Origin: Magnetococcales bacterium
GTDB taxonomy: Bacteria; Pseudomonadota; Magnetococcia; Magnetococcales; DC0425bin3
NCBI GenBank assembly: GCA_015231175.1
Contig: JADGBZ010000005.1
Span: forward strand, 1-64,000
Length of the DNA: 64,000 nt
Direction: 5' to 3'
In this document: positions 1 to 64,000 of the stretch, in pieces
Numbering within the stretch: position 1 is the stretch's first letter
How the letters are laid out: each line of letters begins with the position of its first letter
Program-made: the position numbers and the translations under genes
Notes under the pieces: model-generated
Databases searched by the model: none
What the model saw: the letters and a program-made list of their open reading frames with translations, nothing else
Told to the model about the DNA's origin: nothing

Positions 1-3000
1 GAAGGTGTCGTAACTGCGTCCGCCCGGGTGGACCACATGATAGGTGCAGCCACCAACGGCGCGTTTGTTCCAGGTGTCGAAGAGATCGAACACCAGGGGG
101 GAATGGACCTTGATGAGGGGGTGCATGGCGGAAGGGGGTTGCCAGGCTTTGAAACGGACCCCGGCGACGTACTCTCCGGCGGTGCCAGTATTGTTCATGG
201 GGAGGAGGTGGCCATTGCAGGCAACCTGGTAACGATCCGGGGGGAGGTTGGCGATGCGGATCTGGATGCGTTCGGCGGAGGAGTCCACAAAACGGGTGGT
301 TCCCTGGCGGCTGAGCTCCTCGCCGAGGACGTGCCAGGGCTCCAGCGCCTGCCGCAGTTCAAGATGGACTCCCTGTATTTGGACCTCGCCTATTTTGGGG
401 AAACGAAATTCGAGAAAGGGATCCAGCCAGGCATCCTGGAATGGATAACCGGCTGCCCGCAGTTCGGCGGCCACCTCGGCCACGTCCCGGGCGACGTGAT
501 ACGGCAGCATGAAACGGTCATGCAGGGTCGTGCTCCAACGCACCAGAGGGATGCGATAGGGCTGCTGCCAGAATCGGGCGACCAAAGTCCGGAGCAACAC
601 CATCTGGACCAGGCTCATCCTGGCATGCGGGGGCATTTCAAAGGCGCGCAGTTCCAGTAAGCCGAGACGGCCTGTGGGGCTGTGCGGGGCGTAGAGTTTG
701 TCGATGCAAAACTCTGCCCGGTGGGTGTTGCCGGAGATGTCCACCAACAGGTGGCGCAACAGCCGATCGGCAAGCCAGGGTTGGTCGCTTTCGCCGTTGG
801 GAATCTGACTGAGGGCGATTTCAAGCTCGTGGAGATAGTCGTCGCGGCCTTCATCGACACGCGGCGCCTGGCTGGTGGGGCCGATGAAAAGGCTGGAAAA
901 GAGGTAGGAGAGCCCTGGGTGGTGCTGCCAATAGGTGATCAGACTGGCGAGCAGGTCGGGGCGCCGCAACAGGGGGCTGTCGGCAGGGGTCGGTCCCCCC
1001 AGGGTGACATGGTTGCCGCCGCCGGTGCCGGTGTGGCGGCCATCCAGCAAAAATTTTTCCGTCGCCAAACGGGCGTTGCGAGCCTCTTCGTAAAGCACGG
1101 TCGTGCAGTGGACCAGGTCGGCCCAATGGTGGGCGGGATGGATGTTGACCTCGATGACCCCGGGGTCCGGGGTGACATAAAACTTGTTGAGACGCCAATC
1201 TTCCGGGGGTGGATACCCCTCCAGAAGGACTGGGATGGCCAACTCTTGGGCTGTGGCCTCGATGGCTTCGACCACGGCCATGAACCCCTCCAGATGGGTC
1301 AAGGGTGGCAGAAAGATGCACAGACGCCCCTCCCGGGGTTCGATGCAAAGCGCCGTGCCGATGAAATCAGCCAGCAGGGCTGCCGCGACCGGTTGCTGTG
1401 CCGGCAGGGGTTCCCTGGGTTCAAAAGCGCACCGTTCGGGAGGTGAAGGTCGCTTCTCCGGAGGCGTGGCGTGCAACGATTGCAGGGGGAGCCGCAAGCC
1501 CATGGGGGAGTCGCCGGGAATCAGAAAAAGGTGCCCCTGACGTGTTTGCCACAGGCAACTGATCCAGCGGGATGCGTGTGGATCCCAGGCCAGGGGGAGG
1601 GCAAAACCCACCGGATTTTGCAACCCCTGGGACAGGATACGCGCCAGGCGTTGCCGGTCCAGGGAGTCCTTCAGAGAGGCTTGCAGGGGATCGACGCCCA
1701 CGGGGAGGGAGTACTCCTGCCAGATGTGATAGATCGGGTCTTCGTAGGCGGGGGTGAGGGCCGATTCAATACCACCCAGCCGGGCGGCCAACCTTTGGGC
1801 GAAGCGTTGGGCGGACGCGATATCCTGACCATCGTTGCGGGTGGGGTCTCCCTGGAGGTCGGGGTGGTGCCAGAGAGGCTGGCCGTCGGTTCGCCAGTAA
1901 CAGGCGTAACGCCAACGCGGCAGCTCCTCCCCGGGGTACCACTTGCCCTGGGCGAAGTGCAACAGGGATCCGGTGGCAAAACGCCGGGCCAATCGCAACA
2001 GCAGATCGTGGGCTCGCTCCCGTTTGTGGGGACCGTCGGCTGCCGTCGTCCACTCCGGGCCGTCCATGTCGTCGATGGAGACGAAAGTGGGTTCCCCCCC
2101 CATGGTGAGGCGGATGTCGTTGGCCACGATTTCCTCATCCACCTGCTCCCCCAAGGCCAGAATGGCCGACCACTGGTCATCGGTGTAGGGTTTGGTGACG
2201 CGGGGATCTTCCTGGATACGGGTCAAGGTGTTGGCGTGGTGGAATGTGACCTCGCAAGGATCGCTGTTGCCGGTGACGGGCGCGGCGTTGCGAGGATCCG
2301 GCGTACAGGCCAGGGGAATATGCCCCTCTCCGGCGAAGAGGCCTGAGGTGGGATCCATGCCAATCCAGCCGGCCCCGGGCAGATAGACCTCACACCAGGC
2401 GTGCAGATCGGTAAAATCGGCGGGGGGGCCGGAGGGTCCGTCCAGGGATTTGACATCCGAGACCAGTTGGACCAAATATCCGGAGACAAAACGGGCGGCA
2501 AGTCCCAGCCGGCGCAGGGCCTGCACCAGCAGCCAGGCGGTATCCCGGCAGGAACCGGTTCCCTTGGCAAAGGTCTCCTCACAGGATTGGATCCCGGGCT
2601 CCATGCGGATGGTGTAACCGATCTTCTTTTGCAGCGCTTGCAGGGTTTCGGCGAGAAAATCAATGGTGGGACGAGGTTTTTGGTTCAGGTTTTGCAGCCA
2701 TTTTTCCAGGTGCGGGCTGGTTTCTCTGACCTCAAGATAGGGTTGCAGCTCCTTCAGGAGTTCTTTTTCGTAGGGGAAAGAAAATGTGCGGGCCGACTCT
2801 TCCAGGAAAAAATCGAATGGATTGATGGTGACCATGCGGGCCACCACCTCCACGTCGATGCTCAGTTCCCGGCAGAGTTCCGGAAAGACCACCCGGGCAA
2901 GAAAATTGCCGAAAGGATCCTGCTGCCAATTGATGAAATGGGGCTCCGGTCGGATCTTCAGGGTGTAGGAGTCGATGGGCGTGCGGCAATGCGGCGCCGG

Positions 3001-3087
3001 ACGCAGGCGGATGACGTGAGGCGAAAGGGAGACAAGGCGGTCGAATCGATAAGAGGTTTGATGGCGGATGGCGACACGGATGGTCAT
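1..3087 (-). CDS. Transglutaminase-like / DUF2126 protein (C-terminus cut by window edge)
   Basis: About 1029 codons are present, reading from ATG at 3087 off the left edge without a stop. Residues 1-80 match the N-terminal beta domain of bacterial transglutaminase-like proteins. A papain-like transglutaminase core follows, with Cys180 in GTGSCRDTAW, His229 in DLHAWCEVY and Asp245 in GMDPTSG forming the expected triad. The remaining ~780 residues correspond to the DUF2126 region typical of ~1100-residue members, so only the last few dozen residues should be missing. The gene lies 21 bp behind the Anbu gene on the same strand and is probably co-transcribed with it. In known operons this family travels with Anbu, circularly permuted ATP-grasp and alpha-E proteins and is predicted to cleave or cross-link peptide/isopeptide bonds. 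The substrate is unknown. Confidence 0.9.
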   Translation of the reverse strand, partial: MTIRVAIRHQTSYRFDRLVSLSPHVIRLRPAPHCRTPIDSYTLKIRPEPHFINWQQDPFGNFLARVVFPELCRELSIDVEVVARMVTINPFDFFLEESARTFSFPYEKELLKELQPYLEVRETSPHLEKWLQNLNQKPRPTIDFLAETLQALQKKIGYTIRMEPGIQSCEETFAKGTGSCRDTAWLLVQALRRLGLAARFVSGYLVQLVSDVKSLDGPSGPPADFTDLHAWCEVYLPGAGWIGMDPTSGLFAGEGHIPLACTPDPRNAAPVTGNSDPCEVTFHHANTLTRIQEDPRVTKPYTDDQWSAILALGEQVDEEIVANDIRLTMGGEPTFVSIDDMDGPEWTTAADGPHKRERAHDLLLRLARRFATGSLLHFAQGKWYPGEELPRWRYACYWRTDGQPLWHHPDLQGDPTRNDGQDIASAQRFAQRLAARLGGIESALTPAYEDPIYHIWQEYSLPVGVDPLQASLKDSLDRQRLARILSQGLQNPVGFALPLAWDPHASRWISCLWQTRQGHLFLIPGDSPMGLRLPLQSLHATPPEKRPSPPERCAFEPREPLPAQQPVAAALLADFIGTALCIEPREGRLCIFLPPLTHLEGFMAVVEAIEATAQELAIPVLLEGYPPPEDWRLNKFYVTPDPGVIEVNIHPAHHWADLVHCTTVLYEEARNARLATEKFLLDGRHTGTGGGNHVTLGGPTPADSPLLRRPDLLASLITYWQHHPGLSYLFSSLFIGPTSQAPRVDEGRDDYLHELEIALSQIPNGESDQPWLADRLLRHLLVDISGNTHRAEFCIDKLYAPHSPTGRLGLLELRAFEMPPHARMSLVQMVLLRTLVARFWQQPYRIPLVRWSTTLHDRFMLPYHVARDVAEVAAELRAAGYPFQDAWLDPFLEFRFPKIGEVQIQGVHLELRQALEPWHVLGEELSRQGTTRFVDSSAERIQIRIANLPPDRYQVACNGHLLPMNNTGTAGEYVAGVRFKAWQPPSAMHPLIKVHSPLVFDLFDTWNKRAVGGCTYHVVHPGGRSYDTF

Positions 3088-3108
3088 GGGAAACAGCCTC
3101 GTCAAGTC

Positions 3109-3855
3109 TCAGGAGTGGTCTTTGAGTTTTTCCCAGTTGAACGGGGGGAGTCCGTGGAAGATGCGTTCCAGGCCCTTGTGCCAGTGCTTGCACAGGGAGA
3201 GCAGATAGGGGTTGTCCTGTCCGAGACGGGCCTGGGTGCCGCCGTCGAGTTGACCAGAGTGGAGCATGAGCAGGTCGATGGGTGGACCGACCGTCAGGTT
3301 GGAACGCATGGTGGAGTCCAGAGAGACCAGGGCGCAGCGCGTGGCGTCGTCGATGGACATCCCGACGTGTACGATCCGGTCGAGGATGGGTTTGCCGTAT
3401 TTGGTTTCACCGATCTGAAGGAAAGGGTGATAGGGGGAGGGAGCGATGTGGTTCCCTTCCGGGTAGATCAGAAACATGGCGTGCCGGGCCGAGCCGATCT
3501 GGCCGGCCAGAATGAAGGTGGCTTCAAAGCGCACGGAGGAGTCTTGTCGATCCTCGGATCGTTTTTGTACATCGAGGCTGACCGAGCCGAGATAGTCGGC
3601 GGCGGCATGCATGTCCACCACGGTGCGCAGGCTGGTTTTGCACTCCGGATTTTCGCTGTCCAGGAAGAGGCGGTGGACCACTGCCTGTGTCGTGGCCAGA
3701 TTGCCCGAGGAGAGCAGGACGAACTGGCGTTCCCCTTTCCAAACGAAGGTGAACATTTTGGGATAGGAACCCACCTGGTCCACACCGGCATTGGTGCGTG
3801 AGTCGGAAGCGAGTATCATGCCCTCGTTGAGTTGAATGCCGACGCAATAGGTCAT
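3109..3855 (-). CDS. Anbu, proteasome-like N-terminal nucleophile peptidase
   Basis: 248 residues, the usual length for Anbu (ancestral beta subunit), a bacterial relative of HslV and the 20S proteasome beta subunit. It starts Met-Thr-Tyr-Cys-Val-Gly, so removal of Met exposes the candidate Thr nucleophile directly without a propeptide. The SDSRTNAGVD motif near residue 18 is the Anbu counterpart of the proteasomal SDSR region. It is the first gene of a minus-strand pair with the DUF2126 transglutaminase and is divergent from the ATP-grasp/alpha-E fusion gene, with only 41 bp between the start codons. The neighbourhood is the classical Anbu context and supports a role in trimming or degrading peptide-tagged products. 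A regulatory ATPase is not visible nearby. Confidence 0.93.
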   Translation of the reverse strand: MTYCVGIQLNEGMILASDSRTNAGVDQVGSYPKMFTFVWKGERQFVLLSSGNLATTQAVVHRLFLDSENPECKTSLRTVVDMHAAADYLGSVSLDVQKRSEDRQDSSVRFEATFILAGQIGSARHAMFLIYPEGNHIAPSPYHPFLQIGETKYGKPILDRIVHVGMSIDDATRCALVSLDSTMRSNLTVGPPIDLLMLHSGQLDGGTQARLGQDNPYLLSLCKHWHKGLERIFHGLPPFNWEKLKDHS

Positions 3856-3896
3856 AACGCCTCGTCTATGCCTGGAATGGAGTTGTTGCCGGAAGA

Positions 3897-6458
3897 GTGC
3901 TGAACAGCGACTATTTGACCATGGAGAGCGGAAAGTTGCCCGAGCAGGAAAATCTGGAACCAGGATATCAGGAAGCTTTTGGTGGCGATGGTACGCTCCA
4001 GGCCCATTGGCGGAAATTTTTTGATTTTCTCTATGCCGGTGGACCCGATCTGCCCCAGCGGTTGGAAGAGGATGCCAGGCGTTTGCTGCGGGAATCCGGC
4101 GCGACCTACAATATTCGGGCAGGGCAGTTCAGCCGGCGCCATGTCTGGCCGTTGGATCCGGTGCCGTTGATCATGGACGCCGATCTCTGGGAGCGGCTCT
4201 CCGTGGGTTTGACGCAACGCCATCAGCTCCTTTCGCTGCTGTTGCAGGATCTGTATGGTCCGCGCCGTTGCATCCACGAAGGCATTCTGCCGGCAGAGGT
4301 GGTTTACGGTTGGTCGGGCTTTTTGTTGTCCTCCTATGGCCGCAATACAGGGCAGACGCCGGCTTTGCCATTTTATGCCGCGGATATGGGACGCGATATG
4401 TCTGGACGTTTTCTGGTTCTTTCGGACCGGACGCAGGCCCCTTCCGGACATGGGTACGTGTTGCAGAATCGGCGGGTCATGGGGCGGCTGTATGGCAGCA
4501 CCGGGCAGTTGGCCAACATTCCGCCGCTGTTGCCCTTTTTCCGGGCCATGCGCTCGGATCTGGTGTCTCTGACGCCGTACTCCAAGCAGGAGGCCCATGT
4601 GGTGCTTCTGACGCCAGGGCCGGGTTACGAGACACACTACGAACATACCCTGCTGGCCCATTTTTTGGGATTGACCTTGGCCCAGGGAGATGATCTGGCC
4701 GTGCGTCATGGCCGCCTGTGGCTGAAAACCCTGGATGGGTTGATGCCTGTCGAAGTGGTGCTGCGCCGGGTTGATGAGACCTGGTGCGATCCTCTGGAGT
4801 TGCGGGAGGATTCGATGTTGGGGGTGGTGGGGTTGACCCAGGTGGCCCGGGCAGGACGGGTGGCCATGGCCAACGTTCTCGGGAGCGGCGTTCTGGAAAC
4901 CCTGGCCATCCAGGCTTATCTGCCCCGCCTTGCCAACTATTTTCTTGGCGCGGATCTGCTTCTGGCGAGTCCCCGCACCTGGTGGTTGGGTGATCCGGTT
5001 CAACGAGCCGAGGCTGTGGCGCGTTGGTCCGAGTTGACGATCCTGCCTCTGGCCTATGATCCGGTCTATCCGATATCCGGCAATGCTTCGGTTGCAGCAC
5101 TCTCCAGGGAACAGGTTCTCGCGATGCCGCACCGCTTTGTTGCCCGGGAGAGTTTTATCCCATCCCGGGCGCCCTGCATCCATGCTGGCCAGCTTGGTCA
5201 CCAACCGGTCCTCATTCGCGCCTATCTCTCCAGCGATGGGCAACATGCCCGGGTGATGCCGGGGGGATTGGCGCGCGTTGCCACGGGACATAGCGGTTCT
5301 CTGGCTTTTTCCCCCACGCAGGGGGGGGTTGCCAAGGATATCTGGATTGTTGCCGCGCAGCCTTTTGAACAACGTGAGACCCTGGTCAGCACGCCCATTC
5401 TGAATCCGGCGCCGCTGGTCGGCGTTCCCAGCCGGGTGGCGGAAAACCTGTTTTGGATCGGGCGTTATGCGGAGCGGGCTGAAGGAACGATTCGTTTGTT
5501 TCGTGAGTTCATGGCCTTGGATACGGAGGAGAACTCCTTGACCTCCCGGCAGCGTGACCTGTGCCGCCGGCTGCTTTTGACCACCTTCACCCACGTCACG
5601 GCCACCTACCCCGGGTTTACGGGCGAGGAGGGGGCTTATGCCCTCTCCGATCCATTTTCCGAACTTTTTTCGACTCTCCTGACTCCCGAACGGGTCGGCA
5701 GTCTGGCCTTCTCTCTGCGATCCATGATTCATGCGGCTTTTTCGGTGCGTGATCGTCTCTCGACCGATACCTGGGAAGTCCTGGACGGCATCTCCCAGGC
5801 CTTGGACGCCCTGCAAGGACGCATGCCCCGGAATCTTGGAGGGCTCTTCTGGGAGACCGGACCTCTGCTGCAGGGATTGACCGCTTTTTCCGGCCTGACC
5901 TGGGAAAATATGAATCGTGACCTGGGGTGGCGGTTCCTTGATCTGGGGCGCCGCCTGGAACGCAGCATGTTTTTGGCGCAGGTCTTGGAAACCACCCTGG
6001 CCGAACCGGTGGAAGAGAGCAGTGAGACGGCCATCATGGAGCGGTTGCTCAACGTCAACGACAGTCTGACCGCCTTTCGCATGCAGTTCCAGACCACGAT
6101 GGAACTCTCTCTGGTGCTGGAAAAGTTGTTGCAGGATGATACCAATCCACGTTCGCTGGTGTTTCAGTTGACTCTGATGGAGAACCATGCGGCAGCCATT
6201 CCACGCAGCCCGCACCAGAATCTCTACCGCACCCATTTGGGCAGGGTGGTCTTCGAGACCCTTGCCGCCGTGCGCCTGGCAGATCCCGGGGAGCTGATCC
6301 GCGTGACCGAAGCGGGGGGGCAGAGGGAGAAACTGATCGACTTGACGGGCCGCATCCGGAAACTCCTGCCACTCTTCTCCGAAACAGCCTCCAACAGTTA
6401 TTTTCGTCATGCCGACCCTCCCCACCACTTGTTCAGAGCCAACAGGAATGCCAGGTGA
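3897..6458 (+). CDS. Circularly permuted ATP-grasp / alpha-E fusion protein
   Basis: 853 residues. The first ~480 form a circularly permuted ATP-grasp (type 2) amidoligase-like domain, recognisable from the GHGYVLQNRRVM segment and its similarity to the separate protein at 8415-9884. From about residue 511 (SRVAENLFWIGRYAERAEG) it continues as an all-helical alpha-E domain resembling the separate protein at 7429-8415. The pair is predicted to make peptide bonds using ATP, yielding small peptides or peptide tags. The start is uncertain: GTG at 3897 has GGAAGA immediately in front, too close for a normal site, and ATG at 3921 has no clear site. The stop overlaps the start of the following transglutaminase gene, indicating translational coupling. 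Confidence 0.9.
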   Translation: MLNSDYLTMESGKLPEQENLEPGYQEAFGGDGTLQAHWRKFFDFLYAGGPDLPQRLEEDARRLLRESGATYNIRAGQFSRRHVWPLDPVPLIMDADLWERLSVGLTQRHQLLSLLLQDLYGPRRCIHEGILPAEVVYGWSGFLLSSYGRNTGQTPALPFYAADMGRDMSGRFLVLSDRTQAPSGHGYVLQNRRVMGRLYGSTGQLANIPPLLPFFRAMRSDLVSLTPYSKQEAHVVLLTPGPGYETHYEHTLLAHFLGLTLAQGDDLAVRHGRLWLKTLDGLMPVEVVLRRVDETWCDPLELREDSMLGVVGLTQVARAGRVAMANVLGSGVLETLAIQAYLPRLANYFLGADLLLASPRTWWLGDPVQRAEAVARWSELTILPLAYDPVYPISGNASVAALSREQVLAMPHRFVARESFIPSRAPCIHAGQLGHQPVLIRAYLSSDGQHARVMPGGLARVATGHSGSLAFSPTQGGVAKDIWIVAAQPFEQRETLVSTPILNPAPLVGVPSRVAENLFWIGRYAERAEGTIRLFREFMALDTEENSLTSRQRDLCRRLLLTTFTHVTATYPGFTGEEGAYALSDPFSELFSTLLTPERVGSLAFSLRSMIHAAFSVRDRLSTDTWEVLDGISQALDALQGRMPRNLGGLFWETGPLLQGLTAFSGLTWENMNRDLGWRFLDLGRRLERSMFLAQVLETTLAEPVEESSETAIMERLLNVNDSLTAFRMQFQTTMELSLVLEKLLQDDTNPRSLVFQLTLMENHAAAIPRSPHQNLYRTHLGRVVFETLAAVRLADPGELIRVTEAGGQREKLIDLTGRIRKLLPLFSETASNSYFRHADPPHHLFRANRNAR

Positions 6459-7354
6459 TGAACTACCGCATCACGCATACCACCCGCTACATCTACAACG
6501 AGCCGGTGACGATTGGCCATAACCGTATTCATCTTAAACCGATGAATTTTCCTGGACAGCGTTGTCACCGCTTTGAGCTGACGGTACGTCCCGAACCGAC
6601 GACATTGCAGGAGTTCGAGGATTTTTTCGGCAACACGGTCCATTACTTCGAAATTCTTGAACCTCATGAGGCCCTGCACATCAAAAGCACCAGTCAGGTA
6701 ACCCGCGAGCCTTTTGTGGTGCATGATTTTTCCGCCTTTCCAGCCTGGGAGCAGGGGTGCCCGGGTCGTCCGGAAGCCCATGACGAGGTGCGCCGCTGGG
6801 CCATTTTTGCCATGGATTCCCCCATGGCGCCGCGTGGTGTCGATTTGTCCGACTTTGCCCGTCCCGACTTTCCGCCGGGGCGATCCCTGGTTGAGGCGGC
6901 CCTGGCTTTTACCCAACGGCTTTACCAGGATTTCAAATATCGACCCGGCAGCACGACCATAGCTACCCCGATCGAACAGGTTTTGCGGCAGCGTTGCGGG
7001 GTGTGCCAGGACTTTGCCCATCTGGCCCTGGGAGCCTTGCGCTCTCTGGGACTCTGTGTGCGCTATGTCAGCGGCTACCTGGAGACCGATCCCCCTCCGG
7101 GAATGCCACGTCTGGCCGGAGCGGATGCCTCGCATGCCTGGTTCGCCCTCTTTGTCCCCGGCATGGGGTGGGTGGACTTCGACCCTACCAACGGCATCAT
7201 TCCCTCCACACGCCACATCACGGTGGCTGTGGGGAGGGATTACACCGACGTTCCCCCGGTCAAGGGGGTGGTGTTGGGGGGGCGTGAGCATGTCTTGAAG
7301 GTCTCCGTCGATGTGTTGCAGGATGATTTCCAATCATCAGGGGGCCTTGCATAG
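6458..7354 (+). CDS. Transglutaminase-like protein
   Basis: 298 residues, the common length for stand-alone bacterial transglutaminase-like proteins. It has an N-terminal beta-rich domain (YRITHTTRYIYNEPV) and then a catalytic core with Cys183 (QRCGVCQDFAH), His226 (ADASHAWFAL) and Asp240/242 (WVDFDPTNG). The start is ATG 6458, sharing its A with the TGA of the upstream ATP-grasp/alpha-E gene; an adjacent GTG at 6455 would add one residue. Coupling to that gene suggests the two products act on the same peptide, one forming and the other cleaving or transferring amide bonds. It ends 74 bp before the convergent alpha-E gene. Confidence 0.92.
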   Translation: MNYRITHTTRYIYNEPVTIGHNRIHLKPMNFPGQRCHRFELTVRPEPTTLQEFEDFFGNTVHYFEILEPHEALHIKSTSQVTREPFVVHDFSAFPAWEQGCPGRPEAHDEVRRWAIFAMDSPMAPRGVDLSDFARPDFPPGRSLVEAALAFTQRLYQDFKYRPGSTTIATPIEQVLRQRCGVCQDFAHLALGALRSLGLCVRYVSGYLETDPPPGMPRLAGADASHAWFALFVPGMGWVDFDPTNGIIPSTRHITVAVGRDYTDVPPVKGVVLGGREHVLKVSVDVLQDDFQSSGGLA

Positions 7355-7428
7355 CCCCCGGTTGAGTGTCCCAGTCGGGTGGCCCGGTCGAGTGTCCCGG
7401 TTGGGTGGGGAGATGGATGCGGGTGGGT

Positions 7429-8415
7429 TCACGTTTGAGTCTGTTCGGAGCGGTCGGTTCCTTCTGTTTGGGCAGGCAGGGTGTTGAAGTAAGTCTTGCC
7501 GATGCTGCCATGAAGATGGCCCAGGTGGATTTGAAGTTTGTCCAAAAATTCGTGCAATCCTCCTTCTTCGGCCAATCCCTGTACATCGGCCAGATAGATC
7601 TCCTGTTCGATGGCTTTGATGACCGTTTGGGCTGTTGTATCCCGGCGCAGCTTGGCCAGGCAGTTTTCCACGCCATCGATGCAGTAACGGAACGTGCGCG
7701 GAAACTGGCGATCCTTGAGGAGGAACGCCAAAACCTCCGGCCCGCGCACACGCGGTTCCACCCGCCGGCGATACATCTGGTCTCCCGACAGGGAGCGCAG
7801 TACGGTCAGCCACACGGCGTTGCGCAGGGGAAGATCCATCTGTTTCCAGCTCTCCAGCATGCCGGCTCCCCGCACATCCAGGATGCGGGTGATCATGTCG
7901 GCTCGTTCCAGACAGCGTCCCAATCGGAACATGTGAAAGGCGTCATCCCGGCACATGGTGCTGTCCAGCAGTCCTGTCAATTTCAGGCAGGCATCGATGA
8001 TGCCTTCCAGAAAAGCATGACGTTGGGCGGCTGGTATGTCGCTGTGCAACAACTCCTGGGTGTGGATGGTGAAGGTGTTGAGCGTTTCCCACGCCTCCCG
8101 GGGGAAAAGCTCCCGGGTGCTGCGCATGTTTTCCCTGGCCAGACGCAGGGAAGAGAGGATCGAACTGGGATTTTTTGCATCGGCGATCAAAAACTGCACC
8201 ACGATGGTTTCGTCGATCGTTGCATGGAGTTTGGCAAAATATTCCCTGCTGCCGGTGATTGCGATCAACTGAAACCAGTCCAGGGGACGAACATGGCTGA
8301 TGGGGGCGATGTCCAGCATCGTTTGGTTGGTCGCGATCACGAGGCGGGCGGTACCCTCCACCCTTTCCAGATAGCGGGCCATCCAGTAGATGTTTTCAGC
8401 GACCCTGGAAAGCAT
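7429..8415 (-). CDS. Alpha-E domain protein (DUF403)
   Basis: 328 residues, almost entirely helical, beginning MLSRVAENIYWMARYLERVEG, the signature opening of the alpha-E family. Its start codon overlaps the stop of the upstream circularly permuted ATP-grasp gene (TAATG), so the two are translated as a pair. It is a stand-alone homologue of the C-terminal part of the fusion protein at 3897-6458. The family has no established enzymatic reaction; it is predicted to assist or couple with the ATP-grasp ligase. The sequence ends with a Thr/Glu-rich tail. The gene is convergent with the transglutaminase gene at 6458-7354. Confidence 0.92.
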   Translation of the reverse strand: MLSRVAENIYWMARYLERVEGTARLVIATNQTMLDIAPISHVRPLDWFQLIAITGSREYFAKLHATIDETIVVQFLIADAKNPSSILSSLRLARENMRSTRELFPREAWETLNTFTIHTQELLHSDIPAAQRHAFLEGIIDACLKLTGLLDSTMCRDDAFHMFRLGRCLERADMITRILDVRGAGMLESWKQMDLPLRNAVWLTVLRSLSGDQMYRRRVEPRVRGPEVLAFLLKDRQFPRTFRYCIDGVENCLAKLRRDTTAQTVIKAIEQEIYLADVQGLAEEGGLHEFLDKLQIHLGHLHGSIGKTYFNTLPAQTEGTDRSEQTQT

Positions 8416-9884
8416 TACGATCTCCTTTCATCCAGTATCCAGGTATCCTTGCTCCCCCCCCCTTGCGAGGAGTTGACCACATAGGAACCCCGCCGCAGTG
8501 CGACCCGGGTCAGGCCTCCCGGCGTGACGTAGGATTTGCGTCCGCTGAGAATGAAAGGACGCAGATCCATGTGGCGTGGCTCCAGGCGGTTTCCGACCAG
8601 CGTGGGCGCTGTTGAGGGGGTCAAGGTTTGTTGGCCAATGTAGTTGCGTGGGTTGGCACGGATCCGCGCGGCGAAGGTGGTCCGTTCTGCCGGTGTGGCG
8701 TGCAATCCCATGAGCATGCCGTAACCGCCCGACTCGTTGGCGGGTTTGACCACCAGTTTGTCCAGGTTGGCCAGCACATGTTGACGCTCCTGGGGTATGT
8801 GACACCGCCAGGTGGGGACGTTGGGAATGATGGGCTCCTCCGCCAGATAGTATTGAATGATGTCAGGCATATAGGAGTAAACCACCTTGTCATCCGCCAC
8901 GCCGGTTCCCGGAGCGTTGGCCAAGGCGACCTTGCCCTGACGCCAGGCGTTGATGATGCCGGAAACGCCCAGGGTCGAATCGGGTCGAAACACCAGGGGA
9001 TCGATGAACTGGTCATCGATGCGGCGGTAGATCACGTCCACCCGTTCCAGGCCATGGATGGTCTTCATGAACACCTGGTCATCCTCTCCCACCATCAAAT
9101 CCCGGGACTCCACCAGGGGAACGCCCATTTGTTGAGCCAGGTAGGCGTGCTCGAAATAGGCGGAGTTGTAGATACCCGGGGTCAACACAACCACGTTCGC
9201 TTTGTCGCCGGGACGTGGGGTGAGAGAAGCCAGCAACTCGTAAAGCTGGCAGGGATAGTCATCGACCGGGCGTATGGTGTGGTCCCGGAACAGCTCCGGG
9301 AAGACCCGTTTGGTCAGCATGCGATTTTCCAGCATGTAGGAGACGCCGGAGGGAACCCGCAAATTGTCCTCCAGGACATACATGGTGCCATCCCGATCCC
9401 GCAGCAGGTCACTGCCGCACAGGTGGGCCCAAACGCCATATTTGGGCCGCACCCCCACCAGCGCGGGTAGAAAATTGACGGACTCTGCCAGTACCTCTTC
9501 CGGAAACCGTTTGTCCTGGATGATTTTTCGATCATTGTACAGGTCGTCGATGAAGGCATTCAGGGCATAGGCACGTTGGACCAGGCCCCTCTCCAATTTT
9601 TCCCACTCCTTGGCATCGATGCAGCGGGGGATGATGTCGAATGGCCAGGCCCGGTCGATGTTTTCCCCTTCCGAGTAGACCGTAAAGGTGATCCCCAGGT
9701 TGCGGATGGCGACATCCGCAGCGCTTTGCCGACGGGTCAACTCCTCCACGCCAAGATTCTCGATAAATGGCATCAAGGGTTGCTGATCGTTCCGGCACTC
9801 CTTGGCCTGCATCAGGAGCTCATCAAACACACCAGGGGCCTTATAGAAAGTTCTTTCGATTTGTGGCAGTGCAAGGTTGCTCAT
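8415..9884 (-). CDS. Circularly permuted ATP-grasp type 2 protein
   Basis: 489 residues from ATG 9884 (MSNLALPQIERTF), preceded by GTGAGG; an upstream in-frame ATG at 9935 lacks such a site and would add 17 unlikely residues. The protein has the hallmarks of the circularly permuted ATP-grasp family: RAWPFDIIPRCIDAKEW, a DGTMYVLEDNLRVPSG segment, KPANESGGYGM and a C-terminal NSSQGGGSKDTWIL. It is a predicted ATP-dependent carboxylate-amine ligase making peptide-type bonds. It forms a two-gene operon with the alpha-E gene. It is homologous to the N-terminal part of the fusion protein 2 kb away, so the locus carries two versions of the same ligase module. Confidence 0.93.
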   Translation of the reverse strand: MSNLALPQIERTFYKAPGVFDELLMQAKECRNDQQPLMPFIENLGVEELTRRQSAADVAIRNLGITFTVYSEGENIDRAWPFDIIPRCIDAKEWEKLERGLVQRAYALNAFIDDLYNDRKIIQDKRFPEEVLAESVNFLPALVGVRPKYGVWAHLCGSDLLRDRDGTMYVLEDNLRVPSGVSYMLENRMLTKRVFPELFRDHTIRPVDDYPCQLYELLASLTPRPGDKANVVVLTPGIYNSAYFEHAYLAQQMGVPLVESRDLMVGEDDQVFMKTIHGLERVDVIYRRIDDQFIDPLVFRPDSTLGVSGIINAWRQGKVALANAPGTGVADDKVVYSYMPDIIQYYLAEEPIIPNVPTWRCHIPQERQHVLANLDKLVVKPANESGGYGMLMGLHATPAERTTFAARIRANPRNYIGQQTLTPSTAPTLVGNRLEPRHMDLRPFILSGRKSYVTPGGLTRVALRRGSYVVNSSQGGGSKDTWILDERRS

Positions 9885-10146
9885 GGGGGCCTCACAGTGT
9901 TGAATTGAACCAGGGCATGGTCTTTTTTTGATCATGGACTGCCTGTTAAAAAGGCATTTTTATCCGGATGGTTCATTAAGTTGCTTAAAATGGCACTGAA
10001 TAGTCACCATCACAGTGATAATGGCAAACTGTGGGCCAATGAATGACCGGTTGACGCATCGTTAAGAAATCATTTACATGCATGATTTAAAAAAATAATA
10101 AGGGTATATTGATTTTTTTGTGACAACTGTGTAGTGTCGCGCAGAG
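9885..10146. other. AT-rich divergent intergenic region
   Basis: This 262-bp spacer separates the minus-strand ATP-grasp gene from the plus-strand CMD/Rieske gene, so it should hold promoters for both. A TTGACG hexamer at 10051-10056 with weak -10 candidates lies upstream of the Rieske gene. TGAATAGTCAC at 9997-10007 differs at one base from the terminal repeat of the MITE at 36068-36214, but no partner repeat or element core is visible here. No coding potential was seen. Confidence 0.4.
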
Positions 10147-10824
10147 ATGAAAGGTTCCATCACCCAACGGGAGGATCATGTTGCCATGTCCAAAGCATTG
10201 CGTTATCTGGCTGGTGTGCGTCCTGACGCAGCCCAGAATCTCATGGGTTTTTACAAGCACAGCGTGCAGGCCCTGGATGACAAGACCCGGCATTTGATTC
10301 AGATTGTGACCAAGGTGGCTGTCGGTACCGAGCGGGGATTGCGTCAGTACGCACCCAAAGCGCTCAAATCTGGAGCCACCCGGGAGGAGATTCTGGATGC
10401 CGTCCTGATGGCATTTCCTGCCTCCGGTTTGAACAAGATGCTGGATGCCATCGATGTCCTGCGCGATCTGGATTTGTTGCCGCCCCTGCCTGATGAAGCG
10501 TCACCCTCTCCCCCGGAGAGTTCGCTTCTGGGGCCTTTGAGCAGTTTCCCGGAGCGCAAGATGCAGTGCGTCAATCGGCGCGATGGTGATTTGATCGTTT
10601 ATCGAACAGGTCCAGATACGGTGCGTGTCTATGCCAACCGTTGTCCGCACTCCAAGGCCCCTCTATGCAAGGGGGTGGATCATGGCACAACGGTGGAGTG
10701 CCGGATCCACAACTGGCAATTCGATTTGGCCTCCGGGGCTTGTCTGGGGCCGGATCCCGCCGGTAAGCCCGGCTTGACATCGGTTGCGGTCAAAATCGTC
10801 GATGGACAGGTGACCCTGGTCTGA
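10147..10824 (+). CDS. Carboxymuconolactone decarboxylase-like / Rieske 2Fe-2S fusion protein
   Basis: 225 residues. Residues ~15-110 resemble the helical CMD/AhpD-like fold (ALDDKTRHLIQIVTKVAVGT, GATREEILDAVLMAF), but no CxxC redox pair is present, so AhpD-type peroxidase activity is unlikely. Residues ~130-225 are a Rieske domain with both ligand motifs, CPH and CRIH, separated by 16 residues, enough to bind a 2Fe-2S cluster as in ferredoxin-type Rieske proteins. No signal peptide or oxygenase domain is seen. The start may be ATG 10147 or ATG 10186; the latter has GGGAGG upstream at a long spacing. It is a single-gene unit converging on the KdpE-like gene. The partner reaction is unknown. 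Confidence 0.82.
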   Translation: MKGSITQREDHVAMSKALRYLAGVRPDAAQNLMGFYKHSVQALDDKTRHLIQIVTKVAVGTERGLRQYAPKALKSGATREEILDAVLMAFPASGLNKMLDAIDVLRDLDLLPPLPDEASPSPPESSLLGPLSSFPERKMQCVNRRDGDLIVYRTGPDTVRVYANRCPHSKAPLCKGVDHGTTVECRIHNWQFDLASGACLGPDPAGKPGLTSVAVKIVDGQVTLV

Positions 10825-10886
10825 CAGGCCTTGTGCGGAGTTGATGTGCGATCACGGCCAGACGGGTCACCCGAGGTCTCTCGGTG

Positions 10887-11588
10887 TCACTGGACCAGCC
10901 GGTAGCCGATGCCGGTTTCCGTCTGGATGTGTTTGGGATTGGCGGGTTCGTTTTCAATCTTGCGGCGCAATCCAGCCATGAAGACACGCAGGTAGTGCGG
11001 GCGATCCACATAACCTGGGCCCCAGACATCCCGCAGGATTTGGCGGTGGGTCAGAACCTTTCCGATGTTGGTGACGAGAAGGGTCAGGATCCGGTATTCG
11101 GTAGGGGTCAGATGGATTGTCTTTTTGGCCCGGGTGACACGGCGGCGGATCATATCGACGCGAATATTGCCAAAATCGACAACGCTGTTGTTTTCGGCAA
11201 ACCCCTCGCCCTTGTGCTGGGTACGGCGCAGCACGGCGCGGATACGGGCTTGGAGTTCCGGTACCCCGAACGGCTTGGTCAGGTAGTCGTCCGCCCCGGC
11301 GTCCAGGGCGGCCACCTTCTGGAGCTCCTCGGTGCGCACGGACAAAACCAGGATGGGGATGTCGCACCAGGGGCGCAGCTCGTGTATCACATTGATGCCG
11401 TCCCGGTCAGGCAGTCCCAGATCGAGGATGATCAGGTCGGGTTGACGTGAGACCACTTCCATGAGTCCCTGCGCGGCGGTTTCCGATTCCCATACTTGGA
11501 AACCCAGGGTTTCCAGGGCTATGGCGACGTAGCGGCGAACCAGGGTCTCGTCTTCGATCAGGACGGCGCGGTGCAACAAGTCGCTCAT
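10887..11588 (-). CDS. kdpE: KdpE-like response regulator (OmpR family)
   Basis: 233 residues: an N-terminal receiver domain with the phospho-acceptor Asp in LIILDLGLPDRDG and the Lys in YLTKPFG, then a winged-helix DNA-binding domain. The C-terminal segment (LTPTEYRILTLLV, ILRDVWGPGYVDRPHYLRV) is characteristic of KdpE. It overlaps the upstream sensor-kinase gene by 4 bp. In other bacteria KdpE activates kdpFABC potassium-pump genes under K+ limitation or osmotic stress. No kdpF, A, B or C is in this window, so the target may be elsewhere or the pair may have been recruited to another regulon. Confidence 0.88.
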   Translation of the reverse strand: MSDLLHRAVLIEDETLVRRYVAIALETLGFQVWESETAAQGLMEVVSRQPDLIILDLGLPDRDGINVIHELRPWCDIPILVLSVRTEELQKVAALDAGADDYLTKPFGVPELQARIRAVLRRTQHKGEGFAENNSVVDFGNIRVDMIRRRVTRAKKTIHLTPTEYRILTLLVTNIGKVLTHRQILRDVWGPGYVDRPHYLRVFMAGLRRKIENEPANPKHIQTETGIGYRLVQ

Positions 11589-13114
11589 GGAAGCCTCTCT
11601 GCATCCAGGGTGGAGAAGGGAGAGTTGCCGACGGGGAGAAAGAACTCAAACCTTGCTCCCCCCCCCTGTTGGTTACTGGCTTGGATGGCTCCTCCATGGG
11701 CTTCGATCACGGCCCGAACGATGGACAAACCCAGCCCAACGCCGCCTGTGCCGGCCTTTGACCTGCCATGCATGAATTTTTCAAAAATGGCCTCTTCCTG
11801 ACCGCGAGGCAGACCGGGACCATTATCGGAAACGGTCACGACCAGCCTGTCACCCTTGATATGGGCCGCGATGTCGATACGGCTGCCGACCGGCGTATGA
11901 CGGGCGGCATTTTCAAGCAGATTGCAAAAAACGCGCTCCATGAGCATGGCGTCCATCTCCAGCAGGGGCAGCTCTTCATCCGAGTGGACCTGCACCTGAT
12001 ATCCGCTCAGGACAATGGCCGCGGTCTTGATGGCGGAGCCAATGACCTCCTCCAACAGTTGCCACTCCTTGTGCAGCAAGGCATGGCCCTTGTGCAGGCG
12101 CGCCATGTCCAGCAGCTTGTCGATGTCCGACAGAACCAGCCGCATTTGATTGCGCATGGTATTCAACAGGTCATTGTGGATTTCGGACAAGGGGGGATGC
12201 CTCAACTGCATGGTGTCGGCAATACCGGCCATGGCGGCTATGGGGGTTCGCAGATCGTGGGAGAGACTGGACAGCAGAGCGTTGCGTAATCTCTCCGCTT
12301 CAATCTCCAGTGCGGTTTGTTGAACCTTGGTGGCAAAACTCAATCGTTCCAAAGCCAAGCCAACGAGGGCGATACAGGTTTTCAGGAGCGATGTCTGTTC
12401 GGGTGACAGTTCATCGTGGGATGCGTGCAAGGTCAGCACGAGAATGCCATGATTTTTCTTGCTCCCGGGAAGAGGAATATAGAGGAGGCGATCATGTCGA
12501 TGAAACAAGGCTCCGGCTGGTGCATCCTTCTTTTGTTCATAGACGGTTTGCGCCATACGGATATCCAGCGGCTCCTGATGATAAGAGTCTGAAAATAGCC
12601 TGTTATTGTGATCCGGCAAAATAATGGACGCTTTGGCGTTGAAGTTGACATCAGCAAAGTGACTGCACGGCGCGACAACCTGGTCTCGTGTCACGATGCC
12701 TGTCAATGCACTGGATAATTCATACAAAGACCGAATGCGGCGCTCCCTGTTTTCTGTAATCGCGACCTGAATATGCAATCCGGTCGTCAAATGGGTTGTG
12801 ATCAGGGATATCGTTAGCATGAAGCCGAGAATCAACCAGTATTGCTGGTCGACAATATTGAATGATTGATGCGGCGGCACAAAGTAGTAGGCAAAAGCAA
12901 AAAGGCTGAGAATGGACACGAGTATGGACAATCTTCGGCCAATCTTGACCGCGACCAGGAAGACCAATAGCAGGTAGAGCACGAGAATGTTGGCCAGCAT
13001 GAGATGGTGCGTCAGGGGAATCAGAGAGAGGGTCGTGACGCCAACGAGAAACCCCGCTGCGATACCATCCCTGGCAAAGTTCAGGAGTGCTGTCACGGAA
13101 GCTGGAACGGACAT
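11585..13114 (-). CDS. Short KdpD-like sensor histidine kinase
   Basis: 509 residues. It has four closely spaced membrane helices (residues ~15-110, DUF4118 type), a GAF-like region (~140-270), a dimerisation/phosphoacceptor segment with His286 in SLSHDLRTPIAAMAG, and an ATPase domain with N, G1 (DNGPGLP) and G2 (GVGLGLSI) boxes. This corresponds to the C-terminal half of KdpD. The ~370-residue N-terminal KdpD domain with its Walker motif and the USP domain are absent. The gene precedes and overlaps the kdpE-like regulator. The signal sensed is unknown, since the cytosolic K+/c-di-AMP-sensing part of full KdpD is missing. Confidence 0.87.
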   Translation of the reverse strand: MSVPASVTALLNFARDGIAAGFLVGVTTLSLIPLTHHLMLANILVLYLLLVFLVAVKIGRRLSILVSILSLFAFAYYFVPPHQSFNIVDQQYWLILGFMLTISLITTHLTTGLHIQVAITENRERRIRSLYELSSALTGIVTRDQVVAPCSHFADVNFNAKASIILPDHNNRLFSDSYHQEPLDIRMAQTVYEQKKDAPAGALFHRHDRLLYIPLPGSKKNHGILVLTLHASHDELSPEQTSLLKTCIALVGLALERLSFATKVQQTALEIEAERLRNALLSSLSHDLRTPIAAMAGIADTMQLRHPPLSEIHNDLLNTMRNQMRLVLSDIDKLLDMARLHKGHALLHKEWQLLEEVIGSAIKTAAIVLSGYQVQVHSDEELPLLEMDAMLMERVFCNLLENAARHTPVGSRIDIAAHIKGDRLVVTVSDNGPGLPRGQEEAIFEKFMHGRSKAGTGGVGLGLSIVRAVIEAHGGAIQASNQQGGGARFEFFLPVGNSPFSTLDAERLP

Positions 13115-13156
13115 AAACTACCTGGCCTGTACAAGAAAAGCTTCGATTTGCAGCGT

Positions 13157-14176
13157 TCAGGGATTGCTCCTGACCTTGCCAAACTCTACATAAAGAAAAT
13201 CAGTCCGGGAGGTATGGGTCAAGAGCCATTCGACCAGGAAAAAGTTTAAATCGACAACATACAAAACCTGATGGTCTTTGGACAGTTTGGCGGCCAGATC
13301 CTGCAAACGGATCAACAGCCGTTTGTGTTCTTCCGTGTGGACAGCCAGCTTTGGGTAGCCCACGCTACGCATCCAGGCCTCTTCCCCGGTGAAATGGTCC
13401 CGACAATAGGTGGTGAGGAAATGGATGGCCTGATCAATTTGTTGCCAGTCCTTAAGAGAGGGTTTGCGGGTGGAGAGTCCCTCGGCAAGAATGTTTAGGT
13501 CGATCACTTGTTCCAAAAGTTGCTGGTGTTCCTTGTCGATGCGCGGAATACCTGTCATGCGCAGGCGACTGCGCAAGGAGTTTCTGAAATCGGCCTGGGA
13601 TTTTGTATCGGGGGATTTCGTTTTCTCCCTTTGCTGTGGGAGAGAGGCTGATGAAGACGCTTGAAGCGTTTTGGTCAACGGACCGACGCTCTCCTTTTCT
13701 CCACGGGAAAAACGGCCATAGGCCATATCCATCAAATTGATATGTTCAAAGAGCCACCCGACGACCAGATGCTGAAGGTCGATCACGTAGGAGATCGACT
13801 CCTCCCACATGCGTTTTTCCACTTCCAGAAGGGATTTGACGAAAGCTTGATGTGCTGCGATCTGCGGTTCCAGGCCGGGAAACGCGATTCTCCGCATGAA
13901 AGCCTCTTCTTCCTGAAAATGTTTGGTGGCATAGCGCTTCAGTTCGTTGATGGTGGCCCGCAGCGAGTCATGTTCTTCCTGCCCGGGGACTCCCTTTTGC
14001 AATTTTTTGACTTCGCTATACAGGGAAACCATGATCTCCACCAGTCCCTCATGCTGGGCGTGCATGTCAGGGACGCCGACATGACGCAATCGGCTGCGCA
14101 TGGATTGACGGAAATCATCCACGGTAAACACGCGCAGGAAGCCATCGGAAGAATTTTGAGTTTCCTGAATCGGCAT
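13157..14176 (-). CDS. Tandem bacteriohemerythrin (two hemerythrin domains)
   Basis: 339 residues from ATG 14176, preceded by GGAGAAAG at good spacing; an open frame upstream to 14368 lacks a site and reads as non-coding. Two hemerythrin-like four-helix domains are visible. Domain 1 (~25-150) carries QHEGLVE, KHFQEEEAF, AAHQAF and EHINLMD. Domain 2 (~205-335) carries EHQQLLEQ, DHFTGEEAW, EEHKRLL and THTSRTD. These supply the His/Glu/Asp ligands for a di-iron O2-binding site in each. The domains are joined by a Ser/Lys/Gln-rich linker. Likely roles are O2 carriage, storage or sensing. Double-domain forms are less common than the ~130-residue single form. Confidence 0.87.
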   Translation of the reverse strand: MPIQETQNSSDGFLRVFTVDDFRQSMRSRLRHVGVPDMHAQHEGLVEIMVSLYSEVKKLQKGVPGQEEHDSLRATINELKRYATKHFQEEEAFMRRIAFPGLEPQIAAHQAFVKSLLEVEKRMWEESISYVIDLQHLVVGWLFEHINLMDMAYGRFSRGEKESVGPLTKTLQASSSASLPQQREKTKSPDTKSQADFRNSLRSRLRMTGIPRIDKEHQQLLEQVIDLNILAEGLSTRKPSLKDWQQIDQAIHFLTTYCRDHFTGEEAWMRSVGYPKLAVHTEEHKRLLIRLQDLAAKLSKDHQVLYVVDLNFFLVEWLLTHTSRTDFLYVEFGKVRSNP

Positions 14177-14602
14177 GTCTTTCTCCGTTACTGAACACAT
14201 GGATGGCCTGTTGACCTTACAACTTCCCCGTTTTCGAATCAATAAATCCAACCCCATTGTACACGAAGGTGAATCCATTGCCAAACCGCAACTTCCCCGG
14301 CTGGATTCCGTTTGTTGCAGCGGCTTGACACTCCTTGTGAGCGCGTCGTTCCCTGGAGTGGGAGGCATCCTGATCTGACTTGATTATAAGCATGCATGCT
14401 CATTTATTGGGCTTCCAGGGGGAGCTGGTTGTGGCGTGTGTTGTTTAATATTTTGATATTGTTAAATATAATTTTTTGGCACGGTCTATGAATGGCACGC
14501 GAGTGTACGATGACAATCATTCAAGCCGGGTGGGTTCCCGGTGTGTCGTTGGGTTGGCGGTGGATCGGATGCAAAAGGCATTCCGTGCGAAGGAGTCGGA
14601 TC
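14177..14602. promoter_or_regulatory. Divergent intergenic region with candidate promoter
   Basis: This 426-bp non-coding stretch lies between the divergent hemerythrin and EAL genes. Its right half (about 14380-14480) is much richer in A+T than its surroundings and contains a perfect TATAAT at 14467-14472 on the plus strand, a plausible -10 box for the EAL gene. No good -35 sits at 17 bp; TTGTTT at 14441-14446 is 20 bp away. The left half should carry the hemerythrin promoter on the minus strand, but no clear box was found. Confidence 0.4.
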
Positions 14603-16015
14603 ATGGTCGTAAAACGGGTGGAATGGACACCCCATATGGCTGACATGGATGGTGCGGTTTTGGACACCCTTCTGGCGGCCCATATCGAATCCGATGGGGA
14701 TTGGAACGTCAGCGGTTTTGGTCCGTTCAGACTGAAGAGCGCCTTTCAGCCCATATTCAGCCTCTCGCATCAGAAGCCAGCCGGTTTTGAGGGGCTCATC
14801 CGGGCCGTCGATCGTGGCAGCGAGCGAAAAGTGACGCCCAAGGCGTTGTTCGATCATCCCGAGTGCCGGGAAGGCATGGTCGAGTTGGATCGTCTCTGTC
14901 AAATGCTGCACATTCTGAATTTCCATGTCTTTGCGCCGGAGCGGGGATGGTTGTTTCTCAACCTGAATCCGCGTGTGGTGACGGAGGAGCCTGGTTTTGG
15001 CGCTCCTCTGATCACCTCTCTGCTTCAACGGTTGGGGATCCCCAATCACCGTCTGGTGATTGAGATACTGGAGAAGGAGATCGGTGACGAAGGGGTGCTG
15101 CAAGAGGCCATAACCCACTATCAGGAGAATGGTTGCCTGATTGCCCTGGATGATTTTGGCGCCGGGGAGTCCAACTTTGATCGGATTTGGCGCCTGCAAC
15201 CGGAAATCGTCAAGCTGGACCGCTCCATCATCGTCAACTCGGTCCACAATCAAAAAGCGCGCCGGATGTTGCCCAGTCTGGTCTCCCTGATTCACGAGGC
15301 GGGTTGCCTGGCCCTTATCGAGGGGATCGAAACCCGCGATGAGGCCATGATTGCCATCGATTCGGAAGCCGATCTGGTGCAAGGCTACTATTTTTCCACT
15401 CCGGAGTGTGACCTGGATGCCCTGGAGGGAGCCGGGGAGAAACGGGTGGATTTTTTGACCCGGGAGTTTCGTGACACGGCCACCTTGGATGGTCGGCGGC
15501 AAATGCGTGACCTTTCCCGGTTTTTGGTGCCCTTTCTGGAGAGCTTTCGGCAAAGTGACAACGATGCCTCCATCGTATCCGGCTGCATGCGGTTCCTGGG
15601 CATGCAGGGGGTGATGCGCTGCTTTATTTTGGACGGTTATGGTCATCAGGTCGGTGAAAATCTGACCATGGAGTCGCCAGTCGGGAAGGTGGTGGAAAAG
15701 TACCACATCATGGCGGGCGTTCATGGGGCGGATTGGTCGCGGCGGCACTATTTTCGCCGGGCCATGGCTCGACCAGGCGAAGTCCAGGTGACGGACTCCT
15801 ATCTTTCGTTGCCGGATGCCTGCATGTGCGTCACTCTTTCCCTGGCTCTGCCGCGCAGGGATGGGACGGTGCGCGTGGTCTGCGCCGACCTGGCCTGGGA
15901 TGGGGCTGCCAATATTGCCAGCGGATCTGCCGTTCCCTGCCTGCCCAACCACGTCCGGGTGGACAGAAGGCACTCCTCATTCCGCCCCTTTGCGCTTGCC
16001 TCATGCCAGCTGTGA
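14603..16015 (+). CDS. EAL-domain c-di-GMP phosphodiesterase with C-terminal sensor region
   Basis: 470 residues from ATG 14603, preceded by AAGGAG at 7 bp. The upstream in-frame start at 14492 adds 37 residues without a ribosome site. The EAL domain (~residues 30-270) keeps the catalytic elements: FEGLIR (E of EAL), NLNPR, EILE, ALDDFGAGE (DDFG), VKLDRSI (Lys), LIEGIET and LVQGYYF. It is therefore predicted to hydrolyse c-di-GMP. The C-terminal ~200 residues resemble the PAS/Cache-like domain that follows EAL in YkuI-type proteins. No membrane segment or GGDEF domain is present, so the protein is probably cytosolic. It is monocistronic, followed by a promoter region for the aldolase gene. 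Confidence 0.87.
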   Translation: MVVKRVEWTPHMADMDGAVLDTLLAAHIESDGDWNVSGFGPFRLKSAFQPIFSLSHQKPAGFEGLIRAVDRGSERKVTPKALFDHPECREGMVELDRLCQMLHILNFHVFAPERGWLFLNLNPRVVTEEPGFGAPLITSLLQRLGIPNHRLVIEILEKEIGDEGVLQEAITHYQENGCLIALDDFGAGESNFDRIWRLQPEIVKLDRSIIVNSVHNQKARRMLPSLVSLIHEAGCLALIEGIETRDEAMIAIDSEADLVQGYYFSTPECDLDALEGAGEKRVDFLTREFRDTATLDGRRQMRDLSRFLVPFLESFRQSDNDASIVSGCMRFLGMQGVMRCFILDGYGHQVGENLTMESPVGKVVEKYHIMAGVHGADWSRRHYFRRAMARPGEVQVTDSYLSLPDACMCVTLSLALPRRDGTVRVVCADLAWDGAANIASGSAVPCLPNHVRVDRRHSSFRPFALASCQL

Positions 16016-16046
16016 CCGCATTTTTGCCGCATTGTTATGTTTCCAC

Positions 16047-16075
16047 TGTTGATGTGGCTCGACCTCCTCTATAAT
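16047..16075 (+). promoter_or_regulatory. Candidate sigma-70-type promoter of the aldolase gene
   Basis: A perfect TATAAT occurs at 16070-16075. TTGATG at 16049-16054 gives a short 15-bp spacer, and TGTTGA at 16047-16052 gives 17 bp with a poorer match. Transcription would start near 16082, leaving a 5' leader of roughly 58 nt before the aldolase ATG, which is preceded by GAGGAGGGA. Confidence 0.5.
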
Positions 16076-16140
16076 CGGCGCAGTCAGGGGGGTGTCACCG
16101 GCCCCTCCGTGGTGTACACCCATTTGCGAGGAGGGAATCC

Positions 16141-17193
16141 ATGCCACTGGTATCGATGCGGCAACTGCTGGATCACGCTGCGGAACACGATTACGGGCTC
16201 CCGGCCTTCAACGTGAACAACATGGAGCAGGCCCGTGCCATCATGCGGGCCGCGAACGATACGGACAGCCCGGTGATTTTGCAAGGAACGACCTCGGCGC
16301 GGCAGTATGCGGGGGAGGTGTTCCTGCGCCATCAAGTCCTGGCGGCCCTGGAGCTGTACCCGCACCTTCCCGTGGCTGTCCACCAGGATCACGGTCAGAC
16401 GCCCCATGTCTGCCAGGCGGCCATTCGGAGCGGATTTTCCAGCGTCATGATGGATGGATCCTTGCTGGAAGATGGCAAAACACCCTCCACGTATGCCTAT
16501 AACGTAGAGGTGACACGAAAAGTGGTGGAGCTGGCCCATGCGGTCGGCATTTCGGTGGAAGGGGAGCTGGGGGTCGTAGGTCCATTGCAAAGTGGTCACC
16601 CCACTGGAGACCAGGGCGGTCCGACTGCCAAGAACGACATGTTGACCGATCCAGAAGAGGCGGCGGCCTTCGTGAAGGCGACACATGTGGACGCCCTGGC
16701 CATCGCCATCGGCACCTCCCATGGCGCTTACAAATTTACCGCCAAGCCCACCAATGACCAGTTGCCCATCAGCCGCATCAAAGATATCGCCGCTCGCATA
16801 CCCAATACCCACCTGGTGATTCATGGGGGCTCCACGGTGTCGGCGGACCTGGTGGCCATCATCAATGAGGGCGGCGGGGCCATCCCTGAAACCTACGGGA
16901 CGCCTTTGGAGGAGATCATCGTCGGCATCAAATACGGCGTGCGCAAGGTGAACATCGACACCGATCTGCGCCTGGCCATGACCGGGGCTATCCGGCGGTA
17001 TTTGTCCACCCATCGCCTGGAGTTTGATCCCCGCCAATACATGCGTCCAGCCGAAGATGCTGCCTACGCCGTTTGCAAAGCCCGTTACGAGGCCTTTGGT
17101 TCGGCAGGTTGGGGTTCCGGTATCAAGCCGATCACCCTGGAACGCATGGCCGAGCGGTATGCCGTTGGCATTCTGAACCCGCGTGTCGCCTGA
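16141..17193 (+). CDS. fba: Class II fructose-1,6-bisphosphate aldolase (Calvin-cycle subtype)
   Basis: 350 residues, full length for the zinc-dependent class II aldolase of CbbA/Calvin-cycle type. Visible signatures are [11 protein letters not shown] near the N-terminus, VHQDHGQ (zinc/active-site His region), [24 protein letters not shown] and KVNIDTDLR. It interconverts fructose-1,6-bisphosphate with dihydroxyacetone phosphate and glyceraldehyde-3-phosphate in the cytosol. The ATG at 16141 has a strong GAGGAGG site. The stop codon lies inside the first copy of a 66-bp tandem duplication that also carries the start region of the next gene. Calvin-cycle genes (rbcL, prk) are not in the window, so a carbon-fixation role is only suggested by subtype. 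Confidence 0.93.
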
Positions 17194-17314
17194 ACGAACC
17201 AAAATGTGGTGTGTGCGGTTGCCCGTTGGGTTGGCTCTGCCGGTCTTCGTGTTGCCTGAACGAACCAGAATGTGGCGTGCGCGGTTGCCCGTTGGGTTGG
17301 CTCTGCTGCTCTTC
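17183..17314 (+). repeat. 66-bp tandem duplication at the aldolase / caspase-like gene junction
   Basis: Copy 1 is 17183-17248 and copy 2 is 17249-17314. Aligned by eye they differ at 6 of 66 positions. The unit is a multiple of three, so the downstream reading frame passes through both copies. It repeats 22 codons that include an ATG and a hydrophobic signal-peptide-like stretch (RLPVGLAL). The aldolase stop codon lies in copy 1. The number of differences implies an old duplication, not an assembly error. Confidence 0.92.
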
Positions 17315-18847
17315 GTTCTGGCTGTCGGGCGGAGTGGGTGGGCGGCTGATGTCTCCTCCTGTCCGGTGGCGCGGGAGTTGGCAGCCAAGAGTATCGATCT
17401 CTACACCAACCAGCCGGAGAAGGGATTGCAGGGCTTGGAGCGGGCCCATGCCGAGTGCCCGGGTGATCTGGCGGTGGGCTACAATTTGGGCCTCGGCCAC
17501 TACTTGCACAATCGCAAGGAAGATGCACGGGATGTCTGGCAGAAGACCCATGAAAAATTTCCGGAGCACCTGAAGACCCATGCCAACCTCGCCTGGGTTT
17601 ATTTTGACCTGGGCGATGACGAAAGCGCCCACATCGAAGCTTTCAAGGGTTTGGATCGTTTCAAAAACAATCTCTCCCTGGCCCACACGAAAATTTACTC
17701 CCTGTTTCGCATGGGTCGCTACATGGAGGCCTACGACTGGTTGTACCGCGCCCACCTGGAAGGGGTGCGGGCGCAAACCTGGCGAGATCAGGCGGTGCGT
17801 TATGTCGTTGAAACCCTGTGGCGGAAATTTCGCCGGGGTGAGGGGATGGAAGCCGTTAAGCAGATGGTCAGCCAGGTGATCAAGGAGTATCCGGGTGAGC
17901 CGGCCTTTGTCGAGGCCAAAGATCGCCTGGTCGCCGCAGAGTTGGATCCCGATGCCGAGGTGCCGTTCTCCATCGCACTGCCCCATGAAGCATGGGCCCG
18001 CAGCGGGGATGTGGACGACCATCGCCACGTCCTGGATGATTTCATCGCTGCGTTGCCCCCCCTGGAGAAATGGCAGAAACGTGCCGATGCCTATGGTGTG
18101 TTCGTCGGGATCAGTCAATACAAAAAGGTTCGGGGTCGGCACTTCGCGGATCGGGATGCGAGCAACATGCGCACCCTGTTGACCCGCCGTGGACCGTTGC
18201 GGGACGATGACAACCACTTGCGCGTGCGCATCAACGAAGATGCCACTCTGCCCCGGCTCCGTCACGACCTGGAGTGGTTGGTGACACAGGGTCGTCTGGA
18301 TCCCAACGCCATGCTGGTGTTCTACTATTCGGGCTTTGGCGCCCCTGGTTACAACGCCGGGCGGACCCAGGTCGAAGATGCTCTCCTGGTGCCGGTTGAG
18401 TTCTCCGGAAACGAGGTCAATACCGAGAATGCCATTTCCCTGATGGCCCTGAAAGAGACTTTGGAGAAGCTGCCCAATCGGGAGATCGTGGTATTGATCG
18501 ACACCTGTTTCAACGGTTCGGAGAGTTGTGCCATCCGGCAGCCGTTCGAGGGGCCAAAACCTCCTGCCAATCTCTTCTTTTCCCCCAAGGCCTGGAGCGT
18601 TGCCGCCGTGGCAGGTGATGCCGACATCTATGGGCCGGGCCGTCAACGGGCCTTCACCTACTACCTTATGAAGGGGCTGCTCGGTGGCGCCGATGGCCGG
18701 GATGGCGGTGTCCGAGATGGTTGGGTCGATTTGCAGGAGGTGTTCAGCCAGTTGCAGGAGCAGATGCGCATCGACTACCCGGATGCAGACCCTTCCCTCT
18801 CCACTCCGGCCAAAATTCGTCTGGTCCGGACCGGAGGTGAAAAATGA
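17204..18847 (+). CDS. Secreted TPR / caspase-like (C14) protein, probably catalytically impaired
   Basis: 547 residues from ATG 17204; ATG 17270, the equivalent codon in the second repeat copy, would give 525. The N-terminus is a doubled hydrophobic signal sequence (RLPVGLAL twice), ending near GRSGWAADV. TPR-like helices occupy about residues 50-220. A caspase-like fold follows from ~residue 290 (YGVFVGISQYKK, FADRDASNMRTLL). The catalytic Cys is present (Cys435 in IDTCFNG), but the catalytic His of the usual YYSGHG motif is Phe378 (YYSGFG). The product is therefore predicted to be exported and either inactive or unusual. Its stop overlaps the start of the formylglycine-enzyme-like gene, so the two are a unit. 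Confidence 0.82.
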   Translation: MWCVRLPVGLALPVFVLPERTRMWRARLPVGLALLLFVLAVGRSGWAADVSSCPVARELAAKSIDLYTNQPEKGLQGLERAHAECPGDLAVGYNLGLGHYLHNRKEDARDVWQKTHEKFPEHLKTHANLAWVYFDLGDDESAHIEAFKGLDRFKNNLSLAHTKIYSLFRMGRYMEAYDWLYRAHLEGVRAQTWRDQAVRYVVETLWRKFRRGEGMEAVKQMVSQVIKEYPGEPAFVEAKDRLVAAELDPDAEVPFSIALPHEAWARSGDVDDHRHVLDDFIAALPPLEKWQKRADAYGVFVGISQYKKVRGRHFADRDASNMRTLLTRRGPLRDDDNHLRVRINEDATLPRLRHDLEWLVTQGRLDPNAMLVFYYSGFGAPGYNAGRTQVEDALLVPVEFSGNEVNTENAISLMALKETLEKLPNREIVVLIDTCFNGSESCAIRQPFEGPKPPANLFFSPKAWSVAAVAGDADIYGPGRQRAFTYYLMKGLLGGADGRDGGVRDGWVDLQEVFSQLQEQMRIDYPDADPSLSTPAKIRLVRTGGEK

Positions 18848-19734
18848 TGGGACGACTCCGGGGGGCGCCCCTGTTCCTGCTGGTTCTGTTATTGCCGTTG
18901 GCAGCTTCGGCTTTTCTCCTTAACGAGTGGGAGTTTATCGATACGGGCGGGGCTGGACGGAGGCCGCTTGATCATGTGACCCCTGGCCAGGGGTGGGTTG
19001 AACCGGTCAGTGGTATCGATTTTGCCTGGATTCCCCCCGGATGTTTCAAGATGGGGAGTCACCCGGAGACCGAAGACCGGGAGGTCGACGAAGGGCCTGT
19101 TCATGAGGTGTGCCTCTCCGGTTTTTGGCTGGCGCGGCGTGAGATCACCCAGGGACAGTGGCGGCTGATCATGCGCAACAATCCGGCCCATTTTCGCAAC
19201 GGGGATGACTATCCGGTCGAGCAGGTGGCATGGGACGACATCGAGGGGTTTGTGGAAAAATTGAACCAGCTTTACACGGGTCGGGTGCGGTTCCGTTTGC
19301 CTGCCGAAGCCGAGTGGGAATATACCTGCCGCAATGGTGGGCAAAATGTTCGTTACGCGGGAGGCGGCGATCCGGATCAAGTGGCTTGGTATCGGGAGAA
19401 CAGCCCCAACGGTACCCAGCGCACAGCTTCCCGTGGACCCAACCGTCTGGGATTGTGGGATATGAGTGGCAACGTTTGGGAGTGGACACAGGACTCCTAC
19501 CAAAAGGATGCCTATGAGCACCACCAGCGCCATGACCCGTTGGTGGAAAATGCCACGCCCTATCGGGTGATCCGGGGAGGTGGTTGGAAATTTGGGGCTG
19601 ACAGCCTGCGTTGCGCCAATCGGGGGTTCGAACTTTTTTCCACCAAACGCTCCGATGTCGGATTGCGGCTGGCAGGTGTTGAAAGTTTTCTGGAGAAGAA
19701 GGAACCCGTTGGCATCAGGGATCTGCCTTTCTAG
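18844..19734 (+). CDS. Secreted SUMF1 / formylglycine-generating-enzyme-family protein
   Basis: 296 residues with a signal peptide (LFLLVLLLPLAASAF). The FGE-sulfatase fold is clear from FAWIPPGCFKMGSHPE, WLARREITQGQW, RLPAEAEWEYTCR, LGLWDMSGNVWEWT and YRVIRGGGWKFGADSLRC. One Cys (LRCANRG) occupies the active-site region, but the paired catalytic Cys of true formylglycine-generating enzymes is not evident. The protein may be a structural or peptide-binding member rather than a sulfatase activator. It overlaps the caspase-like gene by 4 bp (ATGA). Pairing of caspase-like and SUMF1 proteins recurs in bacteria; here both carry export signals. Confidence 0.85.
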   Translation: MMGRLRGAPLFLLVLLLPLAASAFLLNEWEFIDTGGAGRRPLDHVTPGQGWVEPVSGIDFAWIPPGCFKMGSHPETEDREVDEGPVHEVCLSGFWLARREITQGQWRLIMRNNPAHFRNGDDYPVEQVAWDDIEGFVEKLNQLYTGRVRFRLPAEAEWEYTCRNGGQNVRYAGGGDPDQVAWYRENSPNGTQRTASRGPNRLGLWDMSGNVWEWTQDSYQKDAYEHHQRHDPLVENATPYRVIRGGGWKFGADSLRCANRGFELFSTKRSDVGLRLAGVESFLEKKEPVGIRDLPF

Positions 19735-19856
19735 CTGTTTTCGCGGGTGTGGAGAGAGTGTGCGGGTTTTCCTGGGAAGTGTTTGCCATAGCATCTTGCA
19801 TGGGTGGTTCGGGGAGTATTAGAGTGACCCAGGTGCGGGCGGTCGATTGAGGAGAG

Positions 19857-21905
19857 GTGGATGTCCCGGATGGCGATTGTACCATGAGTGCTCTCGAAGT
19901 TGAGCTTTCCGTCTGCGCTGGTCTCTTTGCGCTTGGGTTGTCCGCTTTGGGCGCCAAGAGGAGCCCTTTCTGGTTTCGCTTGGTTTATGGCGGGTCGGCG
20001 TTGCTGAGCTTTGTTGCCGTTGTCGTCAGCCTGGTTTTTCTTTTGTCTGACCCGGTCCCCCTGAAGAGCGGTTTCCACCTGGGGTTGCCCTGGATTGGCG
20101 TTCAATGCCGGATGGATGCGCTGGGAGCGTTCTTTTTGCTGGTCGTCAACTTTGGCGGCGCCATGGCAAGTTTGTATGGCGTTGGCTACGGGGCGCACGA
20201 GGAGCGGCCCTTGCGCATCCTGCCCATGTATCCGGTCTTCCTGGCCGCCATGAACCTGGTCATCGTTGCAGACGACGCCTTTTCGTTCCTGTTCGCCTGG
20301 GAGTTCATGTCTCTGAGCTCCTGGAGCCTGGTTCTGGTGAACCATCGGTTGCAGGAGAATCGCAAGGCTGCTTTCGTCTACCTGGTCATGGCCAGTTTTG
20401 GCACGATGATGCTCCTGTTCGCTTTCGGCATCATGGCCGGCGACAAGGGGGACTACGCCTTCGATACCATGCGTGGCGGCACGCTGCCTGATTGGGGCGT
20501 CGCCGTGGTGCTGGTCCTGACACTTCTGGGTGCGGGTTCCAAGGCCGGTCTGGTCCCTCTGCACGTCTGGCTTCCCCTGGCGCATCCGGCGGCTCCGAGC
20601 CATGTGTCGGCATTGATGAGCGGGGTCATGACCAAGGTGGCGGTCTACGCCGCCATGCGCATCCTTTTCGATCTCTCCGGTCCCAATCCCTGGTGGTGGT
20701 CGGTCCCGGTGATGGTCACCGGCGGCGTCACGGCGTTTCTGGGTATCCTGTATGCGATCATGCAAAGTGATATCAAACGATTCCTTGCCTACAGCACCGT
20801 GGAGAACATTGGCATCATCTTCATCGGCATCGGGCTGGCCATGGCATTCCAGGCCAACGGACATGCCGAGGCCTCTGCCGTAGCCATGACAGCGGCCCTG
20901 TTTCACACTCTGAACCACTCGTTGTTCAAAAATCTTCTCTTCATGGGGGCCGGTGCGGTCCTGCATGCCACGGGTCTGCGTGATATCGAACGATTGGGTG
21001 GTCTGATCCACCGCATGCCCCGCACGGCGTTTTTGTTTCTGGTGGGAGCGGTCTCCATCTCGGCGTTGCCCCCCTTCAACGGGTTTGCGTCGGAATGGAT
21101 GACCTTCCAGGCCATTCTGGCCAGTCCGGAATTTCCCCAGCCCTTGCTGAAATTTTTGGTTCCCCTGGTTGGCGCCGGGTTGGCGCTGACTGCTTCATTG
21201 GTCGCCACCGGCTTTGTCAAGGTTTATGGCACTGTCTTTTTGGGTCGTCCCCGGACGGATATGGCCAGGAACGCCCACGAGACCGATCCATTCTCCCTGA
21301 GTGCCATGGCCATATTGGCTGCCCTGTGCCTTTTGGTCGGCGTTGTGCCGACCCTGGTCGTGAAGGTCATCCTTGCAGTTCCCAGCCAACTGCTTGGGGC
21401 AACCCTGTCCAGCGGCTTGGGCGACTCCACCTTCGGTTGGATGTTCCTGGTGCCTTTTGGAGTGACCAAGAGTTCCTACAACAGCTTGGCCATCCTGTTT
21501 TTTGTTGCCCTGTCGTCCAGCATGGCGGCCTTGTTCATCCACAAGCGCGCCTCCAACGTTGTCCGGAAGGGGCCAGCCTGGGATTGCGGGTTTCCCGACC
21601 CTTCGACCATGAGCCAGTATACCGGCAACAGTTTCAGCCAGCCCATTCGTCGGGTGTTTGCAAGCGTTTGCTTTCGGGCGCGCGAAAAGGTTTTCATGCC
21701 GCGCCCGGGTGATCCCCGACCCGCCAGCCTGACCGTGACCATGCTGGATCCGATATGGGAGTTTATTTTTGCGCCGCTGGGGCGTTTTGTGGTGAGGTTT
21801 TCGATTCGGGCAGACAGGATGCACTTTTTGACCATACGTCAATTTCTGTCGATCATGTTTGCCGCGTTGATCCTTCTGCTCACGGTGGTTGCCATATGGC
21901 GATGA
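19857..21905 (+). CDS. hyfB: HyfB-like proton-antiporter subunit of an Ehr/hydrogenase-4-type complex
   Basis: 682 residues, the length of HyfB/HycC. It is a polytopic membrane protein with at least 14 hydrophobic segments and the antiporter-like core of NuoL/M/N and MrpA/D: MSLSSWSLVLVNHR, GAGSKAGLVPLHVWLPLAHP with conserved Lys and His, and DIKRFLAYSTVENIGI. It is predicted to form part of the proton- or sodium-translocating membrane arm. The start is GTG 19857 (GGAG very close) or ATG 19884 (no clear site); the choice is open. It is the first gene of a tightly packed six-gene operon and overlaps hyfC by 10 bp. Confidence 0.9.
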   Translation: MDVPDGDCTMSALEVELSVCAGLFALGLSALGAKRSPFWFRLVYGGSALLSFVAVVVSLVFLLSDPVPLKSGFHLGLPWIGVQCRMDALGAFFLLVVNFGGAMASLYGVGYGAHEERPLRILPMYPVFLAAMNLVIVADDAFSFLFAWEFMSLSSWSLVLVNHRLQENRKAAFVYLVMASFGTMMLLFAFGIMAGDKGDYAFDTMRGGTLPDWGVAVVLVLTLLGAGSKAGLVPLHVWLPLAHPAAPSHVSALMSGVMTKVAVYAAMRILFDLSGPNPWWWSVPVMVTGGVTAFLGILYAIMQSDIKRFLAYSTVENIGIIFIGIGLAMAFQANGHAEASAVAMTAALFHTLNHSLFKNLLFMGAGAVLHATGLRDIERLGGLIHRMPRTAFLFLVGAVSISALPPFNGFASEWMTFQAILASPEFPQPLLKFLVPLVGAGLALTASLVATGFVKVYGTVFLGRPRTDMARNAHETDPFSLSAMAILAALCLLVGVVPTLVVKVILAVPSQLLGATLSSGLGDSTFGWMFLVPFGVTKSSYNSLAILFFVALSSSMAALFIHKRASNVVRKGPAWDCGFPDPSTMSQYTGNSFSQPIRRVFASVCFRAREKVFMPRPGDPRPASLTVTMLDPIWEFIFAPLGRFVVRFSIRADRMHFLTIRQFLSIMFAALILLLTVVAIWR

Positions 21906-22852
21906 TTGTCGAATTCATGGCCCAGGGTTTTCAGATTGCCCTGGTGCTCATGGTCGCTCCTTTGGTCATTGGGGTGGTGCGCAAGGTCAAGGCCCGTTTG
22001 CTGCGCCGCCGGGGTCCGCCAGTTTTGCAGCCCTACCGCGATCTGGCCAAGCTGCTCGCCAAAGACGCCCTGATGGCGGAGAATACCTCCTGGATCTATC
22101 GAACGGTTCCCTACATTCTGTTCGGGGTGACCTGGGTGGCAACCGCATTGATCCCGACCTTTACGACGAGCCTGACCTTTGGCTGGGCTGCCGATCTGGT
22201 TGCCATCGTTGCTCTGCTGGCAACGGGCCGGTTCTTTTTGGCCCTGGCCGGCATGGATGTCGGCACCAGTTTCGGCGGTATTGGTTCTTCGCGGGAGATG
22301 ATGTTTGCCTCGTTGGCCGAACCAGCCATGCTGATGGTCGTTTTTACCGTCTCCATTCTGGTTGGTACGACCCAGCTCTCCCAGATTGCCCAGTTTTTAA
22401 TCATTGAACACGTCGGGTTGCGGGTTTCTCTGGGACTTGCCCTCATGGCGTTGATCATTGTCGCCATCGCGGAAAATGGTCGCATTCCCGTGGACAATCC
22501 CGCCACCCATTTGGAACTGACCATGGTCCATGAAGCCATGGTTCTGGAATACTCCGGGAGGCATCTGGCCATGATCGAAATGGCCGCAGCCTTGAAACTG
22601 GTTCTTTTCCTCTCCATGGTTGCCAGCCTCTTCGTTCCTTATGGCATGGCGATCCCCGGTGGAAGCGTGCTGGATCTGGGTGTCGGCGTAGCCACTTATC
22701 TGGGCAAATTGCTGGTTGGCGCCGTCTTGTTGGCCATAGGGGAGACGGTTGTCGCCAAAATGCGGGTGTTTCGTGTGGCGGAATTTTTGACGATCGCCCT
22801 GGTCCTGGGAATTCTGGCAGTGGTTCTTCTGTTCGTCACGATAGGTATTTGA
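21896..22852 (+). CDS. hyfC: HyfC-like (NuoH-like) membrane subunit
   Basis: 318 residues from ATG 21896, overlapping the end of hyfB. It has eight predicted membrane helices and belongs to the NuoH/HycD/HyfC family. Signatures include GPPVLQPYRDLAKLLAKD, GSSREMMFASLAEPAM, AENGRIPVDNPATHLELTMVHEAM and LEYSGRHLAMIEMA. In complex I and membrane-bound hydrogenases this subunit joins the peripheral arm to the ion-pumping arm. Its 3' end lies in the first copy of a 65-bp tandem duplication, which leaves this reading frame intact and separates its stop from hyfE by one extra repeat unit. Confidence 0.92.
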   Translation: MAMIVEFMAQGFQIALVLMVAPLVIGVVRKVKARLLRRRGPPVLQPYRDLAKLLAKDALMAENTSWIYRTVPYILFGVTWVATALIPTFTTSLTFGWAADLVAIVALLATGRFFLALAGMDVGTSFGGIGSSREMMFASLAEPAMLMVVFTVSILVGTTQLSQIAQFLIIEHVGLRVSLGLALMALIIVAIAENGRIPVDNPATHLELTMVHEAMVLEYSGRHLAMIEMAAALKLVLFLSMVASLFVPYGMAIPGGSVLDLGVGVATYLGKLLVGAVLLAIGETVVAKMRVFRVAEFLTIALVLGILAVVLLFVTIGI

Positions 22853-22949
22853 GAATGAATCTCAACGCGGATGTGACCCACCTGGTGGTTCTTCTGTTCG
22901 TCACGATAGGTATTTGAGGATGAATCTCAACGCGGATGTGACCCACCTG
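22820..22949 (+). repeat. 65-bp tandem duplication at the hyfC-hyfE junction
   Basis: Copy 1 is 22820-22884 and copy 2 is 22885-22949, differing at one base (GAGAATG in copy 1, GAGGATG in copy 2). Each copy holds the last codons and stop of hyfC followed by the start of hyfE. The event duplicated a complete stop/start junction while leaving both genes whole. Confidence 0.95.
22855..22917 (+). CDS. 20-codon chimeric mini-ORF created by the duplication
   Basis: ATG 22855 is the hyfE start in repeat copy 1. It reads ten hyfE codons, passes into copy 2 and continues with the hyfC C-terminal codons (VVLLFVTIGI) to the duplicated TGA at 22915-22917, two bases before the real hyfE ATG. It may be translated as a coupling relay between hyfC and hyfE. 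A function of the peptide itself is unlikely. Confidence 0.4.
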   Translation: MNLNADVTHLVVLLFVTIGI

Positions 22950-23657
22950 CTGGCCGGATCGACTTTGATGGTCAGTTTTGTCCTGCTCTACCAGACCCGT
23001 ATGTACGGGATTCTGAACGCCTTTGCCATGCAGGCGCTTCTGTTGGCTCTGGCGGTGGCATGGCAGGCCAGGGTCCAACACGCCCCCCATCTCATGGTGA
23101 CGGCGTTCATGGCGTTGGTGGTCAAGGCAGGGGTCATCCCCTGGGTGTTGCGTATCATCATTCGCAGGCTGGGCATTCAGCGCAACATAGAGTCGGTGGT
23201 TGGCGTTGGCTCGACGTTGTTGGTGGCGGTGTTCCTGACCATGTTGGCCGTTCTGATCGTGGTGCCCATGACTTCGGCCCATGCCGAGGCGACGCGCCAG
23301 GATCTGGCCTTCGCTCTGGCCGTCATCCTGTTGGGCATCCTCATGATGATCACCCGTCACAACGCCATCAGCCAGATAGTCGGCTTCATGTCCCTGGAGA
23401 ACGGTTTGATCCTGGCTGCCACCGGGGCCAAGGGGATGCCCCTGGTGGTGGAGGTCAGCGTCGCTTTTTCCGTGTTGATTGCTTTTCTGGTCTTCGGGAT
23501 ATTCATATTCCGCATCCGCGAGAGATTCGATTCCGTGGATATCGGCAATCTGGAAAAGTTTCGCAAAGGTCGCATGGAGGGACGCTATCAGTCGGGGGAC
23601 GCTCTTTCGGCCCCGGATATTCCCTCCATGGATTCCGTGCGGGGGGACCGTCCATGA
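22920..23657 (+). CDS. hyfE: HyfE-like membrane subunit
   Basis: 245 residues from ATG 22920 in the second repeat copy, with GAGG just upstream. It has about six hydrophobic segments and resembles HyfE, the NuoK/MrpC-related subunit of hydrogenase-4-type complexes (AFMALVVKAGVIPWVLRII, SQIVGFMSLENGLILA). In NuoK-type proteins the Glu in a comparable membrane helix takes part in ion translocation. The C-terminal ~45 residues are charged and cytosolic. The stop overlaps the start of hyfF by 4 bp. Confidence 0.88.
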   Translation: MNLNADVTHLLAGSTLMVSFVLLYQTRMYGILNAFAMQALLLALAVAWQARVQHAPHLMVTAFMALVVKAGVIPWVLRIIIRRLGIQRNIESVVGVGSTLLVAVFLTMLAVLIVVPMTSAHAEATRQDLAFALAVILLGILMMITRHNAISQIVGFMSLENGLILAATGAKGMPLVVEVSVAFSVLIAFLVFGIFIFRIRERFDSVDIGNLEKFRKGRMEGRYQSGDALSAPDIPSMDSVRGDRP

Positions 23658-25120
23658 ATCTGCCGGAGACTTCCCTGATCACGCCGGAGATGGCGCTACA
23701 GGCCCTTCTCTATATTCCCGGGGCGACCGCCGTTGTCCTCTTGATGGTTCCAAGTTACCGGGTGGGCTCCTGGATCAACGTCCTCTCCATGGCCATTACC
23801 TTCATGATGGGCCTGTTTCTGTTTTTCACGCCCCATCTCTCCCATGGTTTTTTGTTCATCGATGATTTCAATGTTTACCTGATCGCCCTGAATACTTTCG
23901 TCGGATTGACCACGAGCATCTTCAGTGCGACCTACATTGCCTACGAATTGGAGGTGGGACACCTGACCCCCATGCACCTCCGTTTTTACCATGCCATGTA
24001 CCAGGCGTTGATGTGCGCCATGAATCTTGCCCTTTCCAGCAACAACATCGGTTTGATGTGGGTGGGGCTGGAAGTGGCCACGGTTTCGACGGTGGTCATG
24101 GTGGGGATCTATCGGACCCCCGAAGCCATCGAGGCGGCGTGGAAATATTTCATCCTGGGCAGTGTTGGCATTGCCCTGGCTTTTTTTGGGACCATCCTCA
24201 TCTACCTTGTGGCCCAACCGGTGGTGGGTGAGGGTATGGCCGCCATGACCTGGACCAAGCTTGTGGTCTCTTCCGGTCGCATGGATCCCAATCTTCTGAG
24301 CCTGGCCTTTGTGTTTTTGTTGGTTGGTTTTGGCACCAAGGTGGGTCTGGCGCCTCTGCACGCCTGGTTGCCGGATGCCCATTCAGAGGGTCCGACACCC
24401 ATCTCCGCCGTACTCTCCGGCTTGCTTCTGAACGTGGCTTTGTATGCCGTCTTGCGGTTCAAGATGATCCTGGCCGGAAATCCGCAAGCCCTGTCGCCAG
24501 GGCCGATCCTGATGTTCATGGGGCTCCTCTCCCTGCTCTTTGCTGCATTCATGCTTTATCAGCGCAGGGATATCAAACGGTTGTTTGCCTACTCCTCCAT
24601 CGAGCACATGGGGATCATTACCTTCGCTTTTGGCATGGGCGGGGCGTTGGCCAACTTTGCTGGCCTGCTTCATATGACTATGCACAGCCTGACCAAATCG
24701 GCCATCTTTTTTGCCGTGGGGCATGTGACCCAGGCCAAAGGGAGCAAGGATATGGATGTCATCCATGGTTTGAGCGAGACCCATCCCGCTTTGGCCTGGG
24801 GGTTGTCCCTGGGCGTTCTTGCCATTGCCGGTCTGCCGCCGTTCGGCATCTTTGCCAGCGAATTTGTCCTGGTGACCACCACTTTCGCCCGTGAGCCGCT
24901 GTTGGCTATCATCTTGATGGTGGGTCTGTTGGTTGCCTTCGGCGCCCTGCTGTTCAGACTCCAGGAGATCGTGTTCGGGGAACCTGTTGGTCCCTCCATG
25001 CCGCTTCAGGCTTCACTCGTACCTCTGTTTGCGCATTTGGCCCTTATACTGTGGGCGGGTTTACACCTTCCGGACAGCTTGGGTGTCTGGTTTGCCCGTG
25101 TGGCCGACCTTCTCGGATAG
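23654..25120 (+). CDS. hyfF: HyfF-like proton-antiporter subunit
   Basis: 488 residues from ATG 23654, overlapping the hyfE stop. It is the second NuoL/M/N-like antiporter subunit of the complex, with conserved features LMWVGLEVATVSTVVMVG, GTKVGLAPLHAWLPDAHSE (Lys and His in the channel helices) and DIKRLFAYSSIEHMGI. About 14 membrane helices are expected. Together with HyfB, two antiporter modules would make up the ion-pumping arm, as in E. coli hydrogenase-4. It is followed after 7 bp by the large-subunit-like gene. Confidence 0.92.
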   Translation: MNLPETSLITPEMALQALLYIPGATAVVLLMVPSYRVGSWINVLSMAITFMMGLFLFFTPHLSHGFLFIDDFNVYLIALNTFVGLTTSIFSATYIAYELEVGHLTPMHLRFYHAMYQALMCAMNLALSSNNIGLMWVGLEVATVSTVVMVGIYRTPEAIEAAWKYFILGSVGIALAFFGTILIYLVAQPVVGEGMAAMTWTKLVVSSGRMDPNLLSLAFVFLLVGFGTKVGLAPLHAWLPDAHSEGPTPISAVLSGLLLNVALYAVLRFKMILAGNPQALSPGPILMFMGLLSLLFAAFMLYQRRDIKRLFAYSSIEHMGIITFAFGMGGALANFAGLLHMTMHSLTKSAIFFAVGHVTQAKGSKDMDVIHGLSETHPALAWGLSLGVLAIAGLPPFGIFASEFVLVTTTFAREPLLAIILMVGLLVAFGALLFRLQEIVFGEPVGPSMPLQASLVPLFAHLALILWAGLHLPDSLGVWFARVADLLG

Positions 25121-25127
25121 GGGTGAG

Positions 25128-26678
25128 ATGATGCCTACGCCAGCTTGTGAGATTGCCAACCAGATCCAAACTGTCGGCAAGCCGGTGCCGGGGCATCATC
25201 CCTGGCCGCGTTTTCAGGTCGACGCTGCCACCTGGACCTTGTTCGGCAAGGCCCTGGGGGAGGGATTGTGCAGCCTGTTTGCCTTGTGGGCCGATGCCCA
25301 GGAGGTCCATGCTGCCGTCATGGGACTGCCGGAAGGGGCGATGATCCTTTCGGTGCCGGTGCAGGATGGGGGATATCCGGCCTTGACCCCTGATCACCTG
25401 CCAGCCTTGCGCCTGGAACGGACCGTCCGCGACATGCATGGGCATATTCCCCGTGGTTTGTTGGATGAGCGGCCATGGTTGAACCATGGCGTATGGACAC
25501 AACAGCCCCGCCCCGAGGCCCCGCCTTGCCGTTTGGCCTCGGCAACGGCCTACCCTTTTCTTCCGATCCATGGGGAGGCCCTGCACCAGATTCCGGTTGG
25601 TCCGGTGCATGCGGGTATCATCGAGCCGGGCCATTTTCGTTTTACGGCCAATGGCGAAACCGTGGTGCGTCTGGAGGAGCGTCTGGGCTATGTCCACAAG
25701 GGTGTGGAACGCCTCCTGGAGGACAGGGATATTCCAGAAGCCGCCCGTATCTGCGGGCGCATCTCCGGTGACAGTACCGTCGCTTACGCGGTGGCCTTTG
25801 CCCGGGCCGTTGAGGCGGCCTTGGGCATGCACCCTTCCAGTCGGGCGCATGCCTTGCGGGGCCTGATGGCCGAACTGGAGCGCATGGCGAATCATTGCGG
25901 AGACATTGGATTCATTTGCAACGATGCTGCCTTTTCCATTCTTCAGGCCCATTTTTCCATCCTGCGGGAAGAGGTTCTGCAAATCGCCCACCATTGCTTT
26001 GGTCACCGGTTGATGATGGATCGGGTCGTGCCTGGAGGCGTCACCGTCGATCTTCCCCCCGATGGCAAGCAGCGCCTGCTCGCCTTCCTGGAGAGTTTTG
26101 GCAAACGATTCGATCACCTGATGGCCGTTTACGATACCGTCCCCTCCTTGTTGGATCGTACCCGGGCGACGGGAAATCTGGTCGAAGATTTGGCGCGCCA
26201 ATTTGCCCCCGGCGGGTTTGTAGGCAGGGCTTCCAACCGTGCATTCGATGCCCGGCGTCATTTGGCTTATCCCCCCTACGACACGCTGCATTTTGACGTG
26301 CCGCTGCGCCAGGAGGGAGATGTCCATGCCCGGCTTATGATTCGAGCCGAGGAGGTCCAGCAAAGCGTGAGCATGATTCGGCAGATTCTGGAAAATCCTG
26401 GCGAAGGGCCGTTGCAGGTGCCCGTCATCGCCGAAAATAGAGAAGGGGAGATGATGCCTTCCCTCCACGAGGGGTGTGGCGTCGCCGAGGCGTTTCGGGG
26501 CGATGTGTTCATCTGGGTCCGTCTGGGGCCTGATGGCCGGATTTTGCGCTGTCACCCCCGAGACGCATCCTGGTTTCAATGGCCGCTTCTGGAGGCCTGT
26601 ATCGAGGGCAATATTGTCGCCGACTTTCCGCTCTGCAACAAATCGTTCAACTGTTCCTACTCCGGCCATGACCTTTGA
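25128..26678 (+). CDS. HyfG-like (NuoCD-like) large subunit lacking a complete NiFe site
   Basis: 516 residues from ATG 25128 (GGGGTGAG upstream). The N-terminal ~120 residues are NuoC-like; the rest resembles NuoD/HycE/HyfG, with YVHKGVERLL, RMANHCGDIGF and RASNRAFDARRHL. The two cysteine pairs that hold NiFe in hydrogenases are incomplete. The first is Cys209-Gly-Arg-Ile212, lacking the second Cys and followed by SGDS instead of the usual His context. The C-terminal pair is Cys509-Ser-Tyr-Ser512. One Cys of each pair survives, so hydrogenase activity is not expected. This fits the energy-converting hydrogenase-related (Ehr) group. The true substrate may be a quinone-like or other redox partner. 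Confidence 0.87.
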   Translation: MMPTPACEIANQIQTVGKPVPGHHPWPRFQVDAATWTLFGKALGEGLCSLFALWADAQEVHAAVMGLPEGAMILSVPVQDGGYPALTPDHLPALRLERTVRDMHGHIPRGLLDERPWLNHGVWTQQPRPEAPPCRLASATAYPFLPIHGEALHQIPVGPVHAGIIEPGHFRFTANGETVVRLEERLGYVHKGVERLLEDRDIPEAARICGRISGDSTVAYAVAFARAVEAALGMHPSSRAHALRGLMAELERMANHCGDIGFICNDAAFSILQAHFSILREEVLQIAHHCFGHRLMMDRVVPGGVTVDLPPDGKQRLLAFLESFGKRFDHLMAVYDTVPSLLDRTRATGNLVEDLARQFAPGGFVGRASNRAFDARRHLAYPPYDTLHFDVPLRQEGDVHARLMIRAEEVQQSVSMIRQILENPGEGPLQVPVIAENREGEMMPSLHEGCGVAEAFRGDVFIWVRLGPDGRILRCHPRDASWFQWPLLEACIEGNIVADFPLCNKSFNCSYSGHDL

Positions 26679-26689
26679 GGTGACGTGCG

Positions 26690-27226
26690 ATGCAAAACCT
26701 CCTGGCGCAAGCGCTCTTGCAAGCCCCTGTGACCCTTGCGGCGCCGGAGCCGGATGGTGCCGCCCTGGCTGAGGCGACCCAGGCGATCAAGGATCGTCCC
26801 CGGCGGATGGTGGGGCGTACCATCGCCATTCGGGAGGTGGATGCCGGATCCTGCAACGGTTGTGAATTGGAAGTTCACGCCATGAACAACCCCTTCTACG
26901 ACGTGGAGCGTTTCGGCATCCGATTCGTGGCATCTCCACGCCATGCGGATCTCCTTCTGGTGACCGGGCCTGTGGCCTGCAACATGCGCGAAGGTTTGGA
27001 ACGAACCTACGCTGCGACCCCGGCCCCCAACTGGGTCGTGGCCGTTGGAGATTGCGCCTGCCATGGCGGTGTGTTCAAAAGAAGTTATGCTTGTGTCGGC
27101 GCCGTCAAGGATGTCGTGCCGGTCGATGTGCATATTCCCGGCTGTCCCCCGACCCCGACAGATTTGTTGAAGGGGTTTCTGGCCCTGCTCAAGGCGATCG
27201 AAGATCATCCGCCGGTGCGCGGGTAG
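26690..27226 (+). CDS. HyfI-like (NuoB/PSST) iron-sulfur small subunit
   Basis: 178 residues. It belongs to the NuoB/HyfI 20-kDa family and keeps the ligands of the proximal 4Fe-4S cluster: Cys55 and Cys58 (SCNGCELE), a Cys in GDCACHGG (residues 122/124) and Cys152 (PGCPP). The intact cluster contrasts with the degenerate NiFe site of its large-subunit partner. No HyfA- or HyfH-type ferredoxin subunit follows, so the route by which electrons reach this cluster is not visible. It is the last gene of the operon; its stop lies at the edge of a dispersed intergenic repeat. Confidence 0.9.
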   Translation: MQNLLAQALLQAPVTLAAPEPDGAALAEATQAIKDRPRRMVGRTIAIREVDAGSCNGCELEVHAMNNPFYDVERFGIRFVASPRHADLLLVTGPVACNMREGLERTYAATPAPNWVVAVGDCACHGGVFKRSYACVGAVKDVVPVDVHIPGCPPTPTDLLKGFLALLKAIEDHPPVRG

Positions 27227-27366
27227 GAGTGACCCTTGCAGGAAAAGCTTGGACATGAAAGCCTTTGTCAGGGATTCGCCCCGAACTCCACCAGGACTCC
27301 GTCCTGGACCTGCCAGGGATCCAGCCCCCTGGACCCCGGTTCGTTACCGGGTACCTGGGCAGTTAC
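27219..27366 (-). mobile_element. MITE-like intergenic repeat, copy 1 (reverse orientation)
   Basis: This copy is reverse-oriented relative to the element at 36068-36214 and closely similar to it over most of its length, including the CCAGGAC...GTCCTGG hairpin and the TTCGCCCCGAAC block. The right end (27356-27366, TGGGCAGTTAC) still resembles the terminal repeat. The left end is degenerate and overlaps the hyfI stop, so the left boundary is approximate. It fills most of the hyfI-moaC spacer. Confidence 0.75.
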
Positions 27367-27441
27367 CTGCATCCTTCAATCGTTTTTTGGGTGAGACAGA
27401 ATGGGTATGGGTGTTGGGTGGTTACTTTGGAGGACGGATAG

Positions 27442-27942
27442 ATGCCTCATGAGCAGACGTTGACCCATTTCGATGCCCAGGGGGCCTCGCGTATGGTGGA
27501 CGTGGCGGCCAAGGCGGAGACGGTGCGTCTGGCGGTGGCGACGGGTTGCGTCTCCATGCGACCGGAGACCCTGTCCATGATTCTCGACAAAGGGGCCGCC
27601 AAGGGGGATGTCCTGGAGGTGGCCCGCATCGCGGGTATCATGGCGGCCAAGCGGGTGGATATGCTCATTCCCCTGTGTCACCAGTTGGCCCTGACTTCGG
27701 TGACGGTGGATTTTGTTCCCGATCGGACGAAAAATTGTGTCGGCATCACGGCCCGGGTCACCTGTACTGGTCGCACGGGCGTGGAGATGGAGGCCTTGAC
27801 CGCCGTGGCGGTGACCGGGCTGACCATTTATGACATGTGCAAAAGTGTGGATCGGGAGATGGTCATCGGCGGCATGGGCCTTGTGGAAAAATCGGGTGGT
27901 CGCAGCGGTCATTTCATCAGGTCGGAAGAGGCGGGTGGGTGA
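27442..27942 (+). CDS. moaC: Cyclic pyranopterin monophosphate synthase MoaC
   Basis: 166 residues, full length for MoaC. Family blocks are visible: [67 protein letters not shown] and the conserved [11 protein letters not shown] segment. With MoaA it converts GTP to cyclic pyranopterin monophosphate, the first step of molybdenum cofactor synthesis. The ATG at 27442 is preceded by GGAGG at 8 bp. The last codons overlap the moaA GTG start (GTGA). Confidence 0.96.
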
Positions 27943-28958
27943 CGGTCCCCCCGGTGTCGTCCATACTGACGGATCTGTATGGCCGGGAGATTCGCTATCT
28001 GCGTCTGTCGGTGACGGAGCGGTGTAATTTTCGCTGCCATTATTGCCGTCTTCCCGCTGGGGAGGGAGCGGAACCCCGACATGAATCCCTGGATTACGCA
28101 GAGATTTTGCGACTGGTGCGTTTGTTCGCGCAGTTGGGGGTGGGGCGTTTTCGCTTGACAGGGGGTGAACCCCTGCTGCGTCGGGATATTCGCGACCTGT
28201 TGGCCGGTATGGTGGCCCTGCCCGGGGTGGAGGAGGTCTCCCTTTCCACCAATGCATTCATGCTGGCGGGCATGGCGCAAGACCTGAAACAATCGGGGCT
28301 GCGCCGGGTCAACATATCATTGGATTCCCTGGATCCGGAGACATTTTCTCACATCACCCGGGGTGGAGATCTGCATCAGGTTTTGGCGGGTATCGATGCG
28401 GCCTTGATGGTCGGATTGGCGCCGGTCAAGATCAATATGGTCGTGATGGGCGGGGTCAACGATCATGAAATTCCCGGCATGATTGCTTATGCCAGGGAGA
28501 AGGGGGCCTTGTTGCGTTTTATCGAGACCATGCCGGTGGGTGTGGCGGGCTCTGCGGTCATGGGGCAATTCATTTCGGCATCCGAGATCGGCGCACGCAT
28601 CCTGGCGGCTTGCGGCAGCGATCTGGTTCCCGTTGATCGTCCCGTAGGCAATGGTCCGGCCAACTATTTCCGCATTCGTGGGTTGGGGGTGGACGTGGGG
28701 ATCATTTCTGCCCTTTCCCAACATTTTTGCGATACCTGCAACCGGGTGCGTCTCACCTCGTGGGGAGATTTGGTCCTTTGCCTGGGCCGGGAAGACAGGG
28801 TCAACCTGCGTGACGCGCTTCGCTCCGGAGCCGACGACGCATCCATGCAAGTGTTGATTCTTCAGGCTGTTCGTCGCAAGCCTCTGGGTCATGGCTTCCA
28901 GAATCACCAGGCAGGGGATGACGCGCACCCCCACGCCATGGCGACTCTGGGTGGGTGA
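27939..28958 (+). CDS. moaA: GTP 3',8-cyclase MoaA (radical SAM)
   Basis: 339 residues from GTG 27939, overlapping moaC by 4 bp, with GGAAGAGG just upstream. The radical SAM cluster motif is CNFRCHYC. The second C-terminal cluster motif CDTCNRVRL with a third Cys in LVLCLG is present, followed by the conserved C-terminal Gly-Gly (ATLGG) needed for activity in MoaA. It catalyses the rearrangement of GTP used by MoaC. Other moa, mog or moe genes are not in the window. It is convergent with the TAXI-type gene, with only 7 bp between them. Confidence 0.95.
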
Positions 28959-28965
28959 CTGGGAT

Positions 28966-29796
28966 CTACTTTTTCAGTTCCTTGACATAGTTGATGGTGG
29001 CCTGGGAGACCAGGGCGTGGATTCTGGCCGTTTTCCGATTGGTTGCCACGGTGGGATAGTGGAACAGGACCGTTCCAAACGTCAGCACGTCCACGCTTGA
29101 AAACCACCCCTTCAAAAGCTTGGGATATTTTTTTCCATCCAGGCTGAAGCTTTTGAACCCTTTCGGGACACTCACATTGATATCCATGATTTTGATAAAT
29201 TTTCCTGCATCATCAAGATCTTTCGTCAAGGGTGAGTCAAGGCCGGAGGCCGCAAAGGCGCACCCCAGGTGACCGTCGATGACATCCTTGATGGCATCCG
29301 TAAAGGGAATGGGTGAGGTTTTGAGCGCGGCGAGTTTGGCGTTTTCCGCGACCAGATGTTTCCAGGTCCAGTTGGCGGTCGACATGCCGTCGCCGACGGC
29401 GATCATGGCGCCTTCGGGTTTCAGATCCTTCAAACTGGACGCCTTGCCTACCACGGATGCGGAACAGACCATCAGGGTGTAGGAGTCGAACAGGTTGGCC
29501 ACCACGGGCAGATTGGCTTGATCCATCACCATGGGCAGGGGGGCGATGCCATATTGACACTCTTTTCTGCCTACCCGGACGACATTGTCGACGCCTCCCG
29601 ACGTGGAGACAACCTCAAATTCAGCGTCCGAAGCCGGGATGCGTTTCGCCAGATCCTGGGCAAATTTTTGGTAAGACAACCCTTCGGGTCCGCCGCAGAT
29701 TTTGATTTTTTGGGGCGGGGTGGCATCGGCTGCATGGCCAATGGGAAAAGATGCCAAGGTGGCACAGGTCGCAAGCATGGCCGCAAGTTTTTTCAT
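28966..29796 (-). CDS. TAXI/NMT1-type periplasmic solute-binding protein
   Basis: 276 residues with a clear signal peptide (MKKLAAMLATCATLASF...HAAD). The mature protein resembles TAXI-family TRAP binding proteins and NMT1-like proteins: KICGGPEGLSYQKFAQDLAKR, VVSTSGGVDNV, VGDGMSTANWTWKHL. The ligand cannot be told from sequence. No TRAP membrane subunits (DctM/DctQ) or ABC permease lie next to it, so it may work with a distant transporter or as a periplasmic sensor partner. It is divergent from the peroxiredoxin gene. Confidence 0.78.
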   Translation of the reverse strand: MKKLAAMLATCATLASFPIGHAADATPPQKIKICGGPEGLSYQKFAQDLAKRIPASDAEFEVVSTSGGVDNVVRVGRKECQYGIAPLPMVMDQANLPVVANLFDSYTLMVCSASVVGKASSLKDLKPEGAMIAVGDGMSTANWTWKHLVAENAKLAALKTSPIPFTDAIKDVIDGHLGCAFAASGLDSPLTKDLDDAGKFIKIMDINVSVPKGFKSFSLDGKKYPKLLKGWFSSVDVLTFGTVLFHYPTVATNRKTARIHALVSQATINYVKELKK

Positions 29797-29974
29797 GGTC
29801 TTTGATCTCCATTGAATGATTGTGGCAAGTCAGGTATCCATAGCGGACACTTGGGCTCGGAGGCAGGCCGCATCGATAGAGGCTCCATTCAACTCCCAAA
29901 GGGTGCCCAAGGGAAGGGATTGCAGCAGTCAGGAAGGTGTTGAACATTGGCTCCGAGGATTTGTTGGAGGGCGT

Positions 29975-30448
29975 ATGTTGCAGGTTGGCCAGAACATTCC
30001 AGATTCGCTGGCGCCGGACCAGTTTGGCAAGGAGCGGCGTTTGTACGGACTCCTGGGCGCCAAAGGGGGGGTGATCTATTTTTATCCCAAGGACAATACG
30101 CCCGGGTGTACGTTGGAGGCCCAGGATTTTCAGGCGCATGGCGGGGATTTCCAGGCGATGGGTTATGCCATCGTCGGTATTTCCAAAGACTCGGTTCCGT
30201 CCCACGAAAAATTTTGTGCAAAATATCAACTGGGCTTCACCCTGCTGAGCGACCAGGATGGCCGCTTGTGTGAAGGCTTTGGGGTCTGGCAGGAGAAGAA
30301 GAATTATGGCAAAACGTACATGGGCATCGTGCGCGCCACATTCGTAGTCGATGCCCATGGGTTGATTCAACAGGTGTATCCGAAGGTCAAAACCAAAGGC
30401 CATGCCGAACAGGTGTTGCAGGATTTGCGGCGACGAACCACCGAATGA
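29975..30448 (+). CDS. bcp: Bcp/PrxQ-type peroxiredoxin
   Basis: 157 residues from ATG 29975, preceded by TTGGAGG; the longer open frame from 29816 lacks a site. The thioredoxin fold and peroxidatic Cys motif (DNTPGCTLEAQDF) match the bacterioferritin-comigratory protein family, which reduces hydrogen and alkyl peroxides. The resolving Cys five residues on, present in the E. coli-type CTxxAC motif, is Gln here, so the protein is probably 1-Cys or uses one of the later cysteines (KFCAKY, RLCEGF). The conserved Arg lies in IVRATFVVD. It is a single gene with a 178-bp divergent upstream region. Confidence 0.9.
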   Translation: MLQVGQNIPDSLAPDQFGKERRLYGLLGAKGGVIYFYPKDNTPGCTLEAQDFQAHGGDFQAMGYAIVGISKDSVPSHEKFCAKYQLGFTLLSDQDGRLCEGFGVWQEKKNYGKTYMGIVRATFVVDAHGLIQQVYPKVKTKGHAEQVLQDLRRRTTE

Positions 30449-30476
30449 GCGCTGGCAGAGCCAGGGTGTGATCACG

Positions 30477-30623
30477 GCAACGACTCGGTACCCTTTCAAG
30501 AAAAGCCTGGATATGAAAGCTTTTATCTGGGCTTTGCCCCGAACTTCACCGGAGCTCTCTCCTGGTCCTGGCAGGGTACAGGCTCCCTGGGCCTCGGTGT
30601 GTTGCCGGGTGCTGAGTGGTTGC
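30477..30623 (-). mobile_element. MITE-like intergenic repeat, copy 2 (147 bp, reverse orientation)
   Basis: This copy has imperfect 11-bp terminal inverted repeats, GCAACGACTCG at 30477-30487 and TGAGTGGTTGC at 30613-30623 (9 of 11 complementary). Its length, 147 bp, equals that of the well-bounded copy at 36068-36214. The core (TATGAAAGCTTTTATCTGGG, then TTGCCCCGAAC) is diverged. No target duplication is seen, suggesting an older insertion. It lies just upstream of the EamA gene. Confidence 0.8.
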
Positions 30624-30652
30624 GGAGACTTGGCGATTCTGGAGTGACATGG

Positions 30653-31546
30653 ATGCCCATCTGGGTGGCTTTTCTTCTGGTGACGGTGATTTGGGGCAGT
30701 ACTCCTCTGGCTGTACAGTGGAGTCAGGGGGGCGGTGGTTATTTGTTTGCAGTGACGGCCCGCATCGCCATTGGGGCGGTGCTGTTTTTGTTCCTGATTC
30801 CTTGGTTGCGCCGGCGACCGGTGGGGTTCAGACAGCTTGTCATCGTCTCCTTGATTGCTGGATTGAACCTGTTTGCCTCCATGTTTTGTGTGTACTGGGG
30901 TGCGCGTTTCATTCCATCGGGCTGGATTTCGGTGTTATTTGGACTTGGTCCCGTGTTGACGGGAGTGATGGCTGCGCTGTGGTTGCGGGAGCCGTTTACG
31001 TCGGAAAAGATTCTCGGGTCGTTGATCGGCCTGGGTGGATTGATAACCATTTTTGGCCAGGGCGGCGCTTTGGGTGAGCAGACCTTGGTGGGGATAGGCG
31101 CCCTGCTGTTGGCTGTCCTGATCTATTCGGCAGGGAATATTGGCATCAAACGTTTTGGGGAGGGGGTCTCGCCCTTGTGGGTGACGGCTGGCTCCCTCTG
31201 GGTCGCTCTGCCGCTTTATGCTCTTTCCCTCTGGCTTTCCGGGGTCTCCTGGCCCAGGGAGATTCCCATCCGGGCGGAGCTGGCCATCTTTTACCTCGGG
31301 TTGGTCGCCAATGGCGTCGGATTCGTGTGTTTTTATTATTTGCTCAGTCGGGTCAGCGCGGCCAATGCGGTTCTGGTCACCTTGAGCGCCCCCGTGTTGG
31401 CTTTGTGGATAGGCTTTGCTTTCAACCAGGAGAGTCTGCGCGGCGGCGTTGTTTTGGGAACCTCCCTTATCCTGGGAGGGTTGAGCATGTTTCAGTGGGG
31501 TTCTATTTTGTTGAAACGTCGTGTCGTTGCGCCTGCAACACGTTGA
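30653..31546 (+). CDS. EamA/DMT-superfamily permease
   Basis: 297 residues from ATG 30653, preceded by TGGAG at 9 bp. There are ten hydrophobic helices in the two-repeat EamA arrangement, with the typical opening VTVIWGSTPLAVQWS and LLSRVSAANAVLVTLSAPV in the second half. Members export amino acids, nucleotides or other small metabolites; the substrate cannot be deduced. Its 3' end overlaps a possible GTG start of the following kinase gene, but the preferred kinase ATG is 28 bp downstream. Confidence 0.88.
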   Translation: MPIWVAFLLVTVIWGSTPLAVQWSQGGGGYLFAVTARIAIGAVLFLFLIPWLRRRPVGFRQLVIVSLIAGLNLFASMFCVYWGARFIPSGWISVLFGLGPVLTGVMAALWLREPFTSEKILGSLIGLGGLITIFGQGGALGEQTLVGIGALLLAVLIYSAGNIGIKRFGEGVSPLWVTAGSLWVALPLYALSLWLSGVSWPREIPIRAELAIFYLGLVANGVGFVCFYYLLSRVSAANAVLVTLSAPVLALWIGFAFNQESLRGGVVLGTSLILGGLSMFQWGSILLKRRVVAPATR

Positions 31547-31574
31547 ATCCGCCGAGGTGCCATCAGGTCTGCCC

Positions 31575-34500
31575 ATGTCCGACAATGAGGAGAAATTTCC
31601 GGACGCACTGGCCCAGGATACATGGATCCGCAAACATGATTCTGCCCGCCACCTTCTGGAAAAACAGATACAGCGTTCTCTGGGTCTGCGTGATGTCGAA
31701 CAGGTCTCCGACTTTTTGTTGGGCCTGAATGCGATGGGGGGAGATCCTGATCCGGAACGGATGGAGTCGTTCCGGGTGGGGTTGGCGCAGTTGTTCGAGC
31801 AGGTCATCCAGACCTATGAACGGTTTGAGGAAGATTCCCTGCTGCGGCAAAGACGGTTGCGCGCTAGTTCGGAGGAGTTGCAACGAGCCAACGCGCAGTT
31901 GCGGGAAGAGAGCGAAAAAAATCTCCAGGTTATTGACTCCCTGCGGCATACTGCCAACGAATTGTTGCGTTCGACCGGCCACGCAGAGATTGGCTCCGAT
32001 GATGCCAGTCTGGAAAAATTGTCGTCACTGATGGCTGAATTGGTGCGAGAAAAAGGGGCGATCCAGCGCGAATTGGAGCGGCAGAAATTTGCCCTGGATC
32101 AACACGCGATTGTGACTATTGCCGATGTGCGGGGGCGTATCACCTATGCCAATGACCGGTTTTGTCAAATCAGTGGTTACTCTCTGGAGGAGTTGATTGG
32201 TCGCGATCATCGTATTGTCAACTCTCGTTACCACGACAAGGCATTCTTCCAGGAGATGTGGCGGACCATTACCCGGGGTGAGGTATGGCATGGCTCGGTG
32301 TGCAACCGCGCCAAGAGCGGTTCCCTTTATTGGGTGGCTGCCACGGTGGTGCCTTTTTTGGACGACCGTGGGCGTCCGATTCAATACATCGGCATTCGCA
32401 CCGACATCACACACCAAAAAAAAATGGAAGAGACTGTTGCCGAGAGCCGGCGGTTTTTGCAGGGCATTACCGACTCCATGGGGGATGGCGTCTTTGCCCT
32501 GGATCGATGGGGATACTGCACCTTCCTCAACCCCGAAGCCGAGCGCATACTCGGCTGGACCCTTGCCGAGATGAAGGGGACCACTTTCCATGATGCCGTC
32601 CATTTCCAGGATGGGTTGGGTCGTCCGGTGACCGAGGAGGCCTGTCCGGCGCGGCAGATCATGGCGGCTGGCCTGGTCTTCCGCTCGGATGAGGATATTT
32701 TTACGCGGCGTGATGGGGAACGCTTTCCGGTCTCCATGGTGGCTGTGCCCATGTGGGAGGAGGGGCGGATCAATGGTTCGGTGGGTGTTTTCCGCGATAT
32801 CACCGAACAAATACGCATTCAGGAAGCCTTGCGCAAAAGCATGGAGCAGGCCGAAAGCGCCAACCGCTCCAAAAGCGAATTTTTGGCCAACATGAGTCAC
32901 GAAATCCGGACCCCCATGAATGCCATCATTGGCATGAGCCATCTGGTTTTGCAGGGCCATCTGGAACAACGACAGCGGGAACAAGTGCAGACCATCCACA
33001 AGGCAGGACAGTCCCTGTTACGTATTATCAACGACATACTGGATTTTTCCAAGATCGAGGCCGGGCGGCTCGATCTGGAACGGGTGGCGTTTCGCCTGGA
33101 AGATGTGTTCGATACCCTGGCGGGTTTGGTCACCCTGGAGGCGCACAATAAAGGGTTGGAAATACTGTTGCAAATCGATCCACAACTTCCCAGAGTGATG
33201 CTCGGGGATCCTTTGCGTCTGCATCAGGTTTTGCTGAATTTGTTGAACAATGCCATAAAATTCACCTCTGCCGGCGATGTCTCCCTGCTGGCCAGGCACA
33301 TGGAATCCGACGAAGAGAGTATCACCGTCCATTTTGCCATACGCGACACGGGCATTGGTCTGACCGAGGAGGAACGGTCCAAGTTGTTCCGCTCGTTTTC
33401 CCAGGTGGATGCCTCCATGACGCGGCGGTATGGGGGAACCGGGTTGGGGCTGGCCATCAGCAAACGGTTGGTTGAGCTGATGGGGGGAGAGATCGGACTG
33501 GAGAGCGTTCCCGGCCAGGGGAGCACATTCTGGTGTACGGCCAAATTTGGATCGCATGCCGGTGTGGGCCGGTGGATAGGGTCGCCGGGACCGGATTTAT
33601 GCGATGTACCGGTCTTGCTTGTGGATGACAACGCCAGAGCGCGGGCGATCCAAGCCGAGATTTTGACCAGGGCTTCCTGTCAAGTGACCTTGGCTGCCTC
33701 CGGATCCGAGGCCCTACAGATTGTGCAGAGTACAGACAAACATTTTCGTCTGTTGATCATCGATTCCGACATGCCGGCCTGGGATGGACCGGAGACAGCG
33801 AGGCGGCTTCTGGAACATCTGCACCCGGCAAGGCCGGAGGTGCTGATGTTGCATCATAGCCTTGATCGGGAACCGGTGTGGAACCAATGTGGAAAGATGG
33901 GTATCCGCTGGTTTCTCTGCAAACCGGTGAGCCCGTCACGCCTTCTGGATGGGGTGATGGGCTCCTTGGGTTACAAGGTTCGCCGTCAGGAGGGGTGGGA
34001 CGATTCCGGTCGCCCTCCCCTGTCGGAAGGGATCATGGGAATTCTGCGTGGAAAACAGATTCTTCTGGTCGAAGACAACAATGTCAATCAACAGGTGGCT
34101 CTGGGGCTGCTGGAGTTGGCTGGCATGAAAAGTTCCGTGGCTCGCCATGGAGGTGAGGCCGTGGAGATGGTCCGTGAAGGTTCCTTCGATATCATCCTGA
34201 TGGATGTGCAAATGCCGGAGATGGATGGTTATGAGGCGACACGCAGAATTCGCAAATTATCCGGCAAAGAAGGCATACCCATCATTGCCATGACCGCAGG
34301 CGCCATGCTCGGTGATCGCGAACGTTGCCTGCATGTCGGTATGAATGACCATCTTGGTAAACCGATTGATTCCACAAGCCTGTTTACCCTTTTGGCGTAT
34401 TGGTTGGAAGGAGATCGCTCCTCTCTGGCGCCGTCATGGCCAGTGGGGGGTGATCCGCAGGTGGGTTTGCGGAATCGGTCCGATTCGTTGTATCCCACCT

Positions 34501-34829
34501 CAGGGTTGACCCACCAGGTCAAGTTGGCGGAAAATGCCCTTCCCGGTGGGTTTCAAAGCGAGAGAGGTGATGCGGAAGACGACCATTTTGGGGAGGCCAA
34601 AAGAAAACTCCTGGTGACTGCTTTGCAGGATCTGGCGGCGCTGCTTCCTTCGCGTCAGCCACGCGCCTGCCGGTCTGCTCTGGAGAGAGTCAAGTCCCTG
34701 GCTTGGCCCGCCTCTCTGTGGGGGCAGATGGATGCCCTGGAAAAACGGATTCTGCGTTATCGATTTCGTGAAGCTCAAGCGGATCTGGAACACCTCCTGA
34801 TGGTGTTGGAGAGAGTGATCGATGAATAA
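31575..34829 (+). CDS. Soluble PAS-PAS hybrid histidine kinase with two receiver domains
   Basis: 1084 residues from ATG 31575. An N-terminal ~170-residue helical region with a coiled coil (around residues 95-125) is followed by two PAS domains (~180-300 and ~300-420), HisKA with His442 (NMSHEIRTPMNAI), HATPase_c (DTGIGL, GTGLGLAIS), REC1 (~680-800, LLIIDSDMP) and REC2 (~830-950, Asp877 in LMDVQMPEMDG). About 130 C-terminal residues resemble an Hpt-type helical bundle without an obvious His. No membrane segment is present, so it senses a cytosolic signal, perhaps redox or O2 through PAS. Its stop overlaps the HD-GYP gene by 8 bp, indicating that the two form a signalling pair. Confidence 0.9.
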   Translation: MSDNEEKFPDALAQDTWIRKHDSARHLLEKQIQRSLGLRDVEQVSDFLLGLNAMGGDPDPERMESFRVGLAQLFEQVIQTYERFEEDSLLRQRRLRASSEELQRANAQLREESEKNLQVIDSLRHTANELLRSTGHAEIGSDDASLEKLSSLMAELVREKGAIQRELERQKFALDQHAIVTIADVRGRITYANDRFCQISGYSLEELIGRDHRIVNSRYHDKAFFQEMWRTITRGEVWHGSVCNRAKSGSLYWVAATVVPFLDDRGRPIQYIGIRTDITHQKKMEETVAESRRFLQGITDSMGDGVFALDRWGYCTFLNPEAERILGWTLAEMKGTTFHDAVHFQDGLGRPVTEEACPARQIMAAGLVFRSDEDIFTRRDGERFPVSMVAVPMWEEGRINGSVGVFRDITEQIRIQEALRKSMEQAESANRSKSEFLANMSHEIRTPMNAIIGMSHLVLQGHLEQRQREQVQTIHKAGQSLLRIINDILDFSKIEAGRLDLERVAFRLEDVFDTLAGLVTLEAHNKGLEILLQIDPQLPRVMLGDPLRLHQVLLNLLNNAIKFTSAGDVSLLARHMESDEESITVHFAIRDTGIGLTEEERSKLFRSFSQVDASMTRRYGGTGLGLAISKRLVELMGGEIGLESVPGQGSTFWCTAKFGSHAGVGRWIGSPGPDLCDVPVLLVDDNARARAIQAEILTRASCQVTLAASGSEALQIVQSTDKHFRLLIIDSDMPAWDGPETARRLLEHLHPARPEVLMLHHSLDREPVWNQCGKMGIRWFLCKPVSPSRLLDGVMGSLGYKVRRQEGWDDSGRPPLSEGIMGILRGKQILLVEDNNVNQQVALGLLELAGMKSSVARHGGEAVEMVREGSFDIILMDVQMPEMDGYEATRRIRKLSGKEGIPIIAMTAGAMLGDRERCLHVGMNDHLGKPIDSTSLFTLLAYWLEGDRSSLAPSWPVGGDPQVGLRNRSDSLYPTSGLTHQVKLAENALPGGFQSERGDAEDDHFGEAKRKLLVTALQDLAALLPSRQPRACRSALERVKSLAWPASLWGQMDALEKRILRYRFREAQADLEHLLMVLERVIDE

Positions 34830-35937
34830 GCCAGGCGCACAGGCGACATGCAGGGCGCGGGTCTTCGTGGTGGATGATACGGAAACCAACATTGACCTTC
34901 TCGTGGAGACCCTCGGCGAGGAGTACGACGTGGGCGTGGCCCTGGATGGTGTTTCCGCACTGGACGACATCGTTGCCAGCCATCCTGATCTGATACTGCT
35001 GGATGTCATGATGCCTGGCATGGACGGATACGAGGTGTGCCGCCGCCTGAAAAAAGATCCCCAATTAAAGGATATTCCTCTTATCTTCATCACGGCTCGC
35101 AACGAGGTTGACGACCAGACGCACGGCTTTGGCTTGGGAGCGGTTGATTTTATCACCAAACCCTTCTCCCCGCCCGTCGTGCAGGCTCGGGTGCGGACGC
35201 ATATTCAACTCAAGCGTGCCCGGGAAGCGTTGGCTGACCAGAACCGTATTCTGGAAGAGCGGGTCCGGGAGCGGACGTCCGACCTTCAGCGTCGAACAGA
35301 AGAATTGGCATCGACCCGCCTGGAGATCATCCGTCGCCTGGGCCGGGCGGCGGAGTTCAAGGACAATGAAACCGGGCTGCACGTCATTCGCATGAGCCAT
35401 TATTGCCGGACCATGGCGCCGCTTGCGGGCCTGTCTACGGAAGAGGCAGACCTGTTGTTTCAATCAGCCCCCATGCACGATATTGGCAAAATCGGCATTC
35501 CAGACCACATCCTGCTCAAACCGGAAGCCCTAACGTCGGGGGAGTTGCAAATCATGCGACGCCATCCGGAAATCGGGGCCGGCATTATCGGACAACATGA
35601 TTCGATTTTGTTGGAAACTGCCCGTCAGGTCGCTCTGACCCATCACGAAAAATGGAACGGATCGGGCTATCCCCGAGGCCTGGCAGGCCAGGATATTCCC
35701 ATGGTTGGCCGCATCACGGCTGTGGCCGATGTCTTCGATGCCCTGACCTCGATGCGCCCCTACAAGGCCCCCTGGTCGGTGGAGAAAACATTGGCTTGGA
35801 TGCAGGAAGAGAAAGGCCGCCATTTCGACCCATCGTTGATCGATCACTTCATGCAAATTCTTCCCGACATTTTACTGATCCACGAGAGATGGAAAGAGCG
35901 AGATCATTTCAATCCGGGGGAACTTGCCCGGATCTGA
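34822..35937 (+). CDS. REC/HD-GYP response regulator (c-di-GMP phosphodiesterase)
   Basis: 371 residues. The receiver domain (residues ~12-130) has the acceptor Asp in LILLDVMMPGMDG and the Lys in FITKPFSPP. A coiled-coil linker follows (~135-175), then an HD-GYP domain with HDIGKIGIPD, HHEKWNGSGYP and MVGRITAVADVFDAL. The HD metal ligands and the GYP signature (here as GSGYP) are intact, so c-di-GMP or pGpG hydrolysis is expected. Overlap with the upstream hybrid kinase gene implies that the kinase controls this output. It is the last gene before the transposon remnant. Confidence 0.93.
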   Translation: MNKPGAQATCRARVFVVDDTETNIDLLVETLGEEYDVGVALDGVSALDDIVASHPDLILLDVMMPGMDGYEVCRRLKKDPQLKDIPLIFITARNEVDDQTHGFGLGAVDFITKPFSPPVVQARVRTHIQLKRAREALADQNRILEERVRERTSDLQRRTEELASTRLEIIRRLGRAAEFKDNETGLHVIRMSHYCRTMAPLAGLSTEEADLLFQSAPMHDIGKIGIPDHILLKPEALTSGELQIMRRHPEIGAGIIGQHDSILLETARQVALTHHEKWNGSGYPRGLAGQDIPMVGRITAVADVFDALTSMRPYKAPWSVEKTLAWMQEEKGRHFDPSLIDHFMQILPDILLIHERWKERDHFNPGELARI

Positions 35938-36067
35938 GGGGGGTTCAGCCGCTAATGCTGCAAATTGTGTGAACCGTTGATCATTGAAACTCAAAGGCAT
36001 ACCCTCGCAGGAACGTGCGATTGTCCAAGGAAGGCATGCGGGGAGACACCCATGATACTGTTTCCGA

Positions 36068-36214
36068 GTAACTATTCATCACCCGCCAACGAATCGGGGT
36101 CCAGGGGGCTGGCTCCCTGGCAGGTCCAGGACGGAGTCCTGGTGGGGTTCGGGGCGAAGCCCTGACAAAGGCTTTCATGTCCAGGCTGTTTTTGAAAGGG
36201 TACTGAATAGTTAC
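36068..36214 (+). mobile_element. 147-bp MITE with 11-bp TIRs and 8-bp target duplication, copy 3
   Basis: Perfect terminal inverted repeats GTAACTATTCA (36068-36078) and TGAATAGTTAC (36204-36214) are flanked by direct repeats GTTTCCGA at 36060-36067 and 36215-36222. The interior has no coding capacity and can fold: CCAGGAC/GTCCTGG at 36126-36142 and GGGCGAAGCCC at 36152-36162. It is inserted in codons 5-6 of the IS1595 transposase gene. An active transposase for it is not in the window. Confidence 0.93.
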
Positions 36215-36808
36215 GTTTCCGATTACCCACCTGATGGATGAGAAAAAATGCTACGACCACCTCGTGGAGATCCTGCACCCGAAGGGCTTGAAGTGCCCGG
36301 AATGCCAAGCATCCCTGGACACGGTCAAGGTTCATCGGAGAGACCGCACGCCTCTCCTGTACTACCGGTGTTCCTGTGGTCGAGTTTTCAACGCATTCAC
36401 TGGAATGATTTGGCAAGGGACTCATCATCCATGCTCGATCGTCATCCGCATCCTGCAAGGAGTTGCGCAGGGTGTGCCGACGAGCCATCTGGCGAAAAAA
36501 CTGGAGATTGACCGGTCTCGTTTGCTGCAACGTCGCCACAGACTTCAACAACATGTGGCCGACACTCAGCCTGCTGATCCCCTCCTTGATCGTGTTGTGG
36601 AAGCTGATGAAATGTTTCAAAATACGGGGGAAAAAAGGTGTGCTGCACAAAGATAAGATGGATCCTCCCCGTGTCCGCGCAAACAAGGTTCGGGGCCATG
36701 GAACCTGGGACAAGGACCGTCCTCCGATACTCGGTATCGTTGGTCGTGAATCAGAACAGATCCGCCTCAGAGTGCTGCACAACACAGCCTGGCAGGATCT
36801 GAATCCGC

Positions 36809-36903
36809 TCTTGCTGAAGGCCACCAGACCCGGTACGACCGTGAACACAGACGATTCTTGCTGAAGGCCACCAGACCCGGTACGACCGTGAACACAGACG
36901 ATT
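36809..36903 (+). repeat. 47-bp perfect tandem duplication inside the transposase pseudogene
   Basis: Copies 36809-36855 and 36856-36902 are identical, with one further shared base at 36903. Because 47 is not a multiple of three, the event moves the reading frame and splits the DDE domain after VNTDD. Removing one copy joins VNTDD to WSRYLPL in the expected frame. Confidence 0.95.
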
Positions 36904-37192
36904 GGTCCAGATATCTTCCCCTGTCGAGCCATGGGAGGCCCCATGTGACCGTTTGCCACTCTCTCAAAAACCCTGTGTGGGCACGAGACATGGATGGAGA
37001 CGGCATCCGCGAGGTCCACAATAACACCATAGAGGGTACATGGACCGGACTCCGGAACTTTCTGCGCCCGTTTCGTGGTGTCAACAAGGTCTACCTCCAA
37101 CAGTACGTGGCCATGCATGAATGGGCACACAACCTCAAAAAAATGACGTTGGAATTCCTGAGGATTCTATGCGGCGTCACACAATTTGAAAC

Positions 37193-37582
37193 ATGAGCGA
37201 GGATCGCAATGTCTGGCATATCACGGAGAATACCGGTAAACTGGCGGTATGGGGTGTCAACTATCTCATCGCCAATTTATTCTGGAGTCTGCCGGCCTTC
37301 TCTGACGACCGGGTCTACCCGGTGGACATCTCCTCCAGCAAGCGGATGATGGACCTTTTTGGGAAGACCATTCACCCCCCTCACGTCATCGACCAGGAGA
37401 GAATCGGGACGGTGGTCGTCGGCATTCCTGTTTATTCCAGTGAGATCGCCAGCCGCATCCGCTCCCATTACCCGCACGTCGAAAGAATCCCGGATGTCTG
37501 TAACCTGATGGATCCTGATTTGAAGTTGCCTTCGGCTGTGGTCCCACCGGTCGAAACTGCTGGCACACGGTTGCAGGAGTGA
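37193..37582 (+). pseudogene. Probable 5'-truncated gene fragment, Rossmann-like (methyltransferase C-terminal domain?)
   Basis: 129 codons starting at an ATG that overlaps the transposase stop. The sequence looks like real protein: GKLAVWGVNYLIANLFWSL, then DDRVYPVDISSSKRMMDLFG and a Rossmann-like IGTVVVGIPVYSSEIASRI. It resembles the C-terminal nucleotide-binding domain that follows the SAM-binding domain in C-methyltransferase-type proteins, but this is a tentative match. The expected N-terminal part is absent and the gene begins exactly at the IS, so it is most simply explained as a host gene whose 5' part was lost when the IS inserted or rearranged. The radical SAM gene follows closely and may have been its operon partner. 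Confidence 0.5.
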
Positions 37583-37654
37583 GAAGCAAAGGAAGGGAAC
37601 GATGTGCGGGCATTCGCTTGGTTTGCGCCTAAGTCGTCAAAGGACACGATTTTC

Positions 37655-39253
37655 ATGAAAATCCTCTTCGTCCGCAACTCCTGTCTGCTGATGTCCCATT
37701 CGCAATTGAGCTACGGATTGGGCGTCATCGCGACCATGGCCCATCAGGGGGGGCATACGGTCCAGGTTCTTGATAATAACACCCATTATCGTTTCTTCGA
37801 GATGAAGGATGTCGAAAAACGCATCCGTTCCTTCCTCCCGGATGTGTTGGCCTACAGCATCACCATGCATAATGCATTCGAGACCTATCGTCAGGTCAGT
37901 CACTTCAGGAAGCTCTTTCCCGGCATGATCATCATCGCCGGTGGCATCCACATGCGCCACTGTACCATGGAGGCCCTGCAGCATGGGATTCACGCCGTGG
38001 TCGAGCAGGAGGGCGAACTGGTCATTCTGCCCCTGCTTGCCCACTTGACGGGCCGCACCCCGGAAACTTTTGTCAGCGGACTGGAGTCTGTTGCCGGGGT
38101 TTCGTTCGTGCGCCGTGATGGTACTTTTCACCGGGCTACCGAGTTCCCTGCCCTGGAGGATCTGGACGCCGTTCCGATCGTCGATTACGACCTGTTCAAC
38201 CTGTCGGACTACATCAAGACTGGTCGGGAGGTCGGCAACTTTTACATCAACGGTCAGAGGGGATGTCCCTTCAAATGTACTTTTTGTGCCGATGAGGTCC
38301 AGCTTGCCGACAAGCGCAGCGCATCAGGGGAGTGGATGTTCAACAACGTTGCTGCCCTTTATCAAAAATATGGGGTCCGCTATATCCTGTTGGCGGATAA
38401 CAACATCACACTCCACCAGGACCGACTGATCGACTTCTGCAACCGGATGATCGAATCGGGATTGAACGAGAAGGTGACCTTCTCCAGCCAGACCACCACT
38501 CGTTTCAAGCTGAGTGATGAACTGGTTGCCTTGATGAAACGAGCCGGGTTTGTCCGCATCAACTTTGGCCTGGAACGCCTGACGCCCTTTGCCCTCGCCT
38601 CGATCAAGAAAGTCCAGCATCTGGATAACGTCCACCGTGTGCTCTCCCTGGTGGCCAAGCATGGAATCCAACCATCGATTTTCGTCATGATCGGCTTCCC
38701 CTTCGATAATAAAAATCTGATCGAAGAGGAAAGGCAACTCTTTCTTGACATCACCCGCTATACCAAGCGCTTGTTCATTTCAATCCTGGCCCCTGCGCCC
38801 GGTACTGCCTACTATGATGACAATCCCGGGATCAAGGAATGGTATCTGGATGAGAAGGAGTATCTGATGCTCCGGGCGCATTTTACCAACGTTCTTGATA
38901 TGCATACATTTCATACCATCAAGAAAAATTTTTTTGGCCTTCCCCCCGAGACCACGGCAAGCATAGAGGAGTTTTACAATTTTTTCAAAAAGTATTGCTA
39001 CGGATCCTTCATTGTCCGACCGAGTATCCTGACAATGATCATGATATGGCTGGATTTCGGTCTGGCACGTGTTTCCCAAGGGCTGTTTATGGTCTCACCA
39101 GCGCTGGAGTTTGCCATATTCAAACGGATCCGCGGGCTGCGCTACTACTTTGGAACCCTCTTCTTCTCGGCCAACATGGAGAGACCTGAAGCCGGCAGTC
39201 CAGAGGATACGTCCTCCACGGCTTTCCCCTCGTCCACGACGCAGGCGGATTGA
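37655..39253 (+). CDS. B12-binding-domain radical SAM protein
   Basis: 532 residues from ATG 37655, with AAAGGA about 10 bp upstream. The N-terminal ~130 residues are a cobalamin-binding Rossmann-like domain (MKILFVRNSC, IIIAGGIHMRH, AVVEQEGE). The radical SAM core begins with the 4Fe-4S motif CPFKCTFC (~residue 205), followed by LLADNNITLHQDRL and INFGLERLTP. The C-terminal region has amphipathic or membrane-associated segments. Class B/BchE-like members modify lipids, antibiotics, nucleosides or cell-surface molecules; the substrate is unknown. The last ~17 codons (DTSSTAFPSST) lie in a 62-bp tandem duplication, so the natural C-terminus may have been altered. Confidence 0.88.
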   Translation: MKILFVRNSCLLMSHSQLSYGLGVIATMAHQGGHTVQVLDNNTHYRFFEMKDVEKRIRSFLPDVLAYSITMHNAFETYRQVSHFRKLFPGMIIIAGGIHMRHCTMEALQHGIHAVVEQEGELVILPLLAHLTGRTPETFVSGLESVAGVSFVRRDGTFHRATEFPALEDLDAVPIVDYDLFNLSDYIKTGREVGNFYINGQRGCPFKCTFCADEVQLADKRSASGEWMFNNVAALYQKYGVRYILLADNNITLHQDRLIDFCNRMIESGLNEKVTFSSQTTTRFKLSDELVALMKRAGFVRINFGLERLTPFALASIKKVQHLDNVHRVLSLVAKHGIQPSIFVMIGFPFDNKNLIEEERQLFLDITRYTKRLFISILAPAPGTAYYDDNPGIKEWYLDEKEYLMLRAHFTNVLDMHTFHTIKKNFFGLPPETTASIEEFYNFFKKYCYGSFIVRPSILTMIMIWLDFGLARVSQGLFMVSPALEFAIFKRIRGLRYYFGTLFFSANMERPEAGSPEDTSSTAFPSSTTQAD

Positions 39254-39327
39254 TCGGCGTACACAAGGATACGTCCTCCACGGCTTTCCCCTCGTCCACG
39301 ACGCAGGCGGATTGATCGGCGTACACA
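39204..39327 (+). repeat. 62-bp perfect tandem duplication at the 3' end of the radical SAM gene
   Basis: Copies 39204-39265 and 39266-39327 are identical. The radical SAM stop codon is in copy 1, so copy 2 is non-coding spacer. The next ~90 bp up to the convergent membrane-protein gene show no gene or clear terminator. Confidence 0.95.
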
Positions 39328-39418
39328 CCACCCGTCACGAGATGCTTTAGCGGATCCTTCCAGCTTGTTGCCTGCACGGCTGATTTCGCTACGTCATGAC
39401 GAGGCCGCAAGGCCCAAT

Positions 39419-41221
39419 TCACTCTCCGGTTTTTGGGTTCTCTTTCCGAAGGTAGAGCACCCAAAGGTCCGATTTGGCCGTGAGTTGAAAGTGGTTCTCG
39501 ACGTAGGCAAGCAGCTTTTTCCATTCACCCCAGAGAGAGAGGGGGGGGGCGTTCAGAGGGACGTTGGGAACCAGTACGGTATTAGCGTGGGCGAGAATGA
39601 CATTGGGGTCGTACTTGGGGCTGTCATCGCCGTTGGCGACTCCGGAATCGACGGTCCAGGTAGGGGCATGGAGTGGCCGGGGTAGCCCCAGGGGAAAACT
39701 GACGACATCCAAGGGGGTGAAGGGAAAGATTCTGGTTTCCGGCTTGATATGGCCTCGCATGATGTTGATGGCATCGCTGATGACGAGATGGATGTTTCTT
39801 CCCTCCAGCCATTTTCCCCATATTTCGGCGACATCAAAGGATTTCGGGTCTATATTTTTCCTTGAATCAAGGAAATACATATCCTGAAGGCGTTTTGTGT
39901 TGACGAGGAAAGCTTGTTCGGTGCCCTTTCGGAGGGCCATTTTATTATGATAGGCCGAGTGGATGTGCAAAAATATGTTGCCGACCAATGTCAAGCAGAC
40001 CACGGCCACCAGGGCTTGGATCAACAGCCGGTGACGTTTCCGCAGCGCGGAGCGATCGACGGGGCCGTCAGACCGGAGGGACTCTCCTGGATCGGAACAG
40101 ACAATAGCTAAAAAAATCAGGAAGATTCTGGCATCCCCGGCATTCAAGGCGGCGACACCGATGCCGATGGGCAGGCCGATGATGCCCGTCCAGATCCGAT
40201 CATCGAACCCCAACCGACTGAGCCAGAACTCCTTTCTGGTTCTGTTGTTAAGTAGAAGTGACTGAAAGAGTACAATGAGGACCAGGGTAACATAGGGGAA
40301 GCTCGTTCGGACCTCACCGACGACATCACGAATCTTGGTTAAATAAACTGCATGACCCCCAACATAGCCCGATGTCTCATTGAAGTTTCTGAGATAGGCA
40401 TTGATGAAATCCAGGTACGAAAAACCAAAGCAGGAGGCGACGACGATTGCAATTGCAGTGATACCAAACGTATAAAACAGGTGACCCCATTGTTTACGAA
40501 GAATTGCGCCGATGACAACAACTGATGCTCCTGTAAATGCAAAGTTGGCTTTCATAAAGATCATGCAGCCGAATAATAAGCCTCCAATGACATATTCAGG
40601 TTCTGCTCGTGTCATGGCTGCCCTTTTTCTAGGAAAAATATGCAGCAGAAACGCTAAACAGAGAAATGACCAACCAATCTTATTGTATTGCATGGCGTAG
40701 GAGTAAGCGTCATGTTCCCGATAACCAAGCATCCAAAGGTCAACGCCAAAGTGGGCCAAGGGGACCAGACTGATCAGCATGGATACCAAAGCGGCCGACA
40801 TCAGGCCCAATCGGGAGATACTGATGTACCAACTGGCCAGAACCAGGAAGGGAAACAGGGCCAGAGGTCCGTAGGAAAGTCCTTTGCTTGTTCCACCCCC
40901 TAGCCATATCCCCAGGGCGGTAATCCAGGGCTGAAAGATTTGTGGACCAGTTACGATATGGTCCATGACTGGGTTTTGGCCGTTCAGGATCTCGTCCCCC
41001 ATGTTGAGCAGGTAAAACGAGTCGATTTTGAAGACCGCCTGGGGAACGGTACCCGTCAAATAGGAGGTATAACCCAAGCCCGTCAATAACAGGAGGAGGA
41101 GGAAAGCCGCAATGACGGCGTGGCTCTTGGAGTGGGAATTGACCAGCGAGTAGGCACGGGAGTAGAGAGGTGCAGAGTCCCGCGTACCGGCAGGGTCAGA
41201 TTGGCTTATGGTGTTTTCCAT
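39419..41221 (-). CDS. Polytopic membrane protein of unknown function (GT-C-like topology)
   Basis: 600 residues from ATG 41221 (MENTISQSDPAG); an ATG at 41257 would add 12. After a polar N-terminus there are about ten to twelve hydrophobic segments from residue ~35 to ~410, then a ~180-residue soluble C-terminal part (residues ~415-600) expected outside the membrane. The arrangement, including DSFYLLNMGDEILNGQNPVMDHIVTGPQI in the first loop, recalls GT-C glycosyltransferase or dolichol-mannosyltransferase-like proteins, but no diagnostic motif was confirmed. Base composition is more A+T-rich than neighbouring genes, a hint of separate origin. Convergent with the radical SAM gene; a joint role in surface glycan or lipid modification is only a guess. 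Confidence 0.75.
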   Translation of the reverse strand: MENTISQSDPAGTRDSAPLYSRAYSLVNSHSKSHAVIAAFLLLLLLTGLGYTSYLTGTVPQAVFKIDSFYLLNMGDEILNGQNPVMDHIVTGPQIFQPWITALGIWLGGGTSKGLSYGPLALFPFLVLASWYISISRLGLMSAALVSMLISLVPLAHFGVDLWMLGYREHDAYSYAMQYNKIGWSFLCLAFLLHIFPRKRAAMTRAEPEYVIGGLLFGCMIFMKANFAFTGASVVVIGAILRKQWGHLFYTFGITAIAIVVASCFGFSYLDFINAYLRNFNETSGYVGGHAVYLTKIRDVVGEVRTSFPYVTLVLIVLFQSLLLNNRTRKEFWLSRLGFDDRIWTGIIGLPIGIGVAALNAGDARIFLIFLAIVCSDPGESLRSDGPVDRSALRKRHRLLIQALVAVVCLTLVGNIFLHIHSAYHNKMALRKGTEQAFLVNTKRLQDMYFLDSRKNIDPKSFDVAEIWGKWLEGRNIHLVISDAINIMRGHIKPETRIFPFTPLDVVSFPLGLPRPLHAPTWTVDSGVANGDDSPKYDPNVILAHANTVLVPNVPLNAPPLSLWGEWKKLLAYVENHFQLTAKSDLWVLYLRKENPKTGE

Positions 41222-41535
41222 TTTGATCTTTCTGATAGCCGGGGACATGCGCACCAACCTGAACTGTTCGGGGGACTATCGACGAAAGGGGGGCGATGAA
41301 AGGAGGCGAAGGCAGCTATGGTCGGGGCATCAAGTGATCAAAAGGCACGTCCAAAGGCTAACCGCCTGGGCGTGGCCTGTCAAGGAGTCCCAGGGTGGAT
41401 GCTGGACGGGACGGGGGAATCGGCCCGGTTGGGTGTCCCGGGGTGGTTATCGGATGGGCCGGAGAAAAGGGCCCGGGTTCAGGTGACGTTGCACTACCTG
41501 GGGCGGCTTGCCGGGCGGTGAGAGATGGTATTGTA
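41222..41535. other. Intergenic region without recognised gene
   Basis: About 314 bp between two minus-strand genes. The sequence holds GC-rich, G-rich tracts such as CCCGGTTGGGTGTCCCGGGG (about 41426-41445) that resemble phrases in the 7355-7428 spacer. The minus-strand promoter of the membrane-protein gene should be at its left end. No convincing open frame, hairpin with T-run or repeat boundary was found. Confidence 0.4.
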
Positions 41536-43197
41536 TTACTCATCAACAAAAAAGAGGCTTGATGCCGAGGGAATGGCATGGACAACCAGGGGTTCCGTGC
41601 GTCCCCGGATGGAGATTTCCGATATTTGGGAAGGTTCCGGGGAGATATGGGCCTGTTGGGCGACCAGATCGGAGATGACCAATTGGACGCCCAACTCCTT
41701 GGTCACCCCTTCCAGGCGGCTGGCGGTGTTCACGGTATCCCCCAGGGCAGTCAGGTGGCGGGTGGTACCATAGCCCATTTCGCCGAGAATGACGTGACCG
41801 GCGTGGATGCCGATACCGACTCGCAGGGGCATGTCGAGTTCATGCTGGAGCTGCTCGTTCAGCATCGCCAGGCCGGCATCAACACGTTGGGCGCACTGCA
41901 CCGCAGCCCGGCATCCGGTTGCCATGTCCGACTCGATGCCAAAGAGGGCCATCACTCCGTCGCCGATAAACTTGTCCAGATAGCCACCGGACGCCTCGAC
42001 GGATTTTCCCATCAATTTGAAGTATTGGTTCAAAATGAAAACGACATCGAACGGCAGCCGATTTTCGGCCATGGTGGTGAATCCGCGCAGATCCGCAAAA
42101 AGAATGGCGATTTCTGACTCACGGCCAAATTTGTGACCAGAGTCGGGAAGTCCGTCGTGTATGGTGGCGGATGGAGGGAGTTGGGGGGTCACTTCAAGAT
42201 TGATGCTGGGCCGGATCTGGCAGGCCAGACGGATCGAATCCGGAGCGCCGACCCGCTGCAAAACGTGCCGCTCGACGGGGTTGGGTGGTGGCAAATGCTC
42301 TCCGCCCTGACCGACGCGAACCCGGCAAACACTGCAACGACCACGCCCGCCACAAATGGAGGCATGGGAAATGCCCTCACTCTGGATAACCTCGAGAACC
42401 GAAGCGCCGGAGGGTATATTCAAAATAAAATTGTCCCGATAGAAAAGTTTGGGAGCGGTTCCCTGCATCAGGATGTGTAGACGAATTTTACGGATCAGCA
42501 GAAGAAGAAGCAGAAGCCCCAGATATCCCATGGTCAAACCTTCGCCATATTCGTGGACCCATGCGGCCATTTTGGGCGTAAAGCGGGCCTCGTCCATGAT
42601 TTTCTGGACCACATGGGGTTGCTGGTCAGGATGAGGGGAACGCACGCCGGCGGCGATATATCCTGCCAGCGTAAGGGAGGGGATCAGGAAGGCAAGGACG
42701 AGGAGGGAAGTTCGCCAACGGTTGAACCAGGATTGATGTCCCTGCCATTGACGGAAGCCCAGAACGGCATGGATCCAGACCAAAGTGAAACCGATGCCCA
42801 GCTTGATGCCCTGCCCGGGTTCCATTTTCCAGACGGCTGTGAGGACAAACTCGCGGGTCGCGTGATAGGAGCTGGTGCGGCTCAATACCAGGTTGGCCAG
42901 CAGGTGATCCAGAAGAAATAACGGGATCAGGATCCCCAATCCCATTTGCCAGAGTTGCCAATGGGGCATGCGAAAGTTGCGGCGACGGACAAGAGTCCAC
43001 AGGGCCAAGGTGGGGTGGAGGAGCAACGCCAGAATCAACAACAAGGAAGCGGGTGGCGGATCCCAGAGTTCAGTCAAAAACTCGCCGCCATGGTTGGCGA
43101 CCGGTATGGAGAAGATCCCGAGGGTGTGTTCCAGGAAATGCATCAGAACGAAAATCAGCAACACCACGCCGCTATAAAGGCGCAACTGCTCCATCAT
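41536..43197 (-). CDS. Class III adenylate cyclase with cytochrome-b-like membrane anchor and 2Fe-2S domain
   Basis: 553 residues. Six or so membrane helices (residues ~5-240) contain recurring histidines (LMHFLEHTLG, LLLHPTLALW, LFLLDHLLANL, LVWIHAVLG), resembling heme-b-binding SdhC/FrdC-type anchors of some bacterial cyclases. A plant-type ferredoxin domain follows (~260-345) with ligands in CGGRGRCSVC and a last Cys in RLACQI. The C-terminal class III catalytic domain (~365-540) has IAILFADLRGFTTM and KFIGDGVMALFG metal Asp residues and LTALGDTVNTASRLE. It is predicted to make cAMP under control of quinone/membrane redox state via heme and Fe-S. It sits 45 bp downstream of the gamma-carbonic anhydrase gene. 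Confidence 0.88.
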   Translation of the reverse strand: MMEQLRLYSGVVLLIFVLMHFLEHTLGIFSIPVANHGGEFLTELWDPPPASLLLILALLLHPTLALWTLVRRRNFRMPHWQLWQMGLGILIPLFLLDHLLANLVLSRTSSYHATREFVLTAVWKMEPGQGIKLGIGFTLVWIHAVLGFRQWQGHQSWFNRWRTSLLVLAFLIPSLTLAGYIAAGVRSPHPDQQPHVVQKIMDEARFTPKMAAWVHEYGEGLTMGYLGLLLLLLLIRKIRLHILMQGTAPKLFYRDNFILNIPSGASVLEVIQSEGISHASICGGRGRCSVCRVRVGQGGEHLPPPNPVERHVLQRVGAPDSIRLACQIRPSINLEVTPQLPPSATIHDGLPDSGHKFGRESEIAILFADLRGFTTMAENRLPFDVVFILNQYFKLMGKSVEASGGYLDKFIGDGVMALFGIESDMATGCRAAVQCAQRVDAGLAMLNEQLQHELDMPLRVGIGIHAGHVILGEMGYGTTRHLTALGDTVNTASRLEGVTKELGVQLVISDLVAQQAHISPEPSQISEISIRGRTEPLVVHAIPSASSLFFVDE

Positions 43198-43242
43198 GGT
43201 GTTACCCCACTATTTTCCGGTGGTTATGCAGCACCTCACCTT

Positions 43243-43791
43243 TTAAGTGTTTTCCCCGCCGTGGGCCAGACGATATTGGGTGGTGAGACGGCGGTAGTTT
43301 TCGGCGGTGGCGCGTATGGATTGGCGTTCCGTTTCGGATGTGGCACGGAGCTGCCGGGCCGGAGAGCCCATCCACATCGTGCCTTCCGGGACATCCTTGC
43401 CCGGGGTCAGGAGTGAACCGGCGCCGATGATCGATTCCCGGCCTACCGAGACGTTGTCGAGTAGAATGGCGCCGATGCCGATCAGGCAGGCATCCTCCAG
43501 GCGGCAACCGTGCAGAACCACCTTGTGACCGACGACGATATCATGGCCTACGATGGTCGGAAAGCCTTGTGGGGAGGTCTCTGAAGGGCGAGAGACATGC
43601 AGCACGGATCCATCCTGGATGCTCGTCCGTTCGCCGATACGAATGATATTGACATCCCCACGGATGACCACGCCAGGCCAGACGGATGATTCGGCGCCAA
43701 TGTGCACATCACCGATCACCACGGCATCGGGGTGAACGAAAGCGCTGGGATGAATCTCGGGGAAAACACCCCGATAGGGATAGATCGGCAT
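43243..43791 (-). CDS. Gamma-carbonic-anhydrase-family protein
   Basis: 182 residues with a left-handed beta-helix of hexapeptide repeats (VVIGDVHIGAESSVWPGVVI, RGDVNIIRIGERTSIQDGS). The zinc-binding histidines appear in SVLHV and GHKVVLHGC. A C-terminal helix (RQLRATSETERQSI) matches the YrdA/CaiE/PaaY-like group. Members are either carbonic anhydrases or acyltransferase-like proteins of unknown substrate; the conserved His set favours metal binding. It is followed downstream on the same strand by the redox-type cyclase gene. Confidence 0.9.
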   Translation of the reverse strand: MPIYPYRGVFPEIHPSAFVHPDAVVIGDVHIGAESSVWPGVVIRGDVNIIRIGERTSIQDGSVLHVSRPSETSPQGFPTIVGHDIVVGHKVVLHGCRLEDACLIGIGAILLDNVSVGRESIIGAGSLLTPGKDVPEGTMWMGSPARQLRATSETERQSIRATAENYRRLTTQYRLAHGGENT

Positions 43792-43820
43792 GGGAGTGAT
43801 ACCTCAAGCTGATGTCCGGG

Positions 43821-45290
43821 TCACTTCGTCGCTGGAATGATGGCGGCTCTCAAACCCGTCCTCCGACGAAAGGACTCCAGGGCCAAGGCGGCGCTCTGGA
43901 GGCCCCGAATCGGACCGACACGCACCGAATGCCGGACACGTTTCTGGGAGTCGCGCACCTTGTGCGTGTGCGGTTGATACCCCTTCTTGCGCAAATAAGC
44001 CATCACTTTTCCTGGATTGCCGCGAACCTGGCCTGGTGCGACCCGAATATCAAAAGTTGCAGATTCGCTCCGCTTTTTCCCCTGGGAATCTCTTTTCTTG
44101 GCCATGTCGACTCTACCAGGGCTGTCGGCCTGGGTTTTGTGACTATGGGCTTTGCGAGAAAGGTTTGCACGACGGGAAGCAGGGTGAGGCGACCCTTTGG
44201 GGTTCACGGTGCGATGAGATGGCTGACGCTTGGAGACAACCGGGGGGGGGGCCTCCTCTTCCTCCTCTTCCTCCTCGTCGTCGCCGATGCTTTCCTCAGG
44301 TTCCTTCTGGGCTGTGCGGCCTGGCCGCTCGCCAACATTTTTTTTGTCGGCAAGCTTGTCCTTGTTACGCGCTACCAGGTACTGCCCCGGGACAGGCTCG
44401 CTTTTTTGATCGGAGGTGGTCATGACCAGAACGGCGGGTATTTTTTCCTTTTCCTGGAAAGATTGCAAGGCACTCTGGGCAGAATTGCGGTCGGGATAGG
44501 TTCCCAGGCGGACGTAGTGCCACTTGTGATTTTCTGCGTCCTTGGCAACCTCCATGCGGGGTTCGTAACCAAGGGCGCGCAAAGATTTGATGGCATTGTA
44601 GGCATGATCCGGAATCAGGCTTGCCTCAACCTGGAGGGCATAGCGACGGTCATCTTTGGGCAGGTCGGACGGGGCGCTTTGCCCGGCTGATGCAGGAGCG
44701 GCAGCGACGGCCTGCAACGCCGACAAGGGGGCCAGGGCGATCAAGGGACGTGCATCGAGTCGCTGTAGATGTTCCGCCAACTGCAAGGCCAACTGACTGG
44801 TAACCTGTCGAATGTCGGTGTCGGCGGTCAAAGGGTGAATGGCCATCCAGACCATGCGGGGCTGGGGAGGATGATAGAGTTCCAGGGCAAGAAAACCCGA
44901 CTGTCCGGCGATCAGGGTGTGCCCGACAACATAATGGGCCCCCAACCGGGCGAGTTGTGACGCCCCCAAAACCGTGCGCGGATCAGGCGCACCGGCAGGC
45001 AATACATAAGCCGGAGCGCCCAAATCCATTTTCTGGAACCCCTGTAGCCGACCCAAGGCTTGCTGGATGGCGTTTAAAACCCGCGCCGACTGGGTTTCGT
45101 CCACCTTGCCGGAATCGGCTTCCTCCAGAGGATAGATCCATACGTGGAGATGGTTGGAGGAGGTGCTTGCGGCGGATCCCAAACCCGGCAGGATCAACAT
45201 GGCAAAAACCACGAGCAGGGACAATCCCCAGGAGCCTGGCTTGCAGGGCGGACGGGATCCATGTTTCTCCAGCTTGATCAAGAAGACCAT
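43821..45290 (-). CDS. Envelope protein with two SPOR-like domains and an acidic run
   Basis: 489 residues from ATG 45290. AAAGGAG abuts this ATG, so TTG 45281, 9 bp from the Shine-Dalgarno, is a plausible true start. A hydrophobic segment (LSLLVVFAMLILPGLGSAAS) acts as signal peptide or anchor. A ~150-residue LpoB/CsgG-like lipoprotein-type region may follow (VLNAIQQALGRLQGFQ, LARLGAHYVVGHTLI). SPOR domain 1 lies at ~215-300 (YALQVEASLIPDHAYNAIKS) and SPOR 2 at ~415-489 (FDIRVAPGQVRGNPGKVMAY). Between them is a low-complexity linker with DDEEEEEEEE and a basic Ser/Arg/Lys-rich stretch. SPOR domains bind denuded glycan strands of septal peptidoglycan. The gene follows mutS by 6 bp. Confidence 0.78.
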   Translation of the reverse strand: MVFLIKLEKHGSRPPCKPGSWGLSLLVVFAMLILPGLGSAASTSSNHLHVWIYPLEEADSGKVDETQSARVLNAIQQALGRLQGFQKMDLGAPAYVLPAGAPDPRTVLGASQLARLGAHYVVGHTLIAGQSGFLALELYHPPQPRMVWMAIHPLTADTDIRQVTSQLALQLAEHLQRLDARPLIALAPLSALQAVAAAPASAGQSAPSDLPKDDRRYALQVEASLIPDHAYNAIKSLRALGYEPRMEVAKDAENHKWHYVRLGTYPDRNSAQSALQSFQEKEKIPAVLVMTTSDQKSEPVPGQYLVARNKDKLADKKNVGERPGRTAQKEPEESIGDDEEEEEEEEAPPPVVSKRQPSHRTVNPKGSPHPASRRANLSRKAHSHKTQADSPGRVDMAKKRDSQGKKRSESATFDIRVAPGQVRGNPGKVMAYLRKKGYQPHTHKVRDSQKRVRHSVRVGPIRGLQSAALALESFRRRTGLRAAIIPATK

Positions 45291-45296
45291 CTCCTT

Positions 45297-47990
45297 TCAA
45301 ATGGCGGCCATTTCCTTGAGCCGGTAAAGAGTGTCCATGGCCTGACGTGGTGTCAATGCATCGGTATCCAGGGTCATGAGTTCGGCCAAGGCTGGGTGAA
45401 GGGGGGCCTGATCCTGCCAAAACGGAGGCTGCATGGCGCGACCATCCTGGGTTGTTACACCTGCATGCAAGATTGGATCCGATTGTGATTCTCGTGTCAT
45501 CTCTTTCGGAAATGCGAGCTGACGGGATGGATCGCTTTCCAGGGCGGCCAGGAGGGCATCCGCTTTCTGGGTGACCGTTCGGGGGAGGCCGGCAAAACGG
45601 GCGACATGAATGCCATAGGAACGGTTGGCTTGGCCGCGCATGATGGTGTGCAAAAACAGAACTGTTTCCTGCCATTCACGAACAGCTACGGTGTGGTTGA
45701 CCACGCCGGTTCGTTGTTGTTCGAGGGCCGTCAGCTCATGGTAGTGGGTGGCGAAGATGGTGCGAGCGCCGATGACATCGACGATGTGCTCGGCCACGGC
45801 CTGGGCGATGGCCAAGCCATCCAGGGTGGAGGTGCCCCGGCCAATTTCATCCAGGATGATGAGCGAGCGAGGGGTTGCCTGATGAAGAATATGGGCAGTT
45901 TCCGCCATTTCCACCATGAAGGTGGAACGTCCCCCAGCCAGGTCGTCGGCGGCCCCGACACGGGTGAAAATGCGGTCCAGCAAGCCGATGCGGGCCGATT
46001 GGGCAGGAACGAACGCGCCGGTATGGGCCAACAGGGCGATCAGAGCTGTTTGCCGCATCCAGGTGGACTTGCCCCCCATGTTGGGCCCGGTCAGCATGAT
46101 GAGCCGGTTGTCGGCGTCATCCAGGAGGGTGTCGTTGGGAATGAACGGTTTGTCCGTAAACACCTCGACGACAGGGTGCCGACCCTGGCGGATGGCGATG
46201 GTCGAGCCGGCATGGAGCTCCGGGCGGCAATAATTCCGGCGTTCCGCCATTTCCGCGAAAGCGGTCAACACATCCAAGGTTGCCAGGGCCCGGGCGCCTA
46301 TCTGCAATGCTGACGTATGGGTTGACACCTCCTTGCGCAGATCATCCAGCAAGGTTGCTTCAAGGCGTGCCGCATTTTCCTCGGCATTTTCGATCCCTTC
46401 CTCAAGTTCCTTCAATTCTGAAGTGACATAGCGGACGGCATGGGTCATGGTCTGCCGTTGCTGATAGTGGTAGGGAACTTTGTCCAGGTGGGTATTGCCG
46501 ACTTCGATGCTGTAGCCAAAAGTGCGATGATACTGGATCTTCAATCTGGGAATGCCGGTCTTGTTCTGTTCATCCCGTTCCATGGCTTGAATCAAAACCT
46601 TGCCCTCACGCGCCAGGGTGCGATGACGGTCAAGTTCCGGGCTGAAACCAGCGCGGATGACCGGGCCATCCTTCATGTCCACGGGCAGTGGGTCATCAGC
46701 GAGGGTAGCCTGGAGCCGCTCATGCAGGGGTTCATGACCGCGCAGGCTTTGCAGAAGCACTTCCGCCAGGGAGGGTGTGGTCGGATGGGACAACAGGGCG
46801 TCCATTTTGGGCAGGCGGGCCAGAGTGTTGCGCAGGGCGCCCAGATCACGGGGTGAAGACCTGCCCAAGGCAATACGGGAGAGCAGACGTTCCAGGTCGG
46901 CAATCCCCTTCAGTTCCGTGCGCAGCTTCAGCCGTCTGGCCGGGTCGCGCAGCAGCCACTCGATCGTGTCCTGTCGTTGGAGGATGGCATCGATCTGGCG
47001 CAGAGGGCGGTTCAACCAGGCCGCCAGCAGCCGACTACCCAAGGGAGTCATGGTCACATCCAGGGCGCCCAGCAGGCTGCCTTGCCGCTGGTTGTCGCGC
47101 AAGGTGGCGTTGATTTCCAGATTGCGTCGGCAAATGTCGTCCAGGATCAACACGTCATCCGGTTCGATGCGGGTCAGGGAGGTGATGTGACGGACGGAAC
47201 CCTTCTGGGTTTCCAGGCAGTAACCGATCAAGGCCCCCGCCACGGCTTTGCAGGCTGGGGAGTCCTCGATGCCGAAAGCATCCAAGGTGGTGACCTGGAA
47301 ATGTTCCTGGAGATTGCGGCTGCCATGGTCCGGATCGAACTCCCAGTCCGGTCGGCGGGTCAATCGTGGGGCCAGCCCCGCCATCTCCCTGGGCGGATCC
47401 CACCCCTCTGGAATGATCACCTCGGATGGAGAGAGGAGTGAAATTTCGGTAAGGGTGCGATCCAGGGTGCGTGTCAGGACCACCTGAAAAATCCCTGTGG
47501 AGAGATCCAGAGAGGCGACGGCCAATTCGGCTTGTTGACCTTTCTGGGGAGCCGCACGCAAGGCCATGGCTACGAGATAGTTGTTGGCCAAGGGATCCAA
47601 CAGATCATCTTCGGTCAGGGTGCCTGGGGTGATGGTGCGCACAACGGCCCGTTTGACGGGTCCGCGGCCCAACCCCGGTGGTTCCATCTGCTCGCAGATG
47701 GCCACCTTGTAACCGGCGTCCAAAAATTTTTTCAGATAGACACGGGCCTGGTGGTGGGGCACACCGGCCATGGGAATGGGCTTCCCGGCGGATTGACCAC
47801 GGTGGGTCAAGGCAATGCCCAGAACCTCCGCAGCGGTTTTGGCATCTTCGTAGAACATCTCGTAAAAATCGCCCATGCGATAAAACAGGATGGTCTCGGG
47901 ATGTGCCTTTTTAAGGGAGAGATACTGCTGCATGACGGGGGTGTGGTCACCCTCTCCGCCAAGAACCGGGGAACTCTTTTTGGGACTCAT
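45297..47990 (-). CDS. mutS: DNA mismatch repair ATPase MutS
   Basis: 897 residues from ATG 47990 (an in-frame start six codons upstream is possible). Mismatch-binding domain I carries the Phe-x-Glu motif in [11 protein letters not shown]. Connector, core and clamp domains follow. The ABC-type ATPase has Walker [14 protein letters not shown], a signature region [11 protein letters not shown], Walker [12 protein letters not shown] and the His loop FATHYHELT. It recognises base mismatches and small loops and starts methyl- or nick-directed repair with MutL. It is slightly longer than E. coli MutS. It is followed by the SPOR gene and preceded by a small membrane-protein gene. Confidence 0.97.
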
Positions 47991-48015
47991 GCCGCAGCCA
48001 CTGACCAACCTGCCA

Positions 48016-48507
48016 TCAGGATTGACGATTGATCAGGTAAACGAGACCGGGTGGCAGGATAAGTTCTCCCCGTTTGGGGAATTCCAGGCAACGGCACTCC
48101 TCGGGCATCTGGATGGCAACGGTGCCGGAATATTCCGCACGCCGACCGTCGGAGGTTTCGATCCAGGCGGGGATAGGGAGATCACGAAACCGACCCAGGG
48201 AGGAGCCCTGCTGGGTGACCTGCCAGGGAAGCTGATGATAGACTGCGCCCTGTTGAGGTGCGCCGGCTTCCTCCGACTCATCCTCTTCCCGCATGCCCAT
48301 GCTCTGAGGCGCTTCAACGGACTCTGACCCTGAATCGGTACGGGAACGCTCAAACCACTGCCCCAGAAGAACCCAGAAGATGGCCAGGATGACCCAGGTA
48401 AAGATGTTTTCCAAGGTCATCATTTCGCGGAAGTTGCCGCCATGAAACATCAGGCCGATCATCAGGACCGCGAGCGCGGAGAGGAGTAATGTGCGAATCG
48501 GTATCAT
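48016..48507 (-). CDS. Small membrane protein of unknown function
   Basis: 163 residues from ATG 48507, preceded by AAGGA at ~8 bp. It has two N-terminal membrane helices ([15 protein letters not shown] and [17 protein letters not shown]), then an acidic linker and a ~90-residue soluble C-terminal domain ([32 protein letters not shown]). No family was recognised. It lies 25 bp before mutS on the same strand and may share its transcript. Confidence 0.7.
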
Positions 48508-48678
48508 GGGATCAATCCTTCGCTTCGATACGGTTGCCGGTATTATACGGTTTGCCGCATTTTTTGCAATTAACAAAGATATCGACCGCCACACGCCCCG
48601 GTAACCCGTGCGAAAGTTCTCCGCCAGCGGGAGGCAACCGGTCCCTATGGCATGGCAAGGCAGGAAACGAACGTTGAA

Positions 48679-49281
48679 CTATAAGGTGAGGCGCGGCTGG
48701 ATTGCCGTCACGATCCGCTCCACGCAATGGTCAACCCCCTCTTGCCCCGTATCGAGTGCCAACTCCGGGGTGGGCGGCGGCTCGTAGGGCGAAGAGATCC
48801 CCGTGAAATGGGGAATTTGACCGGCCCTGGCTTTGCGATAAAGACCCTTGACATCACGCTGTTCGCAAATGTCCAAGGGACAATTGCAATAGACCTCGAA
48901 AAAGGTGCCTGGATCAACGAGATTACGGACCTTTTGCCGGTCGGACTGAAAGGGGGAGATGAATGCGGCCAGAACGATGATGCCGGCATCCACCATGAGG
49001 CGGGCCACCTCACCGATGCGGCGGATGTTTTCGACGCGGTCCTCGTTGGAGAATCCAAGGTCGGCGCAAAGGCCATGACGCATGTTGTCGCCATCCAGGG
49101 TGTAGGTATGAAGACCGGTTGCCGACAGTTTGGCTTCAGCAGCCTGGGCAAGGGTCGACTTTCCCGAGCCGGAGAGGCCGGTGAACCAGATGACCATTCC
49201 CCGATGGTTGTTGTTTTTCTCCCGCTCCCGCCGGGAGACGACAGCCGGATGCCAGACAGTGTTTGCGCTTTTCTCTTCCAT
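48679..49281 (-). CDS. cysC: Adenylylsulfate (APS) kinase
   Basis: 200 residues. It has a P-loop (GLSGSGKST), DGDNMRHGLCADLGF, NIRRIGEVARLM and AAFISPFQSDR with the Ser of the phosphate-binding segment. It phosphorylates APS to PAPS for sulfation reactions or assimilatory sulfate reduction. The N-terminus (NTVWHP near residue 8) matches the usual CysC opening. No cysN, cysD or cysH is nearby, so PAPS may be destined for sulfation elsewhere. It is separated from the DUF465 gene by 232 bp without a recognisable gene. Confidence 0.95.
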   Translation of the reverse strand: MEEKSANTVWHPAVVSRREREKNNNHRGMVIWFTGLSGSGKSTLAQAAEAKLSATGLHTYTLDGDNMRHGLCADLGFSNEDRVENIRRIGEVARLMVDAGIIVLAAFISPFQSDRQKVRNLVDPGTFFEVYCNCPLDICEQRDVKGLYRKARAGQIPHFTGISSPYEPPPTPELALDTGQEGVDHCVERIVTAIQPRLTL

Positions 49282-49513
49282 GGGCTTTCATTTCACTCTT
49301 TAAAGCTGAGAGCACTGAAAAGGATGCCGAGGGAACCCCGCAACCGGGGCGTACCTGGAGCGCAAGGGTAAGCAGAATCAGTGCCACATGCGACGCAACA
49401 TCGGACCGCAAGGGAAAGAGTGGCAACAGGGACAAGACGCATACGGCGCCAAGCGGCCAGGAACCGAACTGGTTCCGACCGCCCGGGGGACTGAGCTGGC
49501 CCTACAGGAGGGG

Positions 49514-49732
49514 TCAGGTCCGTGTTTCGGTATGGCGCTGGAGAATGGCGGCCATCTTGTCTTTGAGCAGCAACTTCTCCTTTTTCAATCGTTCGACGGT
49601 GAAGTCACCGACACTTCGCGGTCCCAACTCGGCAATCTTGTCCTTCAGGGTCTGGTGTTGCTGGTGGAGCTCTTGAAACTGCGAATCTGTTTCCAGCAGT
49701 TCGCGAACGGCTTGGAGCTGATCCTCAAACAT
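49514..49732 (-). CDS. DUF465 (YdcH-like) small coiled-coil protein
   Basis: 72 residues, almost entirely predicted helix with heptad character: LLETDSQFQELHQQHQTL, then KLKKEKLLLKDKM-like repeats. Length and motif match the DUF465/YdcH family, whose function is unknown. Its ATG overlaps the rnhA stop by 8 bp, so the two are co-expressed. Confidence 0.85.
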   Translation of the reverse strand: MFEDQLQAVRELLETDSQFQELHQQHQTLKDKIAELGPRSVGDFTVERLKKEKLLLKDKMAAILQRHTETRT

Positions 49733-50297
49733 GGATGCCTCCCTCCTGAGTGTGATGATCCGTGTGAGACGAAGTGTCTTCAGGCTGCTGTGGTTCGGGA
49801 GAGAGTCCGTCCGGGTCGGATGGCAACTCCCCCTTCAGTCCCTTGTCAATAGCTTGGCGCGCCAACTGGTCGGCCAGTTCGTTGTCCGGATGCCCCGCAT
49901 GGCCCTTGATCCACTGCCATTGCACGGCATGTTGTCCGGCCAGATGGTCAAGTTTTTGCCACAGGTCGGCGTTGCGCACGGCTCCACCGTCCTTCTTGCG
50001 CCACTGGCGCTTCTTCCAGGAATGAATCCACTGTGTCATGCCATCCTTGACGTAGTTGGAGTCCGTGACCAAGCGAACCCGGCAACTGCGCTTCAGGTTG
50101 AGAAGCGCGTGGATGGCAGCCAACATTTCCATGCGGTTGTTGGTGGTATGAGGAGCGAATCCACTCAGATGGCGGGCGCTGGACCCATGACGCAGGACAA
50201 CCCCCCATCCCCCAGGGCCGGGGTTGCCGCGACATGCCCCATCCGTGTGGATCTCCACCAAGGGGCGGGTATCCGCAGGGCGCACGGGCGTGATCAT
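49725..50297 (-). CDS. rnhA: Ribonuclease HI
   Basis: 190 residues from ATG 50297; the open frame continues upstream without another credible start. The catalytic carboxylates are in EIHTDGACRGNPG (Asp), RMEMLAAI (Glu), LVTDSNYV (Asp) and GHPDNELAD (Asp). It degrades the RNA strand of RNA-DNA hybrids in replication and R-loops. The last ~40 residues are an acidic, Pro/His-rich tail (GLSPEPQQPEDTSSH) beyond the normal ~150-residue domain. The C-terminal codons overlap the DUF465 gene. Confidence 0.94.
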   Translation of the reverse strand: MITPVRPADTRPLVEIHTDGACRGNPGPGGWGVVLRHGSSARHLSGFAPHTTNNRMEMLAAIHALLNLKRSCRVRLVTDSNYVKDGMTQWIHSWKKRQWRKKDGGAVRNADLWQKLDHLAGQHAVQWQWIKGHAGHPDNELADQLARQAIDKGLKGELPSDPDGLSPEPQQPEDTSSHTDHHTQEGGIHV

Positions 50298-50422
50298 TCG
50301 GTCGACGACATGTGTCAGGTTGCCTTCCCCTCGATAAGCATGCCTCCACTCTAGCCGGCGCACTGAGAAAAAACAAGTCTTGAAATATTTGCCACCATGC
50401 AGCACCCGTCCAAAGAGGAGCG

Positions 50423-50830
50423 ATGGATACAGGTCGTGTCCACCCCGACAGGATCGCTCCACAAGAGAGGCATGAGGCGTGTCCGCTCATGGTCATCAGG
50501 ACAATTGGCCCGGGAGTTGCTTTTTCCCCTCACCATCGTTGTTTTCCAGCGGAGGGCGCCGCAGTGGGTATTTTTGTCGGTGACGTTTGGACAAGAGGAG
50601 AGGATATGTTGCTGCCTGGCCAGATTGCGGATGTGGTGGCGAATATGTCTGCACCCAAGGGAGCGGGGTGTTCGGAGAGGGGTGGGAGCCAGATGCATCG
50701 GTTGGAGCTTCTGAATGGTGAGGAGGGTTGTCCGGCCCAAGGCAGAGGATCTCTCAAGACGTTGTCCCTTGAAACGGTGCTTACGGATGCGGATATCCGG
50801 CGCCTGCTGTGTATCCTCTCTGTCAGATAG
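50423..50830 (+). CDS. Possible small protein of unknown function
   Basis: A 135-codon frame with GAGGAG 2 bp before the ATG. Phrases such as FVGDVWTRGEDMLLPGQIADVVANM and LETVLTDADIRRLLCILSV look protein-like and use codons similar to the neighbours. No family was recognised, no membrane segment is seen, and three to five cysteines are scattered along it. It is divergent from rnhA and sits directly before a dispersed repeat. It may be spurious. Confidence 0.35.
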   Translation: MDTGRVHPDRIAPQERHEACPLMVIRTIGPGVAFSPHHRCFPAEGAAVGIFVGDVWTRGEDMLLPGQIADVVANMSAPKGAGCSERGGSQMHRLELLNGEEGCPAQGRGSLKTLSLETVLTDADIRRLLCILSVR

Positions 50831-50848
50831 CCGCAACGATTCAGACCC

Positions 50849-51000
50849 GCAACGATTGACCACCCGGCAACGAACCGGGGTTCGGGGGGCTGGCTCCCCT
50901 GGCGGATCCGGGACAGGGTCCGGCTGGGGTTCGGGGCGAAGCCCCGATAGTGGCCCTCATATCCAAAAAAAATGGTCATGGCCTTGGGTATGCCTGTTGC
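50849..51000 (+). mobile_element. MITE-like intergenic repeat, copy 4 (diverged)
   Basis: GCAACGATTGA at 50849-50859, followed by CCACCCGGCAACGAACCGGGG, matches the left end of copy 3. GGGGCGAAGCCCC at 50935-50947 is the conserved hairpin. A second near-identical terminal motif (GCAACGATTCA) lies 16 bp upstream at 50833. The right end is replaced: 50963-51014 instead matches, in reverse complement, the segment at 62859-62908. The right boundary is therefore uncertain. It lies upstream of the hybrid kinase gene. Confidence 0.7.
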
Positions 51001-51132
51001 AAATACGATTGCCCTGGTGAATGCTGATTCGGGGGTGTCTTTTTGGTTGCAAGCATGATTCAATGGCGCAACGCATCCTCCTGAGGCCGAACCCGGTTCG
51101 GATGCGGCTTCAACGATCTGTCCCGGTGGATC

Positions 51133-53550
51133 ATGATCAGCGTCGATAAAATGTCAGCCAGCCTCCTCTCCACCTCTGCGGTGACGGTCTTTTTGGCCGT
51201 TCGGATGTGGCAGAAAAGAGGCGAGCCTTTGCCGGGCTGGTGGCTCATGCTGGGAGGAGCTCTTCTGCTCCTGCTGGATCCCCTGATGGGGTTGGGGATT
51301 TCGGACCGCTGGGTCGATCCGAACGGAAGGGAAGGGGTGCAGGCTTTGGGGGATCTCCTGGGTCTCCCTTTGTTGCTGTTCGGATTTTGGCGGTGGGAGC
51401 GCTGGCGGGAGAGGCAGGAGGCCGCGCTGCGAGCGGGACTGAGCCGCAGCGAAGAGCTGGAAGAAGAGGTGCGGAACCGCACCCGGGATCTTCAGGAAGC
51501 CCGGGACCAGGCCATCCGTGCCAGTGGCGCCAAAAGCGCCTTCCTGGCAGACATGAGCCATGAGATCCGTGGGCCCCTGAACGTCGTGCTGGGGCTTCTG
51601 GAGCTGTTGCGCCGGGCACCCTTGGCTCCACAATCTCGCGAGTATGTCCATCTCTGCCACAGTGCCGGACAGGCCGTTCTCTCCCTCCTCAACGATACCT
51701 TGGATTTTTCCAAAATAGAGGCTGGTCACCTGAGTTTGGATCTGACCGAGTTCGATCTGCGTGCCTTGGTGGATGAGGCGGCCTTGATGATGGCGCCCCT
51801 GGCACATGGCAAGGGGGTGGAGTTGACCGCCTTTGTGCCGCGGGAGCTGCATACGGCTGTGCGGGGGGATCCCAACCGGCTTCGTCAAATTTTTGTCAAT
51901 TTGTTGGGTAATGCGGTCAAGTTTACCCCGGGGGGGGGGAGCGTCGAACTGCACGCCGGTGTTCAACAACGTGATACCGGGGGGACGCTATACCATTTTG
52001 AGGTGCGGGACACGGGAATTGGAGTGCCTGAGGAGCAAAGGAATCGCATTTTCAACAAGTTTGCACAGGTGGACCACGTGCCGGGTCAGGAACGTGTGGA
52101 GGGAACCGGGTTGGGATTGACCATCAGCAAAAGGCTGGTCGAATTGATGGGGGGGGAGATCGGGGTCGAGGCGAATGTGTCAGCGGCATCCGGCAGTGTT
52201 TTCTTCTTCTCCATCCTCCTGGAAGAGGTTGCTGTGTCATCCGTGGCTGCCGAACAGGACGAGTTGCCGTCATTGCGGGTTTTGGTGGTCGGGAGTCACG
52301 GGTTGCAACGGGTGCTTCTGGATGACTTTTTTGCTGCATCGGGGGCTCGACATACGCATGCGGAGGATACGCAGGTCGCCCGGATTTTGCTGCGGGAGGC
52401 CCAGGAAACAGAGGATCCCTATCGGTTGTTGATGATCAACCAGAAAGCCGGCATCGGTGGTCGTCCGGAATTGATCGATTGGCACGATGCCCTGACCCCT
52501 GGAGTGGGGGTCATCTTGCTGACGGATCTGTTGGATCACGGTTTGGATCAGGCGGCGCATGTGCCGGGTGATGTGCTTTGTCTGCAAAAACCGATCAGCG
52601 CCATGCGCCTGCGTGGCGCCATGGGTCGCCTGCTGAACCAGCGGATGACGACCTTTTCCAATGCCTCCGAAATGTTTGTCAAAGGGCAGTTTACTTCTTC
52701 CAGCCGGATACAGTACCAGGATCGTATCCTGGTTGTGGACGATCATGTCGCCAACCTGAAGGTGGCCAGTGGCATGTTGCAAAGTCTTGGTTGTGATCCA
52801 CGTCGCATCGTAACCTGCCCTGATGCCCAATCGGCCCTGGAAGAACTGAAACGGCAAGAGTTTGGCCTTGTCCTCATGGATTGCCGCATGCCAGGCATGG
52901 ATGGTTTGGCCGCGACGCGGGCCATCCGGGAGCAGGAAGCGGCAGAGGGCCGACCACATCTGCCTGTCGTGGCTTTCACTGCCGATATCACCGAGAGCAA
53001 GCGGATGGATTGTCTGGCCGTGGGGATGGATGATGTTCTGGTCAAGCCTGTGATGCTCCGAACCTTGGGCCATTTGTTGCAAAAATTTTTGCGGCCTTTG
53101 CCCGGGATCGTTTCGGAGCCGGTGGGAATCACCTCGACGGTTCGTGGCGGTAAAAACAGGCCTTTCCAGGGCAACTCCAACCAACCGGCACAGGCGCTGC
53201 TTGACATACCCAAGGCCATGGGCGCCTTCGGACTCCCGGAGGACACTTTCCAAGAGGTGGCAGAGTTGATCGTACAACAGCTTCCCGAGCTGCTGAACAG
53301 CATGGCCCGTGACGTGGAAAACAGACTCCAGGAAGAGGCCAGGGCCAAGGCACATGTTTTGCGGGGCAGTATGGCCAACGCCATTTTTCCCGCCCTCAAG
53401 GAACCCTCCCAATGGTTGCACCGTGAGATTCGCAATGGGGAGTGGCAGCGCGCACGAGAGGCGTTGGAACAGCTCTCGCAGGCATTCGCCCCTATCCTGG
53501 AGGCCTTGCGGCATTACCTTGAGCAAAGTGGCTCGAAGTCGGAACCATGA
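51133..53550 (+). CDS. Membrane-anchored hybrid histidine kinase with degenerate REC, REC and Hpt-like domain
   Basis: 805 residues. One or two membrane helices (WWLMLGGALLLLLDPLMGL, LLGLPLLLFGFW) precede a coiled coil, HisKA with His143 (DMSHEIRGPLNVV) and HATPase_c (DTGIGVPEE, GTGLGLTIS). A first receiver-like domain (~380-500) lacks the acceptor Asp (LLMINQKAG). A second receiver (~535-655) is intact (LVLMDCRMPGMDG, VKPVMLRTL). The C-terminal ~120 residues look like an Hpt domain with His in KAHVLRGSMANA. It has a complete phosphorelay in one protein. The stop overlaps the next kinase gene by 4 bp. The start codon is ATG 51133 or 51151. Confidence 0.88.
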   Translation: MISVDKMSASLLSTSAVTVFLAVRMWQKRGEPLPGWWLMLGGALLLLLDPLMGLGISDRWVDPNGREGVQALGDLLGLPLLLFGFWRWERWRERQEAALRAGLSRSEELEEEVRNRTRDLQEARDQAIRASGAKSAFLADMSHEIRGPLNVVLGLLELLRRAPLAPQSREYVHLCHSAGQAVLSLLNDTLDFSKIEAGHLSLDLTEFDLRALVDEAALMMAPLAHGKGVELTAFVPRELHTAVRGDPNRLRQIFVNLLGNAVKFTPGGGSVELHAGVQQRDTGGTLYHFEVRDTGIGVPEEQRNRIFNKFAQVDHVPGQERVEGTGLGLTISKRLVELMGGEIGVEANVSAASGSVFFFSILLEEVAVSSVAAEQDELPSLRVLVVGSHGLQRVLLDDFFAASGARHTHAEDTQVARILLREAQETEDPYRLLMINQKAGIGGRPELIDWHDALTPGVGVILLTDLLDHGLDQAAHVPGDVLCLQKPISAMRLRGAMGRLLNQRMTTFSNASEMFVKGQFTSSSRIQYQDRILVVDDHVANLKVASGMLQSLGCDPRRIVTCPDAQSALEELKRQEFGLVLMDCRMPGMDGLAATRAIREQEAAEGRPHLPVVAFTADITESKRMDCLAVGMDDVLVKPVMLRTLGHLLQKFLRPLPGIVSEPVGITSTVRGGKNRPFQGNSNQPAQALLDIPKAMGAFGLPEDTFQEVAELIVQQLPELLNSMARDVENRLQEEARAKAHVLRGSMANAIFPALKEPSQWLHREIRNGEWQRAREALEQLSQAFAPILEALRHYLEQSGSKSEP

Positions 53551-55463
53551 AGAGCTTTCTTCATATGCAGGAAAGTTTGCCCGAGCGCCTGCGCGCCACA
53601 CCTTCCCTACAGGTTCATTACTGGCTGTTGTCGGGCATGATCCTGTTGATGTTATTGTTTTTTGGAATATTCCTTCATTGGATCGAGTCGCGGGTGCAGA
53701 GCGGGGATAAGCTGGTCATCGAATATCATCTGCCGACCATCACCCATTGCCTCCATATCGATGTGGCCCTCGCGGACATGCAGCTCCATCTTGCCGGTGA
53801 CAATACCGGGGCCGATCTGACTCGTGCAGTGTGGATCATGGATCGGCACATGCAGCGCATTCGGAAAGAGTTGGATCACATGCGTCAACTGGAAAACAAT
53901 CATGATGTTGCCGGGGTTTTTTTGGCCAACATCAAGGGTGCCGAGTCGCGATACAATATTCTGCGTGAACTGATCCAGAGCCGGGTGGACCGCATTCGTG
54001 AAACCGGTCGTACAGGATCCACGAGTGGCATCGTCCTGGCCGGCATGGTGGAGGCCTTGCGCCGTGATATTGCCCGCATCCAGGCTGGACACGGCTTTGC
54101 TGTCGAGGCGATCCATAAAAATTTTCGGCAAGAGAGAAAAAAAGGGTGGCGATACCTGCTGGTATTCTCCCTGTTTCTGTTGATGACGGGTTTTTTGGCC
54201 ATGCAGTGGATTTTCCAGCAGATTCGTGATCTGGTGGGCCGATGTGAGCTGGCTGAGCGGGCCAGTCGCGAAGCGTGCGCCCGTGCGGAGACGGCCAACG
54301 AGGCCAAAAGCCGATTTCTGGCCAACGTCAGCCATGAAATCCGCACCCCCCTGAATGCCATACTCGGTATCCATGACTTGTTGCAGGATGCGGAGTTTAC
54401 CGCTGAACAGAAACGCTATCTGGAGGTGAGCCGTAAATCTGCGGAAATTCTATTGCGTCTGGTGAACGATCTGCTCGATATCGCCAAAGTGGATGCCGGG
54501 CATCTGCACCTGGAGATCGCCCCCTTCTCCCTGACCGATGTTTTGGCCCATATCGAGGGGAGCATGCAAGTGCCCGCACGCCAGAAAGGGATTCAACTGA
54601 CTTGTGCAGCGCTTGGCAAAGAGATACCCGGGCATCTGGAGGGGGATGCCTTTCGGTTGCAACAGATTCTTTTCAACCTGGTCGGCAACGCAGTCAAATT
54701 CACCGAACAAGGCTCTGTGGTCTTGTGCGTCAAATTGAACCGATTGTTACCTGGACAAGTTGATCTGGAGTTTGAGATTCGCGACACCGGGATGGGGATT
54801 CCGCTGGAAAAACAGTCGCAACTTTTTCAGATTTTTTCCCAGTTGGATGCAAGCATGACGCGGCGTTTTGGTGGCACGGGCCTGGGTCTGGCCATTGCAC
54901 GGCAGTTGGTTGAAAAAATGGGGGGAGCCATCCATGTGGAGAGCCAGCCGGGAAAAGGGAGCCGATTTTGGTTCAATGTGATCCTGGGGTCGAGATCGGC
55001 CACCGAAGGCGTCGTCGTGGTTGCGCCGACGGCTCTACCGGGTTTGGAACGGGATCCCGTGCCAGTCGGGGGGATGGAACGCGGAACGGAGTCCCTGCCT
55101 TGGCGGCTGCTGGTGGTCGACGATTCCGATGACAACCGCCTGTTGATCCAGGCTTTCCTGAAGAACTATCCCTATCGGGTGGATACGGCGGCAAATGGCG
55201 CTTTCGCTCTGGAAAAATTGCGCCTGAATCGCTATGACTTGGTGTTGATGGATCTGCAAATGCCCGTGATGGATGGTTTTGAGGCGACTCGACGTTTCCG
55301 GTTGCGGGAGCAGGGGGGGCGCATTCCCATTCTGGCCCTGACTGCCCATGCCATGGAGGAGGATGAAAAACAGGCCTTGGCAGCGGGCTGTGACCGGTTC
55401 CTGACCAAACCGATCCGCAGAGCCCGCCTGTTGGAGGTGTTGCAGGAGATTCTGTCACCATAA
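53547..55463 (+). CDS. Membrane hybrid histidine kinase with periplasmic helical sensor
   Basis: 638 residues. There are two membrane helices, YWLLSGMILLMLLFFGIFL near residue 25 and YLLVFSLFLLMTGFLAM near 205. They flank a ~150-residue mostly helical periplasmic domain of the type found in four-helix-bundle sensors. HisKA has His263 (NVSHEIRTPLNAI), then HATPase_c (DTGMGIPLE, GTGLGLAIA) and a C-terminal receiver (Asp in LMDLQMPVMDG; Lys in LTKPI). Being coupled to the preceding hybrid kinase gene and next to flagellar genes, it may act in motility or attachment control; the ligand is unknown. Confidence 0.9.
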   Translation: MKSFLHMQESLPERLRATPSLQVHYWLLSGMILLMLLFFGIFLHWIESRVQSGDKLVIEYHLPTITHCLHIDVALADMQLHLAGDNTGADLTRAVWIMDRHMQRIRKELDHMRQLENNHDVAGVFLANIKGAESRYNILRELIQSRVDRIRETGRTGSTSGIVLAGMVEALRRDIARIQAGHGFAVEAIHKNFRQERKKGWRYLLVFSLFLLMTGFLAMQWIFQQIRDLVGRCELAERASREACARAETANEAKSRFLANVSHEIRTPLNAILGIHDLLQDAEFTAEQKRYLEVSRKSAEILLRLVNDLLDIAKVDAGHLHLEIAPFSLTDVLAHIEGSMQVPARQKGIQLTCAALGKEIPGHLEGDAFRLQQILFNLVGNAVKFTEQGSVVLCVKLNRLLPGQVDLEFEIRDTGMGIPLEKQSQLFQIFSQLDASMTRRFGGTGLGLAIARQLVEKMGGAIHVESQPGKGSRFWFNVILGSRSATEGVVVVAPTALPGLERDPVPVGGMERGTESLPWRLLVVDDSDDNRLLIQAFLKNYPYRVDTAANGAFALEKLRLNRYDLVLMDLQMPVMDGFEATRRFRLREQGGRIPILALTAHAMEEDEKQALAAGCDRFLTKPIRRARLLEVLQEILSP

Positions 55464-55565
55464 AGCCGGACGCATTTGTGAGGATGTTGACGTCAAGTGG
55501 TACAAGAATTGCTGCCTGGGTGAGAGTCTGGTATCCTCAACCAACTTGGCATTGGAGAGAAGCCC

Positions 55566-57662
55566 TTGGCAGCTTCAGCATTTTCTTTTCGGATACCGTT
55601 TGGGCGACTCAAGGGCGTGAGCGATATTTTCATGGCCGTGGGCATCATTATGGTGCTGGCGATCATGATTCTTCCCATGCCGGCCTGGGCTCTCGACCTG
55701 TTTCTTTCCGTCAATATCTCCCTCTCCATCGTCATACTCATGACGACTCTTTACGTTCATAAGCCGTTGGAATTTTCCTCCTTTCCCAGCGTGTTGTTGA
55801 TCTCGACGCTCTTTCGCCTGTCGCTGAACATTTCGACGACGCGGCGTATCCTGCTGCATGGCGGGGAGGGGGAGGCGGCAGCCGGCGAGGTGATCCGGGC
55901 CTTTGGTCAGTTTGTGGTCGGGGGCAACCCGGTGGTGGGTATCATCGTGTTCTCCATTTTGGTGATCATCAACTTCATCGTCATCACCAAGGGCGCCGGG
56001 CGTATCGCGGAAGTGGCGGCCCGTTTCACGTTGGACAAAATGCCGGGCAAACAGATGGCCATCGACGCAGACCTCAACTCGGGTCTGATCACCGAGGCTG
56101 AAGCCAAACGGCGGCGGCGCGAAATCGAAGAAGAGTCGGAATTCTTCGGGGCCATGGATGGTGCGTCAAAATTTGTGCGCGGCGAAGCTGTCGCCGGTAT
56201 CCTGGTGACTGTCATCAACATTGTGGGCGGGTTCATCATCGGCGTGGCCCAGCAGGGTTTGACGGCGGCGGATTCGGCGAACATTTACACGATTCTGACC
56301 GTTGGCGACGGTCTGGTTGCCCAGATTCCCGCATTGGTGATCTCCACTTCCGCCGGTTTCCTGGTGACCCGGGCCTCGTCCGATCAGCACATGGCCGAGC
56401 ATGTTGGTGGCCAGATTACGGCCCAACCACGGGTTATCCTGATCAGCTCGGCTGTGCTCGGACTGTTTGCCGTTTTGCCGGGCATGCCCACCCTCTCCTT
56501 TGCCACACTCGCTCTCCTGCTGGGTGGATGGGCCTACCTGTTGTTCCGTCGTCAGGAGATCGTTGACCGGAAGCGCGTCCATGCGGAGGCGCAAGAGGCG
56601 CAAGTGGCGGCTGAGGTTGAAGAGCCCATCGAAAATTTCTTGGCACTGGATGTGCTTAGATTGGATGTCGGTTATGGATTGATTGCCCTGGTCGATGAGA
56701 GTCAGCAAGGGGATCTTTTGGACAAGATACGGGCCATCCGGCGGCAGTTCGCCAGTGACATGGGGTTTGTGGTTCCCCCCATCCATATCAAGGATAATCT
56801 ACAGTTTCGTCCGGGCGAATATGCCTTTCTCGTCAAAGGGGTGGAAGTGGGGCGCGGCGAGTTGAAGACAGGGCAGTTCCTGGCCATGGAGGGGGGCGCG
56901 GTGTCTGGACATATCGATGGCGTTCCCACCACCGAGCCCGCCTTTGGCCTGCCGGCCATCTGGATCACGCCCCATGATCGGGAAAGGGCGGAAATGTTGG
57001 GTTATACCGTGGTGGATCCCTCGACGGTACTGGCGACGCATGTAACCGAGTTGGTTCACACTTTTTCGCACGAGATGATCAGTCGCCAGGAGGTGCAGAA
57101 TCTGTTGGATCTGGTGACCAAGAATCAGCCCAAGCTGGTGGAGGAGCTGGTGCCCAACGTGATCAACCTGGGTGGGATCCAGAAGGTGTTGCAGGGGTTG
57201 TTGCGGGAACGGGTCTCTATCCGGGACATGCCGACCATTCTGGAAACGGTTTCGGATTATGCCAAAATTATCAAGCACCCGCCGCAGTTGGTGGAGCTGG
57301 TGCGACAATCTTTGTCTCGTTCCATCGTCAAAAAATATTTGGACGAGAATGCCCAGTTGCAGGTTCTGATGCTGGGCGCCGATGCGGAAAACCTGGTCGC
57401 GGAGGCTATCGTGGATGGCGAATATGGCTCTTATCTTGCCTTGTCGCCACGCGCCGCCAACCAGTTTTGTTCGCGAGTACGTGACATGGTCGAACGGATT
57501 GCATCCCAGGTGGTGCAACCGGTCCTGGTTTGCGGCACCCGGGTCCGACCATTCGTGAAACAGGCTACGGAGGGGGTCATTCCCCATTTGGTGGTGTTGT
57601 CTCACAACGAGATTCCCGCCAACGTGTCTGTTCATTCACAGGGAACAGTGACGCTGTCTTGA
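55566..57662 (+). CDS. flhA: Flagellar type III export gate protein FlhA
   Basis: 698 residues, the length of FlhA. Eight N-terminal membrane helices (~20-315) contain the FHIPEP-type region (SLNISTTRRIL, GFIIGVAQQGLTAADSANIY) with conserved charged loop residues. A large cytosolic domain (~345-698) docks chaperone-export substrate complexes. Start is TTG 55566, preceded by GGAGAG at usable spacing; this is the only start giving the normal N-terminus. It begins the flhA-flhF-flhG-fliA operon, whose spacings are small. Confidence 0.96.
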   Translation: MAASAFSFRIPFGRLKGVSDIFMAVGIIMVLAIMILPMPAWALDLFLSVNISLSIVILMTTLYVHKPLEFSSFPSVLLISTLFRLSLNISTTRRILLHGGEGEAAAGEVIRAFGQFVVGGNPVVGIIVFSILVIINFIVITKGAGRIAEVAARFTLDKMPGKQMAIDADLNSGLITEAEAKRRRREIEEESEFFGAMDGASKFVRGEAVAGILVTVINIVGGFIIGVAQQGLTAADSANIYTILTVGDGLVAQIPALVISTSAGFLVTRASSDQHMAEHVGGQITAQPRVILISSAVLGLFAVLPGMPTLSFATLALLLGGWAYLLFRRQEIVDRKRVHAEAQEAQVAAEVEEPIENFLALDVLRLDVGYGLIALVDESQQGDLLDKIRAIRRQFASDMGFVVPPIHIKDNLQFRPGEYAFLVKGVEVGRGELKTGQFLAMEGGAVSGHIDGVPTTEPAFGLPAIWITPHDRERAEMLGYTVVDPSTVLATHVTELVHTFSHEMISRQEVQNLLDLVTKNQPKLVEELVPNVINLGGIQKVLQGLLRERVSIRDMPTILETVSDYAKIIKHPPQLVELVRQSLSRSIVKKYLDENAQLQVLMLGADAENLVAEAIVDGEYGSYLALSPRAANQFCSRVRDMVERIASQVVQPVLVCGTRVRPFVKQATEGVIPHLVVLSHNEIPANVSVHSQGTVTLS

Positions 57663-57693
57663 ATACCATGAGCCAGGATCCGGGTTTGCGCCG

Positions 57694-58896
57694 ATGAACG
57701 ACAAAGTTTCCACCTTCCGGGCGCAGGATATGCGGGAAGCCCTGCAACAGGTCAAGGAGGCCCTGGGGGCTGACGCAGTCATCCTCTCCACGCGAAGCAT
57801 ACGGGAGAAGGGGGGGGCCTTCATCGAGGTGACGGCCTGCCCGAATCCCAATGCCGATGGGCCCGTGCCGGTTCCCAGGGAGACGCCACCGCCACGGAGT
57901 CGGTTCTCCGCTGTGGCCGATGATGCCCCCCCCTCCCTGGCCGGGCGCAGTGCGGTCAGCCGCTACCGGGAGCAACGTGCCCAGTCGCAGGGAACGCAAC
58001 AAACGCGCGAAGCGCGTGTGGCCAATGGGCCCGGTCTGGCGGCGGATCTCTCCACCATTCGCAGCTCGTTGGCGGAACTTGAGGCCAAGGTCAACACCTC
58101 GGCCTCATTGGAACCCGACATGGCCAACCTGGACATGGAGGGAAAACGCCGCTACAGCTACCTGTTGATGCACGGCGTGGAGGAGCCCATCGCTCGCAAG
58201 CTGGCGGTGGTGGACAAGGGGGAAAAGGAGCGCGGCCTGGAAGGGGCATTGAAACGGTTTCTCAAATTCCATGACCCCATGGAGAGCCAGTCCCGGGTCA
58301 TCGCTCTGGTCGGTCCCACCGGTGTCGGCAAGACAACCACCTTGGCCAAAATTGCCGCCGAGCTGTTGCTGAACCGCCGCAAGACTGTCGGTATGATCAC
58401 CCTGGATACCTTCCGGGTTGGGGCTGTGGCCCAGCTTGAGACCTACGCCAAGCTTTTGCAGGTGCGCTTGATGGTGGCGCGTACCCTGTCGGAGGTGAAG
58501 GCAGGGCTTCACTCCCTGAACAATTGTGACTTTATCCTGGTGGATACCGTGGGGTCGAGCCCCTACAACCGGCGTCAGGTCAACTCCACGGGCAGTCTGC
58601 TGCCGGTCATGGGAGAAGATCGGGAGGTTCTGCTCTGCATGGCCGGCAATGTCAGGGAGACGGAACAACAGGCCATCTTCCGGCGTTTTTCCGCCCTCTC
58701 TCCGACAGGTCTGATTTTTACCAAACTTGATGAAACAGTCACCTACGGTGGTATTCTCAATGTGGCCCTGCGGGCCCGTCTGCCGTTGACTCTCTATACG
58801 GATGGCCAGCGGGTTCCGGAAAATTTGGGTTGGTTGTCGGCCCATACCATGGCCGGATGGTTTGATCAACCCAAGGTGCCGGAGCCGGATGCGTAA
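57694..58896 (+). CDS. flhF: Flagellar SRP-like GTPase FlhF
   Basis: 400 residues. The N-terminal basic/low-complexity domain opens with FRAQDMREALQQVKEALGADAVIL. An NG GTPase domain follows, with GPTGVGKTTTLAKI (G1), TLDTFRVGAVAQLETYA, DTVGSSPYN (G3, where DTAG is usual) and TKLDE. FlhF sets the number and polar position of flagella with FlhG. The DTVGSS deviation from DTAG is worth noting but occurs in the right place. It is preceded by flhA and followed by flhG. Confidence 0.94.
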   Translation: MNDKVSTFRAQDMREALQQVKEALGADAVILSTRSIREKGGAFIEVTACPNPNADGPVPVPRETPPPRSRFSAVADDAPPSLAGRSAVSRYREQRAQSQGTQQTREARVANGPGLAADLSTIRSSLAELEAKVNTSASLEPDMANLDMEGKRRYSYLLMHGVEEPIARKLAVVDKGEKERGLEGALKRFLKFHDPMESQSRVIALVGPTGVGKTTTLAKIAAELLLNRRKTVGMITLDTFRVGAVAQLETYAKLLQVRLMVARTLSEVKAGLHSLNNCDFILVDTVGSSPYNRRQVNSTGSLLPVMGEDREVLLCMAGNVRETEQQAIFRRFSALSPTGLIFTKLDETVTYGGILNVALRARLPLTLYTDGQRVPENLGWLSAHTMAGWFDQPKVPEPDA

Positions 58897-59009
58897 GGCC
58901 CCCAGGGTTTTGCGCGTGGGGTGGCGCCTCATCCGCCTCCGTGTCCGGCCCCCGGAAGGAACCCATCACCATTTTGGCGATTCCTGAAACTGAAAAGAGT
59001 TGCAATAAA

Positions 59010-60002
59010 ATGATCGAAGACCTCGACAATCAGGTGGCTACCCTGAAAGAGTGGGCCAAGAAGGCCGAACAGGAGCGCAAGGCCGACAAGTTGCGCGACG
59101 ACGCCAAGCCGGTCTCGACCTCCGTGCTGGCGCGGCGTTTGGCTGAACGCAAGGTGCCCTATACCCTGGCGGTGACCAGTGGCAAGGGTGGGGTGGGCAA
59201 GACCCTGGTCACCGTGAACCTGGCTCTCAGTTTTGCGCGCCAGGGCCTCAAGGTGCTGGTCATCGATGCCGATTTGGGGCTGGCCAATGTCGATGTGGTC
59301 CTGGGCCTGACTCCGCAATATACCATCGAGGATGTTCTCGCGGGACGCATGACCATCGACAATGTGGCGGTCCCGGGTCCAGAGGGCATTACGGTGTTAC
59401 CGGCGGCCTCTGGCGTTGCCGGGCTGAGTTCACTGACCGAGGCGCAACGCATCTCCCTGATGGATCACATCGACCACTGGAACGCAGACTTTGACATGGT
59501 TCTCGTCGATACGGGCGCCGGGATCTCCAGCAACGTGCGCTATTTCATCCTTTCCGTGGAGCGGATCCTCGTGGTGGCCACCCCGGACCCGGCCAGCATC
59601 ACCGATGCCTACGCTTTGATGAAAGTGATGTTCATGAATCATCGCATCGATCACTTCGATCTCGTGGTCAACCAGGTGCGGGCAGAGCGGGAGGCCTTGG
59701 ATGTCTACAGGACGTTGCACCGGGTGGCAGACCGTTTTTTGAGTATCGGGCTGAACTTTGCCGGCGCCGTGCCTTACGATGAGCAATTGGTCCAGTCTGT
59801 TCGCAGGCAGATTCCCGTCACCATGCTTTTTCCAGAATCCCCTTCGGCCAAGGCTTTTTCCACCTTGTCGGCCAATGTGCTCGACCGCTGGCACCGGGAT
59901 CGGGAACGCAATGGTCAGGCGTTGTTCTTCTGGCGCCGGGTTTTGGACGAGTCGGTACCGGACCCTCTCGCCCGGAAGAGTCCTCTGTCAGAGTCGGGTT
60001 AG
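59010..60002 (+). CDS. flhG: MinD-like ATPase FlhG (flagellar number regulator)
   Basis: 330 residues from ATG 59010; a GTG at 58941 would add 23 residues. The N-terminal helix LDNQVATLKEWAKK corresponds to the FlhF-activating DQAxxLR element of FlhG. A deviant Walker A (SGKGGVGKTLVTVN) and MinD-type motifs (VIDADLGLANVDVVLGL, LVDTGAGIS) follow. The C-terminal amphipathic region is less obvious than in model FlhG. It antagonises FlhF to limit the number of polar flagella. It is located directly before fliA. Confidence 0.92.
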   Translation: MIEDLDNQVATLKEWAKKAEQERKADKLRDDAKPVSTSVLARRLAERKVPYTLAVTSGKGGVGKTLVTVNLALSFARQGLKVLVIDADLGLANVDVVLGLTPQYTIEDVLAGRMTIDNVAVPGPEGITVLPAASGVAGLSSLTEAQRISLMDHIDHWNADFDMVLVDTGAGISSNVRYFILSVERILVVATPDPASITDAYALMKVMFMNHRIDHFDLVVNQVRAEREALDVYRTLHRVADRFLSIGLNFAGAVPYDEQLVQSVRRQIPVTMLFPESPSAKAFSTLSANVLDRWHRDRERNGQALFFWRRVLDESVPDPLARKSPLSESG

Positions 60003-60014
60003 GGCAACACGGAC

Positions 60015-60779
60015 ATGCAATCCCCAGCAGATCCTGATTTCTCTTCCACCCACGAGGCGTGGGCCGGCTTGAGCCGGGAGAAGATCATCATGAAGTATGC
60101 TCCGATCGTCAAGTATGTCGCGGGGCGGATCTCCATGCGTCTGCCCCAGTCGGTGGACGTGGACGACCTCTACCAGGTGGGCATTCTGGGACTGATTGAT
60201 GCGGTTGCCAAGTTCGACCCCGAGCGAGGTATCAAATTTCAGACCTACGCCGAATTCCGGGTACGGGGCGCCATCCTGGATGAGCTGCGCTCCATGGATT
60301 GGGTGCCGCGTGGGGTGCGTCACGCCGCTACCCAGATCCAGGATATCTACCTGAAACTGGAGTCCCAATTGGGACGTCCCCCGGAAGATGACGAGGTGGC
60401 CCGGCATCTGGGGATCTCCCTGGATGACTATTTTGTGCAGCTGGACTCAGTGCGCAGTTTGTCGGTCATCTCCTTTGAGGATCTGCGGCCCAATCTGGAT
60501 GATGACGAGTGGGATGTCCTGGATATTCTGGCAGACCCGTCGCAGGTGGATCCCGTGGAGGCGTTGGGCTTGCAGCAGGTTCGGGAGGTTCTCAGCCAGG
60601 CTGTAGCCTCGCTCCCGGAGAAGGAACGTTTGGTGATCACCCTCTACTATTTTGAGGAGTTGACCATGAGCGAAATCGGGGCTGTGCTGGGCTTGACCGA
60701 GTCCCGCATATCCCAGTTGCACAGCAAGGCCGCTTTACGCATGCGGGCTCGGGTCCGCAAGGTACTGGGTGCACCATGA
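60015..60779 (+). CDS. fliA: Flagellar sigma factor FliA (sigma-28)
   Basis: 254 residues, the usual length. Region 2 shows VKYVAGRISMRLPQSVDVDDL and GILGLIDAVAKFDPERGIKFQTYA, region 3 VPRGVRHAATQIQDIYLKLE, and region 4 PEKERLVITLYYFEELTMSEIGAVLGLTESRISQLHSKA (helix-turn-helix). It directs RNA polymerase to late flagellar and chemotaxis promoters. It overlaps the DUF2802-like gene by 4 bp, completing the flhA-flhF-flhG-fliA arrangement common in polarly flagellated bacteria. Confidence 0.96.
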   Translation: MQSPADPDFSSTHEAWAGLSREKIIMKYAPIVKYVAGRISMRLPQSVDVDDLYQVGILGLIDAVAKFDPERGIKFQTYAEFRVRGAILDELRSMDWVPRGVRHAATQIQDIYLKLESQLGRPPEDDEVARHLGISLDDYFVQLDSVRSLSVISFEDLRPNLDDDEWDVLDILADPSQVDPVEALGLQQVREVLSQAVASLPEKERLVITLYYFEELTMSEIGAVLGLTESRISQLHSKAALRMRARVRKVLGAP

Positions 60780-61276
60780 CCCTCTGGAATTTCCTTGTCA
60801 TCTTGTGTCTCATGCTCCTCTATATGGGCATTGGCATCATCTTTCTCCAGATCCGCCGTTTGCGGGAGGATGTCAAGGCAGCAGCCGAGCGCGCGGCTCC
60901 AGTCCTGCGGGAATCCGAACCCGAACTGGACCCGCAGAAGGTTGCCGATGGGATCGTCGAACCCATCCTCCAGGAGTTGGGGGCCATGGAGGACAAGTTG
61001 GTGCATGAGATGAGCGGACTGCCCAAACGATTCAGCGAGGAGTTGGAGGGGATCCGCCGGGAGGTGCAGTTCATGCAACAACGTTCCAACCCGATGCCCA
61101 CCAACACCGGCAATGAAGTGCGCGATGGTCCCGGCAAACGAGATGCCTACCGCGAAGCCAAACTCCTCCTCACCAATGGTGTTGATGAAGAGAGAGTGAT
61201 CGAAGAGACCGGGCTGACCGTGGAAGAGGTCAGCCTGCTCAAGCGTCTCTCCAACCCGGACCGGAATCCTCCTTAG
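60776..61276 (+). CDS. Membrane-anchored DUF2802-like protein of the flagellar operon
   Basis: 166 residues. An N-terminal membrane helix (LVILCLMLLYMGIGIIFLQ) is followed by a coiled coil and a C-terminal helix-turn-helix-like motif (REAKLLLTNGVDEERVIEE, LTVEEVSLLKRLS). This matches the small DUF2802/DUF6115-type proteins found just after fliA in many proteobacteria. Function is unknown; the coupling to fliA suggests a role in flagellar assembly or its regulation. Confidence 0.75.
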   Translation: MTLWNFLVILCLMLLYMGIGIIFLQIRRLREDVKAAAERAAPVLRESEPELDPQKVADGIVEPILQELGAMEDKLVHEMSGLPKRFSEELEGIRREVQFMQQRSNPMPTNTGNEVRDGPGKRDAYREAKLLLTNGVDEERVIEETGLTVEEVSLLKRLSNPDRNPP

Positions 61277-61280
61277 AGTC

Positions 61281-61316
61281 GTAACCGTTCAGCACCCTTG
61301 ATCCCGATGCGTTGCC
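61281..61316 (+). repeat. Possible remnant of a MITE end
   Basis: GTAACCGTTCAGCACCC at 61281-61297 matches the outer end of MITE copy 2 (GCAACCACTCAGCACCC in that element's orientation) at 14 of 17 positions. A GCGTTGC near 61310 may represent the other end. No element core is present, so this may be a deletion remnant or chance. Confidence 0.35.
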
Positions 61317-61331
61317 GGAGCGCGACACCCC

Positions 61332-62486
61332 ATGGCCATGATCATCTCCGGAAAGGTATTGCCTCCGCCAGGTGATCCGGCGCCTGTCAGCCGCAACAGT
61401 GCAGCCCAGCTCCCCGTGCTGGCGCCTGGTGAGGTTTTGGAGGGGCGCGTCAGCCAGGTCAAAGGGGGGAGTGAAGGGGTCTTTCGCTTTCCGGACGGCA
61501 GTGGATTTGCCTTCTCCGGTGGTCAGGGTCTGACCGAGGGGGAGATCGTTCGCCTGGAGGTGGTGCGCCTGTTGCCGGAAATGGCCATGCGCATGATCGG
61601 CAGCGAGTCACGGGTGGCGGCCAATCTGGCGGACAATCTCCAGCAAAGTCTGATACGTGTGCCGGATTTGTTTGCGCGCCTGATGGCCGTCATGTCGGGG
61701 CAGGAGCAGGAAAAAGGGGGAAGCCTGCTCAACGCAACCCGGGGACAACCCCTGTTTCTCTCTTTGCAATCAGCGACATCGACAGGGGGTCGGGCGGGAG
61801 ATCTGGCCGGCGTTTTGCGTGATGCCCTGCCCAATCTTTCCGCTGACGCCCTGTTGCGGGGAGACACTTCTGCGTTGACCCGCCTGTTGGAAGGGGCCTC
61901 CCGGGAGGAGGTGAGTGCAGCCGTGCGGGCTCTGCGTGCTGCCACCGATGCCTTGCGTTTGGCAGCCGGAACCACAACGGCGGCCCAAAATCCCGCTGGC
62001 GGCAGCGAGAACACATCGCTACCCACTGCCTTGCACCGTTTGGGTGATCTCCTGTCCATGCAAAATATTTTGCCGCATGTGGTGCCGTCAGCCGCAGACA
62101 GCATGTTTCTGGGTTATCGGGTGTTTTGGCTGAACGAGGGGGGGCTGGGCGAGGCTATTTGGCGACGAGAGAAAGAGAAACAAAAACGGCCAGGCCAGAA
62201 GGGACGCACGCTCCACTCGGTTTTCCTCTCCTTGAACTTGACACGTTTGGGGGCCGTCCAGTCCCGCGTTGTTTCGGGTGAGGGCCTCCTGGGGATCGAA
62301 GTTGCCGCAGAGGAAGAGGCAACGGTCGTCTCTTTGCGTTCACAGATTGCCGAGTTGCGCTCCGCCATCCAGAATGCCGGTTTACCTTTGAATTATCTGA
62401 ATCTTTCCTATAAAACCAACTCCGAGATGCGCCTCAGTCGTCAGGAGGCCGTCGGACTGGGAGGTGGCTTCTCTACAAACGTATGA
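61332..62486 (+). CDS. FliK-like flagellar hook-length control protein
   Basis: 384 residues. An N-terminal Pro-rich segment is followed by a small OB-like/beta region (VLEGRVSQVKGGSEGVFRF), a long helical and low-complexity middle, and a C-terminal domain (LNLTRLGAVQSRVVSG, SLRSQIAELRSAIQNAGLP) resembling the conserved C-terminus of FliK. FliK-type proteins measure hook length and switch export specificity through FlhB. The next gene encodes an FlhB-C-terminus-like protein, which supports this call. Middle-region identity could not be assigned. Confidence 0.72.
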   Translation: MAMIISGKVLPPPGDPAPVSRNSAAQLPVLAPGEVLEGRVSQVKGGSEGVFRFPDGSGFAFSGGQGLTEGEIVRLEVVRLLPEMAMRMIGSESRVAANLADNLQQSLIRVPDLFARLMAVMSGQEQEKGGSLLNATRGQPLFLSLQSATSTGGRAGDLAGVLRDALPNLSADALLRGDTSALTRLLEGASREEVSAAVRALRAATDALRLAAGTTTAAQNPAGGSENTSLPTALHRLGDLLSMQNILPHVVPSAADSMFLGYRVFWLNEGGLGEAIWRREKEKQKRPGQKGRTLHSVFLSLNLTRLGAVQSRVVSGEGLLGIEVAAEEEATVVSLRSQIAELRSAIQNAGLPLNYLNLSYKTNSEMRLSRQEAVGLGGGFSTNV

Positions 62487-62531
62487 AAAGGGTGACTGTT
62501 TGTTCACCACCAGACGCGGATTTTTGGACGC

Positions 62532-62828
62532 ATGCAAGAGGACGACAGCAACACCCAACACCCCCCCAGACAGGCCGTGGCTTTGCGTTATCAGAAGAGC
62601 CAGGATCCTGCGCCGCGCGTGACCGCCTCCGGCAAGGGGCGTATCGCCGAAGTCATCATGGAACGCGCCAGGGAAGCTGGAGTTCCGCTTATGGAAGATC
62701 CCGATCTGGTGGGGCTGCTCGGCAAAGTCTCCCTGGGGGAGTCCGTTCCCAGGGAACTTTACAAGGCGGTGGCTGAAGTGTTGGCCTATGTTTACCGGGT
62801 CAACAAAGGGGTGCATGCCAAAAAGTAG
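62532..62828 (+). CDS. FlhB C-terminal-domain-like protein (FhlB type)
   Basis: 98 residues: AVALRYQKSQDPAPRVTASG, then IMERAREAGVPLMEDPDLVGLLGKVSLGESVP and ELYKAVAEVLAYVYRV. This is the cytosolic C-terminal part of FlhB/YscU without the membrane domain or the NPTH autocleavage site. Such stand-alone proteins (FhlB/FlhX type) can substitute for the cleaved FlhB fragment in export gating. It follows the FliK-like gene closely (45 bp). Confidence 0.88.
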   Translation: MQEDDSNTQHPPRQAVALRYQKSQDPAPRVTASGKGRIAEVIMERAREAGVPLMEDPDLVGLLGKVSLGESVPRELYKAVAEVLAYVYRVNKGVHAKK

Positions 62829-62858
62829 GGGTGGCAAAACAACGCCTGGTGGCCTGTA

Positions 62859-62990
62859 GGGCAATCGCATTTGACATGGACCCACCCAAGGCCATGATCG
62901 CTTTTTGGAATTGGGGTCCAGGGGGCTGGCTTCCTGGTGGGTCAAGGGCAGAGCCCTTGCGGGGTCCGGGGAGCGCCCCGTTATGAAACG
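62859..62990 (+). repeat. Dispersed intergenic repeat related to the MITE core and to the 50.9-kb region
   Basis: The first ~50 bp (62859-62908) match 50963-51014 in reverse complement. The following block (GGGGTCCAGGGGGCTGGCTT, then GGGAGCGCCCC) resembles the core of the 147-bp elements, but no terminal inverted repeats were identified. Boundaries are approximate. It fills the spacer after the FlhB-like gene, between it and the convergent CheX-like gene. Confidence 0.6.
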
Positions 62991-63107
62991 ACGCGATTTG
63001 ATTGACCATCTTGAGAAATTTGGCTGCGAGTGACCCAAACTTTTCTTGCGATGGTACTGACTTGCAAGGTTGCCAAACAGTTATGGACAGGCTGTCACAC
63101 CCTGCCT

Positions 63108-63662
63108 TCAGACAAAAAAGCACTCCACAAAAAACGGCCCGTCCGCAATGCGGAAATAGGTTTTAACCGAGGAGAAGTTGACCTTGACCGCCATGCTGTA
63201 TTGATCGCCAAAAACGACGATGGGAGGGGTCAGGGCAATCTCTCCCAAGGCGTCGGCCAGGCGGGACTGCAAGCCACCGGCCACCAGATTGGTCAACTCG
63301 CCGAAAGCGTCCTGCGATATTTCAGTCGACATGGTCTCCATGGGCTCACCAGAAAAGGAGCTGCTCATGGCCAGGGCGACGTGCATGGGTGCGGAGAGAT
63401 GAATCCCCCCATCCAGGGCGCCGCTCAGGCGCACGACACCGGTTACATCCGCCCGTGGCGGCGTATAGGGTTCGAAGGCGGGCTTGCGGAACGTGGGCCC
63501 TGATTGAACCTCCAGGGAGAGGAAAGCCAGAAAAAATTCATGCACCGCTTCCTGGATGGCCCGGGCCAATTGGTCGTGCACCTGAAGACCTATGGAACAA
63601 ATGAAGCCAAAAGGAACCAACCACACCGAAGCCGGCTCGCCCTCCTTGCCAGGTCGAGCCAA
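63108..63662 (-). CDS. CheX-like chemotaxis phosphatase-family protein
   Basis: 184 residues from TTG 63662; GTG starts at 63626 and 63581 are also possible and the true start is unresolved. The CheX/CheC fold is suggested by LSGALDGGIHLSAPMHVALAM, the phosphatase-type motif AFGELTNLVAGGLQSRL (Glu and Asn) and FGDQYSMAVKV near the C-terminus. CheX dephosphorylates CheY-P. It lies between the flagellar cluster and glgB. Confidence 0.72.
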   Translation of the reverse strand: MARPGKEGEPASVWLVPFGFICSIGLQVHDQLARAIQEAVHEFFLAFLSLEVQSGPTFRKPAFEPYTPPRADVTGVVRLSGALDGGIHLSAPMHVALAMSSSFSGEPMETMSTEISQDAFGELTNLVAGGLQSRLADALGEIALTPPIVVFGDQYSMAVKVNFSSVKTYFRIADGPFFVECFFV

Positions 63663-63699
63663 CTTCGGTGATGGTTGACTTGTTCAGACGGACGGTTGG

Positions 63700-64000
63700 T
63701 TATGCACCTTCGTCGCGAACCAGAACCAGCCCTCCCAGAGGTGGAACGGTGATGCGGACGGAACACGGCTTGCCATGGAACGGAATCTCTTCCGCCGTGG
63801 CGATGCCCATGTTGCCCACGCTGCCACCGCAATATTCGGCTGCGTCGCTGTTGAGTCGTTCGCGGTAGACGCCCATCTTGGGGACGCCGATGCGATAGTC
63901 ATGCCGGGGAACGGGTGTAAAGTTGCAGATGACAATGGCTTCTTCGTTGTTCAGGCCACGCCGCAACCAGGAGATGACGCTCTGGTCATGGTCATGGCAG
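63700..64000 (-). CDS. glgB: 1,4-alpha-glucan branching enzyme GlgB, C-terminal end (cut by window edge)
   Basis: About 99 C-terminal codons are present, running in from the right edge. The motifs DQSVISWLRRGLNN, VICNFTPVPRHDYRIGVP and YRERLNSDAAEYCGGSVGN are characteristic of the GlgB C-terminal beta-sandwich that follows the glycosidase barrel. The enzyme forms alpha-1,6 branches in glycogen. The catalytic domain lies outside the window. Confidence 0.9.
   Translation of the reverse strand, partial: CHDHDQSVISWLRRGLNNEEAIVICNFTPVPRHDYRIGVPKMGVYRERLNSDAAEYCGGSVGNMGIATAEEIPFHGKPCSVRITVPPLGGLVLVRDEGA

Follow-up and report, generated by a model that had tools for sequence, protein, structure and literature searches.

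Anbu, ATP-grasp, alpha-E and transglutaminase gene cluster of a Magnetococcales bacterium: two merged modules with one intact ATP-grasp and one apparent pseudo-ligase

Six ORFs of an Anbu/ATP-grasp/alpha-E/transglutaminase cluster were found within positions 1–9935 of the window, which is the first 64 kb (64,000 bp) of contig C5 of a Magnetococcia genome whose nearest named relatives are Magnetococcales MAGs. The locus is a merger of two gene modules, A and B, that are separate in many Pseudomonadota. Taken as a whole, the results were best explained by merged and co-evolving modules in which one ATP-grasp protein (AG) would be a ligase, the second (AGE) a pseudo-ligase, and the product linked to nitrogen; the probability of this reading was put at about 0.6.

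Gene Content and Family Assignment

AG (8415–9884, reverse strand; the start is at 9884 or, in a longer form, possibly at 9935) matched the Pfam family CP_ATPgrasp_2 with E = 8.8e-164 (545 bits, cut-off 32) and had a full-length PDB relative, 3n6x (E = 2.5e-151). AGE (3921–6458, forward strand) matched the same family far above its cut-off (E = 1.1e-111) and carried a C-terminal Alpha-E domain (E = 5.8e-61, 207 bits). The AGE ORF opened with GTG at 3897, and the ATG at 3921 fitted its relatives better. The stand-alone Alpha-E protein AE (7429–8415, reverse strand) matched the Alpha-E profile with E = 8.9e-85 (285 bits), and no relative of it was found in the PDB.

TG (6455–7354, forward strand; 299 aa) is a transglutaminase-like cysteine enzyme that matched Bact_transglu_N and Transglut_core and had the PDB relatives 3isr and 6g49. 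TGD (1–3087, reverse strand) combined these two transglutaminase domains with DUF2126 (E = 0, 1229 bits, cut-off 27). The Anbu protein (3109–3855, reverse strand), of the proteasome-like Ntn hydrolase family, had the full-length PDB relatives 5loy (E = 4e-68) and 5nyw (E = 3e-56). Its identity was taken from these solved Anbu structures because the general proteasome model of Pfam scored just below its cut-off. The first-pass annotation had placed six genes of these families in this span, and its gene identities were recovered, with every ORF matching its family well above cut-off (Anbu through the solved structures). Its inventory lacked DUF2126, a third predicted ligase.

The AGE/TG pair overlapped by 4 bp and the AG/AE pair by 1 bp, and a 21-bp gap separated Anbu from TGD. 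This spacing makes it likely that there are three transcription units: AG-AE, Anbu-TGD and AGE-TG, of which the latter two would diverge from a short gap. The window gave no match in Rfam or tRNA scans.

The locus had also been called complete, which did not hold at the contig edge. The TGD gene reached base 1 of the contig without a stop codon and was about 74 residues short of a 1103-aa orthologue at its C-terminus. The missing end was searched for elsewhere in the assembly, and nothing convincing was found. The last ~50 bases of contig C95 were the reverse complement of window positions 594–643, in the middle of the DUF2126 gene, and the C95 sequence before them differed from the window; this identity is probably an assembly branch near a contig break.

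Two Modules Across Genomes

A circularly permuted ATP-grasp was found in 161 of the 299 Pseudomonadota genomes sampled. Gene maps showed that module A consisted of AG-AE, often with TG and Anbu, and that module B consisted of TGD-AGE-TG. In a set of 60 Pseudomonadota genomes, DUF2126 was present in 27/32 genomes with two ATP-grasp copies compared with 1/28 single-copy genomes (Fisher p = 6e-11, a p-value that is indicative only, given the non-independence of the genomes). Modules A and B lay at most 20 kb apart in 10 of the 27 two-module genomes, far above chance, with the same reservation on independence and the p-value.

Anbu was found in 25/28 one-copy and 19/32 two-copy genomes. In Magnetococcia, the five other genes formed one block in most of the mapped genomes and Anbu was present in a subset; in the window, it sits between AGE and TGD. 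Anbu is thus an optional component of the cluster. The set of components is not fixed, both on this point and because two otherwise separable modules are joined here.

Six non-Magnetococcia genomes (L110, L111, L123, L143, L145 and L148) had a gene for a zinc-ribbon and Peptidase_Mx metallopeptidase close to the locus, and this gene is a possible further partner. Because even the controls went unmatched in the Peptidase_Mx search, that search was uninformative on absence.

Conservation and Loss of ATP-grasp Residues

The alignment examined comprised 53 AG and 55 AGE sequences, drawn from Magnetococcia and other Pseudomonadota. In AG, E189, D190 and N191 (the E-D-N motif), K350, K397 and G403 were invariant (53/53 for E189, N191, K350 and K397), and the remaining glycine-rich loop (to 406), D457 and N488 were nearly or fully invariant. 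In the AGE protein of the window, E189 was replaced by S, N191 by R and K397 by L; the glycine-rich loop was lost, as was K350, the other putative ATP-site lysine. The E189/N191 pair was present in all 53 stand-alone AG proteins and absent from all 55 AGE proteins, of which nearly all had S, G or A at position 189 and most had R or H at position 191. One AGE (L123) had E at 189, but H at 191. K350, K397 and the glycine-rich loop were mostly gone across the AGE clade, and the loop was scrambled. The motif region of AGE had no gaps from the conserved D190 to P195-x-G197, and misalignment therefore does not account for the loss. D176, R179, R304, N340 and R459 were retained in AGE.

The assignment of E189 and N191 as putative metal ligands and of K350 and K397 as putative ATP lysines follows from the ATP-grasp fold relation with 3n6x. 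The AG positions also lined up, in collinear order, with the E-x-N, NK and KP motifs of glutathionylspermidine synthetases. The alignment of AG with the profiles of these synthetases was not significant (E = 0.26); the line-up is a lead only, and the residue roles are therefore kept as putative.

The phylogenetic tree showed AGE as a single clade with a support of 1.0 and a long stem. Its dN/dS was about 0.1 against two congeners, indicating purifying selection; the comparison of AG with the truncated L041 copy, which was out of frame, was left out. AGE looks like an ancient and maintained pseudo-ligase rather than a decaying gene, because it is under purifying selection. Judged by their residues, AG and AGE are not both working ATP-grasp ligases, the putative catalytic residues of AGE being lost in every relative examined. 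Of the two ligase modules proposed at first, the one with AG stood and the one with AGE appeared to hold a pseudo-ATP-grasp. Loss of ATP-binding residues in both ATP-grasp domains, which the first-pass annotation had named as grounds for refuting its view, was seen in only one of the two, AGE, with AG intact. The AlphaFold model of AGE (pLDDT 40.5) was too poor for a fold search.

Two further ORFs, one ATP-grasp-like and one ATP-grasp, were observed. The same genome carried a third, weak CP_ATPgrasp_2-like ORF (439 aa; C37:21681-22214), which scored below the family cut-off. One Magnetococcia genome carried an extra stand-alone ATP-grasp (L046; G014:C1:12316-13440) that was 47% identical to AG, and no partner genes were recognised near it.

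Alpha-E, Transglutaminase, Anbu and DUF2126 Residues

The W11-R14-E17-R18 (ER) motif of AE was intact in an alignment of 51 homologues, and R14, E17 and R18 were conserved in both AE and the Alpha-E half of AGE. The latter kept the W-x2-R-x2-ER core and had lost R94, N96, R98 and D173, which were nearly invariant in stand-alone AE. The transglutaminase triads of TG (C184/H227/D243) and TGD (C180/H229/D245) were intact, and T1, D17 and K32 of Anbu (numbered after Met removal) were present in an alignment of 22 homologues. The first-pass statement of fully intact visible catalytic residues accordingly held for AG, both transglutaminase triads and Anbu, and failed for the fused ATP-grasp of AGE.

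In the genus g17 (L061–L067), the convergent TG and AE ORFs overlapped by about 145 bp (for example, 7493–7637 in L062). This tail-to-tail overlap is unusually long and was kept in all members of the genus seen.

DUF2126 is predicted to be an amidoligase according to its Pfam annotation. About fifteen charged or polar positions were invariant or nearly so among 52 homologues, and the invariant candidates were E332, K382, E387, E646, N648, H693, R743, E746, R790, E792, K797, E812, R814 and E817. The DUF2126 profile showed no similarity with the GCS2 enzymes of Magnetococcia, and the AlphaFold model (pLDDT 41.5) was too poor for a fold search.

Sigma-54-Type Site Upstream of AG

A −24/−12-type promoter-like site, TGGCCCACAGTTTGCC, was located at 10023–10038 on the reverse strand; it precedes the longer start of AG by 103 bp. 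The whole window contained 37 sigma-54 consensus sites compared with 38 expected, which is the chance level; therefore, only the comparison across homologues was used. A sigma-54-like site was found upstream of AG in 52% of 54 homologues (p ≤ 0.05 by shuffling), in 30% for TGD and in 4–15% for AE, AGE, TG and Anbu; in these figures, the weight matrix was written from the published consensus, the shuffles are mononucleotide, and the loci are related. The rpoN gene was present in the genome. A gene at 10147–10824, divergent from AG and adjoining the site, encoded a fusion of a carboxymuconolactone-decarboxylase domain with a Rieske [2Fe-2S] domain.

The homologous operons of Pseudomonas putida (PMC8050072; PMC7801951) and Burkholderia cenocepacia (PMC5491218) show NtrC/nitrogen-limitation induction, and the predicted site before AG is in line with this published response. 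Sigma-54 is the probable driver of the ATP-grasp operon, which would hence respond to nitrogen limitation. Such control makes it likely that the product is part of the nitrogen economy.

Proposed Working and Alternatives

We infer the reactions, the complex and the product as follows. Module A would provide one working ligase, AG, which probably uses ATP and Mg2+ to convert a carboxylate to an acyl phosphate and then couples it to an amine, with AE as its partner; the ATP-grasp of Yersinia releases phosphate from ATP (PMC6376114). The DUF2126 region of TGD, fused to a transglutaminase-like cysteine amidase or isopeptidase, would be a second candidate ligase and probably forms a second amide bond. 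AGE would not bind ATP in the usual way and is most likely a structural or substrate-holding subunit that brings its alpha-E domain to the complex. TG, the transglutaminase domain of TGD and Anbu may hydrolyse, transfer, trim or release the amide or isopeptide product. The Anbu proteins assayed so far had no peptidase activity, and no complex with the operon partners was detected (PMC6376114), and connectase, another proteasome homologue, acts as a ligase (PMC8665760). The product is likely a peptide or isopeptide that is made, remodelled or scavenged under nitrogen shortage, and the nitrogen link makes a part in the nitrogen economy the best guess.

The alternatives differ mainly in what AGE does and in what the product is for. 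Two active ATP-grasp/alpha-E modules making two bonds of a peptide or peptide tag would agree with the high family scores of both AG and AGE and with D176, R179, R304 and R459 kept in AGE; given the loss of E189, N191, K350, K397 and the glycine-rich loop across the AGE clade, this is highly improbable. The same retained residues, together with N340 and the shift of E189/N191 mostly to S/G/A and R/H, could instead line a conserved pocket of AGE's own, making it a repurposed ATP-grasp that serves as a dedicated subunit or performs a different chemistry together with the DUF2126 ligase, which we consider quite unlikely.

The cluster might otherwise be a nitrogen-scavenging amide pathway. Its ligases would couple amines with glutamate or a peptide, in the way that GspS and PuuA act on polyamines, and hydrolysis of the amides by the transglutaminase-like enzymes and Anbu would then free usable nitrogen. 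This is unlikely, although it would fit the regulation by nitrogen limitation (PMC8050072; PMC5491218; PMC7801951), the finding in marine metagenomes that these domains co-vary with urea metabolism (PMC3597751) and the annotation of 3n6x, the only solved relative of AG, as a putative glutathionylspermidine synthase; that name is itself an annotation, and the conserved neighbours of the loci included no recognised polyamine or amine-catabolism gene. Very unlikely is a pupylation-like tagging and de-tagging of proteins with Anbu as degrader or deconjugase, a hypothesis cited in PMC6376114. Amide-forming and isopeptide-type enzymes do adjoin a proteasome homologue here, but neither a conserved small tag protein nor an AAA+ unfoldase turned up among the conserved neighbours (ORFs of at least 100 aa), and the lack of peptidase activity of Anbu in vitro speaks against it.

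On the preferred reading of one ligase and one pseudo-ligase in merged modules, a single catalytic ATP-grasp, a pseudo-ligase tied to DUF2126 and an Anbu that goes with the other module can guide co-purification and the choice of mutants. The bond chemistry can be asked separately of AG with AE and of TG-DUF2126, under nitrogen limitation. Anbu is a relative of the proteasome, and the operon family is widespread.

Comparison with Known Systems

Iyer et al. (2009) reportedly predicted peptide-synthesis or amidoligase systems of this kind. Those systems have the same domain set as the present cluster, as cited in PMC6376114 and PMC5666114, and the gene identities agree with the link to a predicted peptide-synthesis or tagging system drawn at first. 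The remark that the reaction product is undescribed also still applies to this system in the literature.

The full-length AG relative 3n6x, a putative glutathionylspermidine synthase, shares the E-D-N motif and is a stand-alone structure. To our knowledge, no activity has been published for it.

The four-gene Anbu operon of Pseudomonas and Yersinia (for example, PP_2685-PP_2688) encodes the same four families, ATP-grasp, alpha-E, transglutaminase and Anbu, with adjacent ATP-grasp and alpha-E genes and a nitrogen-limitation/sigma-54 signature as here. However, the present locus lacks the transglutaminase of module A, has Anbu next to the DUF2126 gene and also incorporates module B. The NtrC-regulated I35_5080-5083 cluster of B. 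cenocepacia (DUF404/407, DUF403, TG and a large TG) likewise brings together an ATP-grasp, an alpha-E, a transglutaminase and a large transglutaminase protein; unlike the present locus, it is described without Anbu and without a fused ATP-grasp/alpha-E gene (PMC5491218). The cluster is therefore of a known kind, predicted in 2009, widespread and biochemically unsolved, to which the present comparison adds two corrections: one of the two ATP-grasps appears to be a pseudo-enzyme throughout its clade, and a third predicted ligase had been overlooked.

Follow-up and report, generated by a model that had tools for sequence, protein, structure and literature searches.

What becomes of two adjoining operon genes when the stretch that holds the stop of one and the start of the next is copied in tandem? 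The question is posed by hyfC and hyfE of a Magnetococcales bacterium, between which the window (the whole 64,000-nucleotide stretch of DNA analyzed here) carries a short repeat. Our answer, which we consider likely as a whole, is that the duplication is recent and near-neutral, that it arose by a homology-poor process, and that coupling between the two genes would be preserved by a small relay ORF that the duplication itself created.

A 65-bp unit present twice

The original prediction placed a 65-bp duplication at 22820–22949; its coordinates, unit length, copy number (two) and identity (64/65) were all confirmed (Table 1). The units lie head to tail, and their single mismatch falls directly before the ATG, where copy 1 has A and copy 2 has G. 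In 50 order-1 Markov versions of the complete window, adjacent units of 40–150 bp reached at most 0.634 identity, which excludes chance as the origin of the pair.

Table 1. Features at and around the duplicated hyfC–hyfE junction (positions in the window).
Feature	Position	Strand	Basis or content
hyfB	19857..21905	+	NF005086, 809.9 bits
hyfC, NuoH-like membrane subunit	21755..22852	+	PF00146, E 1.6e-37
Copy 1 of 65-bp unit	22820..22884	+	Final 33 nt of hyfC including stop, then a 2-nt gap and the opening 30 nt of a hyfE start
20-codon chimeric relay ORF	22855..22917	+	Ten HyfE N-terminal codons, ten HyfC C-terminal codons, TGA
Copy 2 of 65-bp unit	22885..22949	+	Provides end of relay ORF and real hyfE start
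hyfE, 245 aa	22920..23657	+	NF008556 hydrogenase 4 membrane subunit, E 1.9e-22, 80.2 bits (under curated cut-off of 136)
hyfF	23654..25120	+	NF005043, 774.5 bits (scored on longer ORF 23060–25120)

Given that the source assembly consists of 175 contigs, the repeat might be an artefact of fragmented assembly. This is very unlikely, because the copies differ at one base, and because tandem duplications elsewhere in the same genome and in its congener G002 have many unit lengths and include several diverged pairs. In addition, 11 of the 15 non-dispersed duplications in G002 (defined below) have a unit length divisible by three, a pattern that selection on genuine coding sequence would be expected to leave; for the own genome the figure is 3 of 8.

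The genes around the duplication run in the order hyfB, hyfC, hyfE, hyfF, a NuoD-like (hyfG-like) large subunit and a NuoB-like small subunit, and presumably encode a complex resembling the energy-converting hydrogenase-related complexes. The hydrogenase-like large subunit (24933–26678) contains no CxxC motif, and the complex may therefore not be a NiFe hydrogenase. HyfE gave no Pfam match at 0.001. The true start of hyfC may be the ATG at 21896, which overlaps the hyfB stop. The HyfC (365 aa) and HyfE ORFs are identical in length to those of G002. At the downstream end of hyfE, the in-frame hyfF ATG at 23654 shares four nucleotides with the hyfE stop (ATGA).

A chimeric ORF between hyfC and hyfE

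The unit spans the entire junction. Copy 1 therefore still supplies the normal end of hyfC and copy 2 the normal beginning of hyfE, which leaves both proteins unaltered. What remains is a surplus ATG in copy 1 and a surplus hyfC end in copy 2, and because the unit length is 2 modulo 3 and the gap is 2 nt, the former runs in frame to the latter. The predicted peptide, MNLNADVTHLVVLLFVTIGI, joins MNLNADVTHL (the start of HyfE) to VVLLFVTIGI (the end of HyfC). Its ATG at 22855 follows the hyfC stop (22850–22852) after 2 nt, and its own stop at 22917 is followed, again after 2 nt, by the hyfE ATG at 22920. This is precisely the 20-codon HyfE–HyfC chimera, ending two bases before the genuine hyfE ATG, that had been described. 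An in-register chimera is a one-in-three outcome for any duplication across a 2-nt junction, and the relay ORF is most likely a by-product of the duplication.

To place these distances in context we compiled the spacing between hyfC and hyfE at 82 loci: 80 from genome contigs, that of G002 and that of the window. The 80 are the best of 578 protein matches, and the sample is accordingly uneven, with many Alphaproteobacteria by record title. The distance from the hyfC stop to the closest in-frame hyfE start lies between −4 and +3 nt in 78 of the 82 loci, the four exceptions being −53, +10, +20 and, for the window, +61. If the start nearest the expected position is taken instead, 75 loci fall within this range, and the window stands at +67 (the hyfE ATG). 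With the relay ORF in place, both junctions of the window are at +2.

The same range recurs in work on translational coupling. According to PMC12548453, coupling is optimal from −4 to +3 nt and declines roughly 3- to 10-fold as the spacing approaches about +40; for the six gene pairs tested in PMC10666635, it is reported to be nearly gone at about 20 nt. Contrary studies are also described in PMC12548453, one in which coupling is undiminished up to +25 nt and another in which it operates over +50 to +350 nt. Loss of coupling above 20–40 nt in most published work makes a relay by termination–reinitiation plausible, and the geometry seen in the sequence is sound; if the longer reach is right, no relay would be necessary.

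The sequence of events that we propose is as follows. A short tandem duplication would have taken in the hyfC stop/hyfE start junction. A ribosome ending hyfC would then restart 2 nt on, at the relay ATG, make a throw-away peptide of 20 residues, stop, and restart 2 nt further on at hyfE. Relay translation of this kind would keep the synthesis of HyfE near what may have been its former level.

Does hyfE need the relay? The duplicated unit restores to hyfE the 35 nt that lie 5′ of its ATG, including an AGGT element, weakly Shine–Dalgarno-like and read by eye, which precedes each ATG by 8 nt. hyfE might thus be initiated afresh with no need of a relay, and the duplication could be real while the relay ORF is irrelevant. 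Opening the region around the hyfE start is predicted to cost 8.1 kcal/mol in the present state, against 6.2 when the flanks are joined as a single copy (the relay ATG gives 7.9), a shift of only about 2 kcal/mol that is in keeping with independent initiation. Set against this are the tight spacing found in nearly all surveyed loci and the four-nucleotide overlap between hyfE and hyfF, which together suggest coupled translation along the operon. On balance we regard independent initiation as quite possible, at somewhat under an even chance.

For the original prediction, which had the operon keeping its translational coupling through the mini-gene, the consequence is mixed: the geometry is present and a tight junction is the rule among the surveyed loci, but a need for the relay does not follow, given a single-copy junction in G002, the one-in-three expectation and the upstream region that copy 2 supplies of its own. 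Nor does the locus make a strong natural test of coupling, although it had been described as an uncommon one. The test is a weak one, because reinitiation, unfolding and fresh initiation all predict that HyfE is made.

The junction in related genomes

hyfE was found in four of the 48 genomes of the order searched: the own genome, G002, G036 and G011. Of the two congeners, only G002 yielded the genes; the other, G001, is 76% complete. When the junction was searched against G002 the two halves of the query overlapped by 68 bp on the target and no second copy was present, so that two adjoining copies here correspond to one in the congener, with a 2-nt gap (TAA-AA-GTG). The junction reads TAA-CC-ATG in locus L007, which we take to be G036, while in G011 a GTG start shares 4 nt with the stop (read by eye). 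A plasmid collection held 48 records with a similar hyfC–hyfE stretch, none matching 80% of the query at a single location.

One of the 65 sites distinguishes the two copies, whereas copy 1 differs from G002 at 19 and copy 2 at 20. Provided that the copies have not been homogenized, the duplication is therefore young relative to the split between the own genome and G002. The A that G002 carries at the differing site weakly favors copy 1 as the apparent ancestral state. A single substitution between copies carries no information on selection; we consider the duplication probably recent and neutral or nearly so.

These comparisons also bear on whether the mini-gene could be under selection, as a leader or as a regulatory ORF adjusting how much HyfE is made, in the manner of the intergenic small ORF mgtQ. 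The relay ORF is well formed, with a tight stop and start at both ends. It is, however, present in only one of the four genomes of the order that have hyfE (it is absent from G002, G036, as L007, and G011), the copies are nearly identical, and the ORF follows from the unit length modulo 3. We judge selection for a leader or regulatory ORF very unlikely, and retain the by-product interpretation.

In synthetic biology, bicistronic design (BCD) places a short leader cistron before a gene of interest. The short leader ORF is common to both arrangements; here it is natural, lies within an operon and itself follows a tight stop–start junction. With the coupled gene pairs of PMC12548453 and PMC10666635 the locus shares stop-to-start distances of −4 to +3 nt and genes that encode subunits of the same membrane complex; it differs in having two such junctions one after the other, separated by a 20-codon chimeric ORF that duplication of the junction created. 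According to PMC8092293, mgtQ is a small ORF between mgtC and mgtB that acts through stem–loops and ribosome-destabilizing residues. Both it and the relay ORF occupy an operon gap, yet the relay peptide is a chimera of its neighbors. Among publications linking Magnetococcales with tandem arrangements, or treating coupling, tandem duplication and small ORFs of intergenic gaps, titles and abstract openings describe no relay ORF made by duplication. The locus provides a clean natural case in which a tandem duplication across a stop–start junction can be harmless and leave a small ORF behind, and junction duplication may offer operons a path to new mini-genes.

An excess of short tandem duplications

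How did the duplication arise? Exact homology beyond the ends of the 65-bp unit is 0 bp, with an interrupted TGG just outside; the end repeats expected of slippage between pre-existing direct repeats were not found at this unit. The most likely origin would be whatever homology-poor process lies behind the other 40–150-bp tandem duplications of the own genome and G002.

To count these, sequence was scanned for tandem units of 40–150 bp with at least 90% identity, and units with further copies in the same sample were dropped as dispersed. The own genome (G000) has 8 non-dispersed duplications in 464 kb, four of them in the window; G002 has 15 in 400 kb, G001 one in 80 kb and G003 one in 130 kb. 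The family total is 25 in 1,073,790 bases, compared to one (in G026) in 1,035,280 bases from 16 other genomes of the order and none in the 1,322,113 bases of the 80 hyf loci. Dropped as dispersed were three in G000, two in G002, one in G003, two in G004 and one in G008; including these the counts are 31 versus 4. When the window, chosen for its duplication, is left out, the comparison is 21 versus 1 (binomial p = 4.6e-6, events treated as independent).

The excess is carried by two genomes of one genus, G000 and G002, which hold 23 of the 25; once the window is set aside, the own genome contributes just four in 400 kb. Several control genomes are thinly sampled (19 kb for G009), and the stretches come from low-numbered contigs and are thus non-random. 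Within this scope the lineage seems to make short tandem duplications unusually often. By the rough count of the scan, copy number is below 2.5 in 17 of the 25, the other 8 being longer arrays. Exact boundary homology beyond the unit is 0–4 bp in 22 of the 25 and 11, 16 and 32 bp in the others, among them two arrays with over three copies; for diverged pairs these values are lower bounds, because the count ends at the first mismatch.

Several candidate causes were examined and rejected. Ku-dependent end joining finds no support, Ku (PF02735) having been detected in none of 41 genomes, the own included, by a profile that was positive in 1 of 14 control genomes (Bacillus subtilis). MutS is present in 40 of the 41, again including the own, which speaks against loss of mismatch repair; RecJ and ExoVII are both present in all four family genomes. 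Loss of SbcD is insufficient alone: the four family genomes fall below the SbcD cut-off, but so do G013, G014, G015, G020 and G024, with no duplications in 422 kb. A fixed unit length, as in the target-site duplications of mobile elements, is ruled out by the range of 42 to 117 bp among the 25 family units.

Short, homology-poor tandem duplications are known from eukaryotes, where they are of patch-mediated or polymerase-theta type. Short tandem units and little boundary homology are common to both; here the lineage is bacterial and no Ku was found. For Salmonella, PMC3411829 gives junction microhomology of at least 11 bp for confirmed spontaneous duplications, a value set partly by the cut-off of the method.

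A broader reading is that the lineage possesses a Ku-independent process generating mostly two-copy duplications, mostly of 40–90 bp, with near-zero boundary homology, and that those spanning junctions are tolerated because, given the stop–start spacing in coupled genes, relay ORFs can maintain translation through the operon; new small ORFs would be seeded between operon genes in this way. We offer this only tentatively and consider it rather unlikely in its entirety. Even so, an excess of short duplications in a lineage with no detected Ku is the wider lead, and possibly the unusual part of what is found here.

Other repeats in the window and genome

The window contains further tandem duplications. 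At 17182–17313 a 66-bp unit is repeated with 60 of 66 bases matching (TRF extends the repeat to 17316), where the ORF of a class II fructose-bisphosphate aldolase ends and that of a caspase-domain protein begins. Because this unit is 0 modulo 3 the downstream ORF extends upstream, repeating what we read as a signal-peptide-like start. The matching segment of G002 is shorter and has no clear second copy, in a poor alignment.

A perfect 47-bp duplication at 36809–36903 lies amid overlapping broken ORFs; from their translations the region looks like a decayed transposase gene. Another, of 62 bp and also perfect (39204–39327), covers the 3′ end and stop of a gene (37604–39253) that reads in translation as radical-SAM-like. 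It has no match in G001, G002 or G003 and is by itself uninformative on polarity.

Finally, three dispersed repeats of the own genome (L095:18218, L096:12053 and L103:9583) have in common a stretch like GGGCTTCGCCCCGAACCCC and also occur in tandem; their units have 18, 104 and 62 further matches, respectively, in the 464-kb sample.
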